From Microbacterium sp. W4I20 (GTDB lineage: Bacteria; Actinomycetota; Actinomycetes; Actinomycetales; Microbacteriaceae): a stretch of DNA of 64,000 nucleotides. Under the pieces are notes generated by a model. That model was not told the origin of the DNA. It was given only the letters and a program-made list of their open reading frames with translations, and did not search any database. Positions within the stretch are counted from its first letter, which is position 1. Every line of letters begins with the position of its first letter. Shown here one piece after another: positions 1-64,000 of the stretch. The stretch is from assembly GCF_030816505.1 (NCBI RefSeq), contig NZ_JAUSYB010000001.1, positions 3,782,001 through 3,846,000 on the forward strand, given 5' to 3'. The position numbers were made by a program, and so were the translations under genes.

Positions 1-1539
1 CCGCGCGCGCACCGCGGCTTCGAGCTCGCGGTCGAGCCATGCCGCATCGGCATCCGGCCCCTGGTGCGCGCGAAGCCGGGCGATCAGGGTCACGACGTCG
101 ACTCCGGAGTCAGCCGCCGTCGCGGGGGGAGCGGGATGCCGCTCCCGGACGGGGATCTCGCCGGCGGTCCCGATGAGCGTCGCCGGGTACCTGGCGTCGG
201 TGAGCGCCCAGTACACGGTCTCGCGGCCGACGCGCGTCGTGAGGCTGTCGACGTGCATGGTGAGCGCCAGCGGACGCAGCGACTGGTCGACGGCCATCGC
301 CTCGATCAGATGCTGGTCGGTGCTCTCGATCCGGGTGCGTCCGGTCTCCCCGTCGGTCGAGACGCGGACGAGCCCGTGCCGCTGCGCGGTCTGGGCGACC
401 AGGTAGCTCAACGGCTGCGGGATGCCGGTGAGCGAGATCGCGCTCAGGAACTCGAGGATCGACTGCTCGGTCTCGCCCACGACGAACGCGTGCGCGATGG
501 ATTCGGCGGTGAAGCGATACGACGACGCCTGGGCAGCGGATTCGCGGGCGGCGATCGAGCGCAGACGCACGTCCGCTGCCGGTTCCAGCGGCCCCGGGGC
601 GATGGCGGTGAGATCGTTCTGGAGGAAGATCCGGTCGACCTCGGCGGGGAGCAGCTGGACGAGGGCGGTCGGGTCGGCGGGCTCCCCGCGCCGGAGCGCG
701 ACGGCCCAGGCGGGCTCGGTGCCGTCCTCGGTGATCAGGCCGAGGAGTCGTGCGGCCTCGCGCAGCATCCGAGAGCGATCCGGCCACGACGGATCCCACG
801 GATGCGCCGACGGCCACTCCTCGGCGGGGATCCATCCGCCATCGGCCGAGCGCACGCCGCGTGGCAGCGAGTCCCGGAACGACGTCGCGAGTATCGCCCA
901 GCGGTCAGCGACCGAGGAACGCAGCCAGGGTTCCGCGGCGGTGGTCGCGCGGAGGCGGCGTTCCACGGCGACGGCGAGGCCCGCATGGACGGCGATCGCC
1001 ACCAGCGGGTCGACGATCTCGGCGGGGATGCCGGCCTCGGTGAGCTGCCGCTTCTCTCCCGCGCTGATACTGCCGCCGGTGAGCAGAGCGAACGGCGTCT
1101 CGCGGGCGACCAGCAGGAGATCTGCGAGGACCGCGACGGTGGTGAACGCCCGCTCGGCCGCGTGCGCCGATGCGCTCTCGGTCGCCGGGGTCGCGGCTGC
1201 GGCTGCGGGAGGATCCGACACTGTCCGGCCGGCGATCACGGCGGCGACCGGGGCGTAGGGGGTGCCGTCGGGGCGGAGCAGCGCGAGGGCGATCAGGGGC
1301 TCGCGCTCGGGGCCGGGATCCTCGCCGGCAGCCGCGCGGAGGAGCGCGGTCGCCTCCGATGCGGTCAGGAGCGGGAGGACTCGGCCGAGTGACACGGGAT
1401 CGAGCAGGGCCTCAGCAGCATCGAAGAGATCCTGCCAGGCGACCTCCGGCCGCACGCCGCGCGTGGTGAGGAGGTGGAGCAGCTCGTCATCGCTCGCCGC
1501 GGCCAGCCAATCCGCCAGCGGTCTCGCGTGAGTGCTCAT
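1..1539 (-). CDS. helicase-associated (XPB/Ssl2-like N-terminal) domain protein, partial
   Basis: The ATG at 1539 opens a frame of 513 codons without a stop that runs off the left edge, so the C-terminus is missing. The protein begins MSTHARPLADWLAAASDDEL and is alpha-helical and Ala/Leu-rich. Later blocks (DPWDPSWPDRSRMLREAARLL-like, LPAEVDRIFLQNDLTAIAPG, FTAESIAHAFVVGETEQSIL) fit the helicase C-terminal-3 / XPB N-terminal-like domain protein found in most Actinobacteria. Its role there is unproven; a DNA repair or transcription-coupled function is only inferred from the domain name. It starts 9 bases after the stop of the small membrane protein, so the two are probably cotranscribed. The family is a confident guess; the function is not. 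Confidence 0.7.
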   Translation of the reverse strand, partial: MSTHARPLADWLAAASDDELLHLLTTRGVRPEVAWQDLFDAAEALLDPVSLGRVLPLLTASEATALLRAAAGEDPGPEREPLIALALLRPDGTPYAPVAAVIAGRTVSDPPAAAAATPATESASAHAAERAFTTVAVLADLLLVARETPFALLTGGSISAGEKRQLTEAGIPAEIVDPLVAIAVHAGLAVAVERRLRATTAAEPWLRSSVADRWAILATSFRDSLPRGVRSADGGWIPAEEWPSAHPWDPSWPDRSRMLREAARLLGLITEDGTEPAWAVALRRGEPADPTALVQLLPAEVDRIFLQNDLTAIAPGPLEPAADVRLRSIAARESAAQASSYRFTAESIAHAFVVGETEQSILEFLSAISLTGIPQPLSYLVAQTAQRHGLVRVSTDGETGRTRIESTDQHLIEAMAVDQSLRPLALTMHVDSLTTRVGRETVYWALTDARYPATLIGTAGEIPVRERHPAPPATAADSGVDVVTLIARLRAHQGPDADAAWLDRELEAAVRAR

Positions 1540-1548
1540 GAGGATGCC

Positions 1549-1824
1549 TCAGGGACGCGAAGCCGCGCGGCCCTTTCGGATGAAGGTCATCACGAGCAGC
1601 GTGATGATCATCACGAAGGCGAGCGGCAGACCCCAGAAGGGGATCGCGGCGATGAGCGGCCAGACGCCCTCTCCGAACGCGGACTGGTCCATGCCCACGG
1701 CCGTGCCGATGATGATGGCGAAGAAGCAGATCACGGATGCCGCGCCGATTCCGAGCGCGGTGAACGCGAGGATGTTGTCCAGCCGGCGGACGGGAACCTC
1801 CGGTTCGGTGTTCTGCGTGCTCAT
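1549..1824 (-). CDS. small two-TM membrane protein
   Basis: This is a 91-residue protein with two hydrophobic stretches (about residues 18-42 and 55-81) and a basic C-terminus (IRKGRAASRP). It has no recognisable catalytic motif and I do not know its function. A -10 hexamer TAGGCT lies 7 bases before the ATG, which suggests a leaderless transcript and supports this start. It sits directly upstream of the helicase-associated gene and is divergent from the cold-shock gene. Base composition is like its neighbours. Confidence 0.65.
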   Translation of the reverse strand: MSTQNTEPEVPVRRLDNILAFTALGIGAASVICFFAIIIGTAVGMDQSAFGEGVWPLIAAIPFWGLPLAFVMIITLLVMTFIRKGRAASRP

Positions 1825-1875
1825 CCGTCCCAGCCTACTCGTACCCGGTCTCGAATCCGCCGGTCGCGCGACCGG

Positions 1876-1881
1876 TAGGCT
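1876..1881 (+). promoter_or_regulatory. -10 element of the cold-shock gene
   Basis: The hexamer TAGGCT precedes the cold-shock gene by 61 bases and implies a leader of about 55 nt. The same hexamer recurs upstream of galU, the small membrane protein, the LacI gene and the DtxR-family gene, which supports it as a local promoter consensus. No clear -35 box is visible. Confidence 0.4.
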
Positions 1882-1942
1882 GGGAGTGTGCGCGCGTCAG
1901 CGTCCGCACTGTTCCGCACACCGATTTTCAGCGAGGTTCTCC

Positions 1943-2306
1943 ATGCCCACCGGCAAGGTCAGGTTCTACGACGAAGACAAGGGCTTCGGCTTCATCGCCA
2001 GCGATGACGGCCAGGACGTCTTCCTGCACGCCTCGGCGATGCCCACGGGTGCCGTCGTGAAGGCGGGCGCACGCGTGGAGTTCGGAGTGGCAGACGGCAA
2101 GCGCGGTCTTCAGGCGCTGTCGGTGCGCGTGCTCGAAGCGCCGCCGAGCCTCTCGAAGGCGAAGCGCATCCCCGCCGACGATATGGCGATCATCGTCGAA
2201 GACCTCGTCAAGCTCCTCGACACCATCGGCGGCGATCTGCGTCGCGGTCGATACCCGTCATCCGGTCACGGCCGCAAGATCGCGGCCGTGCTGCGCAAGG
2301 TCGCTG

Positions 2307-2323
<17 letters not shown>
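1943..2323 (+). CDS. cold-shock domain protein with C-terminal extension
   Basis: This 126-residue protein has an N-terminal cold-shock (OB-fold) domain, about residues 1-65. The RNP1-like motif KGFGFI is at about residues 13-18 and the RNP2-like motif DVFLHAS at about 27-33, the two nucleic-acid-binding faces of Csp proteins. The extra 60 residues (about 66-126) form a helical extension often seen in the longer actinobacterial Csp. Its role is probably single-stranded RNA/DNA binding in the cytoplasm. The start MPTGKVRFYD matches the family; an upstream in-frame extension exists but is not Csp-like. The 3' end overlaps the next gene by 17 bases, so the two are probably translated from one mRNA. 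Confidence 0.9.
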
Positions 2324-2948
<625 letters not shown>

Positions 2949-2958
2949 CGCCGGGCGC

Positions 2959-4071
2959 TCAGGCGCCCAGGTGCTCCAGCACGTAGTCGAGCGAGCGGGT
3001 CAGCCGGCGTACGTCGTCCGGCTCGATCGAGACGAAAGTCGCCACGCGCAACTGGTTGCGACCGAGCTTGCGGTACGGCTCGGTGTCGACGATGCCGTTG
3101 GCGCGCAGCGTCTTGGCGATCGCGGCGGCGTCGATGCTCTCGTCGAAGTCGATGGTCACGACGACCGGCGACCGGTGCGCGACGTCGGCCACGAAGGGCG
3201 TCGCCACTGACGAGGAGTCGGCCCAGTCGTACAGGACGCCCGATGACTCCGCGGTGCGCGCGCCCGCCCAGGCCAGTCCGCCGTTGTCGAGGATCCAGCG
3301 CAGTTGGCTGTCGAGCAGATGCAGCGTCGTCAGCGCCGGGGTGTTGAGGGTCTGGTTGAGGCGTGAGTTGTCGACCGCGTTCTTCAGGCTGAGGAACTCG
3401 GGGATGTAGCGGTCGGATGCGGCGATCCGTTCGATCCGCTCGATCGCGGCCGGCGACGCGGCGCCGAACCAGAGCCCGCCGTCGGAACCGAGGTTCTTCT
3501 GCGGCGCGAAGTAGTAGAGGTCGGCCTGGCTCACGTCGAAGTCGATGCCGCCGGCGGCGCTCGTCGCGTCGATGACCGTCAGCGCGCCGTCGGAGTGCAC
3601 GCGATCGACTGGGGCGGCGACACCGGTCGAGGTCTCGTTGTGCGGCCAGGCGTAGACGTCGATGCCCTCGACGATCTCGGCGGTGGCGCGAGAACCGGGC
3701 TCGGACTTGCGCACGTCGGGGGTCTCGAGCCACGGGGCGGCTGCCGCCGCAGCGAACTTGCCCCCGAATTCGCCGAACACGAGGTTCTGGCTGCGGCGCT
3801 CGATCAGGCCGAAGGCCGCGGCGTCCCAGAACGCCGTCGAGCCGCCGTTGCCCATCAGGATCTCGTATCCCTCCGGCACGCGGAACAACGCGGCGAGCTG
3901 CTCGCGCACGCTGCCCACGAGGTTCTTCACGGGAGCCTGGCGGTGCGAGGTGCCCAGGATCGTCGCCCCCGACGCGAGAAGCGCCTCGAGCTGCGCCGGG
4001 CGCACCTTCGAGGGGCCGCAGCCGAAGCGGCCGTCAGCGGGCAGGAGGTCACCGGGAATCTCGATCGCCAT
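2959..4071 (-). CDS. serC: phosphoserine transaminase
   Basis: SerC converts 3-phosphohydroxypyruvate and glutamate to phosphoserine in serine biosynthesis (and the equivalent step of pyridoxal phosphate synthesis in some bacteria). The 370-residue protein has the fold-type I aminotransferase layout. FGCGPSKVRP is at residues 16-25, GNGGSTAFWD at 74-83, and the PLP lysine probably lies in APQKNLGSDGG (K192). Length is normal for the actinobacterial form. The ATG at 4071 lies 6 bases after a -10 hexamer TAGAAT (4083-4078), so the mRNA is probably leaderless. It is convergent with the DUF3027 gene and divergent from the DtxR-family gene. Confidence 0.93.
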   Translation of the reverse strand: MAIEIPGDLLPADGRFGCGPSKVRPAQLEALLASGATILGTSHRQAPVKNLVGSVREQLAALFRVPEGYEILMGNGGSTAFWDAAAFGLIERRSQNLVFGEFGGKFAAAAAAPWLETPDVRKSEPGSRATAEIVEGIDVYAWPHNETSTGVAAPVDRVHSDGALTVIDATSAAGGIDFDVSQADLYYFAPQKNLGSDGGLWFGAASPAAIERIERIAASDRYIPEFLSLKNAVDNSRLNQTLNTPALTTLHLLDSQLRWILDNGGLAWAGARTAESSGVLYDWADSSSVATPFVADVAHRSPVVVTIDFDESIDAAAIAKTLRANGIVDTEPYRKLGRNQLRVATFVSIEPDDVRRLTRSLDYVLEHLGA

Positions 4072-4139
4072 GGGTCGATTCTAGGGGGCGGGGGAGGGAG
4101 CGCCCGGCCGCGCGCGGATCCGATGTCCGTCCGGGAATG

Positions 4140-4151
4140 TAGGCTTGCCTA
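4140..4151 (+). promoter_or_regulatory. possible metal-regulator operator over the -10 box
   Basis: The sequence TAGGC-TT-GCCTA is a perfect inverted repeat with 5-base arms. Its left arm forms part of a TAGGCT -10 box 22 bases before the start of the DtxR-family gene. DtxR/IdeR boxes are longer palindromes with a TTAGG...CCTAA character, so this is a partial match. Autoregulation is an inference. Confidence 0.3.
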
Positions 4152-4172
4152 AGAATCTCGGAAGGCCTGCAC

Positions 4173-4874
4173 ATGACCGATCTGATCGACACCACGGAGA
4201 TGTATCTCCGCACCATCCTCGAACTCGAGGAGGAGAACATCGTGCCGCTGCGCGCACGCATCTCCGAGCGCCTCGGCCACTCCGGCCCGACGGTCTCGCA
4301 GACCGTCGGCCGCATGGAGCGCGACGGCCTCGTGGTGGTCTCCGAAGACCGCACGCTCGAGCTCACCGACGCCGGTCGCCGCAAGGCTGTCGACGTGATG
4401 CGCAAGCACCGCCTCGCTGAGCGTCTGCTGTCCGACGTCATCGGACTCGACTGGGCGTTCGTCCACGAAGAGGCCTGCCGCTGGGAGCACGTGATGAGCG
4501 AGCAGGTCGAGCGCCGCCTCGTCGAGCTGCTCGGTCACCCCACCGAATCGCCCTACGGCAACCCGATCCCCGGACTCGACCAGCTGGGCGACCTGCCGGC
4601 GCGCACGTTCGACGAAGGTGTCATCGGGCTCGTGCAGAAGCTGAACGCCGCGGGCGAGGCCATCGAGGGCACTGTGCGCCGACTGGCCGAGCCGGCCCAG
4701 GTCGATCCCGAGCTCCTCGAGCAGCTGCGCGACGCCGGCGTCATGCCCGGCGCGCACGGCGATTTCCGCTTCAGCGAGGGGTACGTGCTCATCCAGATGG
4801 ACGGCAACGAAGACGGTCTGGAACTGCCGGTCGAGCTCGCCTCGCACATCTTCCTCGTCGGCGAGCCGGCCTGA
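4173..4874 (+). CDS. DtxR/IdeR-family metal-dependent regulator
   Basis: This 233-residue protein has the three parts of DtxR/IdeR. The N-terminal winged helix (residues 1-75) begins MTDLIDTTEMYLRTILEL and contains the recognition region GHSGPTVSQTVGRMERDGL. The metal-binding/dimer domain (75-140) contains RHRLAERLL-type and WEHVMSEQVE segments. The C-terminal SH3-like FeoA domain covers about 150-230. Such proteins bind Fe(II) or Mn(II) and then repress iron- or manganese-uptake genes. No transporter or siderophore gene is adjacent, so it may be the global regulator. GGAAGG precedes the ATG. Whether it is an IdeR (iron) or MntR (manganese) type cannot be settled here. Confidence 0.88.
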   Translation: MTDLIDTTEMYLRTILELEEENIVPLRARISERLGHSGPTVSQTVGRMERDGLVVVSEDRTLELTDAGRRKAVDVMRKHRLAERLLSDVIGLDWAFVHEEACRWEHVMSEQVERRLVELLGHPTESPYGNPIPGLDQLGDLPARTFDEGVIGLVQKLNAAGEAIEGTVRRLAEPAQVDPELLEQLRDAGVMPGAHGDFRFSEGYVLIQMDGNEDGLELPVELASHIFLVGEPA

Positions 4875-4950
4875 CCCGCGAGTCGACCCCCGGAAAACCG
4901 CGGAAATCCGCGGGGCCGGAGGATTGTCAGGTTCGCAGGGTGACATGATC

Positions 4951-4966
4951 GTTATCTTCCGGTAAC
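4951..4966 (+). promoter_or_regulatory. possible MtrA-like direct repeat
   Basis: GTTAT at 4951 and GTAAC at 4962 form an imperfect direct repeat 11 bases apart, one helical turn, upstream of the M23 peptidase gene. The actinobacterial response regulator MtrA binds GTAAC-type direct repeats and controls cell-wall hydrolase genes. The match is short, so this is only a suggestion. Otherwise I see no gene in 4875-5145. Confidence 0.15.
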
Positions 4967-5145
4967 CTCGGACGAGTCGTCAGCGAAGAAGCCCGCTGGC
5001 GATGACCCGTGAAGATTCGCCTTCCAGGCTCGTCGTCTTCCCGGCAGGAACGCACAACGTACCCCGAGCTACATTCGTGCCACGAAAGCAGAGTGCCGAC
5101 GAGCCAGCGCTACCCGAAAGCGCGAGGGCCCAGGAGGACCAAGTT

Positions 5146-5958
5146 TTGGCCACAGACATCGAACCGCCCGCGAAGACATCTGAAGACCGAGTTCCCGCCC
5201 GTCGCACCAGTGCGCGGGTGAGTGCTCGAAAGGCCGTCAAGCCACTCCGATCGGTCGCCATCTTCGCGGCCGTCGGCGCTCTTGTCGCCGCCGTCGCTCT
5301 GCCCGCTTACGCGGCGTCGAAGCCGGCCGAGGCAGCCACCACCGTCCAGCAGCTCGCGGCGGTCGATGCGCAGTCGCTGGTCGTCGCCTCGCAGGCGACC
5401 GCCGCCCCGCTGGTCCGCGGCACCTTCTCGGCGACCACGCCGGAAGAGATCGCCAAGAAGAAGGCGGAAGCCGCCGCAGCCGCTCGCGCCGCCGCGGCAG
5501 CCACCGCCTCCCAGGCGCAGAGCAACTACAACACCGCCGGCTACGCGCTCGTGTCTCCCGGTTCCGGCGAGGTGCGGTACCCGCTCCCCGGTGGCTCGTA
5601 CAACCAGGGCCGCACGATCGGCGGCGGTCACAACGGCGCCGACATGCTCGCCCCCGCGGGTACCCCGATCTACGCCGCCGCCGCCGGAGTCGTTCGCGCA
5701 TCGGCCGAGAACATCGGCGGATACGGCGTGTGTGTCATGCTCGACAGCGTCGTGGGCGGCCAGCAGGTTCAGACCACGTACGGTCACATGACCTACGGTT
5801 CGCGGCAGGTGCAGACGGGTCAGACCGTGGCGGCCGGGCAGCTGATCGGCTACGTGGGCAGCACGGGACGCTCGACGGCGAACCACCTCCACTTCGAGGT
5901 CTGGATCAACGGCGGCCTGGTCGAGCCCTACTCCTGGCTCGCCGCCAACGCCGGCTGA
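5146..5958 (+). CDS. M23 family metallopeptidase (LytM-type)
   Basis: This is a secreted or membrane-anchored peptidoglycan endopeptidase of 270 residues. I chose the TTG at 5146 because AGGAGG sits 8 bases before it; the upstream ATG at 5002 in the same frame has no comparable site. A transmembrane/signal segment (SVAIFAAVGALVAAVALPAYA) occupies about residues 37-57, followed by an Ala/Lys-rich helical linker. The C-terminal LytM domain has the zinc ligands in GGHNGADM (HxxxD) and HLHFEVW (HxH), so it should be active. It probably cleaves peptide cross-links during growth or division. No operon partner is evident. Confidence 0.85.
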   Translation: MATDIEPPAKTSEDRVPARRTSARVSARKAVKPLRSVAIFAAVGALVAAVALPAYAASKPAEAATTVQQLAAVDAQSLVVASQATAAPLVRGTFSATTPEEIAKKKAEAAAAARAAAAATASQAQSNYNTAGYALVSPGSGEVRYPLPGGSYNQGRTIGGGHNGADMLAPAGTPIYAAAAGVVRASAENIGGYGVCVMLDSVVGGQQVQTTYGHMTYGSRQVQTGQTVAAGQLIGYVGSTGRSTANHLHFEVWINGGLVEPYSWLAANAG

Positions 5959-6018
5959 TCCGCGGACACGATCCGCACCGTTCACCTCCCGTTTCGCCTC
6001 CTATGCCGCGGGATGGGT

Positions 6019-6024
6019 TAGCCT
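6019..6024 (+). promoter_or_regulatory. -10 element of the short transcript
   Basis: TAGCCT matches the TAGnCT hexamers found before other genes in this window. It lies inside a small inverted repeat (GGGTT...AACCC, 6015-6030). Transcription would start near 6030, with nothing but the short element and its terminator downstream. Confidence 0.35.
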
Positions 6025-6029
6025 GAACC

Positions 6030-6180
6030 CGTTGTCGTACTGGCGGGAGAGGCTGATGGAGCGAATACCGAGCATCCGAACCATGGATGCCCTCGGTCGT
6101 CACGTCCTTCTGCATAGCCCGCAGGGATGCCACGGCGTTGCCGTGCGCGAAAGGCGCTGTCTTTAGACAGCGCCTTTTTT
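6030..6180 (+). ncRNA. candidate small RNA or leader transcript
   Basis: About 150 nt between the M23 and HNH genes has a promoter-like TAGCCT at its head and a strong intrinsic terminator at its tail. It contains a 36-codon open frame (6056-6166, MERIPSIRTM...), preceded by GGGAGAGG, whose stop codon lies in the loop of the terminator. Third codon positions are only about 60 per cent GC, against roughly 90 per cent in neighbouring genes, so coding is doubtful. It may be an sRNA, or a peptide leader controlling read-through into the HNH gene. I do not recognise a known RNA family. Confidence 0.4.
6151..6180 (+). terminator. intrinsic terminator
   Basis: An 11-bp perfect stem (AAGGCGCTGTC / GACAGCGCCTT) with a TTTA loop is followed by a run of T. 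It is the best rho-independent terminator in the left part of the window. It ends the short transcript, or attenuates transcription into the HNH gene 90 bases downstream. Confidence 0.85.
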
Positions 6181-6267
6181 CGTCCCTGCGAACGCTCTGC
6201 CGCCTGCGCGACCTCGTGTGAGTCGAGAGTGCCGGGAAGCCGTCCCGGCGGATCGAGAGGATGACGA

Positions 6268-6765
6268 ATGCGCACACTTGTCCTGAACGCCGGCTACGAG
6301 CCGCTCGCCATCGTGTCCTTCAAACGAGCGCTCGTGCTCGTGATGAACGATAAGGCGACGGTGATAGAACGCGTCGAAGACGATCCTGTCTGGGGCAGCC
6401 ACGGGGTCTACGACCGTCCGGCGGTGATCATCCTCTCCCGTTACGTGCGGGTGCCCACCAGCAGGCGGGTGCCGGTGACCAGACGCGGCGTCCTACGACG
6501 CGACAACCACCGGTGCGGGTACTGCGGCAAGGCGGCGTCGACGATCGACCACGTGCTGCCGCGTTCGCGGGGTGGCGCCGATTCCTGGGAGAACCTCGTG
6601 GCGTGCTGTCTGCGCTGCAACAACGTCAAGAGCGACCGCACCCCGCAGGAGATGCGCTGGCAGCTGCGTTTCACTCCACGCCCGCCACATGGCACCGCCT
6701 GGACCGTGCGCGGCACCGAGCGCAGCGACCCACGGTGGGAGCCGTACCTCGCGCTGGCCGCGTGA
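6268..6765 (+). CDS. HNH endonuclease
   Basis: This 165-residue HNH nuclease is of the short actinobacterial type. It begins MRTLVLNAGYEPLAIVSFKR and carries the zinc-knuckle HNH core at about residues 83-115: CGYC, then TIDHVLPRSRGG (the DH pair of the active site), WENLVACC and CLRCNN. Both CxxC pairs are intact, so the nuclease should be functional. GAGAGGAT precedes the ATG. Its cellular role is not established; the gene is widespread in this phylum and is not obviously part of a mobile element here. Confidence 0.88.
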   Translation: MRTLVLNAGYEPLAIVSFKRALVLVMNDKATVIERVEDDPVWGSHGVYDRPAVIILSRYVRVPTSRRVPVTRRGVLRRDNHRCGYCGKAASTIDHVLPRSRGGADSWENLVACCLRCNNVKSDRTPQEMRWQLRFTPRPPHGTAWTVRGTERSDPRWEPYLALAA

Positions 6766-6811
6766 GACCGTGGCCGACGATCCGCCGAGCTGACCCGTAG
6801 ACTTGGACGGC

Positions 6812-6884
6812 GCCCTCGTAGCTCAGGGGATAGAGCAGCCCTCTCCTAAAGGGCAGGTCGCAGGTTCGAATCCTGTCGCGGGCA
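6812..6884 (+). tRNA. tRNA-Arg (CCT)
   Basis: A full cloverleaf of 73 nt has D-arm GCTC...GAGC, anticodon stem GCCCT/AGGGC with loop CTCCTAA (anticodon CCT), and T-arm GCAGG-TTCGAAT-CCTGT. The acceptor arm GCCCTCG / CGCGGGC has one U-C mismatch at position 5:68. CCA is not encoded. A TAGACT box at 6798-6803 is the likely -10 element. Confidence 0.93.
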
Positions 6885-6891
6885 CAGCGTG

Positions 6892-6919
6892 AAAGGGCCG
6901 CCTCCGCAGGCGGCCCTTT
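6892..6919. terminator. bidirectional terminator
   Basis: A 12-bp perfect stem AAAGGGCCGCCT / AGGCGGCCCTTT with a CCGC loop has A-rich and T-rich flanks. It lies between tRNA-Arg and the 3' end of the leftward MMPL gene, so it can serve both. Confidence 0.75.
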
Positions 6920-6932
6920 CTCATCTGAACGG

Positions 6933-9116
6933 TCAGTCCTGCCCGCGCCCGAGCTTCGACGGCCACCAGATCTTCTTACCGATGTCATAGGCGAGGGCGG
7001 GCACGAGCAGCGAGCGCACCACGAACGTGTCGAGCAGCACCCCGAACGCCACGATGAACGCGAGCTGCACGAGGAACAGGATCGGGATCACCGAGAGCGC
7101 CGCGAACGTGGCGGCGAGCACGAGCCCTGCCGACGTGATGACGCCGCCGGTGATCGAGAGCCCCCGCAGGATGCCCTCGCGGGTGCCGTGCGCCTTCGAT
7201 TCCTCGCGCACGCGCGTCATCAGGAAGATGTTGTAGTCGATGCCGAGCGCCACGAGGAACACGAACCCGAACAGGGGTACGGCCGGATCGGCGCCGGGGA
7301 ACTGGAAGATCCCGTTGAAGACGAGGGCCGAGACGCCCATCGCGGTGCCGAACGACAGCACGGTCGTGAGGATGAGCAGCACCGGCGCGAGGATCGAGCG
7401 CAGCAGCAGCATGAGGATGAACATGATCACGACCAGGATCACCGGGATGATGAGGTTCCGGTCGTGGATCGATGCGTCGTTGGTGTCGACGGAGGTGGCC
7501 GTGACCCCGCCGACCAGCGCGTCGAGGTCGTCGAGTTCGGTGCGCAGCTCGCGCACCGTCGATGCCGCCGCGTCGGAGTCTGCGGCATCCGTCAGCGTCG
7601 CCTGCAGGAGGACGTCGCCGTCGACGATGGTCGGGTCTGGCGCCGGCGTGCCGGGAGGGCCGATCGCGCTGATGCCGTCGGCGGTCACCGGGGCCGAGCC
7701 GCTGGGAGAGTCGGCGGCCGTCACCGAGACGCCGTCCACGCCGTCGCTCGCGAGGAGCACGTCGGCGGCATCCTGCAGCCTGTCCTCCGTGACCACGACG
7801 TAAGCCGGGCTGCCGGATCCGCCGGGGAAGTGCTCGCCGAGGGCCACCTGACCGTCGCGTGCCTCGGAAGCCCCGAGGACGAGATCGGACTGCGGGATGC
7901 CGGACGCGTTCAACTGCGTGACACCGATCGCGCCCGCCAGGAGCACGACGGTCGTCGTGATCCAGATCAGCCGGTGACGGCGCTTGACGAGTCCGGCGAG
8001 GCGTGCCCAGAGCCCCGTGGTCCGCATGCCGTGCTCCGCCGCGACGACCTCGGGCTCGAACTTCGGGCGGCGCGGCCAGAAGACTGCGCGTCCGAACAGC
8101 AGCAGCAGGGCGGGCAGCAGGCTGAGCGCCGCGAGCATTGCGAACACGATGCCGATGGCCGCGACGGGGCCGAGCGTGCTGTTCGACTTGAGGTCGCTCA
8201 GCAGGAGGCAGAGGAGCCCCGCGATGACCGTTCCCCCGGAGGCGACGATCGGCTCGAACGAGCCCTTCCACGCGGCGGCGACCGCTGCTCCCTTGTCCTG
8301 GGAGACGCGCAGCTCTTCCCGGAATCGGGCGACGAAGAGCAGGGCGTAGTCGGTGGCGGCGCCGATCACGAGGATGAAGAGGATGCCCTGGGTCTGACCG
8401 CTGAGCAGCAGGACCTCGAACTTCGCGAGCCACCAGACGACCAGCAGCGCGACGCAGAGGGCGAACAGGCTCGTGGAAAGCACGACCAGCGGCAGGAGGA
8501 ACGAGCGGTAGACGAGCACGAGGATCACCAGCACGGCCAGGAGAGCGACTCCGAGGAGCAGTCCGTCGATGCCGGCGAATCCGGCGACCAGATCGGCGCT
8601 GAACCCCGCGGGGCCTGTCACGTGGACGGTGACACCGTCCGGTACGGCGGCGCGCAGCTGCTCGCCCAGCGCCGCGGTCGCGTCGGCGAGCTCCGCGTCG
8701 GACTCGATCGGGATGAACGCCTGCGCCGCGAGCCCGTCGTCCGAGGCGAGCGCGGGAGAGACGTCCCCGCCGACACCCTCCACGGCGGGGGCGTCGGCGA
8801 CGGCATCCGAAATCGCATCGAGATCCGAGTCGGTGAGCTCGTCAGCCGAGGTGAAGACCACGATCGCCGGGATCGAATCGCTGTCGTTGAATTCTCCGAG
8901 CAGCGCCTGAACCTGAGTCGCATCCTTCGACTCGGGGAGATAGGTCGTCTGATCGTTGGACGAGACCTCGTCGATCTTGCCGAACAGCGGTCCTCCCAGA
9001 GACGCCCCGACCAGCCACACGAGGATCAGAGCAACCGGGAGGAACACCCGCACCCAGGAGTGCCGACGTGAGCGCTCGCGCGAGGGAGCAGCGGGCGCGT
9101 GATCAGGGCGGGCCAT
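6933..9116 (-). CDS. MMPL-family RND transporter
   Basis: This 727-residue inner-membrane transporter has two MMPL repeats, each with one N-terminal helix, a large extracytoplasmic loop and five further helices, about 12 TM segments in all. Characteristic blocks are TQGILFILVIGAATDYALLFVARFREEL (middle) and FGFVFLVALGIDYNIFLMTRVREE (second repeat), which contain the proton-relay Asp-Tyr pairs. It is the last gene of the carotenoid operon, 33 bases after crtEb. In Corynebacterium glutamicum an MMPL gene (cmpL) is likewise embedded in the crt operon, so export or membrane placement of a carotenoid or isoprenoid is a reasonable guess, not a fact. Confidence 0.88.
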   Translation of the reverse strand: MARPDHAPAAPSRERSRRHSWVRVFLPVALILVWLVGASLGGPLFGKIDEVSSNDQTTYLPESKDATQVQALLGEFNDSDSIPAIVVFTSADELTDSDLDAISDAVADAPAVEGVGGDVSPALASDDGLAAQAFIPIESDAELADATAALGEQLRAAVPDGVTVHVTGPAGFSADLVAGFAGIDGLLLGVALLAVLVILVLVYRSFLLPLVVLSTSLFALCVALLVVWWLAKFEVLLLSGQTQGILFILVIGAATDYALLFVARFREELRVSQDKGAAVAAAWKGSFEPIVASGGTVIAGLLCLLLSDLKSNSTLGPVAAIGIVFAMLAALSLLPALLLLFGRAVFWPRRPKFEPEVVAAEHGMRTTGLWARLAGLVKRRHRLIWITTTVVLLAGAIGVTQLNASGIPQSDLVLGASEARDGQVALGEHFPGGSGSPAYVVVTEDRLQDAADVLLASDGVDGVSVTAADSPSGSAPVTADGISAIGPPGTPAPDPTIVDGDVLLQATLTDAADSDAAASTVRELRTELDDLDALVGGVTATSVDTNDASIHDRNLIIPVILVVIMFILMLLLRSILAPVLLILTTVLSFGTAMGVSALVFNGIFQFPGADPAVPLFGFVFLVALGIDYNIFLMTRVREESKAHGTREGILRGLSITGGVITSAGLVLAATFAALSVIPILFLVQLAFIVAFGVLLDTFVVRSLLVPALAYDIGKKIWWPSKLGRGQD

Positions 9117-9149
9117 CAGGATTCCTTTCGGAGGGTGGTCGTGCGAGCG

Positions 9150-10043
9150 TCAGGCGATCCAGGCGAGGATGAGGATCATCGTCGCGAGGAAGCCGGCGAA
9201 GTAGTTCAGAGCGATGAAGCGTCGCCAGGCGCGGTTCGTGGTCCCGGATGTCTCGTCGCTGACGTTCCAACAGGGCGCCGCGTTGACCACGTACGGCAGC
9301 GCGAGCACGGCCGCGAGCGGACCGGGCCACGGGGTCAGGAGCATCGCCACCCCCGCCACGACCCACAGGGCGAGGGAGAGCCGCACGGTCGCCCGTGCAC
9401 CGATCACGGTGGCGATGGAGGAGATGCCGGCCTCCCGGTCGGGGCCGATGTCCTGCACGGCGCCGAACGCGTGGGCGGCCATCCCCCAGAGGAAGAAGGC
9501 GACGAGCGTGAGGACCGTGCCCTGTGTGACAGGCGCCGCCGCCAGCGCGAGCCCGACGATCGCGGGGCTGACGAAGTGCGTGCTCGAGGTCACCGAATCG
9601 AGGAACGGGCGCTCCTTGAACCGCAGGACCGGAGCGGAGTACGCGATCACCGCGAAGACGCTCACGGCGAGCCAGATCCACGAGGCCGGGTTACCGACGA
9701 TCACGAGGTAGGCGAGGAACGGGATGTTCGTCAGGGCGGCGGACCACAGCGTCGCCCGATGGATGCGCGGCGAGAGCAGCGCCCCCTCGATGCCGCCCTT
9801 GCGCGGATTCGCGAGGTCCGAGGCGAAGTCGAAGACATCGTTGATCCCGTACATCGCGAGGTTGTAGGGGATGAGGAAGTACAGCGTGCCGATCACCAGG
9901 GTGAGGTCGATCTCCCGCGTGCTCAGCAGGTAGGCGGCCGCGAAGGGGAACGCCGTGTTGATCCAGCTGATCGGTCGGGAGGACAGCACGATCTGCGCGA
10001 AGTCGCCTCCGCGGCTCCGGGAGGGCGCGGACGCGTCGGTCAT
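9150..10043 (-). CDS. crtEb: UbiA-family prenyltransferase, lycopene elongase
   Basis: CrtEb adds DMAPP-derived C5 units to lycopene to give C50 flavuxanthin. The protein has 297 residues, about 7-8 TM helices and the two Asp-rich motifs of the UbiA superfamily: INDVFDFASD near residue 80 and VQDIGPDREAG near residue 210. The ATG at 10043 overlaps the stop of crtYf (ATGA); the longer frame upstream is inside that gene. Gene order crtI-crtYe-crtYf-crtEb is the same as in C. glutamicum, which supports the assignment over a menaquinone prenyltransferase. Confidence 0.9.
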   Translation of the reverse strand: MTDASAPSRSRGGDFAQIVLSSRPISWINTAFPFAAAYLLSTREIDLTLVIGTLYFLIPYNLAMYGINDVFDFASDLANPRKGGIEGALLSPRIHRATLWSAALTNIPFLAYLVIVGNPASWIWLAVSVFAVIAYSAPVLRFKERPFLDSVTSSTHFVSPAIVGLALAAAPVTQGTVLTLVAFFLWGMAAHAFGAVQDIGPDREAGISSIATVIGARATVRLSLALWVVAGVAMLLTPWPGPLAAVLALPYVVNAAPCWNVSDETSGTTNRAWRRFIALNYFAGFLATMILILAWIA

Positions 10044-10387
10044 CGCCGCGCCTCCGTCCGTCGGTCCCGGTGCGGATCGTTCTCGCGTCGACGGCTGCGC
10101 AGCGCCGCCCACAGCGCCGGCAGCAGCAGTGCGCCGGCGAGCGGATAGGTGAAGTCCTCGATGGGGGCGAGGCCGATGTGCAGCCCCACCAGGTGGTCGG
10201 GGGAGTAGTGGAACAGTCCGGTGGCGATCATGACGGTGTCGAACACGGCGGTGAGCACGAGCAGGGCGAGGACCGTCACTCCGATGGCGGCAGGGTTCGG
10301 TCCTCGACGTCGGGCGATGATCGCCAGCGTGAGACCGGCCACCCCGGCGATGACCAGGAAGCAGGCGGAGAGCTGGAGGTAGGTCAC
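10040..10387 (-). CDS. crtYf: C50 carotenoid cyclase subunit (CrtYf-type)
   Basis: This is a 115-residue membrane protein with three TM helices, one of the two small subunits of the heterodimeric C50 carotenoid cyclase. The GTG at 10387 is preceded by GGGAGG and overlaps the stop of crtYe (GTGA). The family motif region is HYSPDHLVGLHIGLAPIEDF, with a conserved PxE(E/D) acidic site. Together with CrtYe it closes the end rings of flavuxanthin. Whether the rings are epsilon (decaprenoxanthin), gamma (sarcinaxanthin) or beta (C.p.450) cannot be read from the sequence by eye. Confidence 0.87.
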   Translation of the reverse strand: MTYLQLSACFLVIAGVAGLTLAIIARRRGPNPAAIGVTVLALLVLTAVFDTVMIATGLFHYSPDHLVGLHIGLAPIEDFTYPLAGALLLPALWAALRSRRRENDPHRDRRTEARR

Positions 10388-10731
10388 GGCCGTTCCTCCC
10401 GCGCTGTGCGATCCACCCGGCGACTCGTGAGGATCCGGACCGCGCCGGTGTAGATCACCATCGTGCACACGACCAGGAAGAGCAGGAACACCGGCTCTTC
10501 GAGCGGCAGCTCCGGCGCCAGCAGGATGCCGGTCGCGATGGTGGCCTCGCCCCGGAAGAAGATTCCGCTCGCGATGCCGGCGATGTCCCAGACCAGGAAG
10601 AACGCGACCCCGACGACCGTCACGACGATGGCCGGCACCGTGTCGCGCCAGAAGAACAACCGGAAGCGCCAGTCCAGCAGCAGCATGCAACCCAGCGACG
10701 CCAGCAGAGCGATCAGGTACAGGGCGCCCAT
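10384..10731 (-). CDS. crtYe: C50 carotenoid cyclase subunit (CrtYe-type)
   Basis: This is the partner subunit of CrtYf, 115 residues with three TM segments. It begins MGALYLIALLASLGCMLLLD and contains APELPLEEPVFLLFLV, the PLEE acidic motif typical of lycopene-cyclase-domain subunits. Its ATG shares one base with the stop of crtI (TGATG); a GTG one codon upstream is an alternative start. Length and topology match the CrtYe/CrtYc family. Order and overlaps show it belongs to the same translationally coupled operon. Confidence 0.87.
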   Translation of the reverse strand: MGALYLIALLASLGCMLLLDWRFRLFFWRDTVPAIVVTVVGVAFFLVWDIAGIASGIFFRGEATIATGILLAPELPLEEPVFLLFLVVCTMVIYTGAVRILTSRRVDRTAREERP

Positions 10732-12326
10732 CACGCGGACATCCCGTGACTCGATCCCGGCTCGCGCAGGGGACCCGCGGTGTGATCGCCGCGCACCCGC
10801 TTCAGCACGATCTCGGCGCTGATCAGGCACATCGGCACGCCGACGCCGGGGGCCGTCGTCGCACCGGCGTAGTAGAGCCCGCGCACCCGCTTCGATGCGT
10901 TCTGCGCGCGGAACATCGCGCTCTGGGTCAGGATGTGCGCCGGTCCCAGCATCCCCCCGCGCCACGAGTGGTAGTCGGCCGCGAAGTCCGCCGGACCTGT
11001 CGTCTCCCGCACCACGATGCGCTCGCGGAGGTCGGGGATGCCGGCCCAGGTCGAGATCATGTCGATCGCGGCATCCGCCGCCCGCTCGACCTGCGGCGAT
11101 CCGCCGCCGTCGGAGCCGCCGTGGCCGAGCTCCACATCGGCGGGAACCGGGACGAGCACGAACAGGTTCTCGTGGTCAGCCGGGGCGACGTCCGCGTCGG
11201 TCGCGCTGGGGCGGCAGACGTAGGTCGAGGCGGGTGCGGGGACCGAGGGTGAGCGGCCGAAGATCGCGTCGAAGTTCGCGTCCCAGTCGTCGGTGAAGAA
11301 CAGCGAGTGATGGGGGAGTTCCGGGAGCGCGCCGCGTACTCCGAGCATCACGAGAACGCCGCCGGGTCCGCTTGTCCGCCGCTGCCACCACGACTCCGGA
11401 TAGGACTGCAGATCGCGGGGGAGGAGAGTCGTCTCGGTGTGATGCAGGTCCGCGGCCGAGACCACGATGTCGGCGCTCTCGCGATGGGCGACGCCGTCGG
11501 CATCGACCCAGTCGACTCCGGTCACGCGCGGGCCGTCCGGCCCCTCGTCCGTGCGGATGCCGGTGACCTCCGCCCCGGTGATGATCCGCGCCCCCGCGCC
11601 GCGGGCCAGGTCGCCGATGCGCTCGACGACGCGCCAGAAGCCGCCCTGCGGATAGCTGACGCCCTGGTCGAGGTCGAGAGCGCTCATCAGGTGGTACATC
11701 GCGGGGGCGCTGCGCGGATCGGTGCCGAGGAACACGGCCGGATACCCGAGGATCTGGCGGATCACGGGGTGGCGGAAGCGACGGGCGGCGAACGTCTGCA
11801 GCCGGGTGCCGAGCAGCGAGAAGAGCCGGGGCAGCGCGCGGAGCACCTCCGGCGCCGTGAGGGTGCGCAGCCGCGTGAACGGGTTGTACAGGAAGTACTT
11901 CTCGGCCATCGTGCTCGCCTGGTGCGCGGAGTCCAGATAGGCGGTGAGAGCCGCGGCCGAGCCCGGCTCGAGTTCCTCGAAGAGCTCGGTCACCGCTGCG
12001 CGCCCGGCGGGGACGGTGACGTGCTCGGCGGCGGCGCCGGTCGAAAGCGGCGGCCGGAACACCCGGTACCCGGGATCGAGCGTCGTGAGGTCGAGCTGAG
12101 CGGCGGTCGTGGTACCCATCATCGCGAAGAAGTGGTCGAAGACCTCGGGCATCAGATACCACGACGGGCCGGAGTCGAAGCGGAATCCGTCGCGCTCGAT
12201 CGTGCCGGCGCGCCCGCCGATCCGGTCGTTCTTCTCGAGCACGACCACCTCGTGGCCGTCACGGGAGAGAAGTCCCGCGACCGCGAGGCCTGCCACGCCC
12301 GCCCCGATCACCACGACGCGGCTCAT
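10731..12326 (-). CDS. crtI: phytoene desaturase
   Basis: CrtI converts phytoene to lycopene by four FAD-dependent desaturations at the membrane. This 531-residue protein has the N-terminal dinucleotide fold VVVIGAGVAGLAVAGLLSRDGH (residues 4-25), GGRAGTIERDGFRFDSGPSWYLMP (about 38-61), and the C-terminal family signature YYAGATTAPGVGVPMCLISAE. The ATG overlaps the crtB stop by 4 bases (ATGA). Its place between crtB and the cyclase genes fits lycopene as the substrate for C50 elongation. Confidence 0.94.
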   Translation of the reverse strand: MSRVVVIGAGVAGLAVAGLLSRDGHEVVVLEKNDRIGGRAGTIERDGFRFDSGPSWYLMPEVFDHFFAMMGTTTAAQLDLTTLDPGYRVFRPPLSTGAAAEHVTVPAGRAAVTELFEELEPGSAAALTAYLDSAHQASTMAEKYFLYNPFTRLRTLTAPEVLRALPRLFSLLGTRLQTFAARRFRHPVIRQILGYPAVFLGTDPRSAPAMYHLMSALDLDQGVSYPQGGFWRVVERIGDLARGAGARIITGAEVTGIRTDEGPDGPRVTGVDWVDADGVAHRESADIVVSAADLHHTETTLLPRDLQSYPESWWQRRTSGPGGVLVMLGVRGALPELPHHSLFFTDDWDANFDAIFGRSPSVPAPASTYVCRPSATDADVAPADHENLFVLVPVPADVELGHGGSDGGGSPQVERAADAAIDMISTWAGIPDLRERIVVRETTGPADFAADYHSWRGGMLGPAHILTQSAMFRAQNASKRVRGLYYAGATTAPGVGVPMCLISAEIVLKRVRGDHTAGPLREPGSSHGMSA

Positions 12327-13231
12327 CGGTCCCGCTCCAGGGCGGTCACGACGACAGCCCGGGCCGCGAGAGCGGCCTTGACCGGATCGGGCACGCGGAC
12401 GCGGCGCCGGTACAGCACCTCGACCGGGGTCCGGGCGACGCGGCGGGTGAGGGCCGCGAACAGAGCGAGGGCGCTGCGCACCGCTGCGCGAGCGTCCCGA
12501 GGGAGCAGGGGGATCGCCTCGCGGGCGTCGGCGAGCTGCCGGTGGACGGTCTCGACCCAGCGGTCGCGATCCGCATCCGTCAGGCGTGCGGAGCCGCCGA
12601 GATATCCGCGCTGCAGGCGGTCGGTGTCATCCGCCAGGTCGCGGAGGAAGTTCACGTTCTGGAATGCCGCTCCGAGCTGTCGTGCGCCGCGGACGAGGGT
12701 CGCGCGTTCGGAGTCCGTCCGCTCGGCTCCCCGGAGGAACACCTGCAGGCACATCAGACCGACGACCTCGGCGGATCCATAGACGTAGCTCGCGTGGGCG
12801 TCGGCGTCGTAGGCGGCGAAATCGGTGTCCGCGGCGATGTCGGCGGTCATCGAATCGAAGAAGGGCTGGGTGAGATCCTCGCCGATGCCGCTCTCCCGCG
12901 CGGTGCGGGCGAAGGCATGCAGAATCAGATCGCTGCTGTAACCGCGGCGCATCGCACGGTGGGTCTCCGCGATATAGGAGGACAGGGCCTCGGCCTGGGC
13001 CGATGGGTCGAGCCCCGCCTCCGCGGCGACTCCGTCGACGATCTCATCGGCGATGCGCACCATCGCGTAGATGTTGCGCACGTGCTGACGGTGGCGTCGC
13101 CCGAGGAGGCGGGTGGCGAGGCCGAACGAGGTCGAGTACGAGCGGATGACGTCGGTCGTGGCGATCTCGGCCGTGCGGGTGAAGCGGTGCAGTGCTTCGT
13201 CGCCGGGACGACCCGTTGCCTCACCGCTCAT
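12323..13231 (-). CDS. crtB: phytoene synthase
   Basis: CrtB condenses two GGPP to phytoene. The 302-residue protein has both Asp-rich substrate-binding motifs, DEIVDG (about residue 58) and RDLADDTDRLQRGY (about 190), inside the squalene/phytoene synthase fold. The start MSGEATGRPGDE at 13231 overlaps the crtE stop (ATGA); the longer upstream frame is the antisense-like part of crtE. It lies second in the crt block after crtE. Confidence 0.94.
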   Translation of the reverse strand: MSGEATGRPGDEALHRFTRTAEIATTDVIRSYSTSFGLATRLLGRRHRQHVRNIYAMVRIADEIVDGVAAEAGLDPSAQAEALSSYIAETHRAMRRGYSSDLILHAFARTARESGIGEDLTQPFFDSMTADIAADTDFAAYDADAHASYVYGSAEVVGLMCLQVFLRGAERTDSERATLVRGARQLGAAFQNVNFLRDLADDTDRLQRGYLGGSARLTDADRDRWVETVHRQLADAREAIPLLPRDARAAVRSALALFAALTRRVARTPVEVLYRRRVRVPDPVKAALAARAVVVTALERDR

Positions 13232-14310
13232 ATGGTGCGGCCTTCGATGCGCGAGGTCAGTCCGAGGATGGTCCGCCCTGCCGCGGCGGAGATGGATCCC
13301 GTCGACTCGGCTTCCGCGAGCACGGTGGACACGGCACCGAGCTGCTCCTGCACGAGGCTGCGCACGAAGCGCTCCGCGCCGCATTCGCGCAGCCGGTCGC
13401 GGATGTCGGACGCGTCTGCGTCGCTCAGGTCCAGCGAACCGAAGCGCAGCTCGATGCTCGGCCAGTGCCCGGTCATGCGCGCATAGGCGATGATCGCGGT
13501 CTCCTTGCCCTCGCGCAGGTCGGAGAAGGCGTCCTTGCCGTGCGCTTCAGGATCGCCGAAGACGGACAGCAGGTCATCCTGCAGCTGATAGGCGAGACCG
13601 AGATGCCGTCCGATCGCCGTGAGCTGCTCTTCTGCGGCGGGCGACGAACCGGCGAGGACCGCTGCGGCGCGGAGCGGGAGGACGAAGGAGTACGTCGCGG
13701 TCTTGTAGGCGCTCGTCGACAGGATCGTCCGCAGGTCCGGGGCGATGATGCCGTCACTGAGGCCGATGTCGGTGTGCTCGCCGGCGACCGTCTCGAAGAT
13801 GGTCTGCTCCAGCAGAGCGAGGAGCCGGACGCGCGCGTCGCTCGACACCTCGGCGCGGGCGAAGCCGAGCACGGCGGAGGCGAGCAGGAGGTCGCCCATG
13901 AGGATCGCGCTGGAACGCGCCCAGTGCAGGGCCGGCTCGGCGGGTTCGGTCGATCGCCGCTCCACGAGCGAGCCGATCAGGTTGGGGCGTCGACGGCGGA
14001 TCAGGTCGCCGTCGATGACGTCGTCGTGGAGCAGGAACGCGAAGTGGAGCAGTTCGACGTGGGCGGCGACGTCGATGGCTCGCTCCACCTCGGTCGCGCT
14101 AAGGCCCGCGGGTGTGAGTGATCGCAACAGATCGATCAGCAGTCGGGGGCGGATGAGTTTGCCGCCGAGCGCGTGTTCCGCGGCGGCCTGCCACAGGGCG
14201 ACGAACTCTGTTCCGTAGTGTTCGGCCGCGGCGCTCCGTTCCGAGAAGCGACGTCGCAGTGCCTCCTCGATCCGGGTGCCGAGTTCTTCCTCGGTCGCCG
14301 TGGTGGTCAC
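13228..14310 (-). CDS. crtE: geranylgeranyl diphosphate synthase
   Basis: This trans-isoprenyl diphosphate synthase of 360 residues makes GGPP for carotenoids. The first Asp-rich motif is LLHDDVIDGDLIRRRRP (DDxxD). The second is YQLQDDLLSVFGD, where the usual last Asp of DDxxD is Ser, a variant also seen in some actinobacterial CrtE. GKLIRPRLL corresponds to the GKxxRP substrate site. It starts with GTG at 14310, only 3 bases after the idi stop. CrtE and Idi together supply the C20 precursor, which is also a likely effector for the neighbouring MarR regulator. Confidence 0.92.
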   Translation of the reverse strand: MTTTATEEELGTRIEEALRRRFSERSAAAEHYGTEFVALWQAAAEHALGGKLIRPRLLIDLLRSLTPAGLSATEVERAIDVAAHVELLHFAFLLHDDVIDGDLIRRRRPNLIGSLVERRSTEPAEPALHWARSSAILMGDLLLASAVLGFARAEVSSDARVRLLALLEQTIFETVAGEHTDIGLSDGIIAPDLRTILSTSAYKTATYSFVLPLRAAAVLAGSSPAAEEQLTAIGRHLGLAYQLQDDLLSVFGDPEAHGKDAFSDLREGKETAIIAYARMTGHWPSIELRFGSLDLSDADASDIRDRLRECGAERFVRSLVQEQLGAVSTVLAEAESTGSISAAAGRTILGLTSRIEGRTI

Positions 14311-14313
14311 GGG

Positions 14314-14835
14314 TCAGACCTCTCCGAGGGCACGGAGCCGGGGGAGCTGCTCGGCGAGCCAGGGGCTGAACGCGAACGGGGTCTGCGTGACCGCGCCGAC
14401 CAGATCGTCGACCTCGACCCACGCCCACTCGGCCACTTCGTCGGGATCGGCGGAGAGATCTCCGTCGACGACGGCGATGTGCACGGGGCAGATCTCGTTC
14501 TCGACGATGCCGCTCGCATCCACGGCGCGGTAGCGGTAGTCGGGGAGGGCCAGGCGGATGCCGGTGAGGCGGATGCCCAGTTCTTCCTGCGCGCGACGCG
14601 CCACGGCCTCGAGCATGTCCTCGTCGGGACGGGGGTGGCCGCAGAAGCTGTTGGTCCATACTCCGGGCCACGTTCGCTTGCCGAGCGCGCGACGCGTGAC
14701 GAGCACACGACCTCGATCGTCCAGGACGTAGCAGGAGAAAGCGAGGTGCAAGGGCGTGTCCTGCGTGTGCACTTCGCTCTTGGGGAGCGTGCCGATGGCG
14801 GAGCCGTCTTCCGCGAGGAGCGTCACGTGATCCAT
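14314..14835 (-). CDS. idi: isopentenyl-diphosphate isomerase, type 1
   Basis: Idi interconverts IPP and DMAPP. The 173-residue Nudix-fold protein has the type 1 signature TWPGVWTNSFCGHPRPDE (catalytic Cys in FCGHP) and ARRAQEELGI, the metal-binding Nudix-like helix. I set the start at MDHVTLLAED (ATG 14835): it gives the family N-terminus and leaves the palindromic promoter region untranslated, whereas the ATG at 14880 would lie inside it. It is the first gene of the carotenoid operon and divergent from the MarR regulator. Confidence 0.92.
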   Translation of the reverse strand: MDHVTLLAEDGSAIGTLPKSEVHTQDTPLHLAFSCYVLDDRGRVLVTRRALGKRTWPGVWTNSFCGHPRPDEDMLEAVARRAQEELGIRLTGIRLALPDYRYRAVDASGIVENEICPVHIAVVDGDLSADPDEVAEWAWVEVDDLVGAVTQTPFAFSPWLAEQLPRLRALGEV

Positions 14836-14864
14836 CGCCGATGCTCCCGTCCTGATTTCGCTAA

Positions 14865-14885
14865 CTAAGTAAGTAATCAACTTAG
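14865..14885. promoter_or_regulatory. putative operator of the carotenoid MarR regulator
   Basis: Perfect 6-base inverted arms CTAAGT and ACTTAG are separated by 9 bases in the 80-base gap between idi and the divergent MarR gene. The AT-rich site overlaps the probable idi promoter and lies 19 bases upstream of the regulator -10 box. Position and symmetry fit a MarR-dimer operator, as for CrtR of C. glutamicum. Confidence 0.55.
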
Positions 14886-14915
14886 CATGAAACCCTTCGT
14901 GTGTAACATGATCGC

Positions 14916-15584
14916 ATGGACACGGAGGCCGGCACCACCCCGCGCGAGCGCGCGCGCGCCGACGGTGGCACCGCCGATGCCCCGGAGGAGGCCGCGCGGA
15001 ACGCGGAACTCCCGCCCGATGGTCTGACGCATGCGGCCATCTACGATGTCGAGTCCAGCGACCCGCGCAGCACGCTGATCGACCGGAGCGGCGTGCCGCC
15101 GGAAGATCTCCCGCAGATCGCCTCGGTCATGGAAGCGCTGGCCGGCCTGCGCGACGCCGAGCAGCGGCTCTCGCAGGCATCGCGGCGCTACATGCGTCTC
15201 AATGAGACCGACATGCGCGCGCTGCATTATCTGATCGTGTGCGCGAATCGCGGATTGGTAGCGACGCCGAGTGGGATCGCCCATCATCTCGGGATCTCCA
15301 CCGCGGCGACGACGAAGCTGCTCGATCGGCTGGAGGCGGGCGGGCACACGCGACGCGCGCCCCACCCCTCCGACCGGCGCGCGCTGGCCATCACGATCAC
15401 GCAGACGACCCGCCATGCGGCGATGGAGACCGTCGGTCGTCAGCAGGCGAAGCGGTTCTATGCGGCGGCACGGCTCAACAGGGCGGAGCGCGACGTGGTC
15501 ATCCGGTTCCTCGCCGACATGACCGACGAGATCACCCTGCGCGACGAGCCCTGGCTCACGACGACGGCAGAAGAAAGCGCCTGA
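14916..15584 (+). CDS. MarR-family regulator, CrtR-like
   Basis: This 222-residue protein has a disordered acidic N-terminus (about 1-70) and a MarR winged helix (about 75-200). The recognition region is TPSGIAHHLGISTAATTKLLDRLEAGGHTRRAPHPSDRRA. It is divergent from idi-crtE. In C. glutamicum the divergent MarR protein CrtR represses the crt operon and is released by GGPP and related prenyl diphosphates, so the same role is likely here. TAACAT ends 6 bases before the ATG, which suggests a leaderless mRNA. A hairpin (AGCGCCTG / CAGGCGCT) overlaps its stop codon. Confidence 0.85.
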   Translation: MDTEAGTTPRERARADGGTADAPEEAARNAELPPDGLTHAAIYDVESSDPRSTLIDRSGVPPEDLPQIASVMEALAGLRDAEQRLSQASRRYMRLNETDMRALHYLIVCANRGLVATPSGIAHHLGISTAATTKLLDRLEAGGHTRRAPHPSDRRALAITITQTTRHAAMETVGRQQAKRFYAAARLNRAERDVVIRFLADMTDEITLRDEPWLTTTAEESA

Positions 15585-15606
15585 CGTCGACGACGCCAGG
15601 CGCTCT
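15576..15606. terminator. probable terminator between MarR and lsr2
   Basis: An 8-bp stem AGCGCCTG / CAGGCGCT with a loop of about 13 bases is followed by TCTCTCTT. It separates the convergent MarR and Lsr2 genes. The T-run is interrupted, so strength is uncertain. Confidence 0.5.
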
Positions 15607-15609
15607 CTC

Positions 15610-15954
15610 TTAGTGTGCGGCGTTGTACGCCTCGACGACGGGGCCGGGAATGCGGCCACGCTCCGACAGCGAATAACCGTTCTCATTCGCCCACGTACGG
15701 ATGGATGCGACCTCCGGGTTACGCGCGGAGCGCTTGCGAGGCGCAGCCGTTCGGGCCGATCCGGAGGAGCCCGCTTTGCGACCCGCCGAGATGTACGGCT
15801 CGAATGCCTTACGCAATTCCTCCACATGATCGACATTCAGATCGATCTCATAGGCGGTGCCGTTGAGCGAGAAATGTACGGTCTCGCCCTCGCCGACCTC
15901 CAGCACGCTTCCGTCGATGTCGTCTACTAATTGGTGCACAATTCGTCTGGCCAT
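15610..15954 (-). CDS. lsr2: Lsr2-family nucleoid-associated protein
   Basis: This 114-residue protein is a functional analogue of H-NS that bridges AT-rich DNA and silences acquired genes. The N-terminal dimerisation part is MARRIVHQLVDDIDGS...TVHFSLNGTAYEIDL. A basic linker is followed by the C-terminal DNA-binding domain with NPEVASIRTWANENGYSLSERGRIP, in which the AT-hook-like RGR loop is intact. The start at MARR follows the family; a 4-residue longer start at 15966 is possible. Protein length and both domains are normal. Confidence 0.93.
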   Translation of the reverse strand: MARRIVHQLVDDIDGSVLEVGEGETVHFSLNGTAYEIDLNVDHVEELRKAFEPYISAGRKAGSSGSARTAAPRKRSARNPEVASIRTWANENGYSLSERGRIPGPVVEAYNAAH

Positions 15955-16013
15955 GGAATTGACCATAGCGCACGCTCATATCGCCGACAAGAAAGTCTGG
16001 GGCGATATATCGA

Positions 16014-16340
16014 TTATTCGTGCCCGGTGTCGATCAGCTTCAACCCGACGATGCATCCGACCAGGCCCATCAGCAGAAGAATGCGCACCCAGGAGATCTC
16101 GGTGTCGCCCGTGATCATGGCCCAGACGACGGTGAGTGAGGCGCCGATACCGACCCAGACGGCGTAGGCCGTTTCGGTGGCGATATCGCGCATCGCGAAT
16201 GCGAGGCCGAACATCGACAGCGCCAGGCCGACGAAGAAGATGACACTCGGCCAGAGTTTGGTGAGGCCCTCCGACTTTCCGAGGGCGGTTGCCCAGACGG
16301 CCTCGAGAACTCCGGAGACGATGAGAATGATCCACGGCAT
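16014..16340 (-). CDS. gdx: SMR-family guanidinium exporter (Gdx/SugE type)
   Basis: This 108-residue, four-TM small multidrug resistance protein works as a dual-topology dimer in the membrane. The essential Glu is E13 in IVSGVLEAVWATALGKSEG, and the TM2-TM3 region ETAYAVWVGIGA is the SugE/Gdx signature rather than EmrE. The gene carries a guanidine-III riboswitch in its leader, so guanidinium export is strongly implied. AAAGGA lies 6 bases before the ATG at 16340; a longer in-frame start upstream would run through the riboswitch and is rejected. Confidence 0.9.
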   Translation of the reverse strand: MPWIILIVSGVLEAVWATALGKSEGLTKLWPSVIFFVGLALSMFGLAFAMRDIATETAYAVWVGIGASLTVVWAMITGDTEISWVRILLLMGLVGCIVGLKLIDTGHE

Positions 16341-16344
16341 GATC

Positions 16345-16358
16345 GGTCCTTTCGGACC
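16345..16358 (-). promoter_or_regulatory. Shine-Dalgarno-sequestering hairpin (expression platform)
   Basis: Reading the minus strand, GGTCC-GAAA-GGACC forms a 5-bp stem that buries the AAAGGA ribosome-binding site. The GGTC of its 5' arm is also the 3' arm of helix P2 of the riboswitch, so the two structures exclude each other. Guanidine binding would stabilise P2 and free the ribosome-binding site. Confidence 0.6.
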
Positions 16359-16399
16359 AGTCTTTTCGCTCACCGGGTACTGGTCTGCCTCGTCCGGGG
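16354..16399 (-). promoter_or_regulatory. guanidine-III riboswitch (ykkC-III)
   Basis: On the minus strand the leader reads CCGGACGAGG (16397-16388), then GACCAG, then GTACCCGGT, then a purine-rich AGCGAAAAGA, then CTGGTC. The conserved ykkC-III elements CCGGACGAGG, UACCCGGU and AAGAC are all present. The first CCGG can pair with the CCGG of UACCCGGU (pseudoknot), and GACCAG pairs with CTGGTC (P2). The class is established as a guanidinium sensor, and the downstream gene is an SMR exporter as expected. Confidence 0.85.
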
Positions 16400-16464
16400 C
16401 CGGTGATCGCCGACCGTTTCCGATGATATCCGGTTCGCCTGGGCAGGCACTGGGCACGCGTCGA

Positions 16465-16500
16465 GGCAGGAGGACCGGCAGGAGGACCGGCAGGAGGGCC
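16465..16500. repeat. 12-bp tandem repeat, three copies
   Basis: The unit GGCAGGAGGACC is repeated three times (third copy with one A to G change) between the LuxR stop codon and the riboswitch. No function is evident; it could change length by slippage. Confidence 0.7.
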
Positions 16501-16510
16501 GGCAGAGGAG

Positions 16511-17371
16511 TCAGGGGAGCAGGCCGGCGCGCCGCGCCCGCGTCACCGCCGAGTGCCGGGTCGACGCGTCCAGTTTCGACATCGCCGTTCCGAGGTAGGC
16601 CTTCACCGTGCCTTCGCGCAGTCCCAGCTGGGAGGCGATCTCGGCATTGGTCGAGCCCAGTGCGGCGCAGGCGAGCACATCGGTCTCGCGTCGCGACAGG
16701 TGCACGGTGGGCACGGGGCCGGTCGCCGCAGGGACGGCGTCTCCTGCGAGGGTGACGAGCCGTCTCTCCACCAGGGCGATCCTCGCTCGGAGCTCCGCAT
16801 CGTCGACCGAGGCCGCGATGCTGCGGAGCTCGGCGAAACTCTCGCGCAGCTCTTCGCGCTGGGGTGCGGCGACCCCTGCCTCGCCCGCCGCTGACGCCGT
16901 GCGCAGCCGACGCTGGACCTCGTCGCGGATGCGGAGCTCGTCGGCGACCGACTGAGCGACCTGCATGGCAGGGGCGGTGGTCACTCCGCCGACCTGCTCC
17001 TCATCCCAGGCTCCGGCGTAGAGGACTCCCCGTGGCCGCCCCTGCACGACGATCGGAAGGGCGAGAAGAGTGCGCAGGCCCTCGCCGAGCACGAAGACGT
17101 CATAGTCGTGGGTGATCTGCTGGGAGGACCCGTAGTCGCTGGTCATCCGCGGGCGCAATTCCATCATGGCGCGCCCGCCGAGCCCGCGCTCGGGGCGCAC
17201 GCGCAGTCCGTCCAGGGCCCTGGTGCGGTTGCCGACGATGCTGGTGACGCTCACGACCCCTTCCTCGATGAGGCCGCCGAAGGCCACCGGGAAGCGCGTG
17301 CGTCTGGCCAGCTCGCGCACCGCATTGGCGACGAGTTCGCCCTCGGATTCGATGGCGACCGGTGAGCTCAC
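16511..17371 (-). CDS. GAF-LuxR transcriptional regulator (RamA-like)
   Basis: This 286-residue protein has an N-terminal GAF-like sensor (about 10-155), a helical linker and a C-terminal LuxR helix-turn-helix, LSRRETDVLACAALGSTNAEIASQLGLREGTVKAYL (about 228-263). There is no phosphoacceptor domain, so control is probably by a small ligand. It is divergent from DUF485-actP across 109 bases. Its size and architecture resemble RamA, the acetate-metabolism regulator of C. glutamicum. Control of acetate uptake is inferred from context. Confidence 0.8.
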   Translation of the reverse strand: MSSPVAIESEGELVANAVRELARRTRFPVAFGGLIEEGVVSVTSIVGNRTRALDGLRVRPERGLGGRAMMELRPRMTSDYGSSQQITHDYDVFVLGEGLRTLLALPIVVQGRPRGVLYAGAWDEEQVGGVTTAPAMQVAQSVADELRIRDEVQRRLRTASAAGEAGVAAPQREELRESFAELRSIAASVDDAELRARIALVERRLVTLAGDAVPAATGPVPTVHLSRRETDVLACAALGSTNAEIASQLGLREGTVKAYLGTAMSKLDASTRHSAVTRARRAGLLP

Positions 17372-17480
17372 GACTACCTACTTTCGGGGGTGACGGCAGT
17401 GTTCCCCGGGATCGTAGCGTCGACCCTATCACTCGCGCGACCTCGTCGTGCGGGCACCGGACATGCGGCAAGGAGGCCCC

Positions 17481-17828
17481 ATGAGCGACCAGACCCCAGC
17501 GGGTTCGAGCGGCGCGATCGACTACATCGCGATCGAAGAATCCCCCAGATTCCGAACCCTCAAACGCACCCAGAGATCCTTCATCTTCCCGCTCGCAGCA
17601 TTCTTCCTCATCTGGTATTTCGCCTACGTGCTCCTCGCGGCGTTCGCGACGGACTTCATGGCGCAACGCGTCTGGGGCGATATCACGGTCGGGCTGCTTC
17701 TGGGTCTCGGCCAATTCGTCACCACGTTCGCCATCACGATGATCTACGTGTCCTTCGCGAACAGGAAGATCGATCCGCTCGCGACGGAGATCCGTGAAGA
17801 ACTCGAGAAGGCGCAGGGCCACGCATGA
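17481..17828 (+). CDS. DUF485 membrane protein
   Basis: This 115-residue inner-membrane protein has two TM helices, FIFPLAAFFLIWYFAYVLLAAF and ITVGLLLGLGQFVTTFAITMIY, which matches the DUF485 family (YjcH of E. coli). It is nearly always encoded just before the acetate symporter ActP, as here, where its stop overlaps the actP start (ATGA). AAGGAGG precedes the ATG at 17481. Its role in acetate uptake is presumed but unproven. Confidence 0.9.
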   Translation: MSDQTPAGSSGAIDYIAIEESPRFRTLKRTQRSFIFPLAAFFLIWYFAYVLLAAFATDFMAQRVWGDITVGLLLGLGQFVTTFAITMIYVSFANRKIDPLATEIREELEKAQGHA

Positions 17829-19462
17829 TCATCATCCGTACTGCGACCGAACCGGCCGCCATCGAGAGCAATCCCGTTCTCAACATCTCGATCTTCCTGG
17901 CTTTCGTGGCCGTGACCCTCTTCATCGTCATCCGGGCCAGCCGCAACAACAAGACGGCCGCCGACTACTATGCCGCTGGCCGCTCTTTCACCGGCCCGCA
18001 GAACGGCTTCGCCATCGCGGGCGACTATCTGTCCGCAGCATCCTTCCTCGGCATCTGCGGTGCGATCGCGATCAACGGCTACGACGGATTCCTCTACTCC
18101 ATCGGATTCCTGGTGGCATGGCTCGTCGCGCTGCTCCTCGTCGCGGAGATGATGCGCAACACCGGCAAGTTCACGATGGCGGATGTGCTCTCGTTCCGTC
18201 TGAAGCAGCGTCCGGTGCGCATGGCAGCCGCGATCACCACGCTCGCGGTGTGCTTCTTCTACCTGCTGGCCCAGATGGCCGGCGCGGGCGGACTCGTGTC
18301 GCTGCTGCTGGGCATCGACGGTCGCCTCGGGCAGTCCATCGTCATCGCCGTCGTCGGCGTGCTGATGATCGTGTACGTGCTGATCGGCGGGATGAAGGGC
18401 ACGACCTGGGTGCAGATCGTGAAGGCGTTCCTGCTCATCGGCGGCGCGCTCGCGATGACCATCTGGGTGCTGGCGATCAACGGCTTCAATCTGAACACGC
18501 TGCTCGAGGCCGCGGTGGCGAACTCCGACAAGGGCGAGGCCATCCTGGCGCCGGGGCTCCAGTACGGCGCGAACCCCTGGGACTTCCTCTCCCTCGGCAT
18601 GGCGCTGGTGCTCGGAACCGCGGGACTGCCGCACGTGCTCATGCGGTTCTATACGGTGCCGACCGCCAAAGAGGCGCGGCGGTCGGTCGTCTGGGCCATC
18701 TGGCTCATCGGCGGTTTCTACCTGCTGACGCTCGTGCTCGGCTACGGAGCCGGCGCCCTGGTCGGCGCCGACGTGATCGCCGCCGCTCCCGGCGGCGTCA
18801 ACTCCGCGGCCCCGCTGCTGGCGCTGGAGCTGGGCGGCCCCGTGCTCCTCGGGTTCATCTCGGCCGTGGCGTTCGCGACGATCCTCGCGGTCGTCGCGGG
18901 TCTGACCATCACGGCGGCGGCGTCGTTCGCGCATGACATCTACGCCAACGTGATCCAGAAGGGGAAGAAGGATGCCGAGGGTAACCCCGTGGAGGCGGAT
19001 CCGAACGCCGAGGTGCGCGTTGCGCGCCGCACGGTGATCGTGATCGGCATCCTGGCCATCATCGGCGGGATCGGCGCCCAGGGGCAGAACATCGCCTTCC
19101 TCGTGGCACTCGCCTTCGCCGTCGCCGCATCGGCGAACCTGCCGACCATCCTCTACTCGTTGTTCTGGCGGCGCTTCTCGACCAGGGGCGCGGTGTGGAG
19201 CATGTACGGCGGTCTCGCATCGGCGATCATCCTGATCGTGCTGTCGCCGGTCTTCTCCGGAACGCCGACCTCGATGATCCCCGGGATCGACATCGCCATC
19301 TGGCCGATGAACAATCCCGGCATCGTGTCGATTCCGCTCGGGTTCTTCCTCGGCTGGCTGGGGACCGTCACCAGCTCGCGGAAGGAATCGCCGCAGCTGG
19401 CTGCCGAGATGGAGGTGCGCTCGCTCACCGGCTTCGGTGCGGAGAAGGCGACCGAGCACTGA
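17825..19462 (+). CDS. actP: cation/acetate symporter
   Basis: This is a sodium:solute symporter family protein of 545 residues with about 13 TM helices that takes up acetate and related short monocarboxylates. Family blocks include AADYYAAGRSFTGPQNGFAIAGDYLSAASFLG near residues 45-77 and YGLASAIILIV near the C-terminus. It overlaps the DUF485 gene by 4 bases and is followed by a strong hairpin. The GAF-LuxR gene next door is the likely regulator. Propionate or pyruvate transport cannot be excluded. Confidence 0.9.
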   Translation: MIIIRTATEPAAIESNPVLNISIFLAFVAVTLFIVIRASRNNKTAADYYAAGRSFTGPQNGFAIAGDYLSAASFLGICGAIAINGYDGFLYSIGFLVAWLVALLLVAEMMRNTGKFTMADVLSFRLKQRPVRMAAAITTLAVCFFYLLAQMAGAGGLVSLLLGIDGRLGQSIVIAVVGVLMIVYVLIGGMKGTTWVQIVKAFLLIGGALAMTIWVLAINGFNLNTLLEAAVANSDKGEAILAPGLQYGANPWDFLSLGMALVLGTAGLPHVLMRFYTVPTAKEARRSVVWAIWLIGGFYLLTLVLGYGAGALVGADVIAAAPGGVNSAAPLLALELGGPVLLGFISAVAFATILAVVAGLTITAAASFAHDIYANVIQKGKKDAEGNPVEADPNAEVRVARRTVIVIGILAIIGGIGAQGQNIAFLVALAFAVAASANLPTILYSLFWRRFSTRGAVWSMYGGLASAIILIVLSPVFSGTPTSMIPGIDIAIWPMNNPGIVSIPLGFFLGWLGTVTSSRKESPQLAAEMEVRSLTGFGAEKATEH

Positions 19463-19479
19463 CCCCGACCTGTGGATGC

Positions 19480-19514
19480 ACGTGGACCCGGCGGCCTACT
19501 CGCCGGGTCCACGT
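19480..19514. terminator. terminator after actP
   Basis: A 14-bp perfect stem (ACGTGGACCCGGCG / CGCCGGGTCCACGT) with a 7-base loop lies between the convergent actP and Ogt-like genes. It is followed by only a weak T-rich stretch (CGTTTCC). Confidence 0.6.
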
Positions 19515-19536
19515 CGTTTCCACCGGATCCCGCAGG

Positions 19537-20049
19537 TCAGCGGGATTCGAGGTCGAGGAGGAAGCGCTTGCGCTCCGGATGGGCTCCGTACTGCCCCACC
19601 GACCCATCGGAACGGACCACGCGGTGCACCGGGACGATGATCGAGAAGGGGGTGAGCCGGCAGGCCGTGCCGACGGCCCGCGCCGCACCGGGGTGCCCGG
19701 CGAGCACCGCGACCTCGCCGTAGCTGAGCGTCTCGCCCCAGCCGATGGTGCAGATCGTCTGCAGCGCGATCAGCGGGAATCCCTGGACGAGCTGCCAATC
19801 GAGGCGCACGTGGTCCTCGAACCGTACGGGTTCCCCCTCGAAGTAGTCGCGCAGCAGATGCGCGAGCTCGTCGGCGGCGCCCGGATCGGGTTCGGGCATC
19901 GCGCCCAGCTGCCGGGCGACCCCCTCGAGAAGCCACGGGACGGAGGGATCTGCGGATTCGGAGAGGTCGAACCGGACGATGCCCTCGTCGGAGAACACCG
20001 CGAGCGCGTCGCCGAAGGGCGTCGGAGCGAAGTCGTAGCGGAACGTCAT
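19537..20049 (-). CDS. Ogt-like alkyltransferase homologue lacking the catalytic Cys
   Basis: The 170-residue protein has the two-domain layout of O6-methylguanine-DNA methyltransferase. The C-terminal domain carries ALQTICTIGWGETLSYGEVA (91-114 region), GAARAVGTA with the probable Arg finger, and GQYGAHPERKRFLLDLE. The active-site motif PCHRV is changed to PVHRV (V141, codon GTG), and the conserved NP before it reads TP. It therefore cannot accept a methyl group by the normal chemistry. It may act like alkyltransferase-like (ATL) proteins, which bind alkylated DNA and recruit excision repair, or be decaying. The start at 20049 follows GGATGGGGG. Confidence 0.82.
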   Translation of the reverse strand: MTFRYDFAPTPFGDALAVFSDEGIVRFDLSESADPSVPWLLEGVARQLGAMPEPDPGAADELAHLLRDYFEGEPVRFEDHVRLDWQLVQGFPLIALQTICTIGWGETLSYGEVAVLAGHPGAARAVGTACRLTPFSIIVPVHRVVRSDGSVGQYGAHPERKRFLLDLESR

Positions 20050-20216
20050 GCCCCCATCCTGACCGGACTGGGTGACCCCCAGGAGCATCGAGCACGCTCG
20101 AGGTGGAGAACCGTGCGAGTGCGGCCAGTGTTGCAGGAGTAGTCAGGAAGAGTAGAGAGGGGCCAGAATTCCGGTGAAACCCGCCCGGGATACCCGGGCT
20201 CGCGCCGTCCCGCGCC

Positions 20217-20222
20217 TAGGGT
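20217..20222 (+). promoter_or_regulatory. -10 element, leaderless start of the helicase-like gene
   Basis: TAGGGT ends 6 bases before the GTG at 20229. The same spacing occurs at serC, galU, the MarR gene, the DUF222 gene and the CsoR-type gene, so this spacing decides the start codon of the large gene. Confidence 0.4.
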
Positions 20223-20228
20223 GTCAAT

Positions 20229-23200
20229 GTGTGGCGACGAGAAGAGAGATCTGCGGACGACGCAGTGGCGGATGCCGCTGTGACCCTCGGTGATCTGCAC
20301 GAGTCCGCCACCGGCATCGACGTCGCGCACGCCGCGGAGGCGGAACGCACCCGGCTCCGCGCGGAAGCGGCCGATCTGGGCGGGCCCTCGCCCCTCGTCG
20401 GATTCCGGGATCGCCCCGAGTCCGGAATCGACATCTCGAAGGCGCATCCCGGCAGTCTTCCGCAGTTCATCACGGGCAAGTCGACGCTCCTCTCCAATCT
20501 GTTCCGCGACGAGGTTGGACTGCGTACCGCCCGACTCGCCGCCGAGCGCATCACGGCGAAGAACACCGAGCTGCGCACGGTCCGGGGCATCGAGGCGGTC
20601 TACCTCGCGGTCGGTGTCGCGCACTGGCGCATCGGGGGAGCGGGTTTCGCCGCCCCCGTGCTGCTGCGACCGCTGGCGATCCGGCGCCACCACTCCGACT
20701 TCGAGCTGAAGCTGCAGGGGGCGTTCGACGTCAACCCGGAACTCGTGCGCATCGCGCAGGACCACTTCGGCATGACGATCGATGCGGCAGCGCTCGCCGC
20801 CCTCGCCTACGACGGCGGCATCTTCAAGCCGCAGCCGGTGATCGACAGCCTCCGAGCCATCACGCGATCGATCGACACGTTCTCGGTGGAGCCGCGACTG
20901 GTCGTCTCGACCTTCGCGGATGTCGCCGGTGCGATGGCGCGCGACGGCGGAAGTCTCGATCACCCGGTGCTCAATGCCCTGGCTGGGCACGTGGGCGATC
21001 GTGAACAGGTCTCCGCTCCGCGCGCGGCGCCGCACCACACCTCCCCGGACGACCGTGCTCCGGCATCCGACAATCTGCTCCTCGATGCGGATGCCGAGCA
21101 GGAGGCGGTGCTCGCCCGTATCGCGGCCGGGCATTCCCTCACCGTCGCGACGCTCCCCGGCACCGGCGGAACGCAGACCGTGATCAACGCGCTCGGCGAA
21201 CTCGTACGCGGGGGGAAGCGCGTGCTCGTCGTCTCCGCCCGCCGATCGACCCTCGACGGCGTGCGCCATCGGCTCGCCGGAATCGGGCTGGACAGTCTCG
21301 CGATCTCCCCGGCAAGTGTCCGTCGCGACCTCGTGCGCGCCATCGGCCGCAACGAGAAGGCGACCGCGCCCAAGGTCGGCGAGGTCGACGACGCTCTGGT
21401 GCGGTTGCGCACCGTGCTGCGGGACTACCGGCAGGCGCTCACCGCGCCGGTCGCCGGTACCGACGCCTCCGTGCTCGACGCCACCCGCCACCTCACTCGC
21501 CTCGCCTCGCTCCCGGTTCCGCCGTCGACGACCGCACGCCTCGGCATCGATGCCCTGCGGCGCCTGGCCGCCGATCGGTCGGATGCGGCGGCGGCCCTCG
21601 CCCAGGCCGCGAGGCTCGGCGAGTTCCGCTTCGGACCTGACGACTCGCCCTGGTACGGGGTGACGTTCGCGAGCACCGAGGCGGCGCGCGCGGCGCACGA
21701 GCTGGCCGGCCGGCTGCACTCCAGCAGCGTGCCGGCGCTCCTCGAGCGCGGGTACGAGCTGATCGCCCAGACGCACATGCGCCCGTTCTCGACCGTCGAC
21801 GAGCTCGGCGAGTACCTGCGCCTGCTGCAGGGGATCCGCGATTCTCTCGACCGGTTCAGCCCCACCGTCTTCGAGCGCCCGCTCGGCGAACTCATCCAGG
21901 CGCACGGCTCGCGCCGGGACGCACCGGGTCTGTCCGGCGCGAATCGTCGGCGCCTGCGTCGCCTGGCGAAGGAGTATGTGCGACCAGGGGTCCACGTCAC
22001 CGAGATGCACGAGGCGCTGCTGCGCATCCAGACCCAGCGCACCCAGTGGCAGCGTTGCGTCGAGGCCGGGGTCGCACCCGAGGTCCCGCTCGGACTCGCC
22101 GACGTCTCCTCGGCATGGCAGCGGGTCGAGGCCGAACTCGCCGAGCTGGATGCCGCGCTCGGTCGCCGTGAGCCGCTGGCCTCTCTGCCGGTCGCCCGGC
22201 TGGTCCGTACGCTCGCCGGCCTCGCCGCGAAGTCCGACGTCTTCGAGAACCTCGTCGAGCGCGCCCAGCTGCGCGACCGGCTCGCACTGCTCGGCCTGGG
22301 ACCGCTGCTGGCGGAGCTCTCGGTGCGTCACGTGTCGGAGTCCCGGGTCGGCGATGAGCTGGAGTTCGCGTGGTGGCAGTCGCTCCTGGAGCGCGCCCTG
22401 CAGGACAATCGTGCTCTCCTCGGCGCCAACACCGCGGTCGTCGACCGCCTCGAACGGGATTTCCGACTGGTCGACGAGGCGCACGCCGCGATGGCCGGGC
22501 CATTGCTGGCGTGGCAGCTCGCGAATCAGTGGCGCATCGCCATCGTCGACGAGCCCCAGCAGTCGCAGCACCTGCGCCGGGCCCTCACCCAGCCTGCTTC
22601 GACGACCGCCGAGGTGGTGAGCGCGGCGCCGACGCTCGTCGACGTGCTCGCGCCCGTCTGGATCTCGTCGCCGTATCTGGTGCCCGAGATCCCCGACTCC
22701 GTCGAGTTCGACACGGTGCTCCTCGTCGACGCCGCGGCGATCAACCTCGCCGAGGCCGCACCCGCGATCCGTCGCGCGCGCCAGATCGTCGCGTTCGGCG
22801 ACCCGGTGACGCAGCGCCCGACGCCGTTCCACATCGCCGTGGACCCGGTCGACACCTGGGAGCCCGAGGTCGCGTTCGACGATGTCTCGGTGTTCGAGCG
22901 CCTGTCCGAGCTCCTCCCGGTCATGACGCTCACGCGCAGTTACCGCGCGGGCGGCGAGGACCTCGCGGAACTCATCAACGACGCCTTCTACGGTGGCGAG
23001 ATCGTCTCCCTGCCGTGGGCGGGATCGTATCTCGGCCGAGGCAGTCTCACTGTCGACTACGTCGAGGGCGGCACGGGAGCCCCCGACCCGGTCTCGGGTG
23101 CGGTGGAGAGCCCGGATGCTGAGGTGGCCCGCGTTGTCACGCTGGTCGTCGAGCACGCCATCCACCGGCCATCCGAGTCGCTCATGGTGGTCACCGCGAG

Positions 23201-23948
23201 CGCACGGCACGCCGAGCGCGTGCGCGCCGCCGTCACGACGGCCTTCGCCGGTCGGTCAGACGTGGCCGACTTCGTGGGCCGCGACACGGTCGAGCCCTTC
23301 GCCGTGCTCACGCTCGAGGAGTCGGTGGCGGAGAGTCGCGATCGGGTGATCTTCTCGCTCGGCTTCGGTCTCACGAAGCACGGGCGTGTGCTCAGCGACT
23401 TCGGTGACCTCTCGACACCCGACGGCGAGCGGCTGCTCACCGTCGGCATGACCCGCGCGCGTCGGTCGATGGTGATCGTGTCGTCCATCCGTCCCTCGTC
23501 CTTCGACGACGGGCGGCTCGAGCACGGGGCGGCCACGCTCATGTCGATCCTCGGCGGTCTCGCCGCGCGCAGCAGGGATGCGCGCCTGGAGGATCTCGCC
23601 GATCCGCTGACCCTCGCCCTGGCGCGGGAACTGCGCCGCCTCGGCGCGTCCGTCGATGTCGACTACCGCGGTCTGCTTCCGCTGGTCGCGCAGCATGACG
23701 GCAAGGCCGTGGTGATCGAACCCGATCCGGAATCCCGGGGGGAGTCGCTGCGCGAGACGCTGCGGCTGCGACCGCACGTGCTCCGCCGGCTCGGCTGGCA
23801 CTACGTGCGCGTGCACGCGTTCGATCTGTACAGCGATCCGGTCACCGCTGCGACCCGGATCGCCGCCGTGCTCGGCATCTCCGAGTCGGCACCACGCGTC
23901 GAGAACGACACGCAGCCGATCGACGTCATCGACACCGAGAATGACTGA
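20229..23948 (+). CDS. large SF1 helicase-like protein with degenerate motifs
   Basis: This 1239-residue protein resembles actinobacterial DUF4011 / UvrD-Upf1-like helicases. About residues 85-170 match the DUF4011 pattern (APVLLRPLAIRRHHSDFELK). The P-loop region reads LPGTGGTQT (309-317), with Gly in place of the catalytic Lys. The Walker B region reads LLVDAAAIN (832-839), DA instead of DE. GDPVTQ (858-862) and the motif VI-like TRARRSMVIVSS are kept. The C-terminus (about 1135-1239) looks like the restriction-endonuclease-fold domain of the MTES_1575 type, without a clear catalytic triad. The frame is long and intact, so it is probably expressed. The GTG start is set by the leaderless -10 box. 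Confidence 0.7.
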   Translation: MWRREERSADDAVADAAVTLGDLHESATGIDVAHAAEAERTRLRAEAADLGGPSPLVGFRDRPESGIDISKAHPGSLPQFITGKSTLLSNLFRDEVGLRTARLAAERITAKNTELRTVRGIEAVYLAVGVAHWRIGGAGFAAPVLLRPLAIRRHHSDFELKLQGAFDVNPELVRIAQDHFGMTIDAAALAALAYDGGIFKPQPVIDSLRAITRSIDTFSVEPRLVVSTFADVAGAMARDGGSLDHPVLNALAGHVGDREQVSAPRAAPHHTSPDDRAPASDNLLLDADAEQEAVLARIAAGHSLTVATLPGTGGTQTVINALGELVRGGKRVLVVSARRSTLDGVRHRLAGIGLDSLAISPASVRRDLVRAIGRNEKATAPKVGEVDDALVRLRTVLRDYRQALTAPVAGTDASVLDATRHLTRLASLPVPPSTTARLGIDALRRLAADRSDAAAALAQAARLGEFRFGPDDSPWYGVTFASTEAARAAHELAGRLHSSSVPALLERGYELIAQTHMRPFSTVDELGEYLRLLQGIRDSLDRFSPTVFERPLGELIQAHGSRRDAPGLSGANRRRLRRLAKEYVRPGVHVTEMHEALLRIQTQRTQWQRCVEAGVAPEVPLGLADVSSAWQRVEAELAELDAALGRREPLASLPVARLVRTLAGLAAKSDVFENLVERAQLRDRLALLGLGPLLAELSVRHVSESRVGDELEFAWWQSLLERALQDNRALLGANTAVVDRLERDFRLVDEAHAAMAGPLLAWQLANQWRIAIVDEPQQSQHLRRALTQPASTTAEVVSAAPTLVDVLAPVWISSPYLVPEIPDSVEFDTVLLVDAAAINLAEAAPAIRRARQIVAFGDPVTQRPTPFHIAVDPVDTWEPEVAFDDVSVFERLSELLPVMTLTRSYRAGGEDLAELINDAFYGGEIVSLPWAGSYLGRGSLTVDYVEGGTGAPDPVSGAVESPDAEVARVVTLVVEHAIHRPSESLMVVTASARHAERVRAAVTTAFAGRSDVADFVGRDTVEPFAVLTLEESVAESRDRVIFSLGFGLTKHGRVLSDFGDLSTPDGERLLTVGMTRARRSMVIVSSIRPSSFDDGRLEHGAATLMSILGGLAARSRDARLEDLADPLTLALARELRRLGASVDVDYRGLLPLVAQHDGKAVVIEPDPESRGESLRETLRLRPHVLRRLGWHYVRVHAFDLYSDPVTAATRIAAVLGISESAPRVENDTQPIDVIDTEND

Positions 23949-24144
23949 AGAGCCGGATGCTGCGCCGCGCCAGCGCGTGGTGCGGGTGCCCGGCTCTCGT
24001 CGCGCGCGGCTGACCCCGGTGCCCGGCAGCGACCCCGAACCGGAGACGGCGGTACCCGCCGCTGACACCGGTCCCCGTCGTCCACAGGGCGCCAAAGGCC
24101 CCAACGACGACCGTCTCGTGCAGGACGTTCCGCCGCACTACTGA
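23941..24144 (+). CDS. small conserved hypothetical protein
   Basis: This 67-residue Pro/Arg-rich, probably disordered protein begins MTEEPDAAPRQRVVRVPG. Its ATG overlaps the last codons of the helicase-like gene by 8 bases, so it is translationally coupled. A strong terminator follows 8 bases after its stop, which supports the pair as a transcription unit. No motif is recognised. Small proteins of this kind behind the large helicase-like gene are plausible partners, but nothing shows this directly. Confidence 0.55.
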   Translation: MTEEPDAAPRQRVVRVPGSRRARLTPVPGSDPEPETAVPAADTGPRRPQGAKGPNDDRLVQDVPPHY

Positions 24145-24152
24145 CGGAGAGA

Positions 24153-24196
24153 CGAGAGAAGCGCACGGCCCGTTCGCGGGCCGTGCGCTTCTCTCG
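24153..24196. terminator. bidirectional terminator with UUCG loop
   Basis: A perfect 20-bp stem with a TTCG tetraloop (arms 24153-24172 and 24177-24196) lies between the convergent small hypothetical gene and mscL. There is no long T-run, but the stem is exceptionally stable. Confidence 0.8.
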
Positions 24197-24210
24197 TGCG
24201 GGCGCTGATG

Positions 24211-24633
24211 TCAGGCGCGGGCGTTCTTCGCCAGCAGGTCGCGGATCTCGACGAGCAGCTCGGACTCGGTGGCCGCGGCCGGCTCATCCTCCGGCGCCTC
24301 CGCGCGCGTGCCCTTGCGGGCCTCGACGTGCGCCTTGAAGGTGTTCATCGGCAGCACGAACACGAAGTACACGACCAGCGCGACGGCGAGGAAGCTGATG
24401 ATCGCCGAGAGCAGTTCGCCGAGCGGGAAGGTGACCTTGTCGCCGTAGATGCTCGTGAGCTGAGGGCCGAACTTGCCCGTGGCATCCGCTTTGAAGAAGA
24501 GCGAGACGAGCGGCGTGATGATGCTGGCGACCACCGAGTTCACGATCGCCGTGAACGCACCTCCGATGACGACGGCGACGGCAAGGTCGATGACGTTGCC
24601 TCGCAGGATGAAGTCCTTGAATCCTTTGAGCAT
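24211..24633 (-). CDS. mscL: large-conductance mechanosensitive channel
   Basis: MscL opens under membrane tension to release solutes on osmotic downshock. This 140-residue protein has the N-terminal amphipathic helix MLKGFKDFILRGNVIDLAV, TM1 (VVIGGAFTAIVNSVVASIITP) with the hydrophobic gate, the periplasmic loop, TM2 (IISFLAVALVVYFVFVLPMN), and a C-terminal charged helix ESELLVEIRDLL that bundles the pentamer. Length is normal. It is 27 bases downstream of the FmdB-type gene on the same strand. Confidence 0.95.
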   Translation of the reverse strand: MLKGFKDFILRGNVIDLAVAVVIGGAFTAIVNSVVASIITPLVSLFFKADATGKFGPQLTSIYGDKVTFPLGELLSAIISFLAVALVVYFVFVLPMNTFKAHVEARKGTRAEAPEDEPAAATESELLVEIRDLLAKNARA

Positions 24634-24660
24634 GGGAACCCCCAGATGTTCGTTCTGGCC

Positions 24661-24933
24661 TCAGGAAGAGGCCGGAGTCGATGCGGCCGCCGGCTTGGGG
24701 CTTGTCGTCGACTCCGCCTTCGATGATGCCGAAGCATCCTTGCCACCGCCAGTATTCTGGCGCGAGTCCGTGCGGTAGAAGCCGGAGCCGTTGAAGGTCA
24801 CCCCGATCGATCCGTACTGCTTGCGCAGCGCGCCCCCGCACTCGGGGCACTCGGTGAGCGTGTCGTCGGAGAAGCTCTGCACGATGTCGAACTTGTGTCC
24901 GCACGATGAGCAGGCATAGGCATAGGTGGGCAT
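24661..24933 (-). CDS. FmdB-family zinc-ribbon protein
   Basis: This 90-residue protein begins MPTYAYACSSCGHKFDIVQSF and has two CxxC knuckles (CSSC and CPEC), the zinc ribbon of the FmdB/CxxC_CXXC_SSSS family. It is followed by VTFNGSGFYRTD and a Ser/Ala/Pro-rich disordered tail. Its function is unknown; in this phylum it often stands near mscL and 5-formyl-THF cyclo-ligase, as here. It starts 16 bases after the cyclo-ligase stop. Confidence 0.85.
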   Translation of the reverse strand: MPTYAYACSSCGHKFDIVQSFSDDTLTECPECGGALRKQYGSIGVTFNGSGFYRTDSRQNTGGGKDASASSKAESTTSPKPAAASTPASS

Positions 24934-24949
24934 TCGCGGGTCCTTGCGG

Positions 24950-25546
24950 TCAGCGTCGCGGGGGCGACAGTTCCAGGGTCTGCGACGGGGTGACGACGCC
25001 GTTCACCGGCTGGTCGTGCACCTCCCGCGGCAGGGAGTCGAGTATCTCGGAATCATAGATGACCGCGTACACCGGCGGGCATTTCTCCATCGAGCCGATG
25101 GTCTTGTCGAAGTAGCCGCGGCCCCATCCCATCCGCATCCCCGACCGGTCGACGGCCGCGGCGGGGACGATCATCAGATCGACGTCGTTCACCGCGATCG
25201 GCCCCAGCACCTCGCCGGTCGGCTCGGGCAGGCCGTAGAGGCCCTCCGCGATCTCGTCGTCGGCGGTGGCGACGGCCCAGTCCAGCAGGCCGTCGGCGCG
25301 GGTCACGGGAAGAAGCACGCGGATGCCGCGGCGCACGGCGCGGCTCACGAACTCGCGGGTGCCGGGCTCGGTGGTGGTGGAGAGGAAGCAGGAGATCGAC
25401 CGCACCCCGAGGGAGTCGATCAGGGCGTCGAGGCGCTCGCCGATCGCGGATGCCGCGGCAGCGCGCTGCGAGTCGGAGAGCAGCTGACGTCGTTCGCGGA
25501 GTTCGGCGCGCAGTGCGCGCTTGGCGTGTTCGACGTCGTTCGACAT
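24950..25546 (-). CDS. 5-formyltetrahydrofolate cyclo-ligase
   Basis: This enzyme uses ATP to convert 5-formyl-THF to 5,10-methenyl-THF, returning a dead-end folate to the one-carbon pool. The 198-residue protein begins MSNDVEHAKRALRAELRERR, with the basic N-terminal substrate region. It contains the signature DLMIVPAAAVDRSGMRMGWGRGYFDKTI (about 125-152), where GxGxGYYD-type residues bind ATP. The ATG at 25546 gives the family N-terminus; an upstream ATG at 25570 would reach into the galU promoter. It is divergent from galU. Confidence 0.93.
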   Translation of the reverse strand: MSNDVEHAKRALRAELRERRQLLSDSQRAAAASAIGERLDALIDSLGVRSISCFLSTTTEPGTREFVSRAVRRGIRVLLPVTRADGLLDWAVATADDEIAEGLYGLPEPTGEVLGPIAVNDVDLMIVPAAAVDRSGMRMGWGRGYFDKTIGSMEKCPPVYAVIYDSEILDSLPREVHDQPVNGVVTPSQTLELSPPRR

Positions 25547-25587
25547 GGCTCCGAGTCTACGGCGGAGCACCCCGCTAGGCTGTGAGG

Positions 25588-26475
25588 ATGGGTGAGCACA
25601 CGATCAAGGCCGTCATTCCTGCTGCAGGATTGGGGACGCGGTTCCTGCCGGCGACGAAGGCGATGCCGAAGGAGATGCTCCCGGTCGTCGACAAGCCGGC
25701 GATCCAGTATGTGGTGGAAGAAGCCGCGGACGCCGGGATCGACGACATCCTCGTCATCATCGGGCGCAACAAGAACGCGATCTCGAATCACTTCGACTCG
25801 GTCCCCGAGCTCGAGGTGAAGCTGATGGAGAAGGGTGACGACGGTCGTCTGGCCAGCGTCATGAAGTCGAGCGACCTCGCCGACATCCACTTCGTGCGTC
25901 AGGGCGAGCCCAAGGGCCTCGGCCACGCCGTGCTGCGGGCGCGCACCCACGTCGGCGACAGCTCCTTCGCGGTGCTCCTCGGCGACGACCTGATCGACGA
26001 GCGCGATCCGCTGCTCACCGACATGATCGCCGAGCACGAGCGCTCCGGCGCCGCAGTCATCGCACTGATGGAGGTCGACCCGGCCAGCATCCACATGTAC
26101 GGCGCCGCCGCCGTGGAGACGATCGAAGGATCGGACAATGTCCGCGTGACCGGCCTCGTGGAGAAGCCGGCCCAGGAGGATGCTCCCTCCAACCTCGCGA
26201 TCATCGGCCGCTACGTGCTGCCGGCATCCGTCTTCGAGATCCTGGAGCGCACCGAGCCCGGCAAGGGCGGCGAGATCCAGCTGACCGACGCGCTGCAGGA
26301 GATGGCGGCAGATGCCGACGGCCCCGGCGTGGTCGGCGTCATCTTCCGCGGACGCCGCTACGACACCGGCGACCGCGTCGACTACATCAAGGCGATCGTG
26401 CAGCTGGCATCGGACCGTGAGGACCTCGGTCCGGAGCTGCGTCCCTGGTTGAAGGAGTTCGCGGAACGCCTCTAG
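25588..26475 (+). CDS. galU: UTP-glucose-1-phosphate uridylyltransferase
   Basis: GalU makes UDP-glucose for cell-wall glycans and sugar interconversion. The 295-residue protein has the nucleotidyltransferase signature IPAAGLGTRFLPATKAMPKEMLP (residues 9-31), the sugar/UTP-binding GEPKGLGHAVLRA and GDDLIDE, and the terminal GRRYDTGDRVDYIKA. TAGGCT (25576-25581) ends 6 bases before the ATG at 25588, so the mRNA is probably leaderless; a GTG two codons upstream would overlap that promoter spacing. It is followed by a RimJ-like gene and sepX/glpR, a conserved actinobacterial order. Confidence 0.94.
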   Translation: MGEHTIKAVIPAAGLGTRFLPATKAMPKEMLPVVDKPAIQYVVEEAADAGIDDILVIIGRNKNAISNHFDSVPELEVKLMEKGDDGRLASVMKSSDLADIHFVRQGEPKGLGHAVLRARTHVGDSSFAVLLGDDLIDERDPLLTDMIAEHERSGAAVIALMEVDPASIHMYGAAAVETIEGSDNVRVTGLVEKPAQEDAPSNLAIIGRYVLPASVFEILERTEPGKGGEIQLTDALQEMAADADGPGVVGVIFRGRRYDTGDRVDYIKAIVQLASDREDLGPELRPWLKEFAERL

Positions 26476-26502
26476 GCGACTCTGCGGGCGTCGGGACGAG
26501 TC

Positions 26503-27132
26503 ATGGATCTGGCGGCGGGAATGAGACACGGACCGATCGAGCTCCGGCTCGTGCGCACGAAGGACGCCCGCGCACTGCAGTCGGAACTGCTCGCGAACCG
26601 GTCCTGGCTGCAGCCGTGGGAGGCGACCGTGCCGTACGGCGCGGTGTCGTTCGACATGCGGCTGAGCATCCGGCGGCTGCTGCAGCAGCATCGCGACGGG
26701 GCCGGCTACCCGTTCGTCATGGAATACGACGGAGAGATCGCCGGACAGCTCAATGTCTGGGGCGTCTCGCGCGGCTCCCTGTGCTCGGCGACCATCGGGT
26801 ACTGGGTGAGTGAGCGGTTCGCCGGCCGGGGGATCACTCCGACGGCTGTGGCCCTCGCGACCGATGCCTGCTTCGTCGAGTACGGCCTGCACCGCATGGA
26901 GATCTGCATCCGTCCGGAGAACGCGGCCAGCCTTCGCATCGTGCAGAAGCTGGGCTTCCGCTACGAGGGGCTGCGTCGGCGCTACATCCACATCGACGGC
27001 GACTGGCGTGATCACTACGCCTTCGCGCTGACCCGTGAGGATGTGCCGCAGGGCGTGCTGGCCCGCTGGATCAACGGTCAGGTGCCGCCAGATGCCGCGA
27101 CGGTGCCGCCGTCCGACCGTCTGACGCTCTGA
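26503..27132 (+). CDS. GNAT acetyltransferase, RimJ-like
   Basis: This 209-residue GNAT protein is of the RimJ/RimL type, which N-acetylates protein amino termini or other amines. The acetyl-CoA loop is SERFAGRGITPTAVALATDACF (about 105-126), followed by HRMEICIRPENAASLRIVQKLGFRYEG, the usual motif B with N-A-S. It sits between galU and the SepX/GlpR gene. The natural substrate is unknown. ATG at 26521 is an alternative start. Confidence 0.85.
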   Translation: MDLAAGMRHGPIELRLVRTKDARALQSELLANRSWLQPWEATVPYGAVSFDMRLSIRRLLQQHRDGAGYPFVMEYDGEIAGQLNVWGVSRGSLCSATIGYWVSERFAGRGITPTAVALATDACFVEYGLHRMEICIRPENAASLRIVQKLGFRYEGLRRRYIHIDGDWRDHYAFALTREDVPQGVLARWINGQVPPDAATVPPSDRLTL

Positions 27133-27222
27133 GCGACTGACCGGGGATCCGCCGGACGCGAATGCGTCGCGACACGCTCCGCCTGCGGGGCTCAGCGGCC
27201 CGCAGCGTTTACCGTTGACCCT

Positions 27223-28071
27223 ATGGACGGGCCGGTGCTGAGCGGGGGAGTGATCGTGCTCGTCGCTGTGCTCCTGTGGATGCTCTATCTGCTCCCGTCC
27301 TGGCGCGGCCGCTTCCAGTACAACGCCGCGGAACGCAACGCCGTGCGTCTGAATCAGGCGCTGCGCGTGCTCGCCGAGACGAGCGAGACGCCGAACGAGG
27401 TGCGCTTCGAGTTGAACGCCCGCACCGTACTCGCCCAGCAGAAGCTGGCGAAGCGTGTGCAGGCCGAACGGGAAGCCGCCGAGCTCGAGTCGTTGCGGGA
27501 AGAACTCGCGGCGACGCGCGCCGATCCCGCGGTCCGTCGCGCACGCGCCCGTCGCCGGGTTCGGGCGGTCGCCACCACGGCGCTGATCCTCGGGCTCGTC
27601 GTCGGTGGTCTCGGCATCTGGCAGATTCTCGCTTCGGGGGCGCAGGTATTCGCCTGGACCGGGGGAGCGCTCGTCGTCCTCGCCGGGCTGACACTGCAGC
27701 GGATGGCGTCCGTGGCGCAGCGCGCCGGTCGTCGGCCGCAGGTCGCCGAGGTCCCTGTGCAGGAACGCATCGCTCCCGAGCTGCATGATCAGGGCCGGGC
27801 CACCTGGACACCGCGCCCCCTGCCGGAACCACTGGTGACAGTCGCGGGCTCGCGAGCGCAGACGGCTCGGGCGGAGATCGAAGCTCAGGAAGAACGTCGC
27901 AAGGCGGCAAGGGTCGCCGCGCTCCGTGCGCGCGCAGAGGAGATGTCGGCACCTGCCGCTCCGGCGCAGATCCCGGCAGCCTCTTCGCCTTACGCGCGCA
28001 TGGGCTTCGTCGACGATGCCGAGATCGAAGCGCACGTGCGGGAACTGCTGTCTCGACGGGCTGCCGGTTGA
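27223..28071 (+). CDS. divisome membrane protein SepX/GlpR-like
   Basis: This 282-residue protein has an N-terminal TM helix (residues about 7-26), then PSWRGRFQYNAAERNAVRLNQALRVLAETS, a basic coiled-coil stretch (about 70-110), two more TM helices (about 112-132 and 138-157) and a long disordered Ala/Arg tail with a last block YARMGFVDDAEIEAHVREL. This matches the actinobacterial SepX / GlpR membrane protein, which binds the gephyrin-like Glp protein or SepF at the division site. The galU-rimJ neighbourhood is diagnostic, but the glp (moeA-like) gene that often lies between them is absent. A TACCGT box 7 bases before the ATG suggests a leaderless mRNA. Confidence 0.75.
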   Translation: MDGPVLSGGVIVLVAVLLWMLYLLPSWRGRFQYNAAERNAVRLNQALRVLAETSETPNEVRFELNARTVLAQQKLAKRVQAEREAAELESLREELAATRADPAVRRARARRRVRAVATTALILGLVVGGLGIWQILASGAQVFAWTGGALVVLAGLTLQRMASVAQRAGRRPQVAEVPVQERIAPELHDQGRATWTPRPLPEPLVTVAGSRAQTARAEIEAQEERRKAARVAALRARAEEMSAPAAPAQIPAASSPYARMGFVDDAEIEAHVRELLSRRAAG

Positions 28072-28123
28072 TCGATCGCGACGCGAGCGGCTCTCACGTC
28101 GTGATAGCGTAGAAGTCGTTCAC

Positions 28124-28196
28124 GGGCCTATGGCGCAGTTGGTAGCGCGCCTCGTTCGCATCGAGGAGGTCAGGGGTTCGAATCCCCTTAGGTCCA
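28124..28196 (+). tRNA. tRNA-Ala (CGC)
   Basis: A 73-nt cloverleaf has acceptor GGGCCTA / TAGGTCC (one G-U pair), D-arm GCGC...GCGC, anticodon stem CCTCG/CGAGG with loop TTCGCAT (anticodon CGC), and T-arm AGGGG-TTCGAAT-CCCCT. CCA is not encoded. TAGCGT at 28105 is the likely -10 box. Confidence 0.95.
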
Positions 28197-28204
28197 CAGA
28201 ACAG

Positions 28205-28248
28205 ACGGCCGATCAGACATGAGAGATCATGACTGATCGGCCGTTTTT
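28205..28248 (+). terminator. intrinsic terminator after tRNA-Ala
   Basis: A 12-bp perfect stem ACGGCCGATCAG / CTGATCGGCCGT with a 16-base loop is followed by TTTTT. The following 154 bases up to mmsA hold no gene. Confidence 0.85.
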
Positions 28249-28402
28249 GACGTTCTCCCGTCCTGGATCGGCCGCGATGGCGACCTCGACGCGATCTGCC
28301 TCAATGTCGGTGGTTCACGAAGATCTCCGACGTTCTGGCACCGTTCCGGCCGGCGTCGGCTTGCTTCAATGGTCTCAACCGTCCCCGACCTCGAGGTGAA
28401 TC

Positions 28403-29968
28403 GTGACCATTGCCGCCCCATCCGCCGTCGAAGCCGCACACTCCTCCGCCCCGGTGATCGCGCACTGGATCGACGGCGCCCTGCGCCCCTCGGACTCGGG
28501 TCGGACCGCCCCGGTCTTCAATCCGGCCTCGGGCGCGGTGCAGGCGCATGTCGCGCTCGCCGACCAGGCCGAGATCGATGAGGCGATCGCCTCGGCGGAT
28601 GCCGGCTTCCGAATCTGGTCCGGGTACTCGATCGCGAAGCGGCAGTCGGTGCTGTTCGCGTTCCGGGAGATCCTGAACGCGCGCAAGCGCGAGCTCGCCG
28701 AGTTGATCACGTCGGAGCACGGCAAGGTGGTCTCCGACGCGATGGGTGAGATCCTCCGCGGCCAGGAGGTCGTCGAGCTCGCGACCGGGTTCCCGCATTT
28801 CATCAAGGGCGCGTTCAGCGAGAACGCCTCCTCCGGCATCGACGTCTACTCGCTCAAGCAGCCGCTCGGGGTGGTCGGCGTCATTTCGCCCTTCAACTTC
28901 CCGGTCATGGTGCCGCTGTGGTTCGTGCCGATCGCGATCGCGGCCGGCAACGCCGTGGTGCTGAAGCCGAGCGAGAAGGATCCGTCCGCCGCCCTCTGGT
29001 TGGCGAAGGTGTGGCAGGAGGCGGGGCTTCCGGACGGCGTCTTCACCGTCCTGCAGGGTGACAAGCTCGCGGTCGACGGGCTGCTCGAGTCACCGGTGGT
29101 GCAGTCGATCTCGTTCGTGGGGTCGACCCCGATCGCGCAGTACATCTACGAGACGGCATCGAAGAACGGCAAGCGCGTGCAGGCGCTGGGCGGCGCGAAG
29201 AATCACATGCTGGTGCTGCCGGATGCCGACCTCGACCTGGTCGCCGACAACGCCGTGAACGCGGGATTCGGCGCCGCGGGGGAGCGCTGCATGGCGATCT
29301 CGGTTGTCCTCGCGGTCGAGCCCGTCGCCGACGACCTGATCGCGAAGATCAGCGACCGTATCGCGGCACTGAAGATCGGCGACGGCGCGGGCGTCGACGG
29401 CGTCGAGCCCGACATGGGGCCGCTCATCACCGACGTGCACCGCGACAAGGTCTCGTCCTACGTCGACATCGCCGAAGCGGACGGTGCCACCATCGTCGTC
29501 GACGGTCGAGGCTTCACGGTCGACGGCCACGAAGACGGCTTCTTCTTCGGTCCGACCCTGATCGACGGCCTTCCCACCACCTCCCGCGCGTACACCGAGG
29601 AGATCTTCGGCCCGGTGCTCTCGGTCGTCCGCGTCGCCTCGTACGACGAGGGTCTCGCCCTGATCAACTCGGGTGAGTTCGGCAACGGCACCGCGATCTT
29701 CACGAACGACGGTGGTGCGGCCCGTCGCTTCCAGAACGAGGTGCAGGTGGGCATGATCGGCATCAACGTGCCGATCCCCGTGCCCGTCGCCTACCACTCG
29801 TTCGGCGGCTGGAAGAAGTCGCTGTTCGGCGACGCGAAGGCATACGGCGTGCACGGCTTCGACTTCTTCACGCGCGAGAAGGCCGTCACCAGCCGCTGGA
29901 TCGACCCCGCCTCCCGCAACGACTCCGCGCACGGCGGCATCAACCTCGGATTCCCGCAGAACAGCTGA
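28403..29968 (+). CDS. mmsA: methylmalonate-semialdehyde dehydrogenase (CoA-acylating)
   Basis: MmsA oxidises methylmalonate or malonate semialdehyde to propionyl- or acetyl-CoA with NAD and CoA, in valine, beta-alanine or inositol catabolism. The 521-residue protein has the aldehyde dehydrogenase fold with GVISPFNFPVMVPLWFVPIAIAAGN, SFVGSTPIA, the Glu-less ALGGAKNHMLVLPDA typical of MmsA, and the catalytic Cys in GERCMAISVV. The GTG start is preceded by GAGG. With the divergent PucR regulator and the aminotransferase beyond it, beta-alanine to malonate semialdehyde to acetyl-CoA is the likely route. Confidence 0.93.
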   Translation: MTIAAPSAVEAAHSSAPVIAHWIDGALRPSDSGRTAPVFNPASGAVQAHVALADQAEIDEAIASADAGFRIWSGYSIAKRQSVLFAFREILNARKRELAELITSEHGKVVSDAMGEILRGQEVVELATGFPHFIKGAFSENASSGIDVYSLKQPLGVVGVISPFNFPVMVPLWFVPIAIAAGNAVVLKPSEKDPSAALWLAKVWQEAGLPDGVFTVLQGDKLAVDGLLESPVVQSISFVGSTPIAQYIYETASKNGKRVQALGGAKNHMLVLPDADLDLVADNAVNAGFGAAGERCMAISVVLAVEPVADDLIAKISDRIAALKIGDGAGVDGVEPDMGPLITDVHRDKVSSYVDIAEADGATIVVDGRGFTVDGHEDGFFFGPTLIDGLPTTSRAYTEEIFGPVLSVVRVASYDEGLALINSGEFGNGTAIFTNDGGAARRFQNEVQVGMIGINVPIPVPVAYHSFGGWKKSLFGDAKAYGVHGFDFFTREKAVTSRWIDPASRNDSAHGGINLGFPQNS

Positions 29969-29988
29969 GACCGCGCTTCCTGCTGCGG

Positions 29989-31533
29989 TCAGACGCGAGT
30001 CAGCTGCAGCGCTCCCCAGAGCTCGCTGCGGGCGGCGAAGGTGTCGAGATCCATACCCAGAAGGCCGGCGGCGGCATCGACTCGCGCCCGCAGGGTGTGG
30101 CGATGGATGCCGAGGGCCTTGGCCGTGGGATCCCACGCGCCGTTGTGCTCGAGCCAGACCTCGAGCGTGCGGCGAAGGCCGGCCGGAGCCTGGGGGTGCT
30201 GCAGAGGCAGCAGCATCCGCAGGGCGATGTCGTGCGCACCGGTGTGCTCGAGATGGCCGATCAGCCCGCCGAGCGCGACATCGTCGAACTCCACGATCTG
30301 CTGCTCGGGCGTCGCGCGCGCTAGCGCCCGCTCGGATTCGGTCGATGCCTCGGCGAAGCGCTCCCATGTGGCGGCGGCGGAGAATCCGGCGCGGGCGCCC
30401 TGACGACCCAGCACGGCGAGCAACTCGGTGCGGTCGCTGTCCGGGGTCACCGTCACGATGCGCTCGCTGCGCTCGGCGAAGAACAGCGTCTCTCGGCCGT
30501 CGGCCGCCAGCAGTTCGAGCGCCGCTCGCAGGGTCTGCGCCGTCCCCTCGTCGTGCGCCGGGAGGGCGACGCTCCCGACGCGTAACGGTTCCGCGGGGAG
30601 GGGACCCCAGAGGTGCTCGACCGTGCGCTGGGCGACCTCGGTCATCCCCGCCGTCAGCAGTTCCAGTACACCGGAGCGCAAGCGCCTTCGCGCATCGTCG
30701 AGTGTGCGGCTCTGCTCGAGCGCGATGCTTGCCAGTGCGATGACCGCGTCGACGAGGTCGGCGCGTGCGCGATCGAGTGCGCCCGTTCCCGTGCCGACCG
30801 CCAGTATGCCGCGCAGGTCTCCGCGCTGGCCGAGGGTCTGCAGAGTGACCTCGCCGACGGTGCCTCCGACCCCGGCGCCGGCGATGCTCAGGCGCACGGC
30901 CGCGGCCCGCCCGCGCGCGAGCATATCCGTCACGGCCTCCGCGATCTCGGGGGCGAGGGCCGGCGGGATCGCGCGCTGCGTCGGCACCTGCATCCGAGCG
31001 CCGGAGGCGTCGAACAGCGCCACCCAGCAGTCCAGGTTGCGTTCCAGCTCGCGCAGGATCTCGGTGAGGCCGTCGGGACGGAGCGCGGCACGTGCGACTG
31101 AGCGCTGCGCTGCGAGTGACTGCTCCAGCATCCGGCGATCGTCTTCGGCGACCGCATCGGAGACGAAGCGGATGATGCCCATGAACGGGGTGTCCCGAGG
31201 GATCTCGAGAAGCGGCAGCCCGCTCGCGGTCGCGGCACCGATCAGCTCGTCGGGGATGGCGTCGTGCACGATGCCGGTCGCGAAGCCGAGCGCGAGCACA
31301 CCGTGGTCGACGAGTCTCTGCGCGTATGGCCCGGCGAGTGCGGGGGTGGGGCCGGCGAACTGCCCGCCGTCTGTCAGGAGCAGACCGCCGGAACCGAGCC
31401 ACGGCGTGGGGTCGGGCAGGTCCGAGCTGTGCGCCCAGAGCACGGCCGTGTCGCGGAGCGCGTCGTCGACCCCACTGACCGGGCGCAGGTCGAAGCGCGA
31501 TTCGTTCAGCAGGGCGCGGAGAGTGGCAGGCAT
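29989..31533 (-). CDS. PucR-family transcriptional regulator
   Basis: This 514-residue protein has an N-terminal purine-catabolism-regulator (PucR-1) domain (residues 1-125), a GAF-like/GGDEF-related middle and the C-terminal PucR helix-turn-helix GIHRHTLRARVDAAAGLLGMDL (about 480-501). It lies between mmsA (convergent) and the class III aminotransferase (divergent, 128-base gap). PucR proteins in this setting usually activate the adjacent amine or amino-acid catabolic genes. The effector is unknown. Confidence 0.88.
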   Translation of the reverse strand: MPATLRALLNESRFDLRPVSGVDDALRDTAVLWAHSSDLPDPTPWLGSGGLLLTDGGQFAGPTPALAGPYAQRLVDHGVLALGFATGIVHDAIPDELIGAATASGLPLLEIPRDTPFMGIIRFVSDAVAEDDRRMLEQSLAAQRSVARAALRPDGLTEILRELERNLDCWVALFDASGARMQVPTQRAIPPALAPEIAEAVTDMLARGRAAAVRLSIAGAGVGGTVGEVTLQTLGQRGDLRGILAVGTGTGALDRARADLVDAVIALASIALEQSRTLDDARRRLRSGVLELLTAGMTEVAQRTVEHLWGPLPAEPLRVGSVALPAHDEGTAQTLRAALELLAADGRETLFFAERSERIVTVTPDSDRTELLAVLGRQGARAGFSAAATWERFAEASTESERALARATPEQQIVEFDDVALGGLIGHLEHTGAHDIALRMLLPLQHPQAPAGLRRTLEVWLEHNGAWDPTAKALGIHRHTLRARVDAAAGLLGMDLDTFAARSELWGALQLTRV

Positions 31534-31661
31534 TCCCGCATCCTGTCGGATGCCGTTCTGTCCGTCAACCGCAGGGTCGATCGACGGATTGGCGCTCAGT
31601 GGTTATACGCTTGGTTGAGAGAATCAGGATGCTGCCACCGCCCCGGATCCGGAGGATGTCC

Positions 31662-32993
31662 ATGTCGTTCCCCTCGCCCGCCGCCGCTTCGACGCTCAGC
31701 AACGCCGACGTGTCGAACGCCGACCGTTCGCGCGTGTTCCACTCCTGGTCGGCCCAGGGCTCGCTCAACCCGCTGCCGCTCGCGGGCGGCGAGGGCACGA
31801 CGGTGTGGGATGCCGACGGCAACCGCTACCTCGACTTCTCGAGTCAGCTCGTCAACGTGAACATCGGCCACCAGCATCCGAAGGTCGTCGCGGCGATCCA
31901 GGCGCAGGCGGAGGTGCTCACCACCGTCGCACCGGCCCATGCGAACGCGGTGCGCGCCGAGGCCGCGCAGCTCATCGTCGACATCGCGCCCGAGGGCTTC
32001 GAGAAGGTGTTCTTCACGAACGGCGGCGCCGACGCCATCGAGAATGCGATCCGCATGGCGCGGCTCTTCACCGGCCGTGACAAGATCCTCTCCACCTATC
32101 GCTCCTACCACGGCAACACGGGAGCCGCAGTGGTCGCGACCGGTGACTGGCGCCGCCTGCCGAACGAGTACTCCCGCGGACACGTGCACTTCTTCGGACC
32201 GTACCTGTATCGCTCCGAGTTCTGGGCGACGACGCCCGAGGAGGAATCGGCCCGCGCGCTGCATCACCTCGAGCGTGTCGTGCAGTCCGAAGGACCGGAC
32301 GGCATCGCCGCGATCCTGCTCGAGACCATCCCCGGCACGGCCGGCATCCTGACGCCACCTCCCGGATACCTGGCGGGCGTCCGCGAGATCGCCGACCGCT
32401 ACGGCATCCTGCTCATCCTCGACGAAGTGATGGCCGGCTTCGGCCGCTCCGGCGAATGGCTCGCACTCGACGCCTTCGGCGTGCGGCCCGACCTCATCAC
32501 CTTCGCGAAGGGCGTGAACTCCGGATATGTGCCGATCGGCGGGGTGATCATCCCCGGCGAGATCGCGCACCACTTCGACGACCGCGTCTTCCCCGGCGGA
32601 CTCACCTACTCCGGCCACCCGCTGGCAGCGGCGAGTGTCGTCGCGACGATCACCGCCATGCGCGAGGAGGGGATCGTCGACAACGCCCGGCGCATCGGCG
32701 CCGAGGTCATCGGCCCGCGTCTCGAAAAACTCGCCTCGCGTCATGAGCTCATCGGCGAGGTGCGCGGGAGCGGTGTGTTCTGGGCCGTCGAGCTCGTCGA
32801 AGACCGCGACACTCGGGCGCCGCTCGCCGCCTCCTCGATCGGGGCGCTGAAGAGCGACCTGCTGTCGCGCGGACTGCTGCCGTTCTTCGCGGACAATCGC
32901 CTGCATGTCGTGCCGCCGTGTGTGATCACCGCCGAGGAGGCGACGCGCGGGCTCGACCTCATCGACGAAGCACTGGCGGCTTTCCGGCGTTAG
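31662..32993 (+). CDS. class III omega-aminotransferase
   Basis: This 443-residue PLP enzyme has the ornithine/omega-aminotransferase layout: TVWDADGNRYLDFSSQLVNVNIGH at about 33-56, FFTNGGADAIENAIRMAR, ILDEVMAGFGRSGEW and the PLP lysine in TFAKGVNSGYVPIGGV. The start at 31662 is best placed, 6 bases after GGAGG; the ATG two codons before it lies on top of the site. With divergent PucR and mmsA next to it, a beta-alanine, taurine or similar omega-amino acid is the likely amino donor and pyruvate the acceptor. Substrate specificity is inferred. Confidence 0.88.
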   Translation: MSFPSPAAASTLSNADVSNADRSRVFHSWSAQGSLNPLPLAGGEGTTVWDADGNRYLDFSSQLVNVNIGHQHPKVVAAIQAQAEVLTTVAPAHANAVRAEAAQLIVDIAPEGFEKVFFTNGGADAIENAIRMARLFTGRDKILSTYRSYHGNTGAAVVATGDWRRLPNEYSRGHVHFFGPYLYRSEFWATTPEEESARALHHLERVVQSEGPDGIAAILLETIPGTAGILTPPPGYLAGVREIADRYGILLILDEVMAGFGRSGEWLALDAFGVRPDLITFAKGVNSGYVPIGGVIIPGEIAHHFDDRVFPGGLTYSGHPLAAASVVATITAMREEGIVDNARRIGAEVIGPRLEKLASRHELIGEVRGSGVFWAVELVEDRDTRAPLAASSIGALKSDLLSRGLLPFFADNRLHVVPPCVITAEEATRGLDLIDEALAAFRR

Positions 32994-33015
32994 GTGAAGT
33001 CGATCGGGTTCGTGC

Positions 33016-33427
33016 TCACCCCCAGAACAGGTCTTCCGCCCGCTGGTCCTCGCTGATCAGCCACACCTCGGCGATCCGATCGCCTTCGATCCGGAAGACG
33101 TCGACACCGTGCTGGTCGAGATCGACGGCGCCGTCGCGTCGTGCGGTGAAGCGCACGGTGGTCGAGACGAGGTCGCCGCTCTCCGTCGCCGATTCCGTCA
33201 CGAGCGTGAAGGTGCCTGCACTCCGCTCCATGAATGCACCGAGATGGGCCACGACGGCCGCGGGGCCCACATGGTCGCCCGACAGCGAGTTGGCGCCGGG
33301 CTGATGCCACACCACGTCCGCGGTCAGCGTGCGCGCCAGTGCGTCCATGTCTCCTGCCGCCACTGCGGCGCCGTAGCGTTCCCTGCACGAACCTCTCAAG
33401 GCTTTGCAGGTCTGGGCCGAGTCCCAT
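33016..33427 (-). pseudogene. SnoaL-like (NTF2-fold) protein, apparent +1 frameshift
   Basis: The C-terminal 110 residues (ERYGAAVAAGDMDALARTL...AEVWLISEDQRAEDLFWG) are a clear SnoaL/NTF2-like domain, but that frame has no good start. One base off, an ATG at 33427 gives MGLGPDLQSLERFVQ. Removing one base of the GGG run at 33381-33383 (minus strand) joins the two into a normal 136-residue protein reading SLERFVQERYGAAV. The gene is therefore either frameshifted or carries a sequencing error. SnoaL-like proteins bind small polyketide or steroid-like ligands; the role here is unknown. A TTG at 33399 would be the only in-frame alternative start. Confidence 0.65.
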
Positions 33428-33774
33428 TCGAGGGTGTGCTCGAGGCGCAGGAGCGGTACGACTCGGCCGAGGATGAACGCACGCTCGCGCCGAGGGCGGG
33501 GGAGGTGTCGTGAGCGATCGCCTCGGCATCCCCGGGGAGCGGTCTGGCCGCGTGCTGACGCGGAACCCGGTGCGACACGCCCGGCGGTCGCCCGCGATTT
33601 GCCGGACCCCCGGGATCCGCGTAAGTTATTACTTGTTCGCCCCAAACGGTTGAGCGGAGGTCCTCGGACCGGCTCCCGTCAAGTAACGAACACTTCCCGA
33701 ATCCAGAACAACTCAGTGAGTGTTCCAGATGAAGGAACTGCCTCGATCCCTCGAGCAGGTCGCCGGAAGGCGAT

Positions 33775-33802
33775 TTGACAACGGGAACGAGATCAGTAAG
33801 AT
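33775..33802 (+). promoter_or_regulatory. rRNA operon promoter
   Basis: TTGACA (33775-33780) and TAAGAT (33797-33802) are separated by 16 bases, about 255 bases before the 16S gene. This is the best promoter in the 630-base gap 33428-34059, which otherwise holds no gene. A second promoter around 33620-33640 (TAAGTTATTACTTG) is possible. Confidence 0.55.
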
Positions 33803-33858
33803 AGAGAAGTTGCCCTTCGGGCCTGGCTGTGATGGCTGGGTCGTGGGAGCATCCGATC

Positions 33859-33878
33859 CTTGAGAACTCAACAGCGTG
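33859..33878 (+). promoter_or_regulatory. rrn leader boxA-type antitermination element
   Basis: TTGAGAACTCAACAGCGTGC is the conserved actinobacterial pre-16S leader element. A close relative, TTTGAGAACTACACAG, occurs in the 16S-23S spacer at 35859. They are thought to recruit Nus factors and to guide processing. Confidence 0.6.
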
Positions 33879-34059
33879 CACTTGTCAAATGCCAAATTAT
33901 CCTCGTCTCCACTTCGGTGGGGGTGAGAATTCCTTTGGATCAAAGACCAACCTCCTTGTGGGGTTGGCATTCGGATGAAGTCAGCAATGATGTCATCTCT
34001 TTGGTCAGCATCAAACTCGCTGCGTCACCGTTTTCCCGGTGGGGTATGCATTTCTTTTT

Positions 34060-39101
<5,042 letters not shown>

Positions 39102-39211
39102 ACACACCGTTTGTTGGTGCTACGCGTCCACTGAGTGGTTCTCGATGTACGGTCGAGAACCGCATGACAACATTGACTTTGTTATGTGTTTTGATTGAAA
39201 CATCAATAGTG

Positions 39212-39329
39212 TTTCGGCGGCCATAGCGTGAGGGAAACGCCCGGTTACATTCCGAACCCGGAAGCTAAGCCTCACAGCGCCGATGGTACTGCAGGGGGGA
39301 CCCTGTGGGAGAGTAGGACACCGCCGGAC
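39212..39329 (+). rRNA. rrf: 5S ribosomal RNA
   Basis: A fold of about 118 nt starts at TTTCGGCGGCCATAGCG and ends at ACACCGCCGGACT, whose ends pair. The loop region CCCGGTTACATTCCGAACCC is typical of 5S. Confidence 0.95.
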
Positions 39330-39339
39330 TTCTTTTAAG

Positions 39340-39373
39340 AAAAAGAGCCACCCAACGTTGGGTGGCTCTTTTT
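39340..39373. terminator. rRNA operon terminator
   Basis: A perfectly palindromic 34-base element has stem AAAAAGAGCCACCC / GGGTGGCTCTTTTT and is followed by C-G-T-T. It can end the rRNA operon and the leftward histidine kinase gene. Confidence 0.9.
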
Positions 39374-39402
39374 CGTTAACACGGACACGCGCGCCAGGCT
39401 GC

Positions 39403-40332
39403 TCAGCGCCGTATCGGAAGGCGCAGCGTCACCAGCGTGCCGGAGCCTTCGGCCGAGCGGATCGACACATCGCCGCCATGCAACCGCATGACCGTAGCGA
39501 CGAGCGTCAGCCCGATGCCGGAGCCGGCCACGTCACGCGCGTTCTGCGCACGCGCGAGCTCATCGAAGACCTGGGCGACGTCGGTGGCGGGTATGCCGCG
39601 TCCGGCATCCGCCACATCCACGACAGCCCACCCGTCCTGTTCACGCAACCGCACCTCGATCGGGCCGGTCGCGGAGTACTTCGCGGCGTTGCCGAACACA
39701 TTGTCCACTGCCAACGACAGCAGATCGATGTCGGCTGAGAGCGGAGGGACAGCCCAGGGGACCCGCGTGACGACGAAGTCGATCCGTGCCCCGGCAGTCG
39801 GATCCTGCTGCCGCAGAGCGGTGATGGCCTCGCCGATGACCTGCTCGAGGTCGATGACCTCGAGTTCCAGCGGGCGCGTCTCGAGGTCGGCCAGCTTCCG
39901 CAGATCGCGGACGAGAGTGCTGAGCTTGTTCGCCTGCGCATCGACCGTGCGCCATGCCGCGTCCTCCGCACCATCCTGAGCGGCGACCGCCGTCGCCCGG
40001 ATGGCCGTGAGCGGATTCTTCAGCTCATGATCGAGCCGCGCGAGGAACCGCTGATGGTTCTCGCGCTCGTGAAGGGCTGCTGCGGTGCGGGCGGCGTCCA
40101 CGGCGGCAGACTCACGGCGCCGCGACCGAGCGCGGGCCGAGTGCCGGATCAACATCGCGCCCGGGATGCAGGACACGAGCGCACCGCCGATCAGCACAGC
40201 ACCGGGCAGCGCGAGCTCCATCGCGAGAAGGCGTTGGTCGCCGGCGAGGAGCATGCCTCCCGCAGCCAGGGCACCGAGGCCCACGGGCACCGCGGTCAGC
40301 AGGCCGAGGGCGACGCCTCTGCGTTCGGTCAT
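39403..40332 (-). CDS. sensor histidine kinase
   Basis: This 309-residue protein has two N-terminal TM helices (about 8-30 and 38-62) with almost no extracytoplasmic loop, a HisKA domain with the phosphoacceptor in LARLDHELKNPLTAIRA (about 99-115), and a HATPase_c domain with DNVFGNAAKYSATG (N box), DAGRGIP (G1) and GSGIGLTLV (G2). The short sensor suggests it reads membrane state or partner proteins. Its ATG overlaps the stop of the response regulator gene by 4 bases. The two lipoprotein genes upstream are on the same strand and may be its target or sensor accessory. Confidence 0.92.
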   Translation of the reverse strand: MTERRGVALGLLTAVPVGLGALAAGGMLLAGDQRLLAMELALPGAVLIGGALVSCIPGAMLIRHSARARSRRRESAAVDAARTAAALHERENHQRFLARLDHELKNPLTAIRATAVAAQDGAEDAAWRTVDAQANKLSTLVRDLRKLADLETRPLELEVIDLEQVIGEAITALRQQDPTAGARIDFVVTRVPWAVPPLSADIDLLSLAVDNVFGNAAKYSATGPIEVRLREQDGWAVVDVADAGRGIPATDVAQVFDELARAQNARDVAGSGIGLTLVATVMRLHGGDVSIRSAEGSGTLVTLRLPIRR

Positions 40333-41048
40333 CCTGCGACCACCGGTGCGAGGAAGCGATATCCCAGGCTCTGGGCCGTTTCGATGTAGCGAGCCTGCGT
40401 CGAGCTGTCACCCAGGACGCGTCGCAGCTCGGCGATCCGATGGTCGACGGCACGACTCGACGATGCGAAGTCGAAGCCCCACAGCGCCGACAGGAGACGG
40501 TCGCGGGAGTGCACTTCCTGCGGGTGCAGCATCAGATACTCCAGCAGCATCAGCGCTTTCGGCGTGAGGGACAGTTCCTCATCACCCCGCCAGACGCGTC
40601 GAGCCGTCCGGTCGACCGTGAGGTCGTGCGCGCGGAGGCGTTCGGCCGATCGCAGAGGGGCCGCGCCCCGGACGGTGCGACGGAGAACGGCGCGGATCCG
40701 CGAGATGAGCTCGTGCGGATCGAACGGCTTGTTGAGGTAGTCATCCGCCCCCTCGTCGAGCGCGGCACTGCGCTCCCACGACTCGCCCACCTGGGTGAGC
40801 AGGATGATCGGGAGCCAGAGCTGACGGGCGCGGACTCGGCGCACGAACTCGCGGCCGTCGACGTGCGGCATCAAGACGTCGCAGACGACCAGGTCAGGCA
40901 CGTCCTGCTCGACTTCGAGAAGACCGGCACGGCCGTCCTCGGCGATGCGCACGTCGAAGCCGCTCCGGCCGAGAAAAGCCGCAAGCGCGACGGTGATGGC
41001 CTCGTCGTCGTCGACGATGAGGATGTTCGGCCGGCTCGGGGTCTCCAT
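40329..41048 (-). CDS. OmpR-family response regulator
   Basis: This 239-residue protein has a receiver domain (residues 8-125, acidic pair DDDE, phosphoacceptor Asp in VVCDVLMPHVDG, Lys in NKPFDP) and a C-terminal winged helix (ELSLTPKALMLLEYLMLHP..., RAVDHRIAELRRVLGD). It is the partner of the overlapping histidine kinase. It begins 3 bases downstream of the DUF3060 lipoprotein stop, so all four genes from the OmpA-domain gene may form one operon. Confidence 0.93.
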   Translation of the reverse strand: METPSRPNILIVDDDEAITVALAAFLGRSGFDVRIAEDGRAGLLEVEQDVPDLVVCDVLMPHVDGREFVRRVRARQLWLPIILLTQVGESWERSAALDEGADDYLNKPFDPHELISRIRAVLRRTVRGAAPLRSAERLRAHDLTVDRTARRVWRGDEELSLTPKALMLLEYLMLHPQEVHSRDRLLSALWGFDFASSSRAVDHRIAELRRVLGDSSTQARYIETAQSLGYRFLAPVVAG

Positions 41049-41051
41049 CTC

Positions 41052-41585
41052 TCAGCCCCGCCGGAGGACGTTCGCCGTGCCGGTGTCGGTCACCTGCGGA
41101 GTCTCGCCGAGCCAGTAGATCTCGTTCGCGGTCCCGCTCACGCGCACCTCGCCGATGGTGGCCGCGTAGACGACGGTTCCTGACCCGCTGAGCAGGAGCG
41201 ACGAGACGTCGTCGACGATGACCGCACCCGCATCGAGATCGATCCGGATCTCGTCGCAGTCGCCCTCGATGCGGATGATGGTGCCGTCCTGCTGCAGCGG
41301 ACCCGTGGGGCACGGCATGGTCGTCGACGCGGAGTCCAGCAGGCGTTCGCGGTGTGCCGCGTGCTCGGCATCCCACCCATCGGACTGCGGATCCGCGGAT
41401 GGCGGGTTCGCCTCGGGCGTCTCCTGCTCGGGTGCCTCGGCTGGAGGCGACTCCGGACCCTGCGAGTTCGATGCCGGATCCGGACTCTCCGACGCCGGAT
41501 CGACGATGCGGAGAGTGCATCCGCTCAGCACGACGGCGGTCACGAGCACAGCCGTCGCGGCGGCAGTCGATCGGGAAGCGCGCAT
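41052..41585 (-). CDS. DUF3060 lipoprotein
   Basis: This 177-residue protein has a signal peptide ending in a lipobox (VVLSGC, Cys23). A Pro/Glu/Ser-rich tether (about 28-70) is followed by a C-terminal DUF3060 domain of short beta-strands (GTIIRIEGDCDEIRIDLDAGAVIVDD...VVYAATIGEVRVSGTANEIYW). DUF3060 probably forms a small beta-solenoid; the function is unknown. The ATG at 41585 has AGGAG at good spacing; the ATG 9 bases earlier is too close to it. Confidence 0.85.
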   Translation of the reverse strand: MRASRSTAAATAVLVTAVVLSGCTLRIVDPASESPDPASNSQGPESPPAEAPEQETPEANPPSADPQSDGWDAEHAAHRERLLDSASTTMPCPTGPLQQDGTIIRIEGDCDEIRIDLDAGAVIVDDVSSLLLSGSGTVVYAATIGEVRVSGTANEIYWLGETPQVTDTGTANVLRRG

Positions 41586-41603
41586 GGGTCTCATCCTCTC
41601 CTG

Positions 41604-42812
41604 TCAGAGGGTCGCCGGGATGAAGATCTCGACGCGACGATTGAGCTGCCGGCCCGCCGGATTGTCCTCGCCATCGATCTCGTTGGCCGCGACCGGGCGG
41701 CTCTCGCCGAAACCTTCGCCCGTGAGAGACGTGCGGACGCCGCGATCCTCGAGTCCGTCCACCACCGCGTCGGCGCGGTCCTCCGACAGCGACAGGTTGT
41801 ACGAGTCGGAGCCGACCGAGTCCGTGTGTCCCGATACCGATGCCTGTGCGACCTCGAGGGAGGTGAGCACCTCGGCCACAGCATCCAGCGTCTTCCCGGC
41901 ATCGGCGCGGATGTCGCTCTTGTCGAAGTCGAACAGGACTCCGTCTTCGAAGGTGAGGGTCGTTCCGCAGGATTCGAGCGGCGCCAGCGTGCCGAGAGGC
42001 GGAAACACTCCGAGTGTCGGGACGACGGGCAGCGGCTCGGCTTCCACCTGTTCTCCGTTCACCTTCGCGGTACCGTCGCCGTAGTTCTCGATGGTGATCT
42101 CGGCGCTGCGGTAGTTGCCGGACCCGTCGCCGAAGTTCTGGATGGTGAGGTCGCCGTCCTCATAGTTGCCGGATCCGTCGCCGAAGTTCTGGATGGTCTT
42201 CGTCGCGTCGGTGTAGTTCCCCGACCCGTCGCCGAAGATCTGCACGGTCTTCGTCGCGTCGGTGTAGTTGCCCGATCCGTCGCCGAAGTTCTGGATCGTC
42301 ACCGTCCCATTGCTGTAGTTCCCGGAGCCGTCACCGAAGTTCTGGATGGTGACCCCGTTGATCGTCGAGTTCCCGGAACCGTCGCCGAAGTTCTGCACGG
42401 TGCCGTCGGGGCCGGTGAACGAGCCGGAGCCGTCGCCGTAGAGCAGGGCCGTCCCGTTGCCGGAGATGACGCTCCCGCCGGCGTCGCAGTGCGCGGGGGA
42501 GGCGATCACCCCGGGGATGTCGGTCAGCGCCTCGTTGACCTTGATCGCGAAGGCGGATGCTGAGGAGTCGAGCAGCGAGAGGTCCGGAAGCACGAACATC
42601 GGGATCGGCGGGAACTGTCCCACGTCGTATCCCGGCACCGTGGCCACTCCGGCGGCGGGCTCCGCGGATGCCGTCGGAACCGGCTTCGACGTCTCCTTCG
42701 AGACCGCGACCGGAGCGGCGGCGCACCCGGTGAGGAGGACGGATGCGGCGAGCCCGAGTGCGAGTCCGCGGTGTCGGCGGCCGGCCCTGTCAGCAGCGCG
42801 TGAGGTGGTCAT
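41604..42812 (-). CDS. OmpA-domain lipoprotein with FGDGSGNY repeats
   Basis: This 402-residue protein has a signal peptide with lipobox LLTGC (Cys30), a middle region (about 120-250) of seven or eight imperfect repeats of about 16 residues built on TIQNFGDGSGNYTD, and a C-terminal OmpA peptidoglycan-binding domain (about 295-402; FDFDKSDIRADAGKTLD, VSGHTDSVGSDSYNLSLSEDRA, NRRVEI). The repeats resemble DUF3060-type beta-solenoid rungs. It is probably lipid-anchored outside the membrane and bound to the wall. The start at 42812 gives a proper signal peptide; the longer frame does not. Confidence 0.85.
   Translation of the reverse strand: MTTSRAADRAGRRHRGLALGLAASVLLTGCAAAPVAVSKETSKPVPTASAEPAAGVATVPGYDVGQFPPIPMFVLPDLSLLDSSASAFAIKVNEALTDIPGVIASPAHCDAGGSVISGNGTALLYGDGSGSFTGPDGTVQNFGDGSGNSTINGVTIQNFGDGSGNYSNGTVTIQNFGDGSGNYTDATKTVQIFGDGSGNYTDATKTIQNFGDGSGNYEDGDLTIQNFGDGSGNYRSAEITIENYGDGTAKVNGEQVEAEPLPVVPTLGVFPPLGTLAPLESCGTTLTFEDGVLFDFDKSDIRADAGKTLDAVAEVLTSLEVAQASVSGHTDSVGSDSYNLSLSEDRADAVVDGLEDRGVRTSLTGEGFGESRPVAANEIDGEDNPAGRQLNRRVEIFIPATL
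42050..42440 (-). repeat. in-frame tandem repeats in the OmpA-domain gene
   Basis: About eight imperfect 48-51-base units, each containing a conserved core that encodes QNFGDGSGN, lie within the gene. Adjacent units at about 42180-42290 are nearly identical in DNA, which suggests recent duplication. Confidence 0.75.
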
Positions 42813-42890
42813 GGAACGAGCGTATCCAGTGGTTGTCGCCGGCGCGTCGCCGGGCTGTCGCGATCTCGTCGCAGTTCTGCGACAACTCAC

Positions 42891-43679
42891 TCATCGCTTC
42901 AACCGCGATTCCAGCACCGCGGCGGTGTCGATCACAGCCTCCGCCAGGTGACGCTCGTCGAGGCTCTCGTCCGCCCAGGTCACCGCCACCGCCGCGACAG
43001 GCCAGCCCGCCTGGTCGCGCACGGCTGCGCCGACGGAGCGTAGACCGTCGGCGACCTCGCTGTCCTCCGTCGCGTAGCCGCGGGAGCGCACCTCGCGGAG
43101 CAGTTCGCGAAGCTCGGTCGGCCGGCGCGGACCCCGGCCAGTGCGGTGGGGGAACGCCGAGGCGCTCGGGTACAGCGCCCGCACCTGCTCCCGCGGCAGG
43201 GCCGCAAGCATCGCTCTTCCGCTGGCGGTGAGATGTGCGGGGAGTCGCACTCCGACGTCGGTCACCAGCGCGGGTCGCCGCGGTGCGCGCTCCTCGACGA
43301 TGTAGAGCACATCACCCCCGCTCATGACGGCCACGTGCGCGCTCTCGCCCAGCTGGTCGGAGAGCGCGGCGACCAGCGGGCGACCGAGGCGGGCGAGCGG
43401 CTGCTGCCGCGCGTATCCGCCGGCGAGCTCGAAGGCGGAGGTGCCGAGGCCCCAGCGCCGCTCCTCGCGGAAGTGCAGCACGAACCCGTGGGCCGAAAGG
43501 GTCGTGAGCAGGTGATACACGGTGGAGCGGGGGAGAGCGAGCTCGCGGGCGATCGCCGAGGCTGCGACCGGCGCCGGTCGCCCAGCGAGGTGGCTCAGGA
43601 TGCGCAGCGTGTTCTCCGCGGCGGGGACCTGCGGTTCGCGGTGCTGCTCAGCCGCAGGATTGTCTGGGATCACAGACAC
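42891..43679 (-). CDS. IclR-family regulator of histidine utilisation
   Basis: This 262-residue protein has an N-terminal winged helix (ENTLRILSHLAGRPAPVAASAIARELALPRSTVYHLLTTL, about 22-61) and a C-terminal IclR effector domain (about 80-255, with HLTASGRAMLAALP). It is divergent from hutH across only 52 bases, so it very likely controls hutHUI, with histidine or urocanate as effector. The gene before it on the same strand side (OmpA-domain) is unrelated. Confidence 0.85.
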   Translation of the reverse strand: MSVIPDNPAAEQHREPQVPAAENTLRILSHLAGRPAPVAASAIARELALPRSTVYHLLTTLSAHGFVLHFREERRWGLGTSAFELAGGYARQQPLARLGRPLVAALSDQLGESAHVAVMSGGDVLYIVEERAPRRPALVTDVGVRLPAHLTASGRAMLAALPREQVRALYPSASAFPHRTGRGPRRPTELRELLREVRSRGYATEDSEVADGLRSVGAAVRDQAGWPVAAVAVTWADESLDERHLAEAVIDTAAVLESRLKR

Positions 43680-43731
43680 AGGATGCCATGATCCGCTGTC
43701 GCCGTCGACACCGTGGGTGTGGAATCAGAAC

Positions 43732-45354
43732 ATGAGTGATCTTGCCCCCGTCCTCGTCGGTGCCGCGCCGCTGACCCCCGCCGATGTCGTCGCCGTCGCG
43801 CGTCTCGGAGCGCCGGTCGTCATCGACGCCGCCGCACTCGAGCGGGTGGCGCAGACGCGGAACGTGATCGACGGGCTCGCCGCCGACCCGCATCCGCACT
43901 ACGGCGTCTCCACCGGCTTCGGGGCACTGGCCACGACGTTCATCGCCCCGGATCGCCGGCTGCAGCTCCAGGCGAGTCTGATCCGATCGCACGCGGCGGG
44001 CACCGGTGCCGAGATCGAGGTCGAGGTCACCCGCGGCCTGCAGCTGCTGCGACTGCAGACGCTCGCGTCGGGGCGCACGGGGGTGCGCTCCGTCGTCGTC
44101 GAGACGTATGCGGCGATGCTCAACGCCGGCGTGACTCCGATCGTGCGCGAGTACGGTTCTCTCGGCTGCTCGGGTGATCTCGCACCGCTCGCGCACATCG
44201 CCCTCGCCGCGATGGGCGAAGGCGAGGTGCGCGTGCTTCGTCAGGCTCAGCAACCGGGGGATCAGGCTCAGCAACCGGGGGATCAGGCTCAGCAACCGGG
44301 GGATCAGGCTCAGCAACCGGGGAGTGTCGTGCTCCCCGCCGCCGAGGCGCTCGCCGCGGCCGGGATCGAACCCCTCACTCTCGTCGAGAAGGAGGGCCTC
44401 GCGCTCATCAACGGGACCGACGGGATGCTGGGCATGCTCGTTCTGGCCCTGCACGATCTCGACCAGCTGCTCGTCACCGCCGATATCGCCGCGGCCATGT
44501 CGATCGAGTCGCAGCTCGGCACCGATGCCGTGTTCGCCGCCGACCTCATGGCGCTCCGCCCGCAGACCGGGCAGACCGAGTCCGCGGGCAACCTTCGTGC
44601 CTTCCTCGCCGACTCGCCCATGGTCGCGAGCCACAAGGGCCCGGAGGACGGGAGGGTGCAGGACGCCTATTCGCTGCGCTGCTCACCGCAGGTGCACGGT
44701 GCCGCCCGCGACACGATGGCACACGCCGGCCTGATCGCCGGGCGCGAGCTCGCCAGCGTGATCGACAATCCGGTGATCACGCTCGACGGCCGGATCGAAT
44801 CGAACGGCAACTTCCACGGTGCCCCGGTCGCCGCGGTGCTCGACTTCCTCGCGATCTCCGTGGCCGACGTGGCCTCGGTGTCCGAGCGCCGCACCGACCG
44901 GGCGCTCGATCCCGCCCGCAGCCACGGGCTGCCCCCGTTCCTCGCCGACGAGGTGGGCGTGGACTCCGGGCTCATGATCGCCCAGTACGCGGCGGCCGGC
45001 ATCGTCTCCGAGCTCAAGCGCCTCGCCGTACCGGCATCCGTCGACTCGATCCCGTCCTCCGCCATGCAGGAGGACCACGTCTCGATGGGATGGGCGGCGG
45101 CACGCAAGCTCCGCCGGGCGATCGACGGACTGGGACGCGTTCTGGCGATCGAGATCCTCACGGGTGCCCGGGCGCTCGATCTGCGGGCGCCGCTGCAGGC
45201 AGGCCCGGCGACGGGTGCCGTGCGCGATCTCGTCCGCACCGTGGCCGCCGGCCCCGGCCCCGATCGATTCCTCTCCCCGGAGATGGAAGCCGTCACCGCA
45301 CTGGTCCAGTCGGGCGAGGTCGCCCGCATCGCGAAGGAGCACACTCATGGTTGA
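43732..45354 (+). CDS. hutH: histidine ammonia-lyase
   Basis: HutH deaminates histidine to urocanate. The 540-residue protein forms its MIO cofactor from the Cys-Ser-Gly triad in [15 protein letters not shown] (CSG instead of ASG is common in Actinobacteria). [12 protein letters not shown] and the C-terminal [14 protein letters not shown] are also conserved. Start [10 protein letters not shown] fits the family. Between GEGEVRVL and [15 protein letters not shown] there is an insertion of four DQAQQPG units, encoded by a 21-bp tandem repeat, in a loop that is normally about 8 residues. The frame is kept, so the enzyme may still work. Confidence 0.93.
44241..44322 (+). repeat. 21-bp tandem repeat inside hutH
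   Basis: The unit TCAGGCTCAGCAACCGGGGG plus A is repeated 3.9 times with almost no variation, giving QAQQPGD in protein. The GGCTCAGCAACCGG core resembles a dispersed intergenic repeat of Microbacteriaceae. Near-identity of the copies implies recent expansion. Confidence 0.85.
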
Positions 45355-47011
45355 GCACAACGAATCCGGCCCCCGCGTGGTCCGTGCCGCCCGAGGCAAC
45401 CAGCGCACGGCGAAGAGCTGGGGCGCCGAGGCCGCCAAGCGGATGCTGATGAACAACCTCGATCCCGAGGTGGCCGAGCACCCCGAAGACCTCGTGGTCT
45501 ACGGCGGCACCGGAAAGGCGGCCCGCAGCTGGGAGGCGTACGACGCGATCGTGCGCACCCTCGACGAGCTCGAGCCCGATGAGACGCTGCTCGTGCAGTC
45601 CGGCAAGCCGGTCGGTGTCTTCCGCACCCATGAGTGGGCGCCGCGCGTGCTGATCGCGAACTCGAACCTCGTAGGGGACTGGGCGACGTGGCCCGAGTTC
45701 CGCAAGCTCGAGGAGCTCGGACTCATCATGTACGGCCAGATGACCGCCGGTTCCTGGATCTACATCGGCACGCAGGGCATCCTGCAGGGGACGTACGAGA
45801 CGTTCGCCGCCGTCGCCCGCTCGCTCGGTCGCGAATCGCTGCGGGGCACGCTCACCCTCACCGGTGGGGCCGGCGGCATGGGCGGTGCTCAGCCTCTCGC
45901 GGTGACGATGAACGACGGCACCGTGCTGATCGTCGATGTCGACGAGTCGCGCCTGGCCCGGCGGGTGGAGCACGGCTACCTCGACGAGTACACGACCGAT
46001 CTCGACGCCGCCGTGGCGCGCGTCGTCGCGGCCAAGGACGCCGGCGAGGCCCTCTCGGTCGGTGTCGTCGGCAACGCGGCCGAGGTCTTCCCCGAGCTGC
46101 AGCGTCGCGGCGTGCCGATCGACATCGTGACCGATCAGACCAGCGCGCACGATCCGCTCGCCTACCTGCCGGTCGGCATCTCGGTCGCCGACTGGAAGGC
46201 CGAAGCCGAGCGCGATCCGGAGGAGTTCACCCGCCGGGCGCGGGAGTCGATGGCCGCGCACGTCGCGGCGATGGTGGACTTCCAGGATGCCGGTGCCGCG
46301 GTCTTCGACTATGGCAACTCGATCCGGCGCGAGGCGGAGCTCGGCGGCTTCGACCGGGCGTTCGAGTTCCCGGGTTTCGTGCCCGCGTACATCCGCCCCC
46401 AGTTCGAGGAGGGGCGCGGGCCGTTCCGCTGGGCGGCGCTTTCGGGCGACCCCGAGGACATCCGCAAGACCGACCGCGCCATCGCGGAGCTCTTCCCCGA
46501 GGACGCGGCCCTGCACCGCTGGCTGGAGAAGGCCGGCGAGAAGGTGCACTTCGAGGGACTCCCCGCCCGCATCTGCTGGCTCGGCTACAAGGAGCGTCAT
46601 CTCGCCGGACTCAAGTTCAACGAGATGGTGGCGTCCGGCGAGCTGTCCGCCCCGATCGTGATCGGCCGCGATCACCTGGACTCCGGCTCCGTCGCGTCGC
46701 CGTACCGCGAGACCGAGGCCATGAAAGACGGCTCGGATGCGATCGCCGACTGGCCCCTGCTCAACGCTCTCTTGAACACGTCGTCCGGCGCATCGTGGGT
46801 GTCACTGCACCACGGCGGCGGTGTCGGCATCGGGCGTTCGATCCACGCAGGTCAGGTCTCGGTCGCCGACGGCTCCGCGCTCGCGGCCGAGAAGCTGGAA
46901 CGCGTGCTCACCAACGATCCGGGCACGGGGGTCATGCGGCACGTCGACGCCGGCTACGAACACGCCCGCGAGGTCGCCCGTGATCGGGGCCTCAAGATCC
47001 CGATGCTCTGA
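45347..47011 (+). CDS. hutU: urocanate hydratase
   Basis: HutU hydrates urocanate to imidazolonepropionate with a tightly bound NAD. The 554-residue protein has [19 protein letters not shown] near residue 50, the NAD-fold [13 protein letters not shown] near 180, and the family signature region [16 protein letters not shown] and [16 protein letters not shown]. The ATG at 45347 follows GAAGGAG and overlaps hutH by 8 bases. Length is normal. Confidence 0.95.
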
Positions 47012-47023
47012 GAGGCTGAGGCC

Positions 47024-48187
47024 ATGACGACGCTGATCACGCACATCGGCGAGCTGACCACCAATGTCGGCGCTGTCGATGATCCCTGCGGCACCCATCG
47101 CGACGCCGCTGTGCTGATCGAGGACGGGCGCATCGCCTGGGTGGGGGCGGCGTCGGATGCGCCGATGGCCGATGAGACGGTGGATGCCGGTGGACGCGCG
47201 GTGATCCCGGGCTTCGTCGACAGCCACAGCCACCTCGTGTTCGGCGGCGACCGTGCCGCGGAGTTCGAGGCGCGCATGGCAGGGCAGAAGTATGCCGCGG
47301 GCGGCATCCGCTCCACCGTGGCCGCCACACGCGCCGCAAGCGACGACGAATTGCGGGCCCGGCTGCGCGGATTCCTCGACGAGATGCGGGCTCAGGGCAC
47401 CACGACGGTCGAGATCAAGAGCGGATACGGCCTGAGCGTCGTCGACGAGGAGCGCCTCGTGCGTCTGGCCGCGGAGGTCACTCCCGAGGTCACGTTCCTC
47501 GGTGCGCACGTGGTGCCGGCGGAGTATGCGGACCGATCCGACGAGTACGTCGATCTCGTGGTCGGCCCGATGCTCGACGCCTGCGCCCCGCACGCGAAGT
47601 GGATCGACGTGTTCTGCGAGACCGGCGCCTTCATGGTGCCGCAGTCGCGACGCGTGCTCGAAGCCGGCATCGCCCGCGGGCTCGCGCCCAGAGTGCACGC
47701 CAGCCAGCTCGGGCCGGGGGAGGGCGTGCGGCTCGCGGTCGAGCTCGGAGCAGCATCCGTCGACCACGGCACGTACCTGACCGACGGCGATGTCACGGCG
47801 CTCGCCGCATCCGACACCGTGCTCACGCTGCTGCCCGGCGTCGAGTTCTCGACCCGGCAGCCCTACCCGAACGCGCGTCGGCTGATCGACGCTGGAGTGA
47901 CGGTCGCGTTGGCCTGCGACACGAACCCGGGATCGAGCTTCACCTCATCGATGGCGTTCTGCATCGCGATCGCCGTGCGGGACATGGGGATGACACCGGC
48001 TGAGGCCGTCTGGGCGGCGACCGCCGGCGGGGCGAGGGCGCTGCGTCGAGGCGACGTCGGGGTGATCGCGCCGGGTGCGCGGGCCGATCTCGTGCTGCTC
48101 GCTGCCCCGACGCGCATCCACCTCGCCTATCGCCCGGGAGTGCCCCTCGTCCGAAGCGTGTGGAAAGACGGGGTCGCGGTGGTCTGA
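47024..48187 (+). CDS. hutI: imidazolonepropionase
   Basis: HutI opens imidazolonepropionate to formiminoglutamate. The 387-residue amidohydrolase-superfamily protein has the metal site [13 protein letters not shown] (about 64-76), [25 protein letters not shown] and the catalytic Asp region [10 protein letters not shown]. It starts 12 bases after hutU. The next enzyme, HutG, is not adjacent but lies at 55876-56817. Confidence 0.94.
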
Positions 48188-48256
48188 CAGGAGGGTTGGC
48201 GATTCATCTCTGGCTAGAATATTGCTTGGTTCGAAGCTTTGTTCTAATCTTGGGGT

Positions 48257-49684
48257 ATGGAACAGCCGACCGATCTCTCCCTCGATCTTGAGGAGCGTCG
48301 CCGTGTGCTCGACTCGTGGGTGGAGGCGCGGCGGCGGATCGCGGTGCTCGAGGCGGAGGCGACGGCGCTCCTGGTCGAGCAGATCGCGATCCATGACGCT
48401 GATGTATCGGGGAGTCCGTATCACCGGGATGCGATCTACCGGTCGATGGTGGCGGAGTTCTCCGCCGCGGGTCGCATCCCGAAGGGATCGATCGAGTACG
48501 CGTTCTCGGATGCGCGTTCGCTGAGCACAGAGTTACCGGCCGTGCGCGCGGCGTTCGCGAGCGGCCGGATCAGTGCCGCACATATGCGGGAGATCGCCCG
48601 CGCGGCCGCGATCGTGTCCGAAGCGATCCGCAACCAGAGGGCGGATGCTGAGGTGATGGGTCTCTACGAGACCGCGGTGCTGCTTTTCGCGGAACGGGAG
48701 ACCGCGGCCCGTACGAGCGCGCACGCGAAGCAGGTCGCCGCGGCCCTGGTGGGTGAGACGGTCACCGACCGGCACCGTCGGGCGGCGGAGGAGCGGTGCG
48801 TGAAGGTGCGGTCGGTCGATGATGGCCTCGCGATCCTGACTGCGGTGCTGCCTGAGTGGATGGCGAACGCGATCGCCGACCGGCTCGATCAGATGGCCCG
48901 CCAGGTCATCGACACGCGCGACGACCGCGAGCCCGTCCTCGACCCGTGGATGGCCGATGAGTCCGGCGACTCCCTGTTCCCCGAAGACTTCGCGCTCGAT
49001 GACCCGGCGTTCAACGACCCCGCGTTCGACCCGTCTGCGGGTGCGATCTTCGGCGATGGCACGTTCACGACCGACCCGGACGTGATCCACATCCCGGCAG
49101 ACACGCGCACGAAGGATCAGGTGAAGGCTGACATCTTCGCCGACCTGCTCCTCGCCGCCGACCCGAGCACGGTGCACGGCGACGGCCTCGAGAACATTCA
49201 GGGACGCATCCAGGTCACCGTCGCCGCCTCCACCCTGACCGGTGCGGATGAGCGCCCTGCGGAGCTTGACGGCCACGGTCCACTCCACCCCGACATCGCC
49301 CGCGACCTCGCCGGACGAAACACCGGCTGGAGCCGCCTGTTCCTCAACGGCACCGGCATGATCACCCACACCGACACCTACACGCCGACCGAGGGGATGC
49401 GCCGGTTCCTCCGCGCCCGCGACCAGCACTGCCGCTTCCCCGGCTGCCGCATGCCCGTCCACCGGTGCGACATCGACCACACCTATGATCACGCGAAAGG
49501 CGGCAAGACACGGCTCGACAACCTCAGCCACCTCTGCCGCTCCCACCACACCCTGAAACACCCCGACATCCCCGAACCGTACCGGTGGACGGCACAACAA
49601 CGGCAGGACGGCACCATCACGTGGCACAGCCCCCTGGGCCGCACCTACACCGACCGACCATCCCGGCGAGTGATGTTCGCCTGA
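48257..49684 (+). CDS. DUF222/HNH protein (13E12 repeat family)
   Basis: This 475-residue protein has an N-terminal DUF222 domain (about 10-310), a variable acidic middle and a C-terminal HNH nuclease motif (CRFPGCRMPVHRCDIDHTYDHAKGGKTRLDNLSHLCRSHH, about 405-444) with intact DH and CxxH-like residues. The family is multi-copy in many actinobacterial genomes and is regarded as mobile or repetitive; function is unknown. TAATCT ends 6 bases before the ATG, so the mRNA is probably leaderless. The upstream TTCGAAGCTTTGTTC resembles AT-rich repeats seen before such genes. Confidence 0.88.
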   Translation: MEQPTDLSLDLEERRRVLDSWVEARRRIAVLEAEATALLVEQIAIHDADVSGSPYHRDAIYRSMVAEFSAAGRIPKGSIEYAFSDARSLSTELPAVRAAFASGRISAAHMREIARAAAIVSEAIRNQRADAEVMGLYETAVLLFAERETAARTSAHAKQVAAALVGETVTDRHRRAAEERCVKVRSVDDGLAILTAVLPEWMANAIADRLDQMARQVIDTRDDREPVLDPWMADESGDSLFPEDFALDDPAFNDPAFDPSAGAIFGDGTFTTDPDVIHIPADTRTKDQVKADIFADLLLAADPSTVHGDGLENIQGRIQVTVAASTLTGADERPAELDGHGPLHPDIARDLAGRNTGWSRLFLNGTGMITHTDTYTPTEGMRRFLRARDQHCRFPGCRMPVHRCDIDHTYDHAKGGKTRLDNLSHLCRSHHTLKHPDIPEPYRWTAQQRQDGTITWHSPLGRTYTDRPSRRVMFA

Positions 49685-49711
49685 AGCGCGGGTATCTGAT
49701 CGAGGGCGCGC

Positions 49712-51587
49712 CTACGACAGAGCCTGCGCGCAGACCACGGCGGCGGCCGCCGACCAGGCCTGCGGGCGGCACGCGGCGGGGTACGGCAGCGGGCGGGCTC
49801 CGGGGATCCGTGCGTCTCCTGAGTGGAGTTCCGGAACTCGGTAGTCGAAGCCCTCGGCGACGTCGAGCAGTTGGAGGGCGATCCCCCTGGCGTCCTCGAG
49901 CAGGCCGGCGCGGAGCATCCCGTGCACGGCGATCGCGGTGTCGTGCGTCCAGACGCTGCCCCCGTGATAGCTCAGCGGCCAGTATCCGGCGGCGCCCGTC
50001 GACATCGTGCGGATGCCGAAGCCGCTCGACATGCTCTCGGCGGCGAGCAGTTCGGCGCACACCCGTTCTTCCTCTGCGTCGAGCAGCCCGGTGCCGAGCA
50101 GATGGCCGATGTTGCTCGTGAGCGAATCGACGGCGGCGCCGTGCGCGTCGAGCGCGATCGCCGGGTAGCGCCCTTCCTCCGTCGTCACCCAGAAGGCGTC
50201 GCGGAACCGGGTGCGCAGGTCGGCGGCCCAGACGCGGAGCTCGTCGGCGCCTGATTCGCCGAGCGTCTCGAGCAGTCCTGCTCCGCGCACCGCGGCCTCG
50301 TAGGCGTACCCCTGCACCTCGCTCAGCGCGATCGGTCCCTCGGCGAGGCGTCCGTCACGCCACTGGATCGAATCGCCGGAATCCTTCCAGCCCTGATTGG
50401 CGAGGCCGTGACCCGACTCGTCGGCGTAGTCGATGAAGCCGCTGCCGGATGCGTCGCCGTGCTCGGTGACCCAGTTCAGCGCATCCCGGAGAGCGGGGGA
50501 GGAGGGCGCGTACTTCGTGCTCGGGCATCCCGGCCTCCCGCGCATCGGCGAGAAGGCAGACCCAGAGCGGGGTGGCATCCACCGTGCCGTAGTACAGCGG
50601 GGCGAGGTGCACGCCCTCGTTCGGAATGCTCAGTGTGTCGCTGCGGAGTTCGTGCGGGATCTTGCCCGGTGCCTCCGCCGTCGACGGATCATGCGTGGTT
50701 CCCTGAAGCCGGGCGAGGACGCGCAGCGTCGATGCGGCCATGAGCGGGTCGGCGGCGAGAGCGAGACGTGCGGTCCAGAGCGAGTCGCGGCCGAACAGGG
50801 TGAAGAACCAGGGGGCGCCGGCCGCGTAGAACGCGTCCTCAGGATGCTGCGGCGTCGCCAGCCGGAGCGCGGCGAGGTCGGCCGAGGCGCGCTGCAGCCA
50901 GCGGGCGGCGCGCGAGTCGACGGGGTCCGGGAGCGGGGGTGCGGCCGGATGCGCGGGCGCGCCGACCACGAGCGACGTGTCTGCGAGCACCAGAGTCCAC
51001 TCGATATCCCGGGTGCTGCGCGGGGCGACCTCGAGATCCCAGCGCAGCGTCAGACGCTCGCCGTCGGACGAGACCGTCGCTCCCGGCGCCGTCAGCGCGA
51101 ACGAGGCCTGACCCGCGCGGCAGACTTCACCGTCCCACTCCCAGTCCGCGGCACCGCTCATCCCCGCCTTGACCATTTGCATCGGTCCGAAGTCCGGCGT
51201 GAGGTGCACGGTGACGCCCACCCGTGTCGATGTCTCCAGATGGCTGGCGATCAGCCACCGCTCCGAGAAGTTCCCGGCCGTCACAATGCGTTCGCGGTCG
51301 AGACGCACCTTCGGGTCCGCCGTGTCGTCGTCGAGGCCGCGCAGCACGTCCGTGAGCAGCAGCATCCCCGGCGTCGGAGACGAGCATCCGATCGACTCCA
51401 GCGTCGTGCCGTCGACAGCGGTCTCCACCGCGCGCACCTGACGGACATCGCCGTGATAGATGCCGTGGATCGGGGCCGTCCCGATGAGGCCGGCGTCATC
51501 CGACCACACCTGGGTCGGCGCCTCGAGCGCGATCACGGCGTCGTCCAGCAGCGGCTGGAGGGGCTGCGGGGGCGAGGTGGTGGTCAT
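49712..51587 (-). pseudogene. glycogen-debranching-type amylo-alpha-1,6-glucosidase, apparent frameshift
   Basis: The N-terminal part (51587 to about 50500) has the GDE N-terminal beta domain (TTTSPPQPLQPLLDDAVIAL...) and the start of the (alpha/alpha)6 barrel (GAPWFFTLFGRDSLWTARLAL). The C-terminal barrel (SGSGFIDYADESGHGLANQGWKDSGDSI...) continues in another frame. Removing one base from the five-base C/G run at 50495-50499 restores a 624-residue protein (EHEVRALLPALRDALNWV). The ATG overlaps the permease stop (ATGA), so it is the last gene of the sugar ABC operon, releasing or trimming imported alpha-glucosides. Either a true pseudogene or a homopolymer error. Confidence 0.8.
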
Positions 51588-52423
51588 TCCTTGACGGCTC
51601 CTTCGGTGGAGTTCATGATGCGGCGCTGGAAGACGAAGAACATCACCGCGACGGGGATCGTCATGATGAGCGCCGCTGCCAGCTTGAGCGGATACTGCGT
51701 GCCCTGACTCAGCTGCCCGCTGGCCAGCGATGCGACACCCTTGGTGAGTGTCGTCAGCGCGGGATCGTTCGTCGACACGATGAAGTGGCTCAGTTCGTTC
51801 CAGGAGCCCTGGAACGACAGGATGATGATCGTCACCAGTGCAGGGGTGGCCATCGGGAGCACCACCGACCAGAAGATGCGGAACGTGCCGGCCCCGTCGA
51901 TCCGCGCCTGCTCCTCCACCGACACGGGGATCGACTCGAAGAAGTTCTTCATGATGAACACCCCGGCCGCGTCCACGAGCAGAGGCAGGATCATCCCGGC
52001 GTAGGAGTTGAACATTCCGAGCTGGTTGATCACGAGGAACTTGGGGATCAGCAGCACGACGGTGGGCACCGACATCACCGCCACGAGCGCGGCGAACACG
52101 ACGCCCCGTCCGCGGAACCGGAGCCGGGCAAGGGCATAGCCGGCGAGGGAGTTGAAGAACACGCGGCCGATCGTGACGAAGACGGTCACGATCGCGCTGT
52201 TGACGAACCAGGACGGGAAGTCCGAACGCGCGAAGAGCCGTTCGTAGGCGGCGAAGCTCCACACCTCCGGCACCAGCGAGATGCCCGCGCTCGCCGCCTC
52301 CTCGTCGGTCTTGAAGCTGGTCGCCACCTGCACCAGGAACGGATAGATGTAGATGACCGCGAGTGCGATGAGCACGGCGTAGAGCACGATCTGCCAGGTG
52401 AGCTGCTTCGAGGACAGCCTCAT
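51584..52423 (-). CDS. sugar ABC transporter permease (MalG type)
   Basis: This 279-residue permease has six TM helices and the EAA-loop VSVEEQARIDGAGTFRIFWSVVLPMATPAL (about 180-209), which contacts the ATPase. It begins MRLSSKQLTWQIVLYAVLIA and overlaps the preceding permease gene by 4 bases. It is part of a CUT1-type importer for oligosaccharides. No ATPase gene is present in the cluster, so a shared MsiK-type ATPase encoded elsewhere is probably used. Confidence 0.92.
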   Translation of the reverse strand: MRLSSKQLTWQIVLYAVLIALAVIYIYPFLVQVATSFKTDEEAASAGISLVPEVWSFAAYERLFARSDFPSWFVNSAIVTVFVTIGRVFFNSLAGYALARLRFRGRGVVFAALVAVMSVPTVVLLIPKFLVINQLGMFNSYAGMILPLLVDAAGVFIMKNFFESIPVSVEEQARIDGAGTFRIFWSVVLPMATPALVTIIILSFQGSWNELSHFIVSTNDPALTTLTKGVASLASGQLSQGTQYPLKLAAALIMTIPVAVMFFVFQRRIMNSTEGAVKE

Positions 52424-53517
52424 GACGACTTCCCCTTGCCCGCGATCTCATAGGCGCGGATGCGGCGGCGCGACACCGGCTTGTCACGCAGCACCCAGCG
52501 CTGCAGGAGCGTGAAGATCACGATGATGACGAACAGGATGAAGGCGATCGCCGCCCCCTGACCCCACTCCTGGTTCCGGAAGGCGGTCTGGTACGACAGG
52601 TAGGCCGGCGTCAGAGTCGTCTTGCTCGGCGCGCCCTCCGTGCCGGTGTAGATCTGGTCGAAGACCTGCCAGCATCCGATCAGCCCGAGGGTGAGCACCG
52701 TGAACAGGGTGGGGCGCAGCTGAGGCAGGGTCACGCGCCAGAACCGCTGCCATCCGCTGGCACCGTCCATCATCGCCGCCTCGTCGACATCTGCCCCGAG
52801 ATTCTGCAGTCCCGCGAGGAAGATGAGCATGAAGGTGCCCGAGGTCGTGAAGATCGCCATGAAGACGAATGCGCTCATCGCGACGGAGGGGCCGGCGAGC
52901 CAGTCCCACCAGGAGATCCCCAGCGCACCCGACTGCGTCAGCGCGGCAGGTCCGCTGTCGACACCGAACACGCCGAGGAGCAGCTGGAGCACGCCGCGGG
53001 GGTCGTTGAACCAGTTCGGCCCGTTTATGCCGAACCAGGAGAGCACGTCGTTGACGGCGCCGCTGGCGGAGAACAGGAACAGCCAGAGCACGGTGATGGC
53101 GACGGAGCTGGTGACCGAGGGGAAGTAGTACGCGGTGCGGAAGAAGCCGCGACCGCGCAGCATCGCCCGATTGACGAGCACCGCCAGGAAGAGAGCCAGC
53201 GCCGTCTGCAGCGGCACCACGAGCAGCACGTACCAGGCGTTGTTGCGCAGCGCCGTGCCGAAGTCCTTGGTGGCGAGGCCGCCGTCGGCGAGCACGGCGG
53301 AGTAGTTCTCGCCGCCGACGAACGACACCGAGCCCGACAGCGGGCTGCCGCGGCCCGCCCAGTCCGACATGCTGACCCACAGGGCCATGAGCACCGGGAC
53401 CAGGAGGAAGACGCCGAGGATGACGATCACCGGAGCGGTGAACAGCCATCCGGCGGCGGCCTCGCCGCGGCGGAGCCCGGAGGCGCCCCCGCGGCGAGAC
53501 AGAGACCGCTGGGCCAT
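52420..53517 (-). CDS. sugar ABC transporter permease (MalF type)
   Basis: This 365-residue permease has a basic N-terminus, six to eight TM helices, a long extracytoplasmic loop (about 160-215) and the EAA loop VDEAAMMDGASGWQRFWRVTLPQLRPTL (about 265-292). It starts 2 bases after the stop of the binding-protein gene and overlaps the next permease gene. Together with MalG-type and binding protein it forms a CUT1 importer under the divergent LacI regulator. Confidence 0.92.
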   Translation of the reverse strand: MAQRSLSRRGGASGLRRGEAAAGWLFTAPVIVILGVFLLVPVLMALWVSMSDWAGRGSPLSGSVSFVGGENYSAVLADGGLATKDFGTALRNNAWYVLLVVPLQTALALFLAVLVNRAMLRGRGFFRTAYYFPSVTSSVAITVLWLFLFSASGAVNDVLSWFGINGPNWFNDPRGVLQLLLGVFGVDSGPAALTQSGALGISWWDWLAGPSVAMSAFVFMAIFTTSGTFMLIFLAGLQNLGADVDEAAMMDGASGWQRFWRVTLPQLRPTLFTVLTLGLIGCWQVFDQIYTGTEGAPSKTTLTPAYLSYQTAFRNQEWGQGAAIAFILFVIIVIFTLLQRWVLRDKPVSRRRIRAYEIAGKGKSS

Positions 53518-53519
53518 GG

Positions 53520-54774
53520 CTACTCGACGATCGCTTCGAGGTTGGTCTGCACCGAGCCGAGGATCGCGGCCGGGTCGCCGGTCTTCAGCGTCTCGATCTG
53601 GGCGTTGAAGTCGGCGATCACATCCGTGGCGCCGTCCTGGTTGGGCGGGAACTGGGCGTACTCCGCTCCGGCGAGGAATGCCGCGAGGTCGGGGTTCGCC
53701 GAGGTCCAGGCGTCAGCGGCCGACGCGATCGACGGCATCGGCCCGAAGGCCTTCGAGAACGCCAGCTGGCTGTCGGCGCTGGTGAGGTACTCGACGAGCT
53801 CGAGTGCCGCCTGCTGGTTGGGGCTGTCGGCCGCCATGCCCCAGCAGTTCGTGAACTGCAGCGTGCCCTGGCCACCAGGGCCCTCGGGGAGCTCCGCGAC
53901 GGTGTAGCCCACCGAGCTGAAGTCGTTCGACATGGCGCCGGTGATCCAGTTGCCTTCGATCACCATGGCGGCGGCGCCCTTGCCCAGGGCCTCGCCGCCC
54001 CCATCCGACGCCCACGTCCTTCGCGAAGGCGAAGGTGCCGTCCTCCAGATGGGACTTCACGTAGTCCAGCGCTTCCACATTCGCGTCGTTGTCGGCGATC
54101 GCGGCGCCGTCCGAGACCAGGCCGCCGCCGGCCTGCGCCATGAAGGTGCCGATCCGCTGGTACTCCGCACCGAACGCGAGCCCCACGTGGTCCGCCGTGG
54201 TCAGCGTCTTCGCGACGGCGGCGAGGTCGTCCCAGGTCTTCGGCAGGTCAGCGTCGGTGAGCCCGGCATCCGTCCACATCTGCGTGTTGATCACGAGGGC
54301 GAGCGTGGAGAAGTCCTTGGGGGCGCAGTAGAACGTGTCGTCGATGGTGAAGTTCTCCACGAGGGAGGGGTAGAAGTCGTCCTTGTTCGACAGTTGGTCG
54401 CCGTACGCCTGCAGGGAGCCGTTGGAGGCGAAGCCGGCGATCTGATCGGTCGAGAGGTAGAACAGGTCGGCGGGCTCTCCGGCCGCGAAGCCCTGGGAGA
54501 GTTCCTGTCCGAGGTCGCTCGCGACCTGCAGCGAGACCTCCGTGCCGGATTCCTCCGACCAGGCGTCGACGGCGGCCTGCACGGCGGCGGTCTCGGCGTC
54601 GCCGGAAGAGCCGATGAGCACGCTGAGCGCGTCGTCGGAGGAGGTGAGGCCCTCGGTCTCGGGCTCGGCGGCGTCGTCGCCGGAGAATCCGGAACCGCAC
54701 CCCGCGAGGACGAGCGTGCTGGCCAGCAGCACGGCTCCCGTGCCGAGGACTGCGCGAGTGGTGTGCCGTGTCAT
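53520..54774 (-). pseudogene. sugar ABC transporter substrate-binding lipoprotein, apparent frameshift
   Basis: The N-terminal two thirds begin MTRHTTRAVLGTGAVLLAS, with lipobox VLAGC (Cys26) and a family 1 solute-binding fold; AAGGAG precedes the ATG at 54774. The last third (MVIEGNWITGAMSNDFSS...ILGSVQTNLEAIVE) is in another frame. Removing one base from the five-base C/G run at 53998-54002 joins them as VGWGGEALGKGAAAMVIEG, giving a normal 417-residue protein. It is the first gene of the operon, behind a LacI operator. Sequencing error is likely because the rest of the operon looks intact apart from one similar indel. Confidence 0.82.
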
Positions 54775-54816
54775 TGTCTCTCTCCTTTGATGAGTCACTG
54801 CGGGGGCGGACACGAA

Positions 54817-54830
54817 TTTGAACGATCAAA
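54817..54830. promoter_or_regulatory. LacI-family operator
   Basis: TTTGA-ACGA-TCAAA is a 14-base palindrome with the central CG expected for LacI-family sites. It is in the gap between the binding-protein gene and the LacI gene, so it can control the operon and the regulator. Confidence 0.65.
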
Positions 54831-54896
54831 CTCTGCGTGGAATAGGCTAAGGGCGAGGTGCGGGAGTGTCAAGCCCGCCGTGAACGAGGAGCTGTC

Positions 54897-55901
54897 GTGG
54901 CGAAAGCCCCCACCGTCGAGGATGTCGCCGAACGCGCGGGCGTCTCCCGGCAGACCGTCTCGAACGTGCTCAACTCGCCCGACATCGTGCGACCCGCGAC
55001 GCGGGAGCGCGTACTCACCGCGATCCGCGAGCTCGGGTATCGGCGCCATGCTGCTGCCCGCCAGCTGCGGCTGCGCCGGAGCTCGACCATCGGCATCCGG
55101 CTCGACCCGTATCTCGGCGGGGTCTCCGGTGTCGTGCTCGACCGCTTCGTGCATGCCATCACCGAACGGGCGAGCGAGCGCGGTATGCGGATGCTGGTGT
55201 ATGCCGCTCGCACGCCGGAGGACGAGATCGCGCGGCTGTCGGAGCTCTGGGAGGGCTCCGAGATCGATGCGGCGATCATCACTGGCACGACGCGCGACGA
55301 TGCGCGCGTGCGCCGCCTCGACGAGGACGGTCTGCCGTTCATCTCGTTCGGCCGTCCCTGGGGCGAGGACGACATCGCCGATCCCCGTCATCTGTGGGTC
55401 GACGTCGACGGGGCTGCCGGCACACGTGCCGCGACCGAGCATGCGCTGACCTTCGGCCCGAACGTCGCATTCCTCGGGTGGCCTGCGGGATCGGGGACGG
55501 GGGATGATCGCGAACGCGGCTGGCGCGAGGCGATGGATGCCGCCGGTGCGCGGGGGCCACGACTCACGACGGAGGACGATGTGCCGCTTGCGCGAGCCGC
55601 CGTCGCCACAGCCCTGGCAGACGGCGACACACCGGATGCTGTGGTCTGCGCGAGCGACTCACTCGCCGTGGGCGCCCTGCTCGCCATCGCCGATGCGAGC
55701 CATTCGGCCCCGGTGATCGGATTCGACAACACTCCGACGGCCGAGGCGCTGGGATTCTCGAGCGTCGAGCAGCGCCCGGAGGATGTCGCCACCGCGATCC
55801 TCGAGCTCCTCATGGGCCCGACGGGAGAGATCGTCGCGCCGCGCCGACTTCAAGCCGGGTCCGCGCATGCGCTGATCACACCTGAGCTCGTGGTGCGCTG
55901 A
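54897..55901 (+). CDS. LacI-family transcriptional regulator
   Basis: This 334-residue protein has the N-terminal LacI helix-turn-helix VAKAPTVEDVAERAGVSRQTVSNVLNSPDIVRPATRERV (residues 1-39, hinge helix AARQLRL at about 56-62) and a periplasmic-binding-protein-like effector domain (63-330). The GTG at 54897 is preceded by AGGAG and gives the family N-terminus. It is divergent from the sugar transporter operon and is its likely repressor, induced by the imported sugar. Its 3' end overlaps the convergent hutG gene by 26 bases. Confidence 0.92.
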   Translation: MAKAPTVEDVAERAGVSRQTVSNVLNSPDIVRPATRERVLTAIRELGYRRHAAARQLRLRRSSTIGIRLDPYLGGVSGVVLDRFVHAITERASERGMRMLVYAARTPEDEIARLSELWEGSEIDAAIITGTTRDDARVRRLDEDGLPFISFGRPWGEDDIADPRHLWVDVDGAAGTRAATEHALTFGPNVAFLGWPAGSGTGDDRERGWREAMDAAGARGPRLTTEDDVPLARAAVATALADGDTPDAVVCASDSLAVGALLAIADASHSAPVIGFDNTPTAEALGFSSVEQRPEDVATAILELLMGPTGEIVAPRRLQAGSAHALITPELVVR

Positions 55902-56817
55902 CTCCGCGCGCGGCGAGCCCGGCGAGCAGTTCGAGGACACACAGCGCGGCGAGCCGAACCGTGCGCCCATCGGCGACATCGGCCGTCGCATCGACCTCGG
56001 CGAGATCCGCGCTGACGATTGGAGCATCGGATGCCACGGCGCGCGTGAGCGCTCGCAGTTCCCACGCCTGAAGGCCGCCGGGCACACTCGCCGGGCAGCC
56101 GGGTGCGACGGAGCGATCGCAGACGTCCACGTCGATGTCGAGGTGGACGCGGGCCGCCGGTCCGGCTCCGGCGACCTCGACCGCTTCGGCGACCACGTCG
56201 TCGATGCCGCGTCGGCGCAGGTCGTCGAGGGTGATCACGCGGATGCCCCAGTCCGCTGCCCGTTGCGCATACGCGGCGGAGTTCGCGAAATCGGCGATGC
56301 CGATCTGCACGATGCGGGCCGGATCGATCCGCGAGGTGTCGAGGGGTGAGGCGGCGGGGGAGTCCTGCACGAGCCGGCGGACCGGGGTGCCGTTGGAGAC
56401 CCCGTCGCGCAGGTCGAAGTGCGCGTCGAAGGTGATCAGGCCGGTCGCCTGGGCGCCCAGCGCCACCGGATAGGTGAGGGAGTTGTCGCCGCCCAGAGCG
56501 ATCACGAGGTCGGCGGAGCCTGCCAGCTCGCGCACCCGTGCGATCACCTCGGCCTCGCCGGCGTCGCCGTCCGGTTCGTCGACGTCACCGGCATCCGCGA
56601 TGCGCAGCGTCTCGTTCAGATCGACGATCGGCGGCCCCATCAGGGTGGTCCCGTAGCGCGGGAGGGCTTCACGGATCGCCGCGGGAGTGGCGTGCGCACC
56701 CGTCGGCGAGAGCGAGGTGCGCCACGTCGGAACGCCGAGCAGCACGGCATCGGCGGTGCCATCGAAGGGCGGCCAGCCACCGGCGCGGGGCCAGAGCGGA
56801 TCGTGCGAGAGGGCCAT
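55876..56817 (-). CDS. hutG: formimidoylglutamase (arginase family)
   Basis: HutG hydrolyses formiminoglutamate to glutamate and formamide, the last step of histidine catabolism. The 313-residue ureohydrolase has the Mn-site motifs ALGGDNSLTYP (GGDHS type, with Asn), TFDAHFDLRDG (DxHxD) and HLDIDVDVCDRSVAPG (DxDxxDP type, with an odd SVAP in place of DPAxAP). Substrate assignment rests on the incomplete hut operon elsewhere in the window; agmatinase-like activity is possible. It starts one base after the DUF445 stop. Confidence 0.8.
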   Translation of the reverse strand: MALSHDPLWPRAGGWPPFDGTADAVLLGVPTWRTSLSPTGAHATPAAIREALPRYGTTLMGPPIVDLNETLRIADAGDVDEPDGDAGEAEVIARVRELAGSADLVIALGGDNSLTYPVALGAQATGLITFDAHFDLRDGVSNGTPVRRLVQDSPAASPLDTSRIDPARIVQIGIADFANSAAYAQRAADWGIRVITLDDLRRRGIDDVVAEAVEVAGAGPAARVHLDIDVDVCDRSVAPGCPASVPGGLQAWELRALTRAVASDAPIVSADLAEVDATADVADGRTVRLAALCVLELLAGLAARGVSAPRAQV

Positions 56818-56818
56818 G

Positions 56819-58096
56819 TCAGACTCCGGGGATCAGGGCGTGGGCGAGGGTGAAGATCGCGAGTCCGGCCAGGGCGCCCACGAACGTGCCGTTCAGGCGG
56901 ATGTACTGCAGGTCCCGGCCCACCATGAGCTCGATCTTCTCGGTCGTCTCCGCCGGGTCCCAGCGTTCGACGGTGTCGGTGATGATCGACGCGATGTCGT
57001 GACGGTACCGGTCGACGAGGAACACCGCGGCGTCGGACACCCAGGTGTCGACGCGGTGCTGCAGGGCGGCATCCGTCGTCAGGCGCTCGCCGACCTCCTG
57101 CAGGGCGCGCACCGCACGCCGGCGCAGCCCGCTCTCCGGGTCGGCGAGGGCGGTGAGGAGTCCGTTCTTCGCGGTGTTCCAGGCCTCGGCCGCCAGCGCG
57201 CCGACGCGGGGGCTGTCGAAGAGCGAAGCTTTGGCGTTCTCGAGCTTGGCCCGGGTGTCGGGATCGTTCTGCAGATTGTCGGCGAGACGCGTGAGATAGC
57301 CGTCGATGGCGATGCGCGCCGGATGCCGGGGGTCGGCCTGCACGGCGTGCACGAACTTGATCGCCTCGTTGTAGACCGTGTCGTCGACGAACCGGTGGGC
57401 GAGTTTCGGCACCCACCCGGGAAGGCGACGCGACACCAGGCCGGAGAACGACTCGGCGTTCGCCTCCAGCCATCGCCCGATGTTGTCGACGGCGAGATCG
57501 ACGGCGCCGTGGTGCGCCTCGGCGTCGACGATCTTCTCCAGCCACACGCCCGCCGGCGGACCCCACTCCGGTTCGACCAGGTGCTCGCGTGCGAGGTCCG
57601 AGATGAGGTCGCGCACGTCGTCGTCGCTCAGGGCATTGAGCACGGCCGTGGCGATGGTGGCGCCCTCGGCGCCCACCCGCTCCGCATGCGCCTCCTCCCG
57701 CAGCCATTCGCCGCCGCGCAGGGCGATGGCCGTGGTGGAGAGCTTCTGGCGCACGACGTCGGCCGCGAGGAAGTTGGTCTCGACGAACTCGCCCAGGGTG
57801 CGCCCGATCTCGTCCTTGCGGCTCGGGATGATGGCGGTGTGCGGGATGGGGAGCCCGAGCGGACGACGGAACAGTGCGGTGACGGCGAACCAGTCCGCGA
57901 GCGCGCCGACCATGCCGCCCTCCGCGGCGGCGCGCACGTAGGCGAGCCAGCCCATCCGCTCCTGGAACGCGAAGGCGAGGACGAACGCGACGGCCATGAA
58001 CACCAGCGCACCGAGCGCCACGGCCTTCATGCGCCGGAGGGCGCGGAGTCGCTCCTGGTCGGCGGGCGAGAGCTGCGCCATCGGTGTGCGGGACAT
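56819..58096 (-). CDS. DUF445 family membrane protein
   Basis: This 425-residue protein has an N-terminal TM helix (about 24-45), a second hydrophobic segment, the DUF445 signature EGGMVGALADWFAVTALFRRPLGLPIPHTAIIP (about 59-91), a long helical region, and a C-terminal TM helix (FVGALAGLAIFTLAHALIPG). The function is unknown. GGAAGG precedes the ATG. It is followed by hutG on the same strand and is divergent from the CsoR-type gene. Confidence 0.9.
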   Translation of the reverse strand: MSRTPMAQLSPADQERLRALRRMKAVALGALVFMAVAFVLAFAFQERMGWLAYVRAAAEGGMVGALADWFAVTALFRRPLGLPIPHTAIIPSRKDEIGRTLGEFVETNFLAADVVRQKLSTTAIALRGGEWLREEAHAERVGAEGATIATAVLNALSDDDVRDLISDLAREHLVEPEWGPPAGVWLEKIVDAEAHHGAVDLAVDNIGRWLEANAESFSGLVSRRLPGWVPKLAHRFVDDTVYNEAIKFVHAVQADPRHPARIAIDGYLTRLADNLQNDPDTRAKLENAKASLFDSPRVGALAAEAWNTAKNGLLTALADPESGLRRRAVRALQEVGERLTTDAALQHRVDTWVSDAAVFLVDRYRHDIASIITDTVERWDPAETTEKIELMVGRDLQYIRLNGTFVGALAGLAIFTLAHALIPGV

Positions 58097-58154
58097 GTCG
58101 CCATCCTTCCACGCACGCGCCCCCTACAGGCACGGTGCGGAGTACCCTCGAGAC

Positions 58155-58427
58155 GTGATCGAAGACATCAAGAAGCGCGCGCTGCACCGCACCAGCATCC
58201 TCGAGGGGCAGATGCGCGGCGTCGCGCGGATGATCGAGAGCGAGGAGTACTGCATGGACATCATCACGCAGTCCCGCGCGATCCAGCGCTCGCTGGAATC
58301 GCTGAACCGCCTGCTGCTGGAGAATCACCTGCGCACGCACGTCACGCACATGTTCGAAGAGGGCGGCGAGGAGCGCGACAGGGCCGTGGTCGAACTGCTG
58401 AAGGCATTCGACTTCGACCGCAAATAG
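58155..58427 (+). CDS. CsoR/RcnR-family metal-sensing repressor
   Basis: This 90-residue all-helical protein begins (V)IEDIKKRALHRTSILEGQMRGVARMIESEEYCMDII. Ligand positions are Cys33, His58 and His62 (LENHLRTHV). Copper CsoR has C-H-C, whereas nickel/cobalt RcnR has C-H-H at these sites, so a nickel/cobalt-like or formaldehyde-like (FrmR) sensor is more likely than copper. TACCCT ends 6 bases before the GTG, so the mRNA is probably leaderless. No metal transporter gene is adjacent. Confidence 0.88.
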   Translation: MIEDIKKRALHRTSILEGQMRGVARMIESEEYCMDIITQSRAIQRSLESLNRLLLENHLRTHVTHMFEEGGEERDRAVVELLKAFDFDRK

Positions 58428-58437
58428 CTCCCACGGA

Positions 58438-59331
58438 TCAGGGGTCGTATCCCCAGCGGATCCCGAGGGCGCCCGGGCCGAAATCGCGACGCGCCTGATG
58501 GATCGAGGCTCTCGGCCGCAACGGGCGGTGGATCATCTCGGTCTGGTCGCCCGACTTCTCCAGCTCGTCGATCCATTTCGGCACCGCATCCGGATGGAAC
58601 CGCGTCCAGAGGACCAGGTCGCGGATCGGTCGGAGCACGAAGGCGCCGACCTCGGACGGCGGGGCATACCCCTCGCCCGCGTTCATCGTCACGGCGATCA
58701 TTGTAGTAGCTCCCAGAGTGAGGGGCTGGTCCAGCTGAAGGACGTAGGCGTAGACATGCCCGCTCTCGTGCACATGGTCGCGCACCAGTCGCGCGCCGCG
58801 GGCGGTGATCTCGGGTCGTGAGAGCTGCTTCACGGTGGAGACGAGCGTGTAGGTCACGGCGTCGACTCTCGGCGCCACGGCCTGGATCAGCATCTGGGTG
58901 TTCCGACCCCGGACGGCGCCGTCCGCGGCGACATCCGCGACGACGTGGGTCGACAGCTCACGCTTGGTCTCCATCGGAGGGGCATCGAGGATCTCCATGG
59001 ACTCGGCGAGGGCCGCCAGCACCTGGCCTTCTGAGAACGGGGTCCGCGGCGGATGCAGCGACCCCAACCGCACGCGCTCGGAGATGAGCCCGGTGAGAGT
59101 ACCCGGTGCGAGGTCGAGCAGCCGCTCGATCTCCTCGACGGCCGCGAGCGAGGCAGTGCCTTCGGGTGAGCGCTCCCCGGAGCGCCAGTAGCTGAGCGTC
59201 GCCATGGACACCGGGTTGGCGTGCGCGACCAGGCGTCGATGCAGCCGCGACAGAGAGAGGCCGCTCGCGGTCAGCGCGGCGGCGAAGACACGACTGAAGG
59301 AAGCCCGAGCCTCGGAGTCGTCGGCGGTCAT
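58438..59331 (-). CDS. HTH protein with conserved C-terminal domain (paralogue 1)
   Basis: This 297-residue protein has an N-terminal XRE-like helix-turn-helix (FSRVFAAALTASGLSLSRLHRRLVAHANPVSMATLSYWRSGERSPEG, about 12-57) and a C-terminal domain of unknown type ending RRDFGPGALGIRWGYDP. It shares about half its residues with the gene at 59373-60269. AGGAGGAG precedes the ATG. Role unknown; it could be a transcription regulator with a ligand- or partner-binding beta domain. Confidence 0.75.
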   Translation of the reverse strand: MTADDSEARASFSRVFAAALTASGLSLSRLHRRLVAHANPVSMATLSYWRSGERSPEGTASLAAVEEIERLLDLAPGTLTGLISERVRLGSLHPPRTPFSEGQVLAALAESMEILDAPPMETKRELSTHVVADVAADGAVRGRNTQMLIQAVAPRVDAVTYTLVSTVKQLSRPEITARGARLVRDHVHESGHVYAYVLQLDQPLTLGATTMIAVTMNAGEGYAPPSEVGAFVLRPIRDLVLWTRFHPDAVPKWIDELEKSGDQTEMIHRPLRPRASIHQARRDFGPGALGIRWGYDP

Positions 59332-59372
59332 CGCTCCTCCTGCCGGTACCCTACCGCGCGCCGGATCGTGCG

Positions 59373-60269
59373 TCAGCGATCGAAGCCCCAGCGGATCCCG
59401 AGGATGCCGGGGCCGAAGTCCCGCCGGGACTGATGCACGGACTCCTGCGGTCGCACCGCACGGGAGACGAGGTCTGAGGTCGCCGACACGCGTTCGATCT
59501 CGTCGATCCAGTCCGGCACGGCATCCCGGTGGAAGCGGGTCCAGACGACGAGGTCGCGGATCGGTCGCATCACGAAGACGCCGGTCTCGTCTTCCAGAGG
59601 CCGCGGGATGCGCGGCGGAGTGGCCGTCACCTCGAGCATCGTGGTGCCGCCGACCACCAGCGGGGTGTCGAGGCGCAGCACGCAGGCGTAGACGTGTCCG
59701 CTCGGGTGGAGGTGCTCGCGCAGGAGGGTGGCACCGCGGAGCGTGAACTCCGGCTGCGCGATCGTGACGTCGGCGGACATGAGCGAATAGGTGACCTCGT
59801 GCACGAACGGGGCGACGGCCTGTACGAGGATCTGCGATCGGCGGCTGCGCAGCGCCCCCGTCTCGTCGACCTCCGACACGACGTGCGCGGAGAGGTCGCG
59901 GGTGACGTCGATGGGCGGGGCGTCGAGCAGCTTCAGCGTCTCCTCCGCCGCCTCGGCGACCTGTGTCTCGGTGAAGGGGTTCTGCGCCGGGGCGAGCGGA
60001 CCGAGGCGGGTGCGCGTGCAGATCAGGTTCAGCAGCGAACCCGGCTCGAGGCCCAGCAGGCGCTCGATGTCCTCCACCGCGGTCAGAGACCGCGAACCTT
60101 CGGGGTGGCGCTCGCCGGAGCGCCAGTAGCTGAGGGTCGCGACCGAGATCGGATTCGCGCGCTCGGTCAGCGTGCGGTGCAACCAGGACAGCGAGACGCC
60201 CCGCGCGGTGATGGCGCCGGAGAACGCCTCCGCGAACGCGCTTCGCGTCTCGACCCGCTTGTCAGCCAT
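59373..60269 (-). CDS. HTH protein with conserved C-terminal domain (paralogue 2)
   Basis: This 298-residue paralogue of the preceding gene has the same layout: an HTH with LHRTLTERANPISVATLSYWRSGERHPEGSRSL, and a C-terminal end RRDFGPGILGIRWGFDR. Strong identity is in the HTH, in HxSGHVYAxVLxLDxPL and in the PIRDLVxWTRFHxDAVPxWIDE block. The start at 60269 has GGAGG 5 bases before the ATG. The 41-base gap between the two suggests a tandem duplication and one operon. Confidence 0.75.
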   Translation of the reverse strand: MADKRVETRSAFAEAFSGAITARGVSLSWLHRTLTERANPISVATLSYWRSGERHPEGSRSLTAVEDIERLLGLEPGSLLNLICTRTRLGPLAPAQNPFTETQVAEAAEETLKLLDAPPIDVTRDLSAHVVSEVDETGALRSRRSQILVQAVAPFVHEVTYSLMSADVTIAQPEFTLRGATLLREHLHPSGHVYACVLRLDTPLVVGGTTMLEVTATPPRIPRPLEDETGVFVMRPIRDLVVWTRFHRDAVPDWIDEIERVSATSDLVSRAVRPQESVHQSRRDFGPGILGIRWGFDR

Positions 60270-60303
60270 GTGCCCTCCGGCCGACACGTTATCGTCTTGA
60301 GGA

Positions 60304-60322
60304 GTGACATTCGGGGAGTCAC
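60304..60322 (-). promoter_or_regulatory. inverted repeat upstream of the HTH pair
   Basis: GTGAC and GTCAC arms lie 9 bases apart, 35 bases upstream of paralogue 2. They may be an operator for one of the HTH proteins. The remaining gap up to 60385 holds nothing else recognisable. Confidence 0.25.
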
Positions 60323-60385
60323 CCGATATACTGCGTCGCGCTCATCGGTTCGTGATTCATCCCGACCTCGCCTGAGTGCACTCGG

Positions 60386-61780
60386 TCAGAGCACCGACTG
60401 CGCGCGAGTCAGCACGTCGCGCAGGATCTGCTCGATCTCACGGAACTCGGCGGGGCCGACGGTGAGCGGAGGAGCGAGCTGGATGACGGGGTCCCCGCGG
60501 TCGTCCGCCCGGCAGTACAGGCCGGCCTCGAACAGCGCGGGGGAGAAGAAGCCGCGCAGCAGTCGTTCGGACTCCGCGTCGTCGAACGTCAGCCGGGTCG
60601 CCTTGTCCTTCACGAGTTCGATGCCGAAGAAGTAGCCGTCGCCGCGCACGTCGCCGACGAGCGGCAGATCGAGCAGCTTCTCGAGCTCGGTGCGGAACAC
60701 GGGCGAGTTCTCGCGCACCCGCGCGTTGAGTCCCTCCTCGTCGAAGATCGCGAGGTTCTCCAGCGCGACCGCGGCCGACACGGGATGGCCCCCGAAGGTG
60801 TAGCCGTGCGGGAAGGAGACGTCGCCGTGCGAGAACGGCTCGTAGATGCGGTCGCTGACGATCGTGGCGCCGATCGGGGAGTATCCGCTGGTCATGCCCT
60901 TCGCGCAGGTGATCATGTCGGGCACGTAGCCGAGGCCCGTGCAGGCGAAGGTGTGGCCGAGTCGTCCGAACGCGCAGATCACCTCGTCCGAGACGAGCAG
61001 CACGTCATGACGGTCGCAGATCTCGCGCACCCGGGCGAAGTAGCCGGGCGGCGGCGGGAAGCAGCCGCCGGAGTTCTGCACCGGCTCGAGGAACACCGCC
61101 GCGACCGTGTCGGCTCCCTCGAACAGGATCATCTCCTCGATGCGGTCGGCGGCCCACCGCCCGAAGGCCTCGAGGTCATCGGCGGGAGCCCCCATCTCGG
61201 CCGCTCGGTAGAAGTTGGTGTTCGGCACCCGGAACCCGCCCGGGGCGACCGGCTCGAACATCGCCTTCATGGCGGGGATGCCGGTGATCGCCAGGGCTCC
61301 GTGCGGGGTGCCGTGATAGGCGACAGCGCGCGAGATCACCTTGTGCTTGGTGGGCTTGCCCTGCAGTTTCCAGTAGTGCTTCGCGAGCTTGAGGGCCGTC
61401 TCGACGGCTTCGCCGCCGCCCGTCGAGAAGAACACCCGATTCAGATCGCCCGGCGCTTCGTCGGCCAGCCGGTCCGCGAGTTCGATCGCCGCGGGGTGCG
61501 CGTACGACCAGAGCGGGAAGAACGCCAGCTCCGTCGCCTGCGCGGCGGCGGCCTCGGCCAGGCGTCGACGACCGTGGCCGGCGTTCACGACGAACAGCCC
61601 GGACAGGCCGTCGAAGTAGTCCTTGCCCGTGGAGTCCCAGATGCGATGACCGTCGCCCTTCACGATGATCGGCACGCCACCGCGATCCATCGTGGACTGC
61701 CGGGTGAAGTGCATCCACAGATGATCCTTCGCCATGGACTGCAGGTCGGCCTCCGACCGCGCGGGCCGCGCGGCACTCAT
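60386..61780 (-). CDS. class III aminotransferase
   Basis: This 464-residue PLP enzyme has IWDSTGKDYFDGLSGLFVVNAGH at about 48-70, FFSTGGGEAVETALKLAKHYW, LVSDEVICAFGRLG and the PLP lysine in CAKGMTSGYSPIGA. It resembles omega-amino acid:pyruvate or putrescine/GABA aminotransferases. The ATG overlaps the AsnC stop (ATGA), so the two are one unit and AsnC is the likely regulator. Substrate unknown. Confidence 0.88.
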   Translation of the reverse strand: MSAARPARSEADLQSMAKDHLWMHFTRQSTMDRGGVPIIVKGDGHRIWDSTGKDYFDGLSGLFVVNAGHGRRRLAEAAAAQATELAFFPLWSYAHPAAIELADRLADEAPGDLNRVFFSTGGGEAVETALKLAKHYWKLQGKPTKHKVISRAVAYHGTPHGALAITGIPAMKAMFEPVAPGGFRVPNTNFYRAAEMGAPADDLEAFGRWAADRIEEMILFEGADTVAAVFLEPVQNSGGCFPPPPGYFARVREICDRHDVLLVSDEVICAFGRLGHTFACTGLGYVPDMITCAKGMTSGYSPIGATIVSDRIYEPFSHGDVSFPHGYTFGGHPVSAAVALENLAIFDEEGLNARVRENSPVFRTELEKLLDLPLVGDVRGDGYFFGIELVKDKATRLTFDDAESERLLRGFFSPALFEAGLYCRADDRGDPVIQLAPPLTVGPAEFREIEQILRDVLTRAQSVL

Positions 61781-62244
61781 CGCGTCCCCCAGTTGTACAG
61801 CTGCTTCTGCAGCTTGGCGTAGATGAAGGTCTCGGTGGAGATGACGCCCTCGATGGGACGGATGGCGTCGTTGATCAGGGCCAGCAGCTGGTCGTCGTCC
61901 TCGCAGACGACCTCGGCGAGCACGTCGAAGGCGCCGACCGTGATGACGACGTAGTCGATCGCCTCGACCGCGGCGATGGCCTCGGCGACCTTGCGCGCAT
62001 CGCCGGACACCCGGATGCCGATCATCGCCTGCCGGTGGAACCCGAGCTGCATCGGATCGGTCACCGCGACGATCTGCATCACCCCGGACTCGGTCAGCCG
62101 CTGCACCCGCTGTCGCACCGCGGCCTCGCTCAGACCGACGACGCGGCCGATATCGGAGTACGAGCGTCGCCCGTCCTCCTGGAGCAGTTCGATGATGGTC
62201 TTCGCGACCGCATCGAGCGTCGGATGCTTCCTCACGGAGCTCAT
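61777..62244 (-). CDS. Lrp/AsnC-family regulator
   Basis: This 155-residue protein has an N-terminal HTH (IIELLQEDGRRSYSDIGRVVGLSEAAVRQRVQRLTESGVM, about 18-56) and a C-terminal RAM effector domain (about 65-150, with ITVGAFDVLAEVVCEDDDQL). It is encoded immediately upstream of the class III aminotransferase with a 4-base overlap. It probably senses an amino acid or polyamine and controls the operon. Confidence 0.92.
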   Translation of the reverse strand: MSSVRKHPTLDAVAKTIIELLQEDGRRSYSDIGRVVGLSEAAVRQRVQRLTESGVMQIVAVTDPMQLGFHRQAMIGIRVSGDARKVAEAIAAVEAIDYVVITVGAFDVLAEVVCEDDDQLLALINDAIRPIEGVISTETFIYAKLQKQLYNWGTR

Positions 62245-62329
62245 GGTGCGATCTTCGCACCCGGAACGCTTTGCGGCAACCGATTCCGCGGCGGGAAAGC
62301 TGCCTCGCCCCTGATCTCGGCAGGAGCCG

Positions 62330-63517
62330 TCAGTTCGCGACCGGGCCCAGCCAGGCGCTCGCCGCGGTCGAGTGCGCGGACTCGGGGTCTGACGGGTGGA
62401 ACGCGCCCGCGAGCACGTCGCGGTAGAGCCGCGAGAGCTCGTTGGCCGAGAAGTACGAGCCGCCGCCCGCGACGAGCATCGCCTGATCGACGACCTGCTT
62501 CGCCATCGTGATCGCGCGGTGCTTCACGCCCGAGAGGAGGGAGAACCACCGCGGGCCGTTGTCGACCCGCTCATCGACGTCACGCGCGAGGGCGGCGATC
62601 TGCGGCGGCAGCGCGTCGTAGGCCAGAGCCATGTCGGCGATCCGCCACCGGATGTCGGGGTCCTGGCTGTACGCGGCACCGGTCTTCTTCGAACGCCGAG
62701 CGCCGGCCGTCAGCACGGCCAGGTCGAGTGCGCGCCGGGCGATGCCGGTGTAGACCGACGCCAGCAGGATCTCGAACATCGCGAAGATGCCGAAGACGAT
62801 CGGGTCCGGGTTCGGGCCGGGATCGATGCGCCGCACGACGTGCGCGGTATCCGCCACCGCGCCGGTCAGCCGGGTCGTCCTGCTCTGCGTCGCCCGCATG
62901 CCCAGGGTGTCCCAGTCATCGCCGGTGGCGACGGCATCCGTCCTCTCGATGAAGGCGAACACCAGCTTGGGCGCGTCGGCACTCGTGGTATCCAGCCCAT
63001 GCAGGCCGAGCCGGGTCCAGACCGGGGCGAGGGACGTGAAGATCTTGGTGCCGGTGAAGGCGTAGCCGCCGTCGGGCAGGGGTGCGGCGTCGGTGTCGCT
63101 GCCGAACAGCACCAGGTCGTTGCCGCCCTCGCTGATCCCGAAGGCGAAGACCTCGCCCCGGGTGGCACCGTCCTGCACGAACTCCAGCCCGGAGACGCCC
63201 CGGTCGGAGAACACCTTGGCGACGCCCGTCCACACGAGGTGCATGTTGATCGCGAGAGCCGTCGCCGGAGCGGCCTCGGCGAGACGCTGCTGCAGGATCG
63301 CCGCCTGGGCGAGGGTGAGTCCGGCGCCGCCGCGCTCGGTGGGCACGAGGATCGAGAGGTACCCGGCGGCGCGAAGCTCGTCGAGATCCTGCTGAGGGAA
63401 CGTGTTCTCACGGTCGTGGATGGGCGCGCGGTCGCGGATCCGCTCGAGCAGGTCGTCGGGGAGGAAAGCGGCCGGATCGAAGCTCATGACAGGCTCGCTC
63501 ACGACAGGTTCACTCAT
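62330..63517 (-). CDS. acyl-CoA dehydrogenase family protein
   Basis: This 395-residue flavoprotein has the acyl-CoA dehydrogenase fold: N-terminal helical domain with ELRAAGYLSILVPTERGGAGLTLAQ (about 48-72), the beta domain with FGISEGGNDLV and GYAFTGTKIFTSLAP, and a C-terminal helical domain. The usual catalytic Glu region is not obvious by eye, so substrates other than acyl-CoA (for example nitroalkane or monooxygenase-type use) are possible. It overlaps the hydrolase stop upstream by 4 bases, which makes an operon with it. Confidence 0.82.
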   Translation of the reverse strand: MSEPVVSEPVMSFDPAAFLPDDLLERIRDRAPIHDRENTFPQQDLDELRAAGYLSILVPTERGGAGLTLAQAAILQQRLAEAAPATALAINMHLVWTGVAKVFSDRGVSGLEFVQDGATRGEVFAFGISEGGNDLVLFGSDTDAAPLPDGGYAFTGTKIFTSLAPVWTRLGLHGLDTTSADAPKLVFAFIERTDAVATGDDWDTLGMRATQSRTTRLTGAVADTAHVVRRIDPGPNPDPIVFGIFAMFEILLASVYTGIARRALDLAVLTAGARRSKKTGAAYSQDPDIRWRIADMALAYDALPPQIAALARDVDERVDNGPRWFSLLSGVKHRAITMAKQVVDQAMLVAGGGSYFSANELSRLYRDVLAGAFHPSDPESAHSTAASAWLGPVAN

Positions 63518-64000
63518 GACAGCGCCTCCAGGAGCTGGCGGATCGATTCGTCCGGCTTGTCGCGGTGCAGCGAATGTCCGGCGCCCTCGACGATCGACAT
63601 CGTGATCCGCGGGTTGGCGGCCAGCACCGCGGCGGCGACGTCGCCGGTGAAGACGCTGTAGACCGCGGGGTCGGCGCCGATCACGTGCGTGGGCACCGTC
63701 AGCTGAGCGGCCGCCGCGCGCACATCCCAGGGCTGGTTCTGCGCGCTGGTCTGCTCGACGGCCCAGGCGCTCGCGCGCAGCACGGCATCGACCTTTAACT
63801 CTTGATCCTGCGGGTGCCAGTGCGGATGCTCCTGCTGCACGACCTCGAAACGCGTGTCGGCGAACGCGCGCTCCTGGCTCCGGCGGACGATTCCCGCGTC
63901 CCGGTCGCCGATCTGGATCGCCGGGTCGATGAGGACGAGCCGCCGGGTCCAGTCGGGAGAGGAGGCCGCAGCGACTGTACTGGCCGCGCCGCCCAGCGAA
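63514..64000 (-). CDS. alpha/beta hydrolase, partial
   Basis: The last 161 residues of an alpha/beta hydrolase are present; the N-terminus lies beyond the right edge. The fragment starts at SLGGAAST, the end of the GxSxGG nucleophile elbow. It has a probable acid region in VPTHVIGADPAVYSV and the catalytic His in VEGAGHSLHRDKP. It is upstream of and translationally coupled to the acyl-CoA dehydrogenase gene. Substrate unknown. Confidence 0.88.
   Translation of the reverse strand, partial: SLGGAASTVAAASSPDWTRRLVLIDPAIQIGDRDAGIVRRSQERAFADTRFEVVQQEHPHWHPQDQELKVDAVLRASAWAVEQTSAQNQPWDVRAAAAQLTVPTHVIGADPAVYSVFTGDVAAAVLAANPRITMSIVEGAGHSLHRDKPDESIRQLLEALS

Follow-up and report, generated by a model that had tools for sequence, protein, structure and literature searches.

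A guanidine-III riboswitch with probable translational ON control over a Gdx-type guanidinium exporter gene in Microbacterium sp. W4I20

The window analysed here, a stretch of 64,000 nt of DNA from Microbacterium sp. W4I20 (NZ_JAUSYB010000001.1) to which all coordinates refer, carries on its minus strand what is probably (we would say about 0.8) a guanidine-III riboswitch acting as a translational ON switch for a guanidinium exporter of the Gdx type. In the proposed mechanism, the 3' strand of P2 (16361-16355) would, when guanidine is absent, be captured by the bases that follow it to give GGTCC-GAAA-GGACC, a hairpin that would lock up both a portion of the Shine-Dalgarno sequence and the bases leading to the start codon. 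Bound guanidine would stabilise the pseudoknot and P2, withdrawing that strand, barring the hairpin and leaving the ribosome able to bind, so that translation of the exporter would be confined, or largely confined, to conditions in which guanidine is present. Computation gave the class of the aptamer, the type of gene, the mutual exclusion of the two helices, the persistence of the hairpin among same-type leaders and, across relatives, a P2 3' strand with excess complementarity; we infer that this copy binds guanidine, which fold it adopts in vivo, and how strongly and in which direction control is exerted. The features concerned are:

16419-16352, minus strand: guanidine-III (ykkC-III) aptamer, the whole match to model RF01763
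16397-16388, minus strand: motif CCGGACGAGG, from the sequence
16397-16394, minus strand: 5' strand of the pseudoknot, CCGG, which opens the CCGGACGAGG core, from the sequence; aligned with the model consensus CCGGACGAG
16385-16379, minus strand: 5' strand of P2, GACCAGT, from the model structure line, pairs checked
16379-16372, minus strand: motif TACCCGGT, from the sequence
16376-16373, minus strand: 3' strand of the pseudoknot, CCGG, within TACCCGGT, from the sequence
16364-16360, minus strand: AAGAC, from the sequence
16361-16355, minus strand: 3' strand of P2, ACTGGTC, the proposed switching strand, from the model structure line and the excess complementarity in relatives
16358-16345, minus strand: alternative hairpin GGTCC-GAAA-GGACC, exclusive with P2, from the pseudoknot-free fold and same-type leaders
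16353-16347, minus strand: Shine-Dalgarno sequence GAAAGGA, 6 nt before the ATG, from complementarity to the 16S 3' end
16340-16014, minus strand: SMR gene of Gdx (guanidinium exporter) type, 108 aa, from PF00893 and structure 6wk5

Membership of the guanidine-III class is confirmed by the covariance model. With cmscan, RF01763 matched over its entire length (model positions 1-67 of 67) at 48.3 bits and an E-value of 5.8e-7, above the curated gathering score of 36, which answers the Rfam check with the ykkC-III model put forward in the first-pass annotation; a search of the W4I20 genome found no second RF01763 match. The class core, CCGGACGAGG ... GTACCCGG ... AAGAC, is present along with the complementarity of P2 and of the pseudoknot (model alignment and pair check), and the motifs, the P2 strands GACCAG/CTGGTC and the CCGG-CCGG strands named in that annotation were all found at their places on the minus strand when checked against the sequence. 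The observation is real, and two of its boundaries need correction: the end of the interval at 16399 is too short, the model match beginning 20 nt further upstream and adding a 5' hairpin, and P2, given as six pairs, is indeed paired but extends to 7 bp in the model alignment (GACCAGT/ACTGGTC). In the lowest-energy fold, TCATCGG (16426-16420) is paired with CCGGTGA (16376-16370) on the same strand; the latter contains the 3' strand of the pseudoknot, and this predicted pairing is possibly a second anti-aptamer helix.

The ATG of the SMR gene lies at 16340, separated from the end of the model by 11 nt, and its stop ends at 16014. The earlier description of an exporter gene is borne out by a match of the 108-aa protein to PF00893 (E 3.2e-19; 69.7 bits against a cut-off of 23.7), which confirms the SMR family, and by an alignment with the closest solved structure, 6wk5 (Gdx-Clo; E 7.7e-17, residues 1-102), in which E13, W16, S42 and W62 are shared. 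The second of these residues distinguishes Gdx from the Qac subtype, where Gly or Ala is found (PMC7695847), and the protein looks like a guanidinium exporter of the Gdx type. At the NCBIfam SugE equivalog level the cut-off was missed (best model PRK11431.1 SugE, 78.1 bits against 126), which puts the protein outside the narrow SugE equivalog and leaves the wider Gdx subtype undecided by that comparison. Gene partners already recorded for ykkC-III include emrE/SMR and speB (PMC2864571); the window holds a new copy of a known class with a known partner gene. Further along the same strand, an Lsr2-type DNA-binding protein gene (15966-15610; PF11774, PF23359) begins 47 nt past the SMR stop, if its listed start is right, and a downstream block at 14880-10731, also on the minus strand, includes isopentenyl-diphosphate isomerase (14880-14314) and, judging from translations, putative carotenoid-pathway genes.

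The alternative hairpin joins GGTCC (16358-16354) to GGACC (16349-16345) through a GAAA loop. Its incompatibility with P2, as first annotated, is upheld by the fold and by same-type leaders, with the qualification that only GGTC of GGTCC lies in P2. It had also been placed over the ribosome-binding site, which is true in part: the Shine-Dalgarno sequence GAAAGGA, identified by its complementarity to the 3' end of 16S rRNA (duplex -8.7 kcal/mol; the window's 16S gene runs to TCACCTCCTTTCT, and the Rfam 16S match stops at 35580 inside TTT), is half covered, with GGA in the stem and GAAA forming the loop. When the window leader was folded by a program that ignores both the pseudoknot and the ligand, each of which favours P2, the hairpin pairs reached probabilities of 0.985-0.987 and the P2 pairs 0.0, and minimum energy rose from -36.1 kcal/mol in the free leader to -30.1 kcal/mol with P2 forced, a cost of 6.0, a result that proves only that both states can compete. 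Opening the region from the Shine-Dalgarno sequence to the start in this leader (L001) costs 8.32 kcal/mol with the P2 strand available and 3.41 once it is withdrawn, compared with 7.97 and 5.85 kcal/mol for shuffled linkers, and its best Shine-Dalgarno hexamer is unpaired with a probability of 0.667 when free, 0.974 after withdrawal of the strand and 0.726 when free with shuffled linkers.

Whole-leader folding energy was rejected as evidence, because the leader shows no excess of stability over its dinucleotide shuffles (z -0.63); support comes instead from the score of the covariance model, from the conservation seen in relatives and from the excess of complementarity. Separately, on the plus strand (16345-16358), the same hairpin followed by AGTCTTTT was called terminator-like, where 0.1 such calls were expected; it might stop antisense transcription, or it might be a by-product.

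Conservation was followed in overlapping genome samples, in which stricter filters miss weak matches wherever a sample exceeds 40 genomes. At E <= 0.001 the genus sample gave the aptamer in 38 of 59 genomes, the family sample in 146 of 299, the order sample in 144 of 297 and the phylum sample in 51 of 396; 38, 138, 136 and 42 genomes, respectively, held a match over the family cut-off. A further 71 loci were added through SMR similarity, 50 of them named Microbacterium or Agromyces. Together with the window, 370 loci yielded 359 matches to the core pattern (the 12 without it include L160 and L314, both Rfam matches), of which 24 were removed for having fewer than four continuous P2 pairs, leaving 335; eight had no recognised start. 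Requiring no more than 34 nt from GAC to the start left 314 loci, whose 253 distinct leaders form the test set; by first holder, 18 of these trace to the phylum sample and 235 to the SMR-similarity set or to the samples of genus, family and order. As leaders with P2 mismatches (e.g. L176-L178, L183, L184) and long linkers were left out, the results that follow describe short-linker leaders.

Leaders of the same type as the window's, beginning GACTGGT, number 11 distinct sequences at 23 loci (the window being counted twice). GGTCC is present in ten of the 11; L197 instead carries GGTTC, and its P2 is altered to match (AACCAGT). Their four-base loops (GAAA, GGAA, GGGA, GAGA and GTGA) are all of the GNRA type, one leader has the five-base loop GAAAG, and the 3' arm is imperfect in two, L068 and L075 (GGACATG, GGAACAT). 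These sequences support a hairpin kept across same-type leaders, imperfectly in two. It should be borne in mind that a GNRA-like loop overlapping the Shine-Dalgarno sequence could be purine-rich regardless.

In the set of 253 leaders, most of which belong to the order of the window, the P2 3' strand and the bases preceding the start codon show greater complementarity than controls do. The first eight bases from GAC pair with their own linker at a mean of -6.69 kcal/mol, against -5.91 for linkers swapped in from leaders of another type and -4.41 for shuffled linkers, and predicted pairs between the P2-strand region and the linker average 3.23 against 1.35 in shuffles, with more in 188 of 253. 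Thinned to 62 leaders below 80% identity, the value of -6.57 kcal/mol differs from those of swapped linkers (-5.81, p 0.018), the reversed strand (-4.62, p 1.7e-5) and shuffles (-4.40, p 3.4e-8), and four other aptamer strands reach only -3.98 to -4.58 kcal/mol against the linker. Among 33 leaders (<75%) the shuffle contrast alone persists (p 0.0027; swapped p 0.21, reversed p 0.099), and among 18 (<70%) no complementarity contrast does. Of the 253 real leaders, 53 have an uninterrupted stem of at least six pairs, where shuffling the linkers gives 17.4, and 95 have no such stem of four pairs or more, where shuffling gives 118.4.

Withdrawing the P2 3' strand also lowers the opening cost from Shine-Dalgarno sequence to start, a measure picked after the result for the hexamer was known: the drop is 5.37 kcal/mol against 2.73 in shuffles and larger in 205 of 253, and it persists on thinning (4.89 against 2.81, n = 62, p 3.1e-6; 4.86 against 2.77, n = 33, p 1.2e-5), becoming weak at the strictest level (3.51 against 2.59, n = 18, p 0.054). 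Pairing of the Shine-Dalgarno hexamer itself was tried as a general measure and rejected: its mean unpaired probability, 0.586 for the real leaders, is 0.543 when linkers are shuffled and 0.521 when the P2 strand is taken away, withdrawal leaves it freer in only 94 of 253, and its pairing does not exceed that of shuffles.

The commonest arrangement is unlike that in the window. In it, the GAC of the aptamer core has a possible partner in a GTC adjoining the start codon, and pairing of the two would leave some or all of the Shine-Dalgarno sequence in the loop; examples are GACGGCC-CGCTGGA-GGTCGTC-ATG (L137) and GACTG-GCCAAGGAGCA-CAGTC-ATG (L009). Of the 253 leaders, 144 have GTC as the last three bases ahead of the start; among other mechanical starts preceded by a Shine-Dalgarno motif the count is 12 of 186. 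It is possible, and we propose it tentatively, that many guanidine-III riboswitches of the order share a clamp of this kind, in which the core GAC and P2 3' strand would pair with GTC and its neighbours before the start and hold the Shine-Dalgarno sequence in a small loop, and that in the window's clade this has given way to a hairpin with a GNRA cap, which would draw the sequence partly into its stem. Were this so, the ligand core would itself take part in the OFF state. Covariation is not claimed for it, since significance is lost once close relatives are removed: in register 0, the first two tested pairs gave p 0.002 and 0.0025 (the third 0.83) over all 150 leaders, and after thinning by coding sequence no significance remained, at 0.12/0.21 (n = 102), 0.47/0.71 (n = 55) and 0.62/0.72 (n = 28). 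The three pairs tested in register 3 (35 leaders) gave p 0.008, 0.97 and 0.30, and no pair reached significance in register 2 (six leaders). The clamp did not turn up in the literature passages surveyed, which leave aside the original guanidine-III and RNase E papers; as described across relatives it may be new to print, and no novelty is claimed for it.

Several other accounts of the leader have to be weighed against translational control. The best of them, itself unlikely, accepts a genuine riboswitch and has it act mainly on mRNA stability, the pseudoknot halting the scanning of RNase E and the hairpin being secondary; guanidine-III has indeed been said to shield transcripts from RNase E (a review, PMC12186494, citing Richards and Belasco 2021), but a pure stability mechanism gives no call for the P2 3' strand to be unusually complementary to the bases before the start codon. 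The two effects are compatible, and such protection may act alongside translational control. Less probable again is an aptamer with no real switch, in which P2 is always formed and the hairpin is a chance match within a GC-rich and purine-rich ribosome site. In-line probing of the Thermobifida fusca riboswitch had P1 and P2 formed even without guanidine (Huang et al., PMC5696562), and were P2 to behave likewise here the hairpin would not win; the ordinary stability of the whole leader (z -0.63), the closeness of swapped linkers to the true value (-5.91 and -6.69 kcal/mol) and the failure of withdrawal to free the Shine-Dalgarno hexamer on average are also in keeping with it. What weighs against chance is that the stem is kept in same-type leaders (two imperfectly) although the loop varies, that other aptamer strands are less complementary (-3.98 to -4.58 against -6.57 kcal/mol), and that GTC before the start is frequent in leaders (144/253) and rare elsewhere (12/186).

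A transcription attenuator, with GGTCC-GAAA-GGACC as an intrinsic terminator, has in its favour a compact GC-rich hairpin past the aptamer, but GATCATG comes next with no T run, no minus-strand terminator turned up when 15950-16650 was scanned, and the hairpin sits on the ribosome site; the idea is very improbable and was rejected. Rejected with still greater confidence was a coding role, for although an open frame with an in-frame GTG at 16457 would run through the aptamer to give a 147-aa protein, the M-x-W starts of relatives follow soon after the aptamer at a variable distance that does not keep frame, and the covariance-model match spans all 67 positions.

The association of aptamer and exporter extends to the relatives, where a pattern test found the downstream gene to be SMR-like in 343 of 357 loci, or 284 of 298 once the 59 loci obtained by SMR similarity are removed. 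Seven of the 357 (L218, L231, L242, L267, L338, L339, L346) have the aptamer before a non-SMR small membrane-like protein of 82-149 aa, often with a QWGFLLLEGVWA-like stretch; for the two tested, from L242 and L218, Pfam gave nothing at E 0.01. These proteins, which we take to resemble CBU_0592-like proteins, are possibly a new guanidine-related gene family. At L168 and L364, and perhaps L185, the gene is weakly like the small multi-drug export proteins of PF06695 (first 90 residues of the L364 protein, 21.2 bits, below the cut-off of 30.7). At L163, L173 and L174 the aptamer precedes a protein of 383-388 aa, presumably of the SpeB/agmatinase group, and the first 90 residues of the L173 protein had no Pfam match. 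One genome of the same genus (G022) has two guanidine-III matches, L197 and L198, the first before an SMR gene; the frame after the second includes MPWIVLL and is perhaps a second SMR gene.

The window offers one testable copy of guanidine-III with both competing helices spelled out, and the 253 leaders offer a concrete expression-platform model for the class. If the clamp is confirmed, the mode of translational control would be settled for the window's order; otherwise, what is left is an ordinary annotation.

Positive translational control of this copy, as inferred in the first-pass annotation, would agree with what has been put forward for the class: Huang et al. proposed in 2017 that folding around the ligand exposes the ribosome site, a translational ON switch (PMC5696562), in the same paper terming the guanidine-III mechanism less well established, and a translational ON switch is also proposed in a 2025 review (PMC12186494). 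Guanidine-II (mini-ykkC), likewise described as a translational ON switch (PMC12186494), differs in having two stem-loops (PMC5696562), and gave no Rfam match over the cut-off within the window. The W4I20 copy resembles guanidine-III in its full-length match, its core strings, its P2 and pseudoknot strands and its site before an SMR gene; it departs from RF01763 in the C of GACAAGAC, here an A (GAAAAGAC), and no feature places it outside the class. As a class member it would be expected to bind guanidine at micromolar concentration, and its exporter, as a Gdx protein, to exchange guanidinium for protons. The riboswitch of Thermobifida fusca belongs to the same aptamer class and carries the same exposure proposal (PMC5696562). 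There, the ribosome site lies 16 nt past the aptamer in a region said only to be capable of secondary structure (PMC5696562), whereas in W4I20 it begins right where the aptamer ends and the competing hairpin can be specified.
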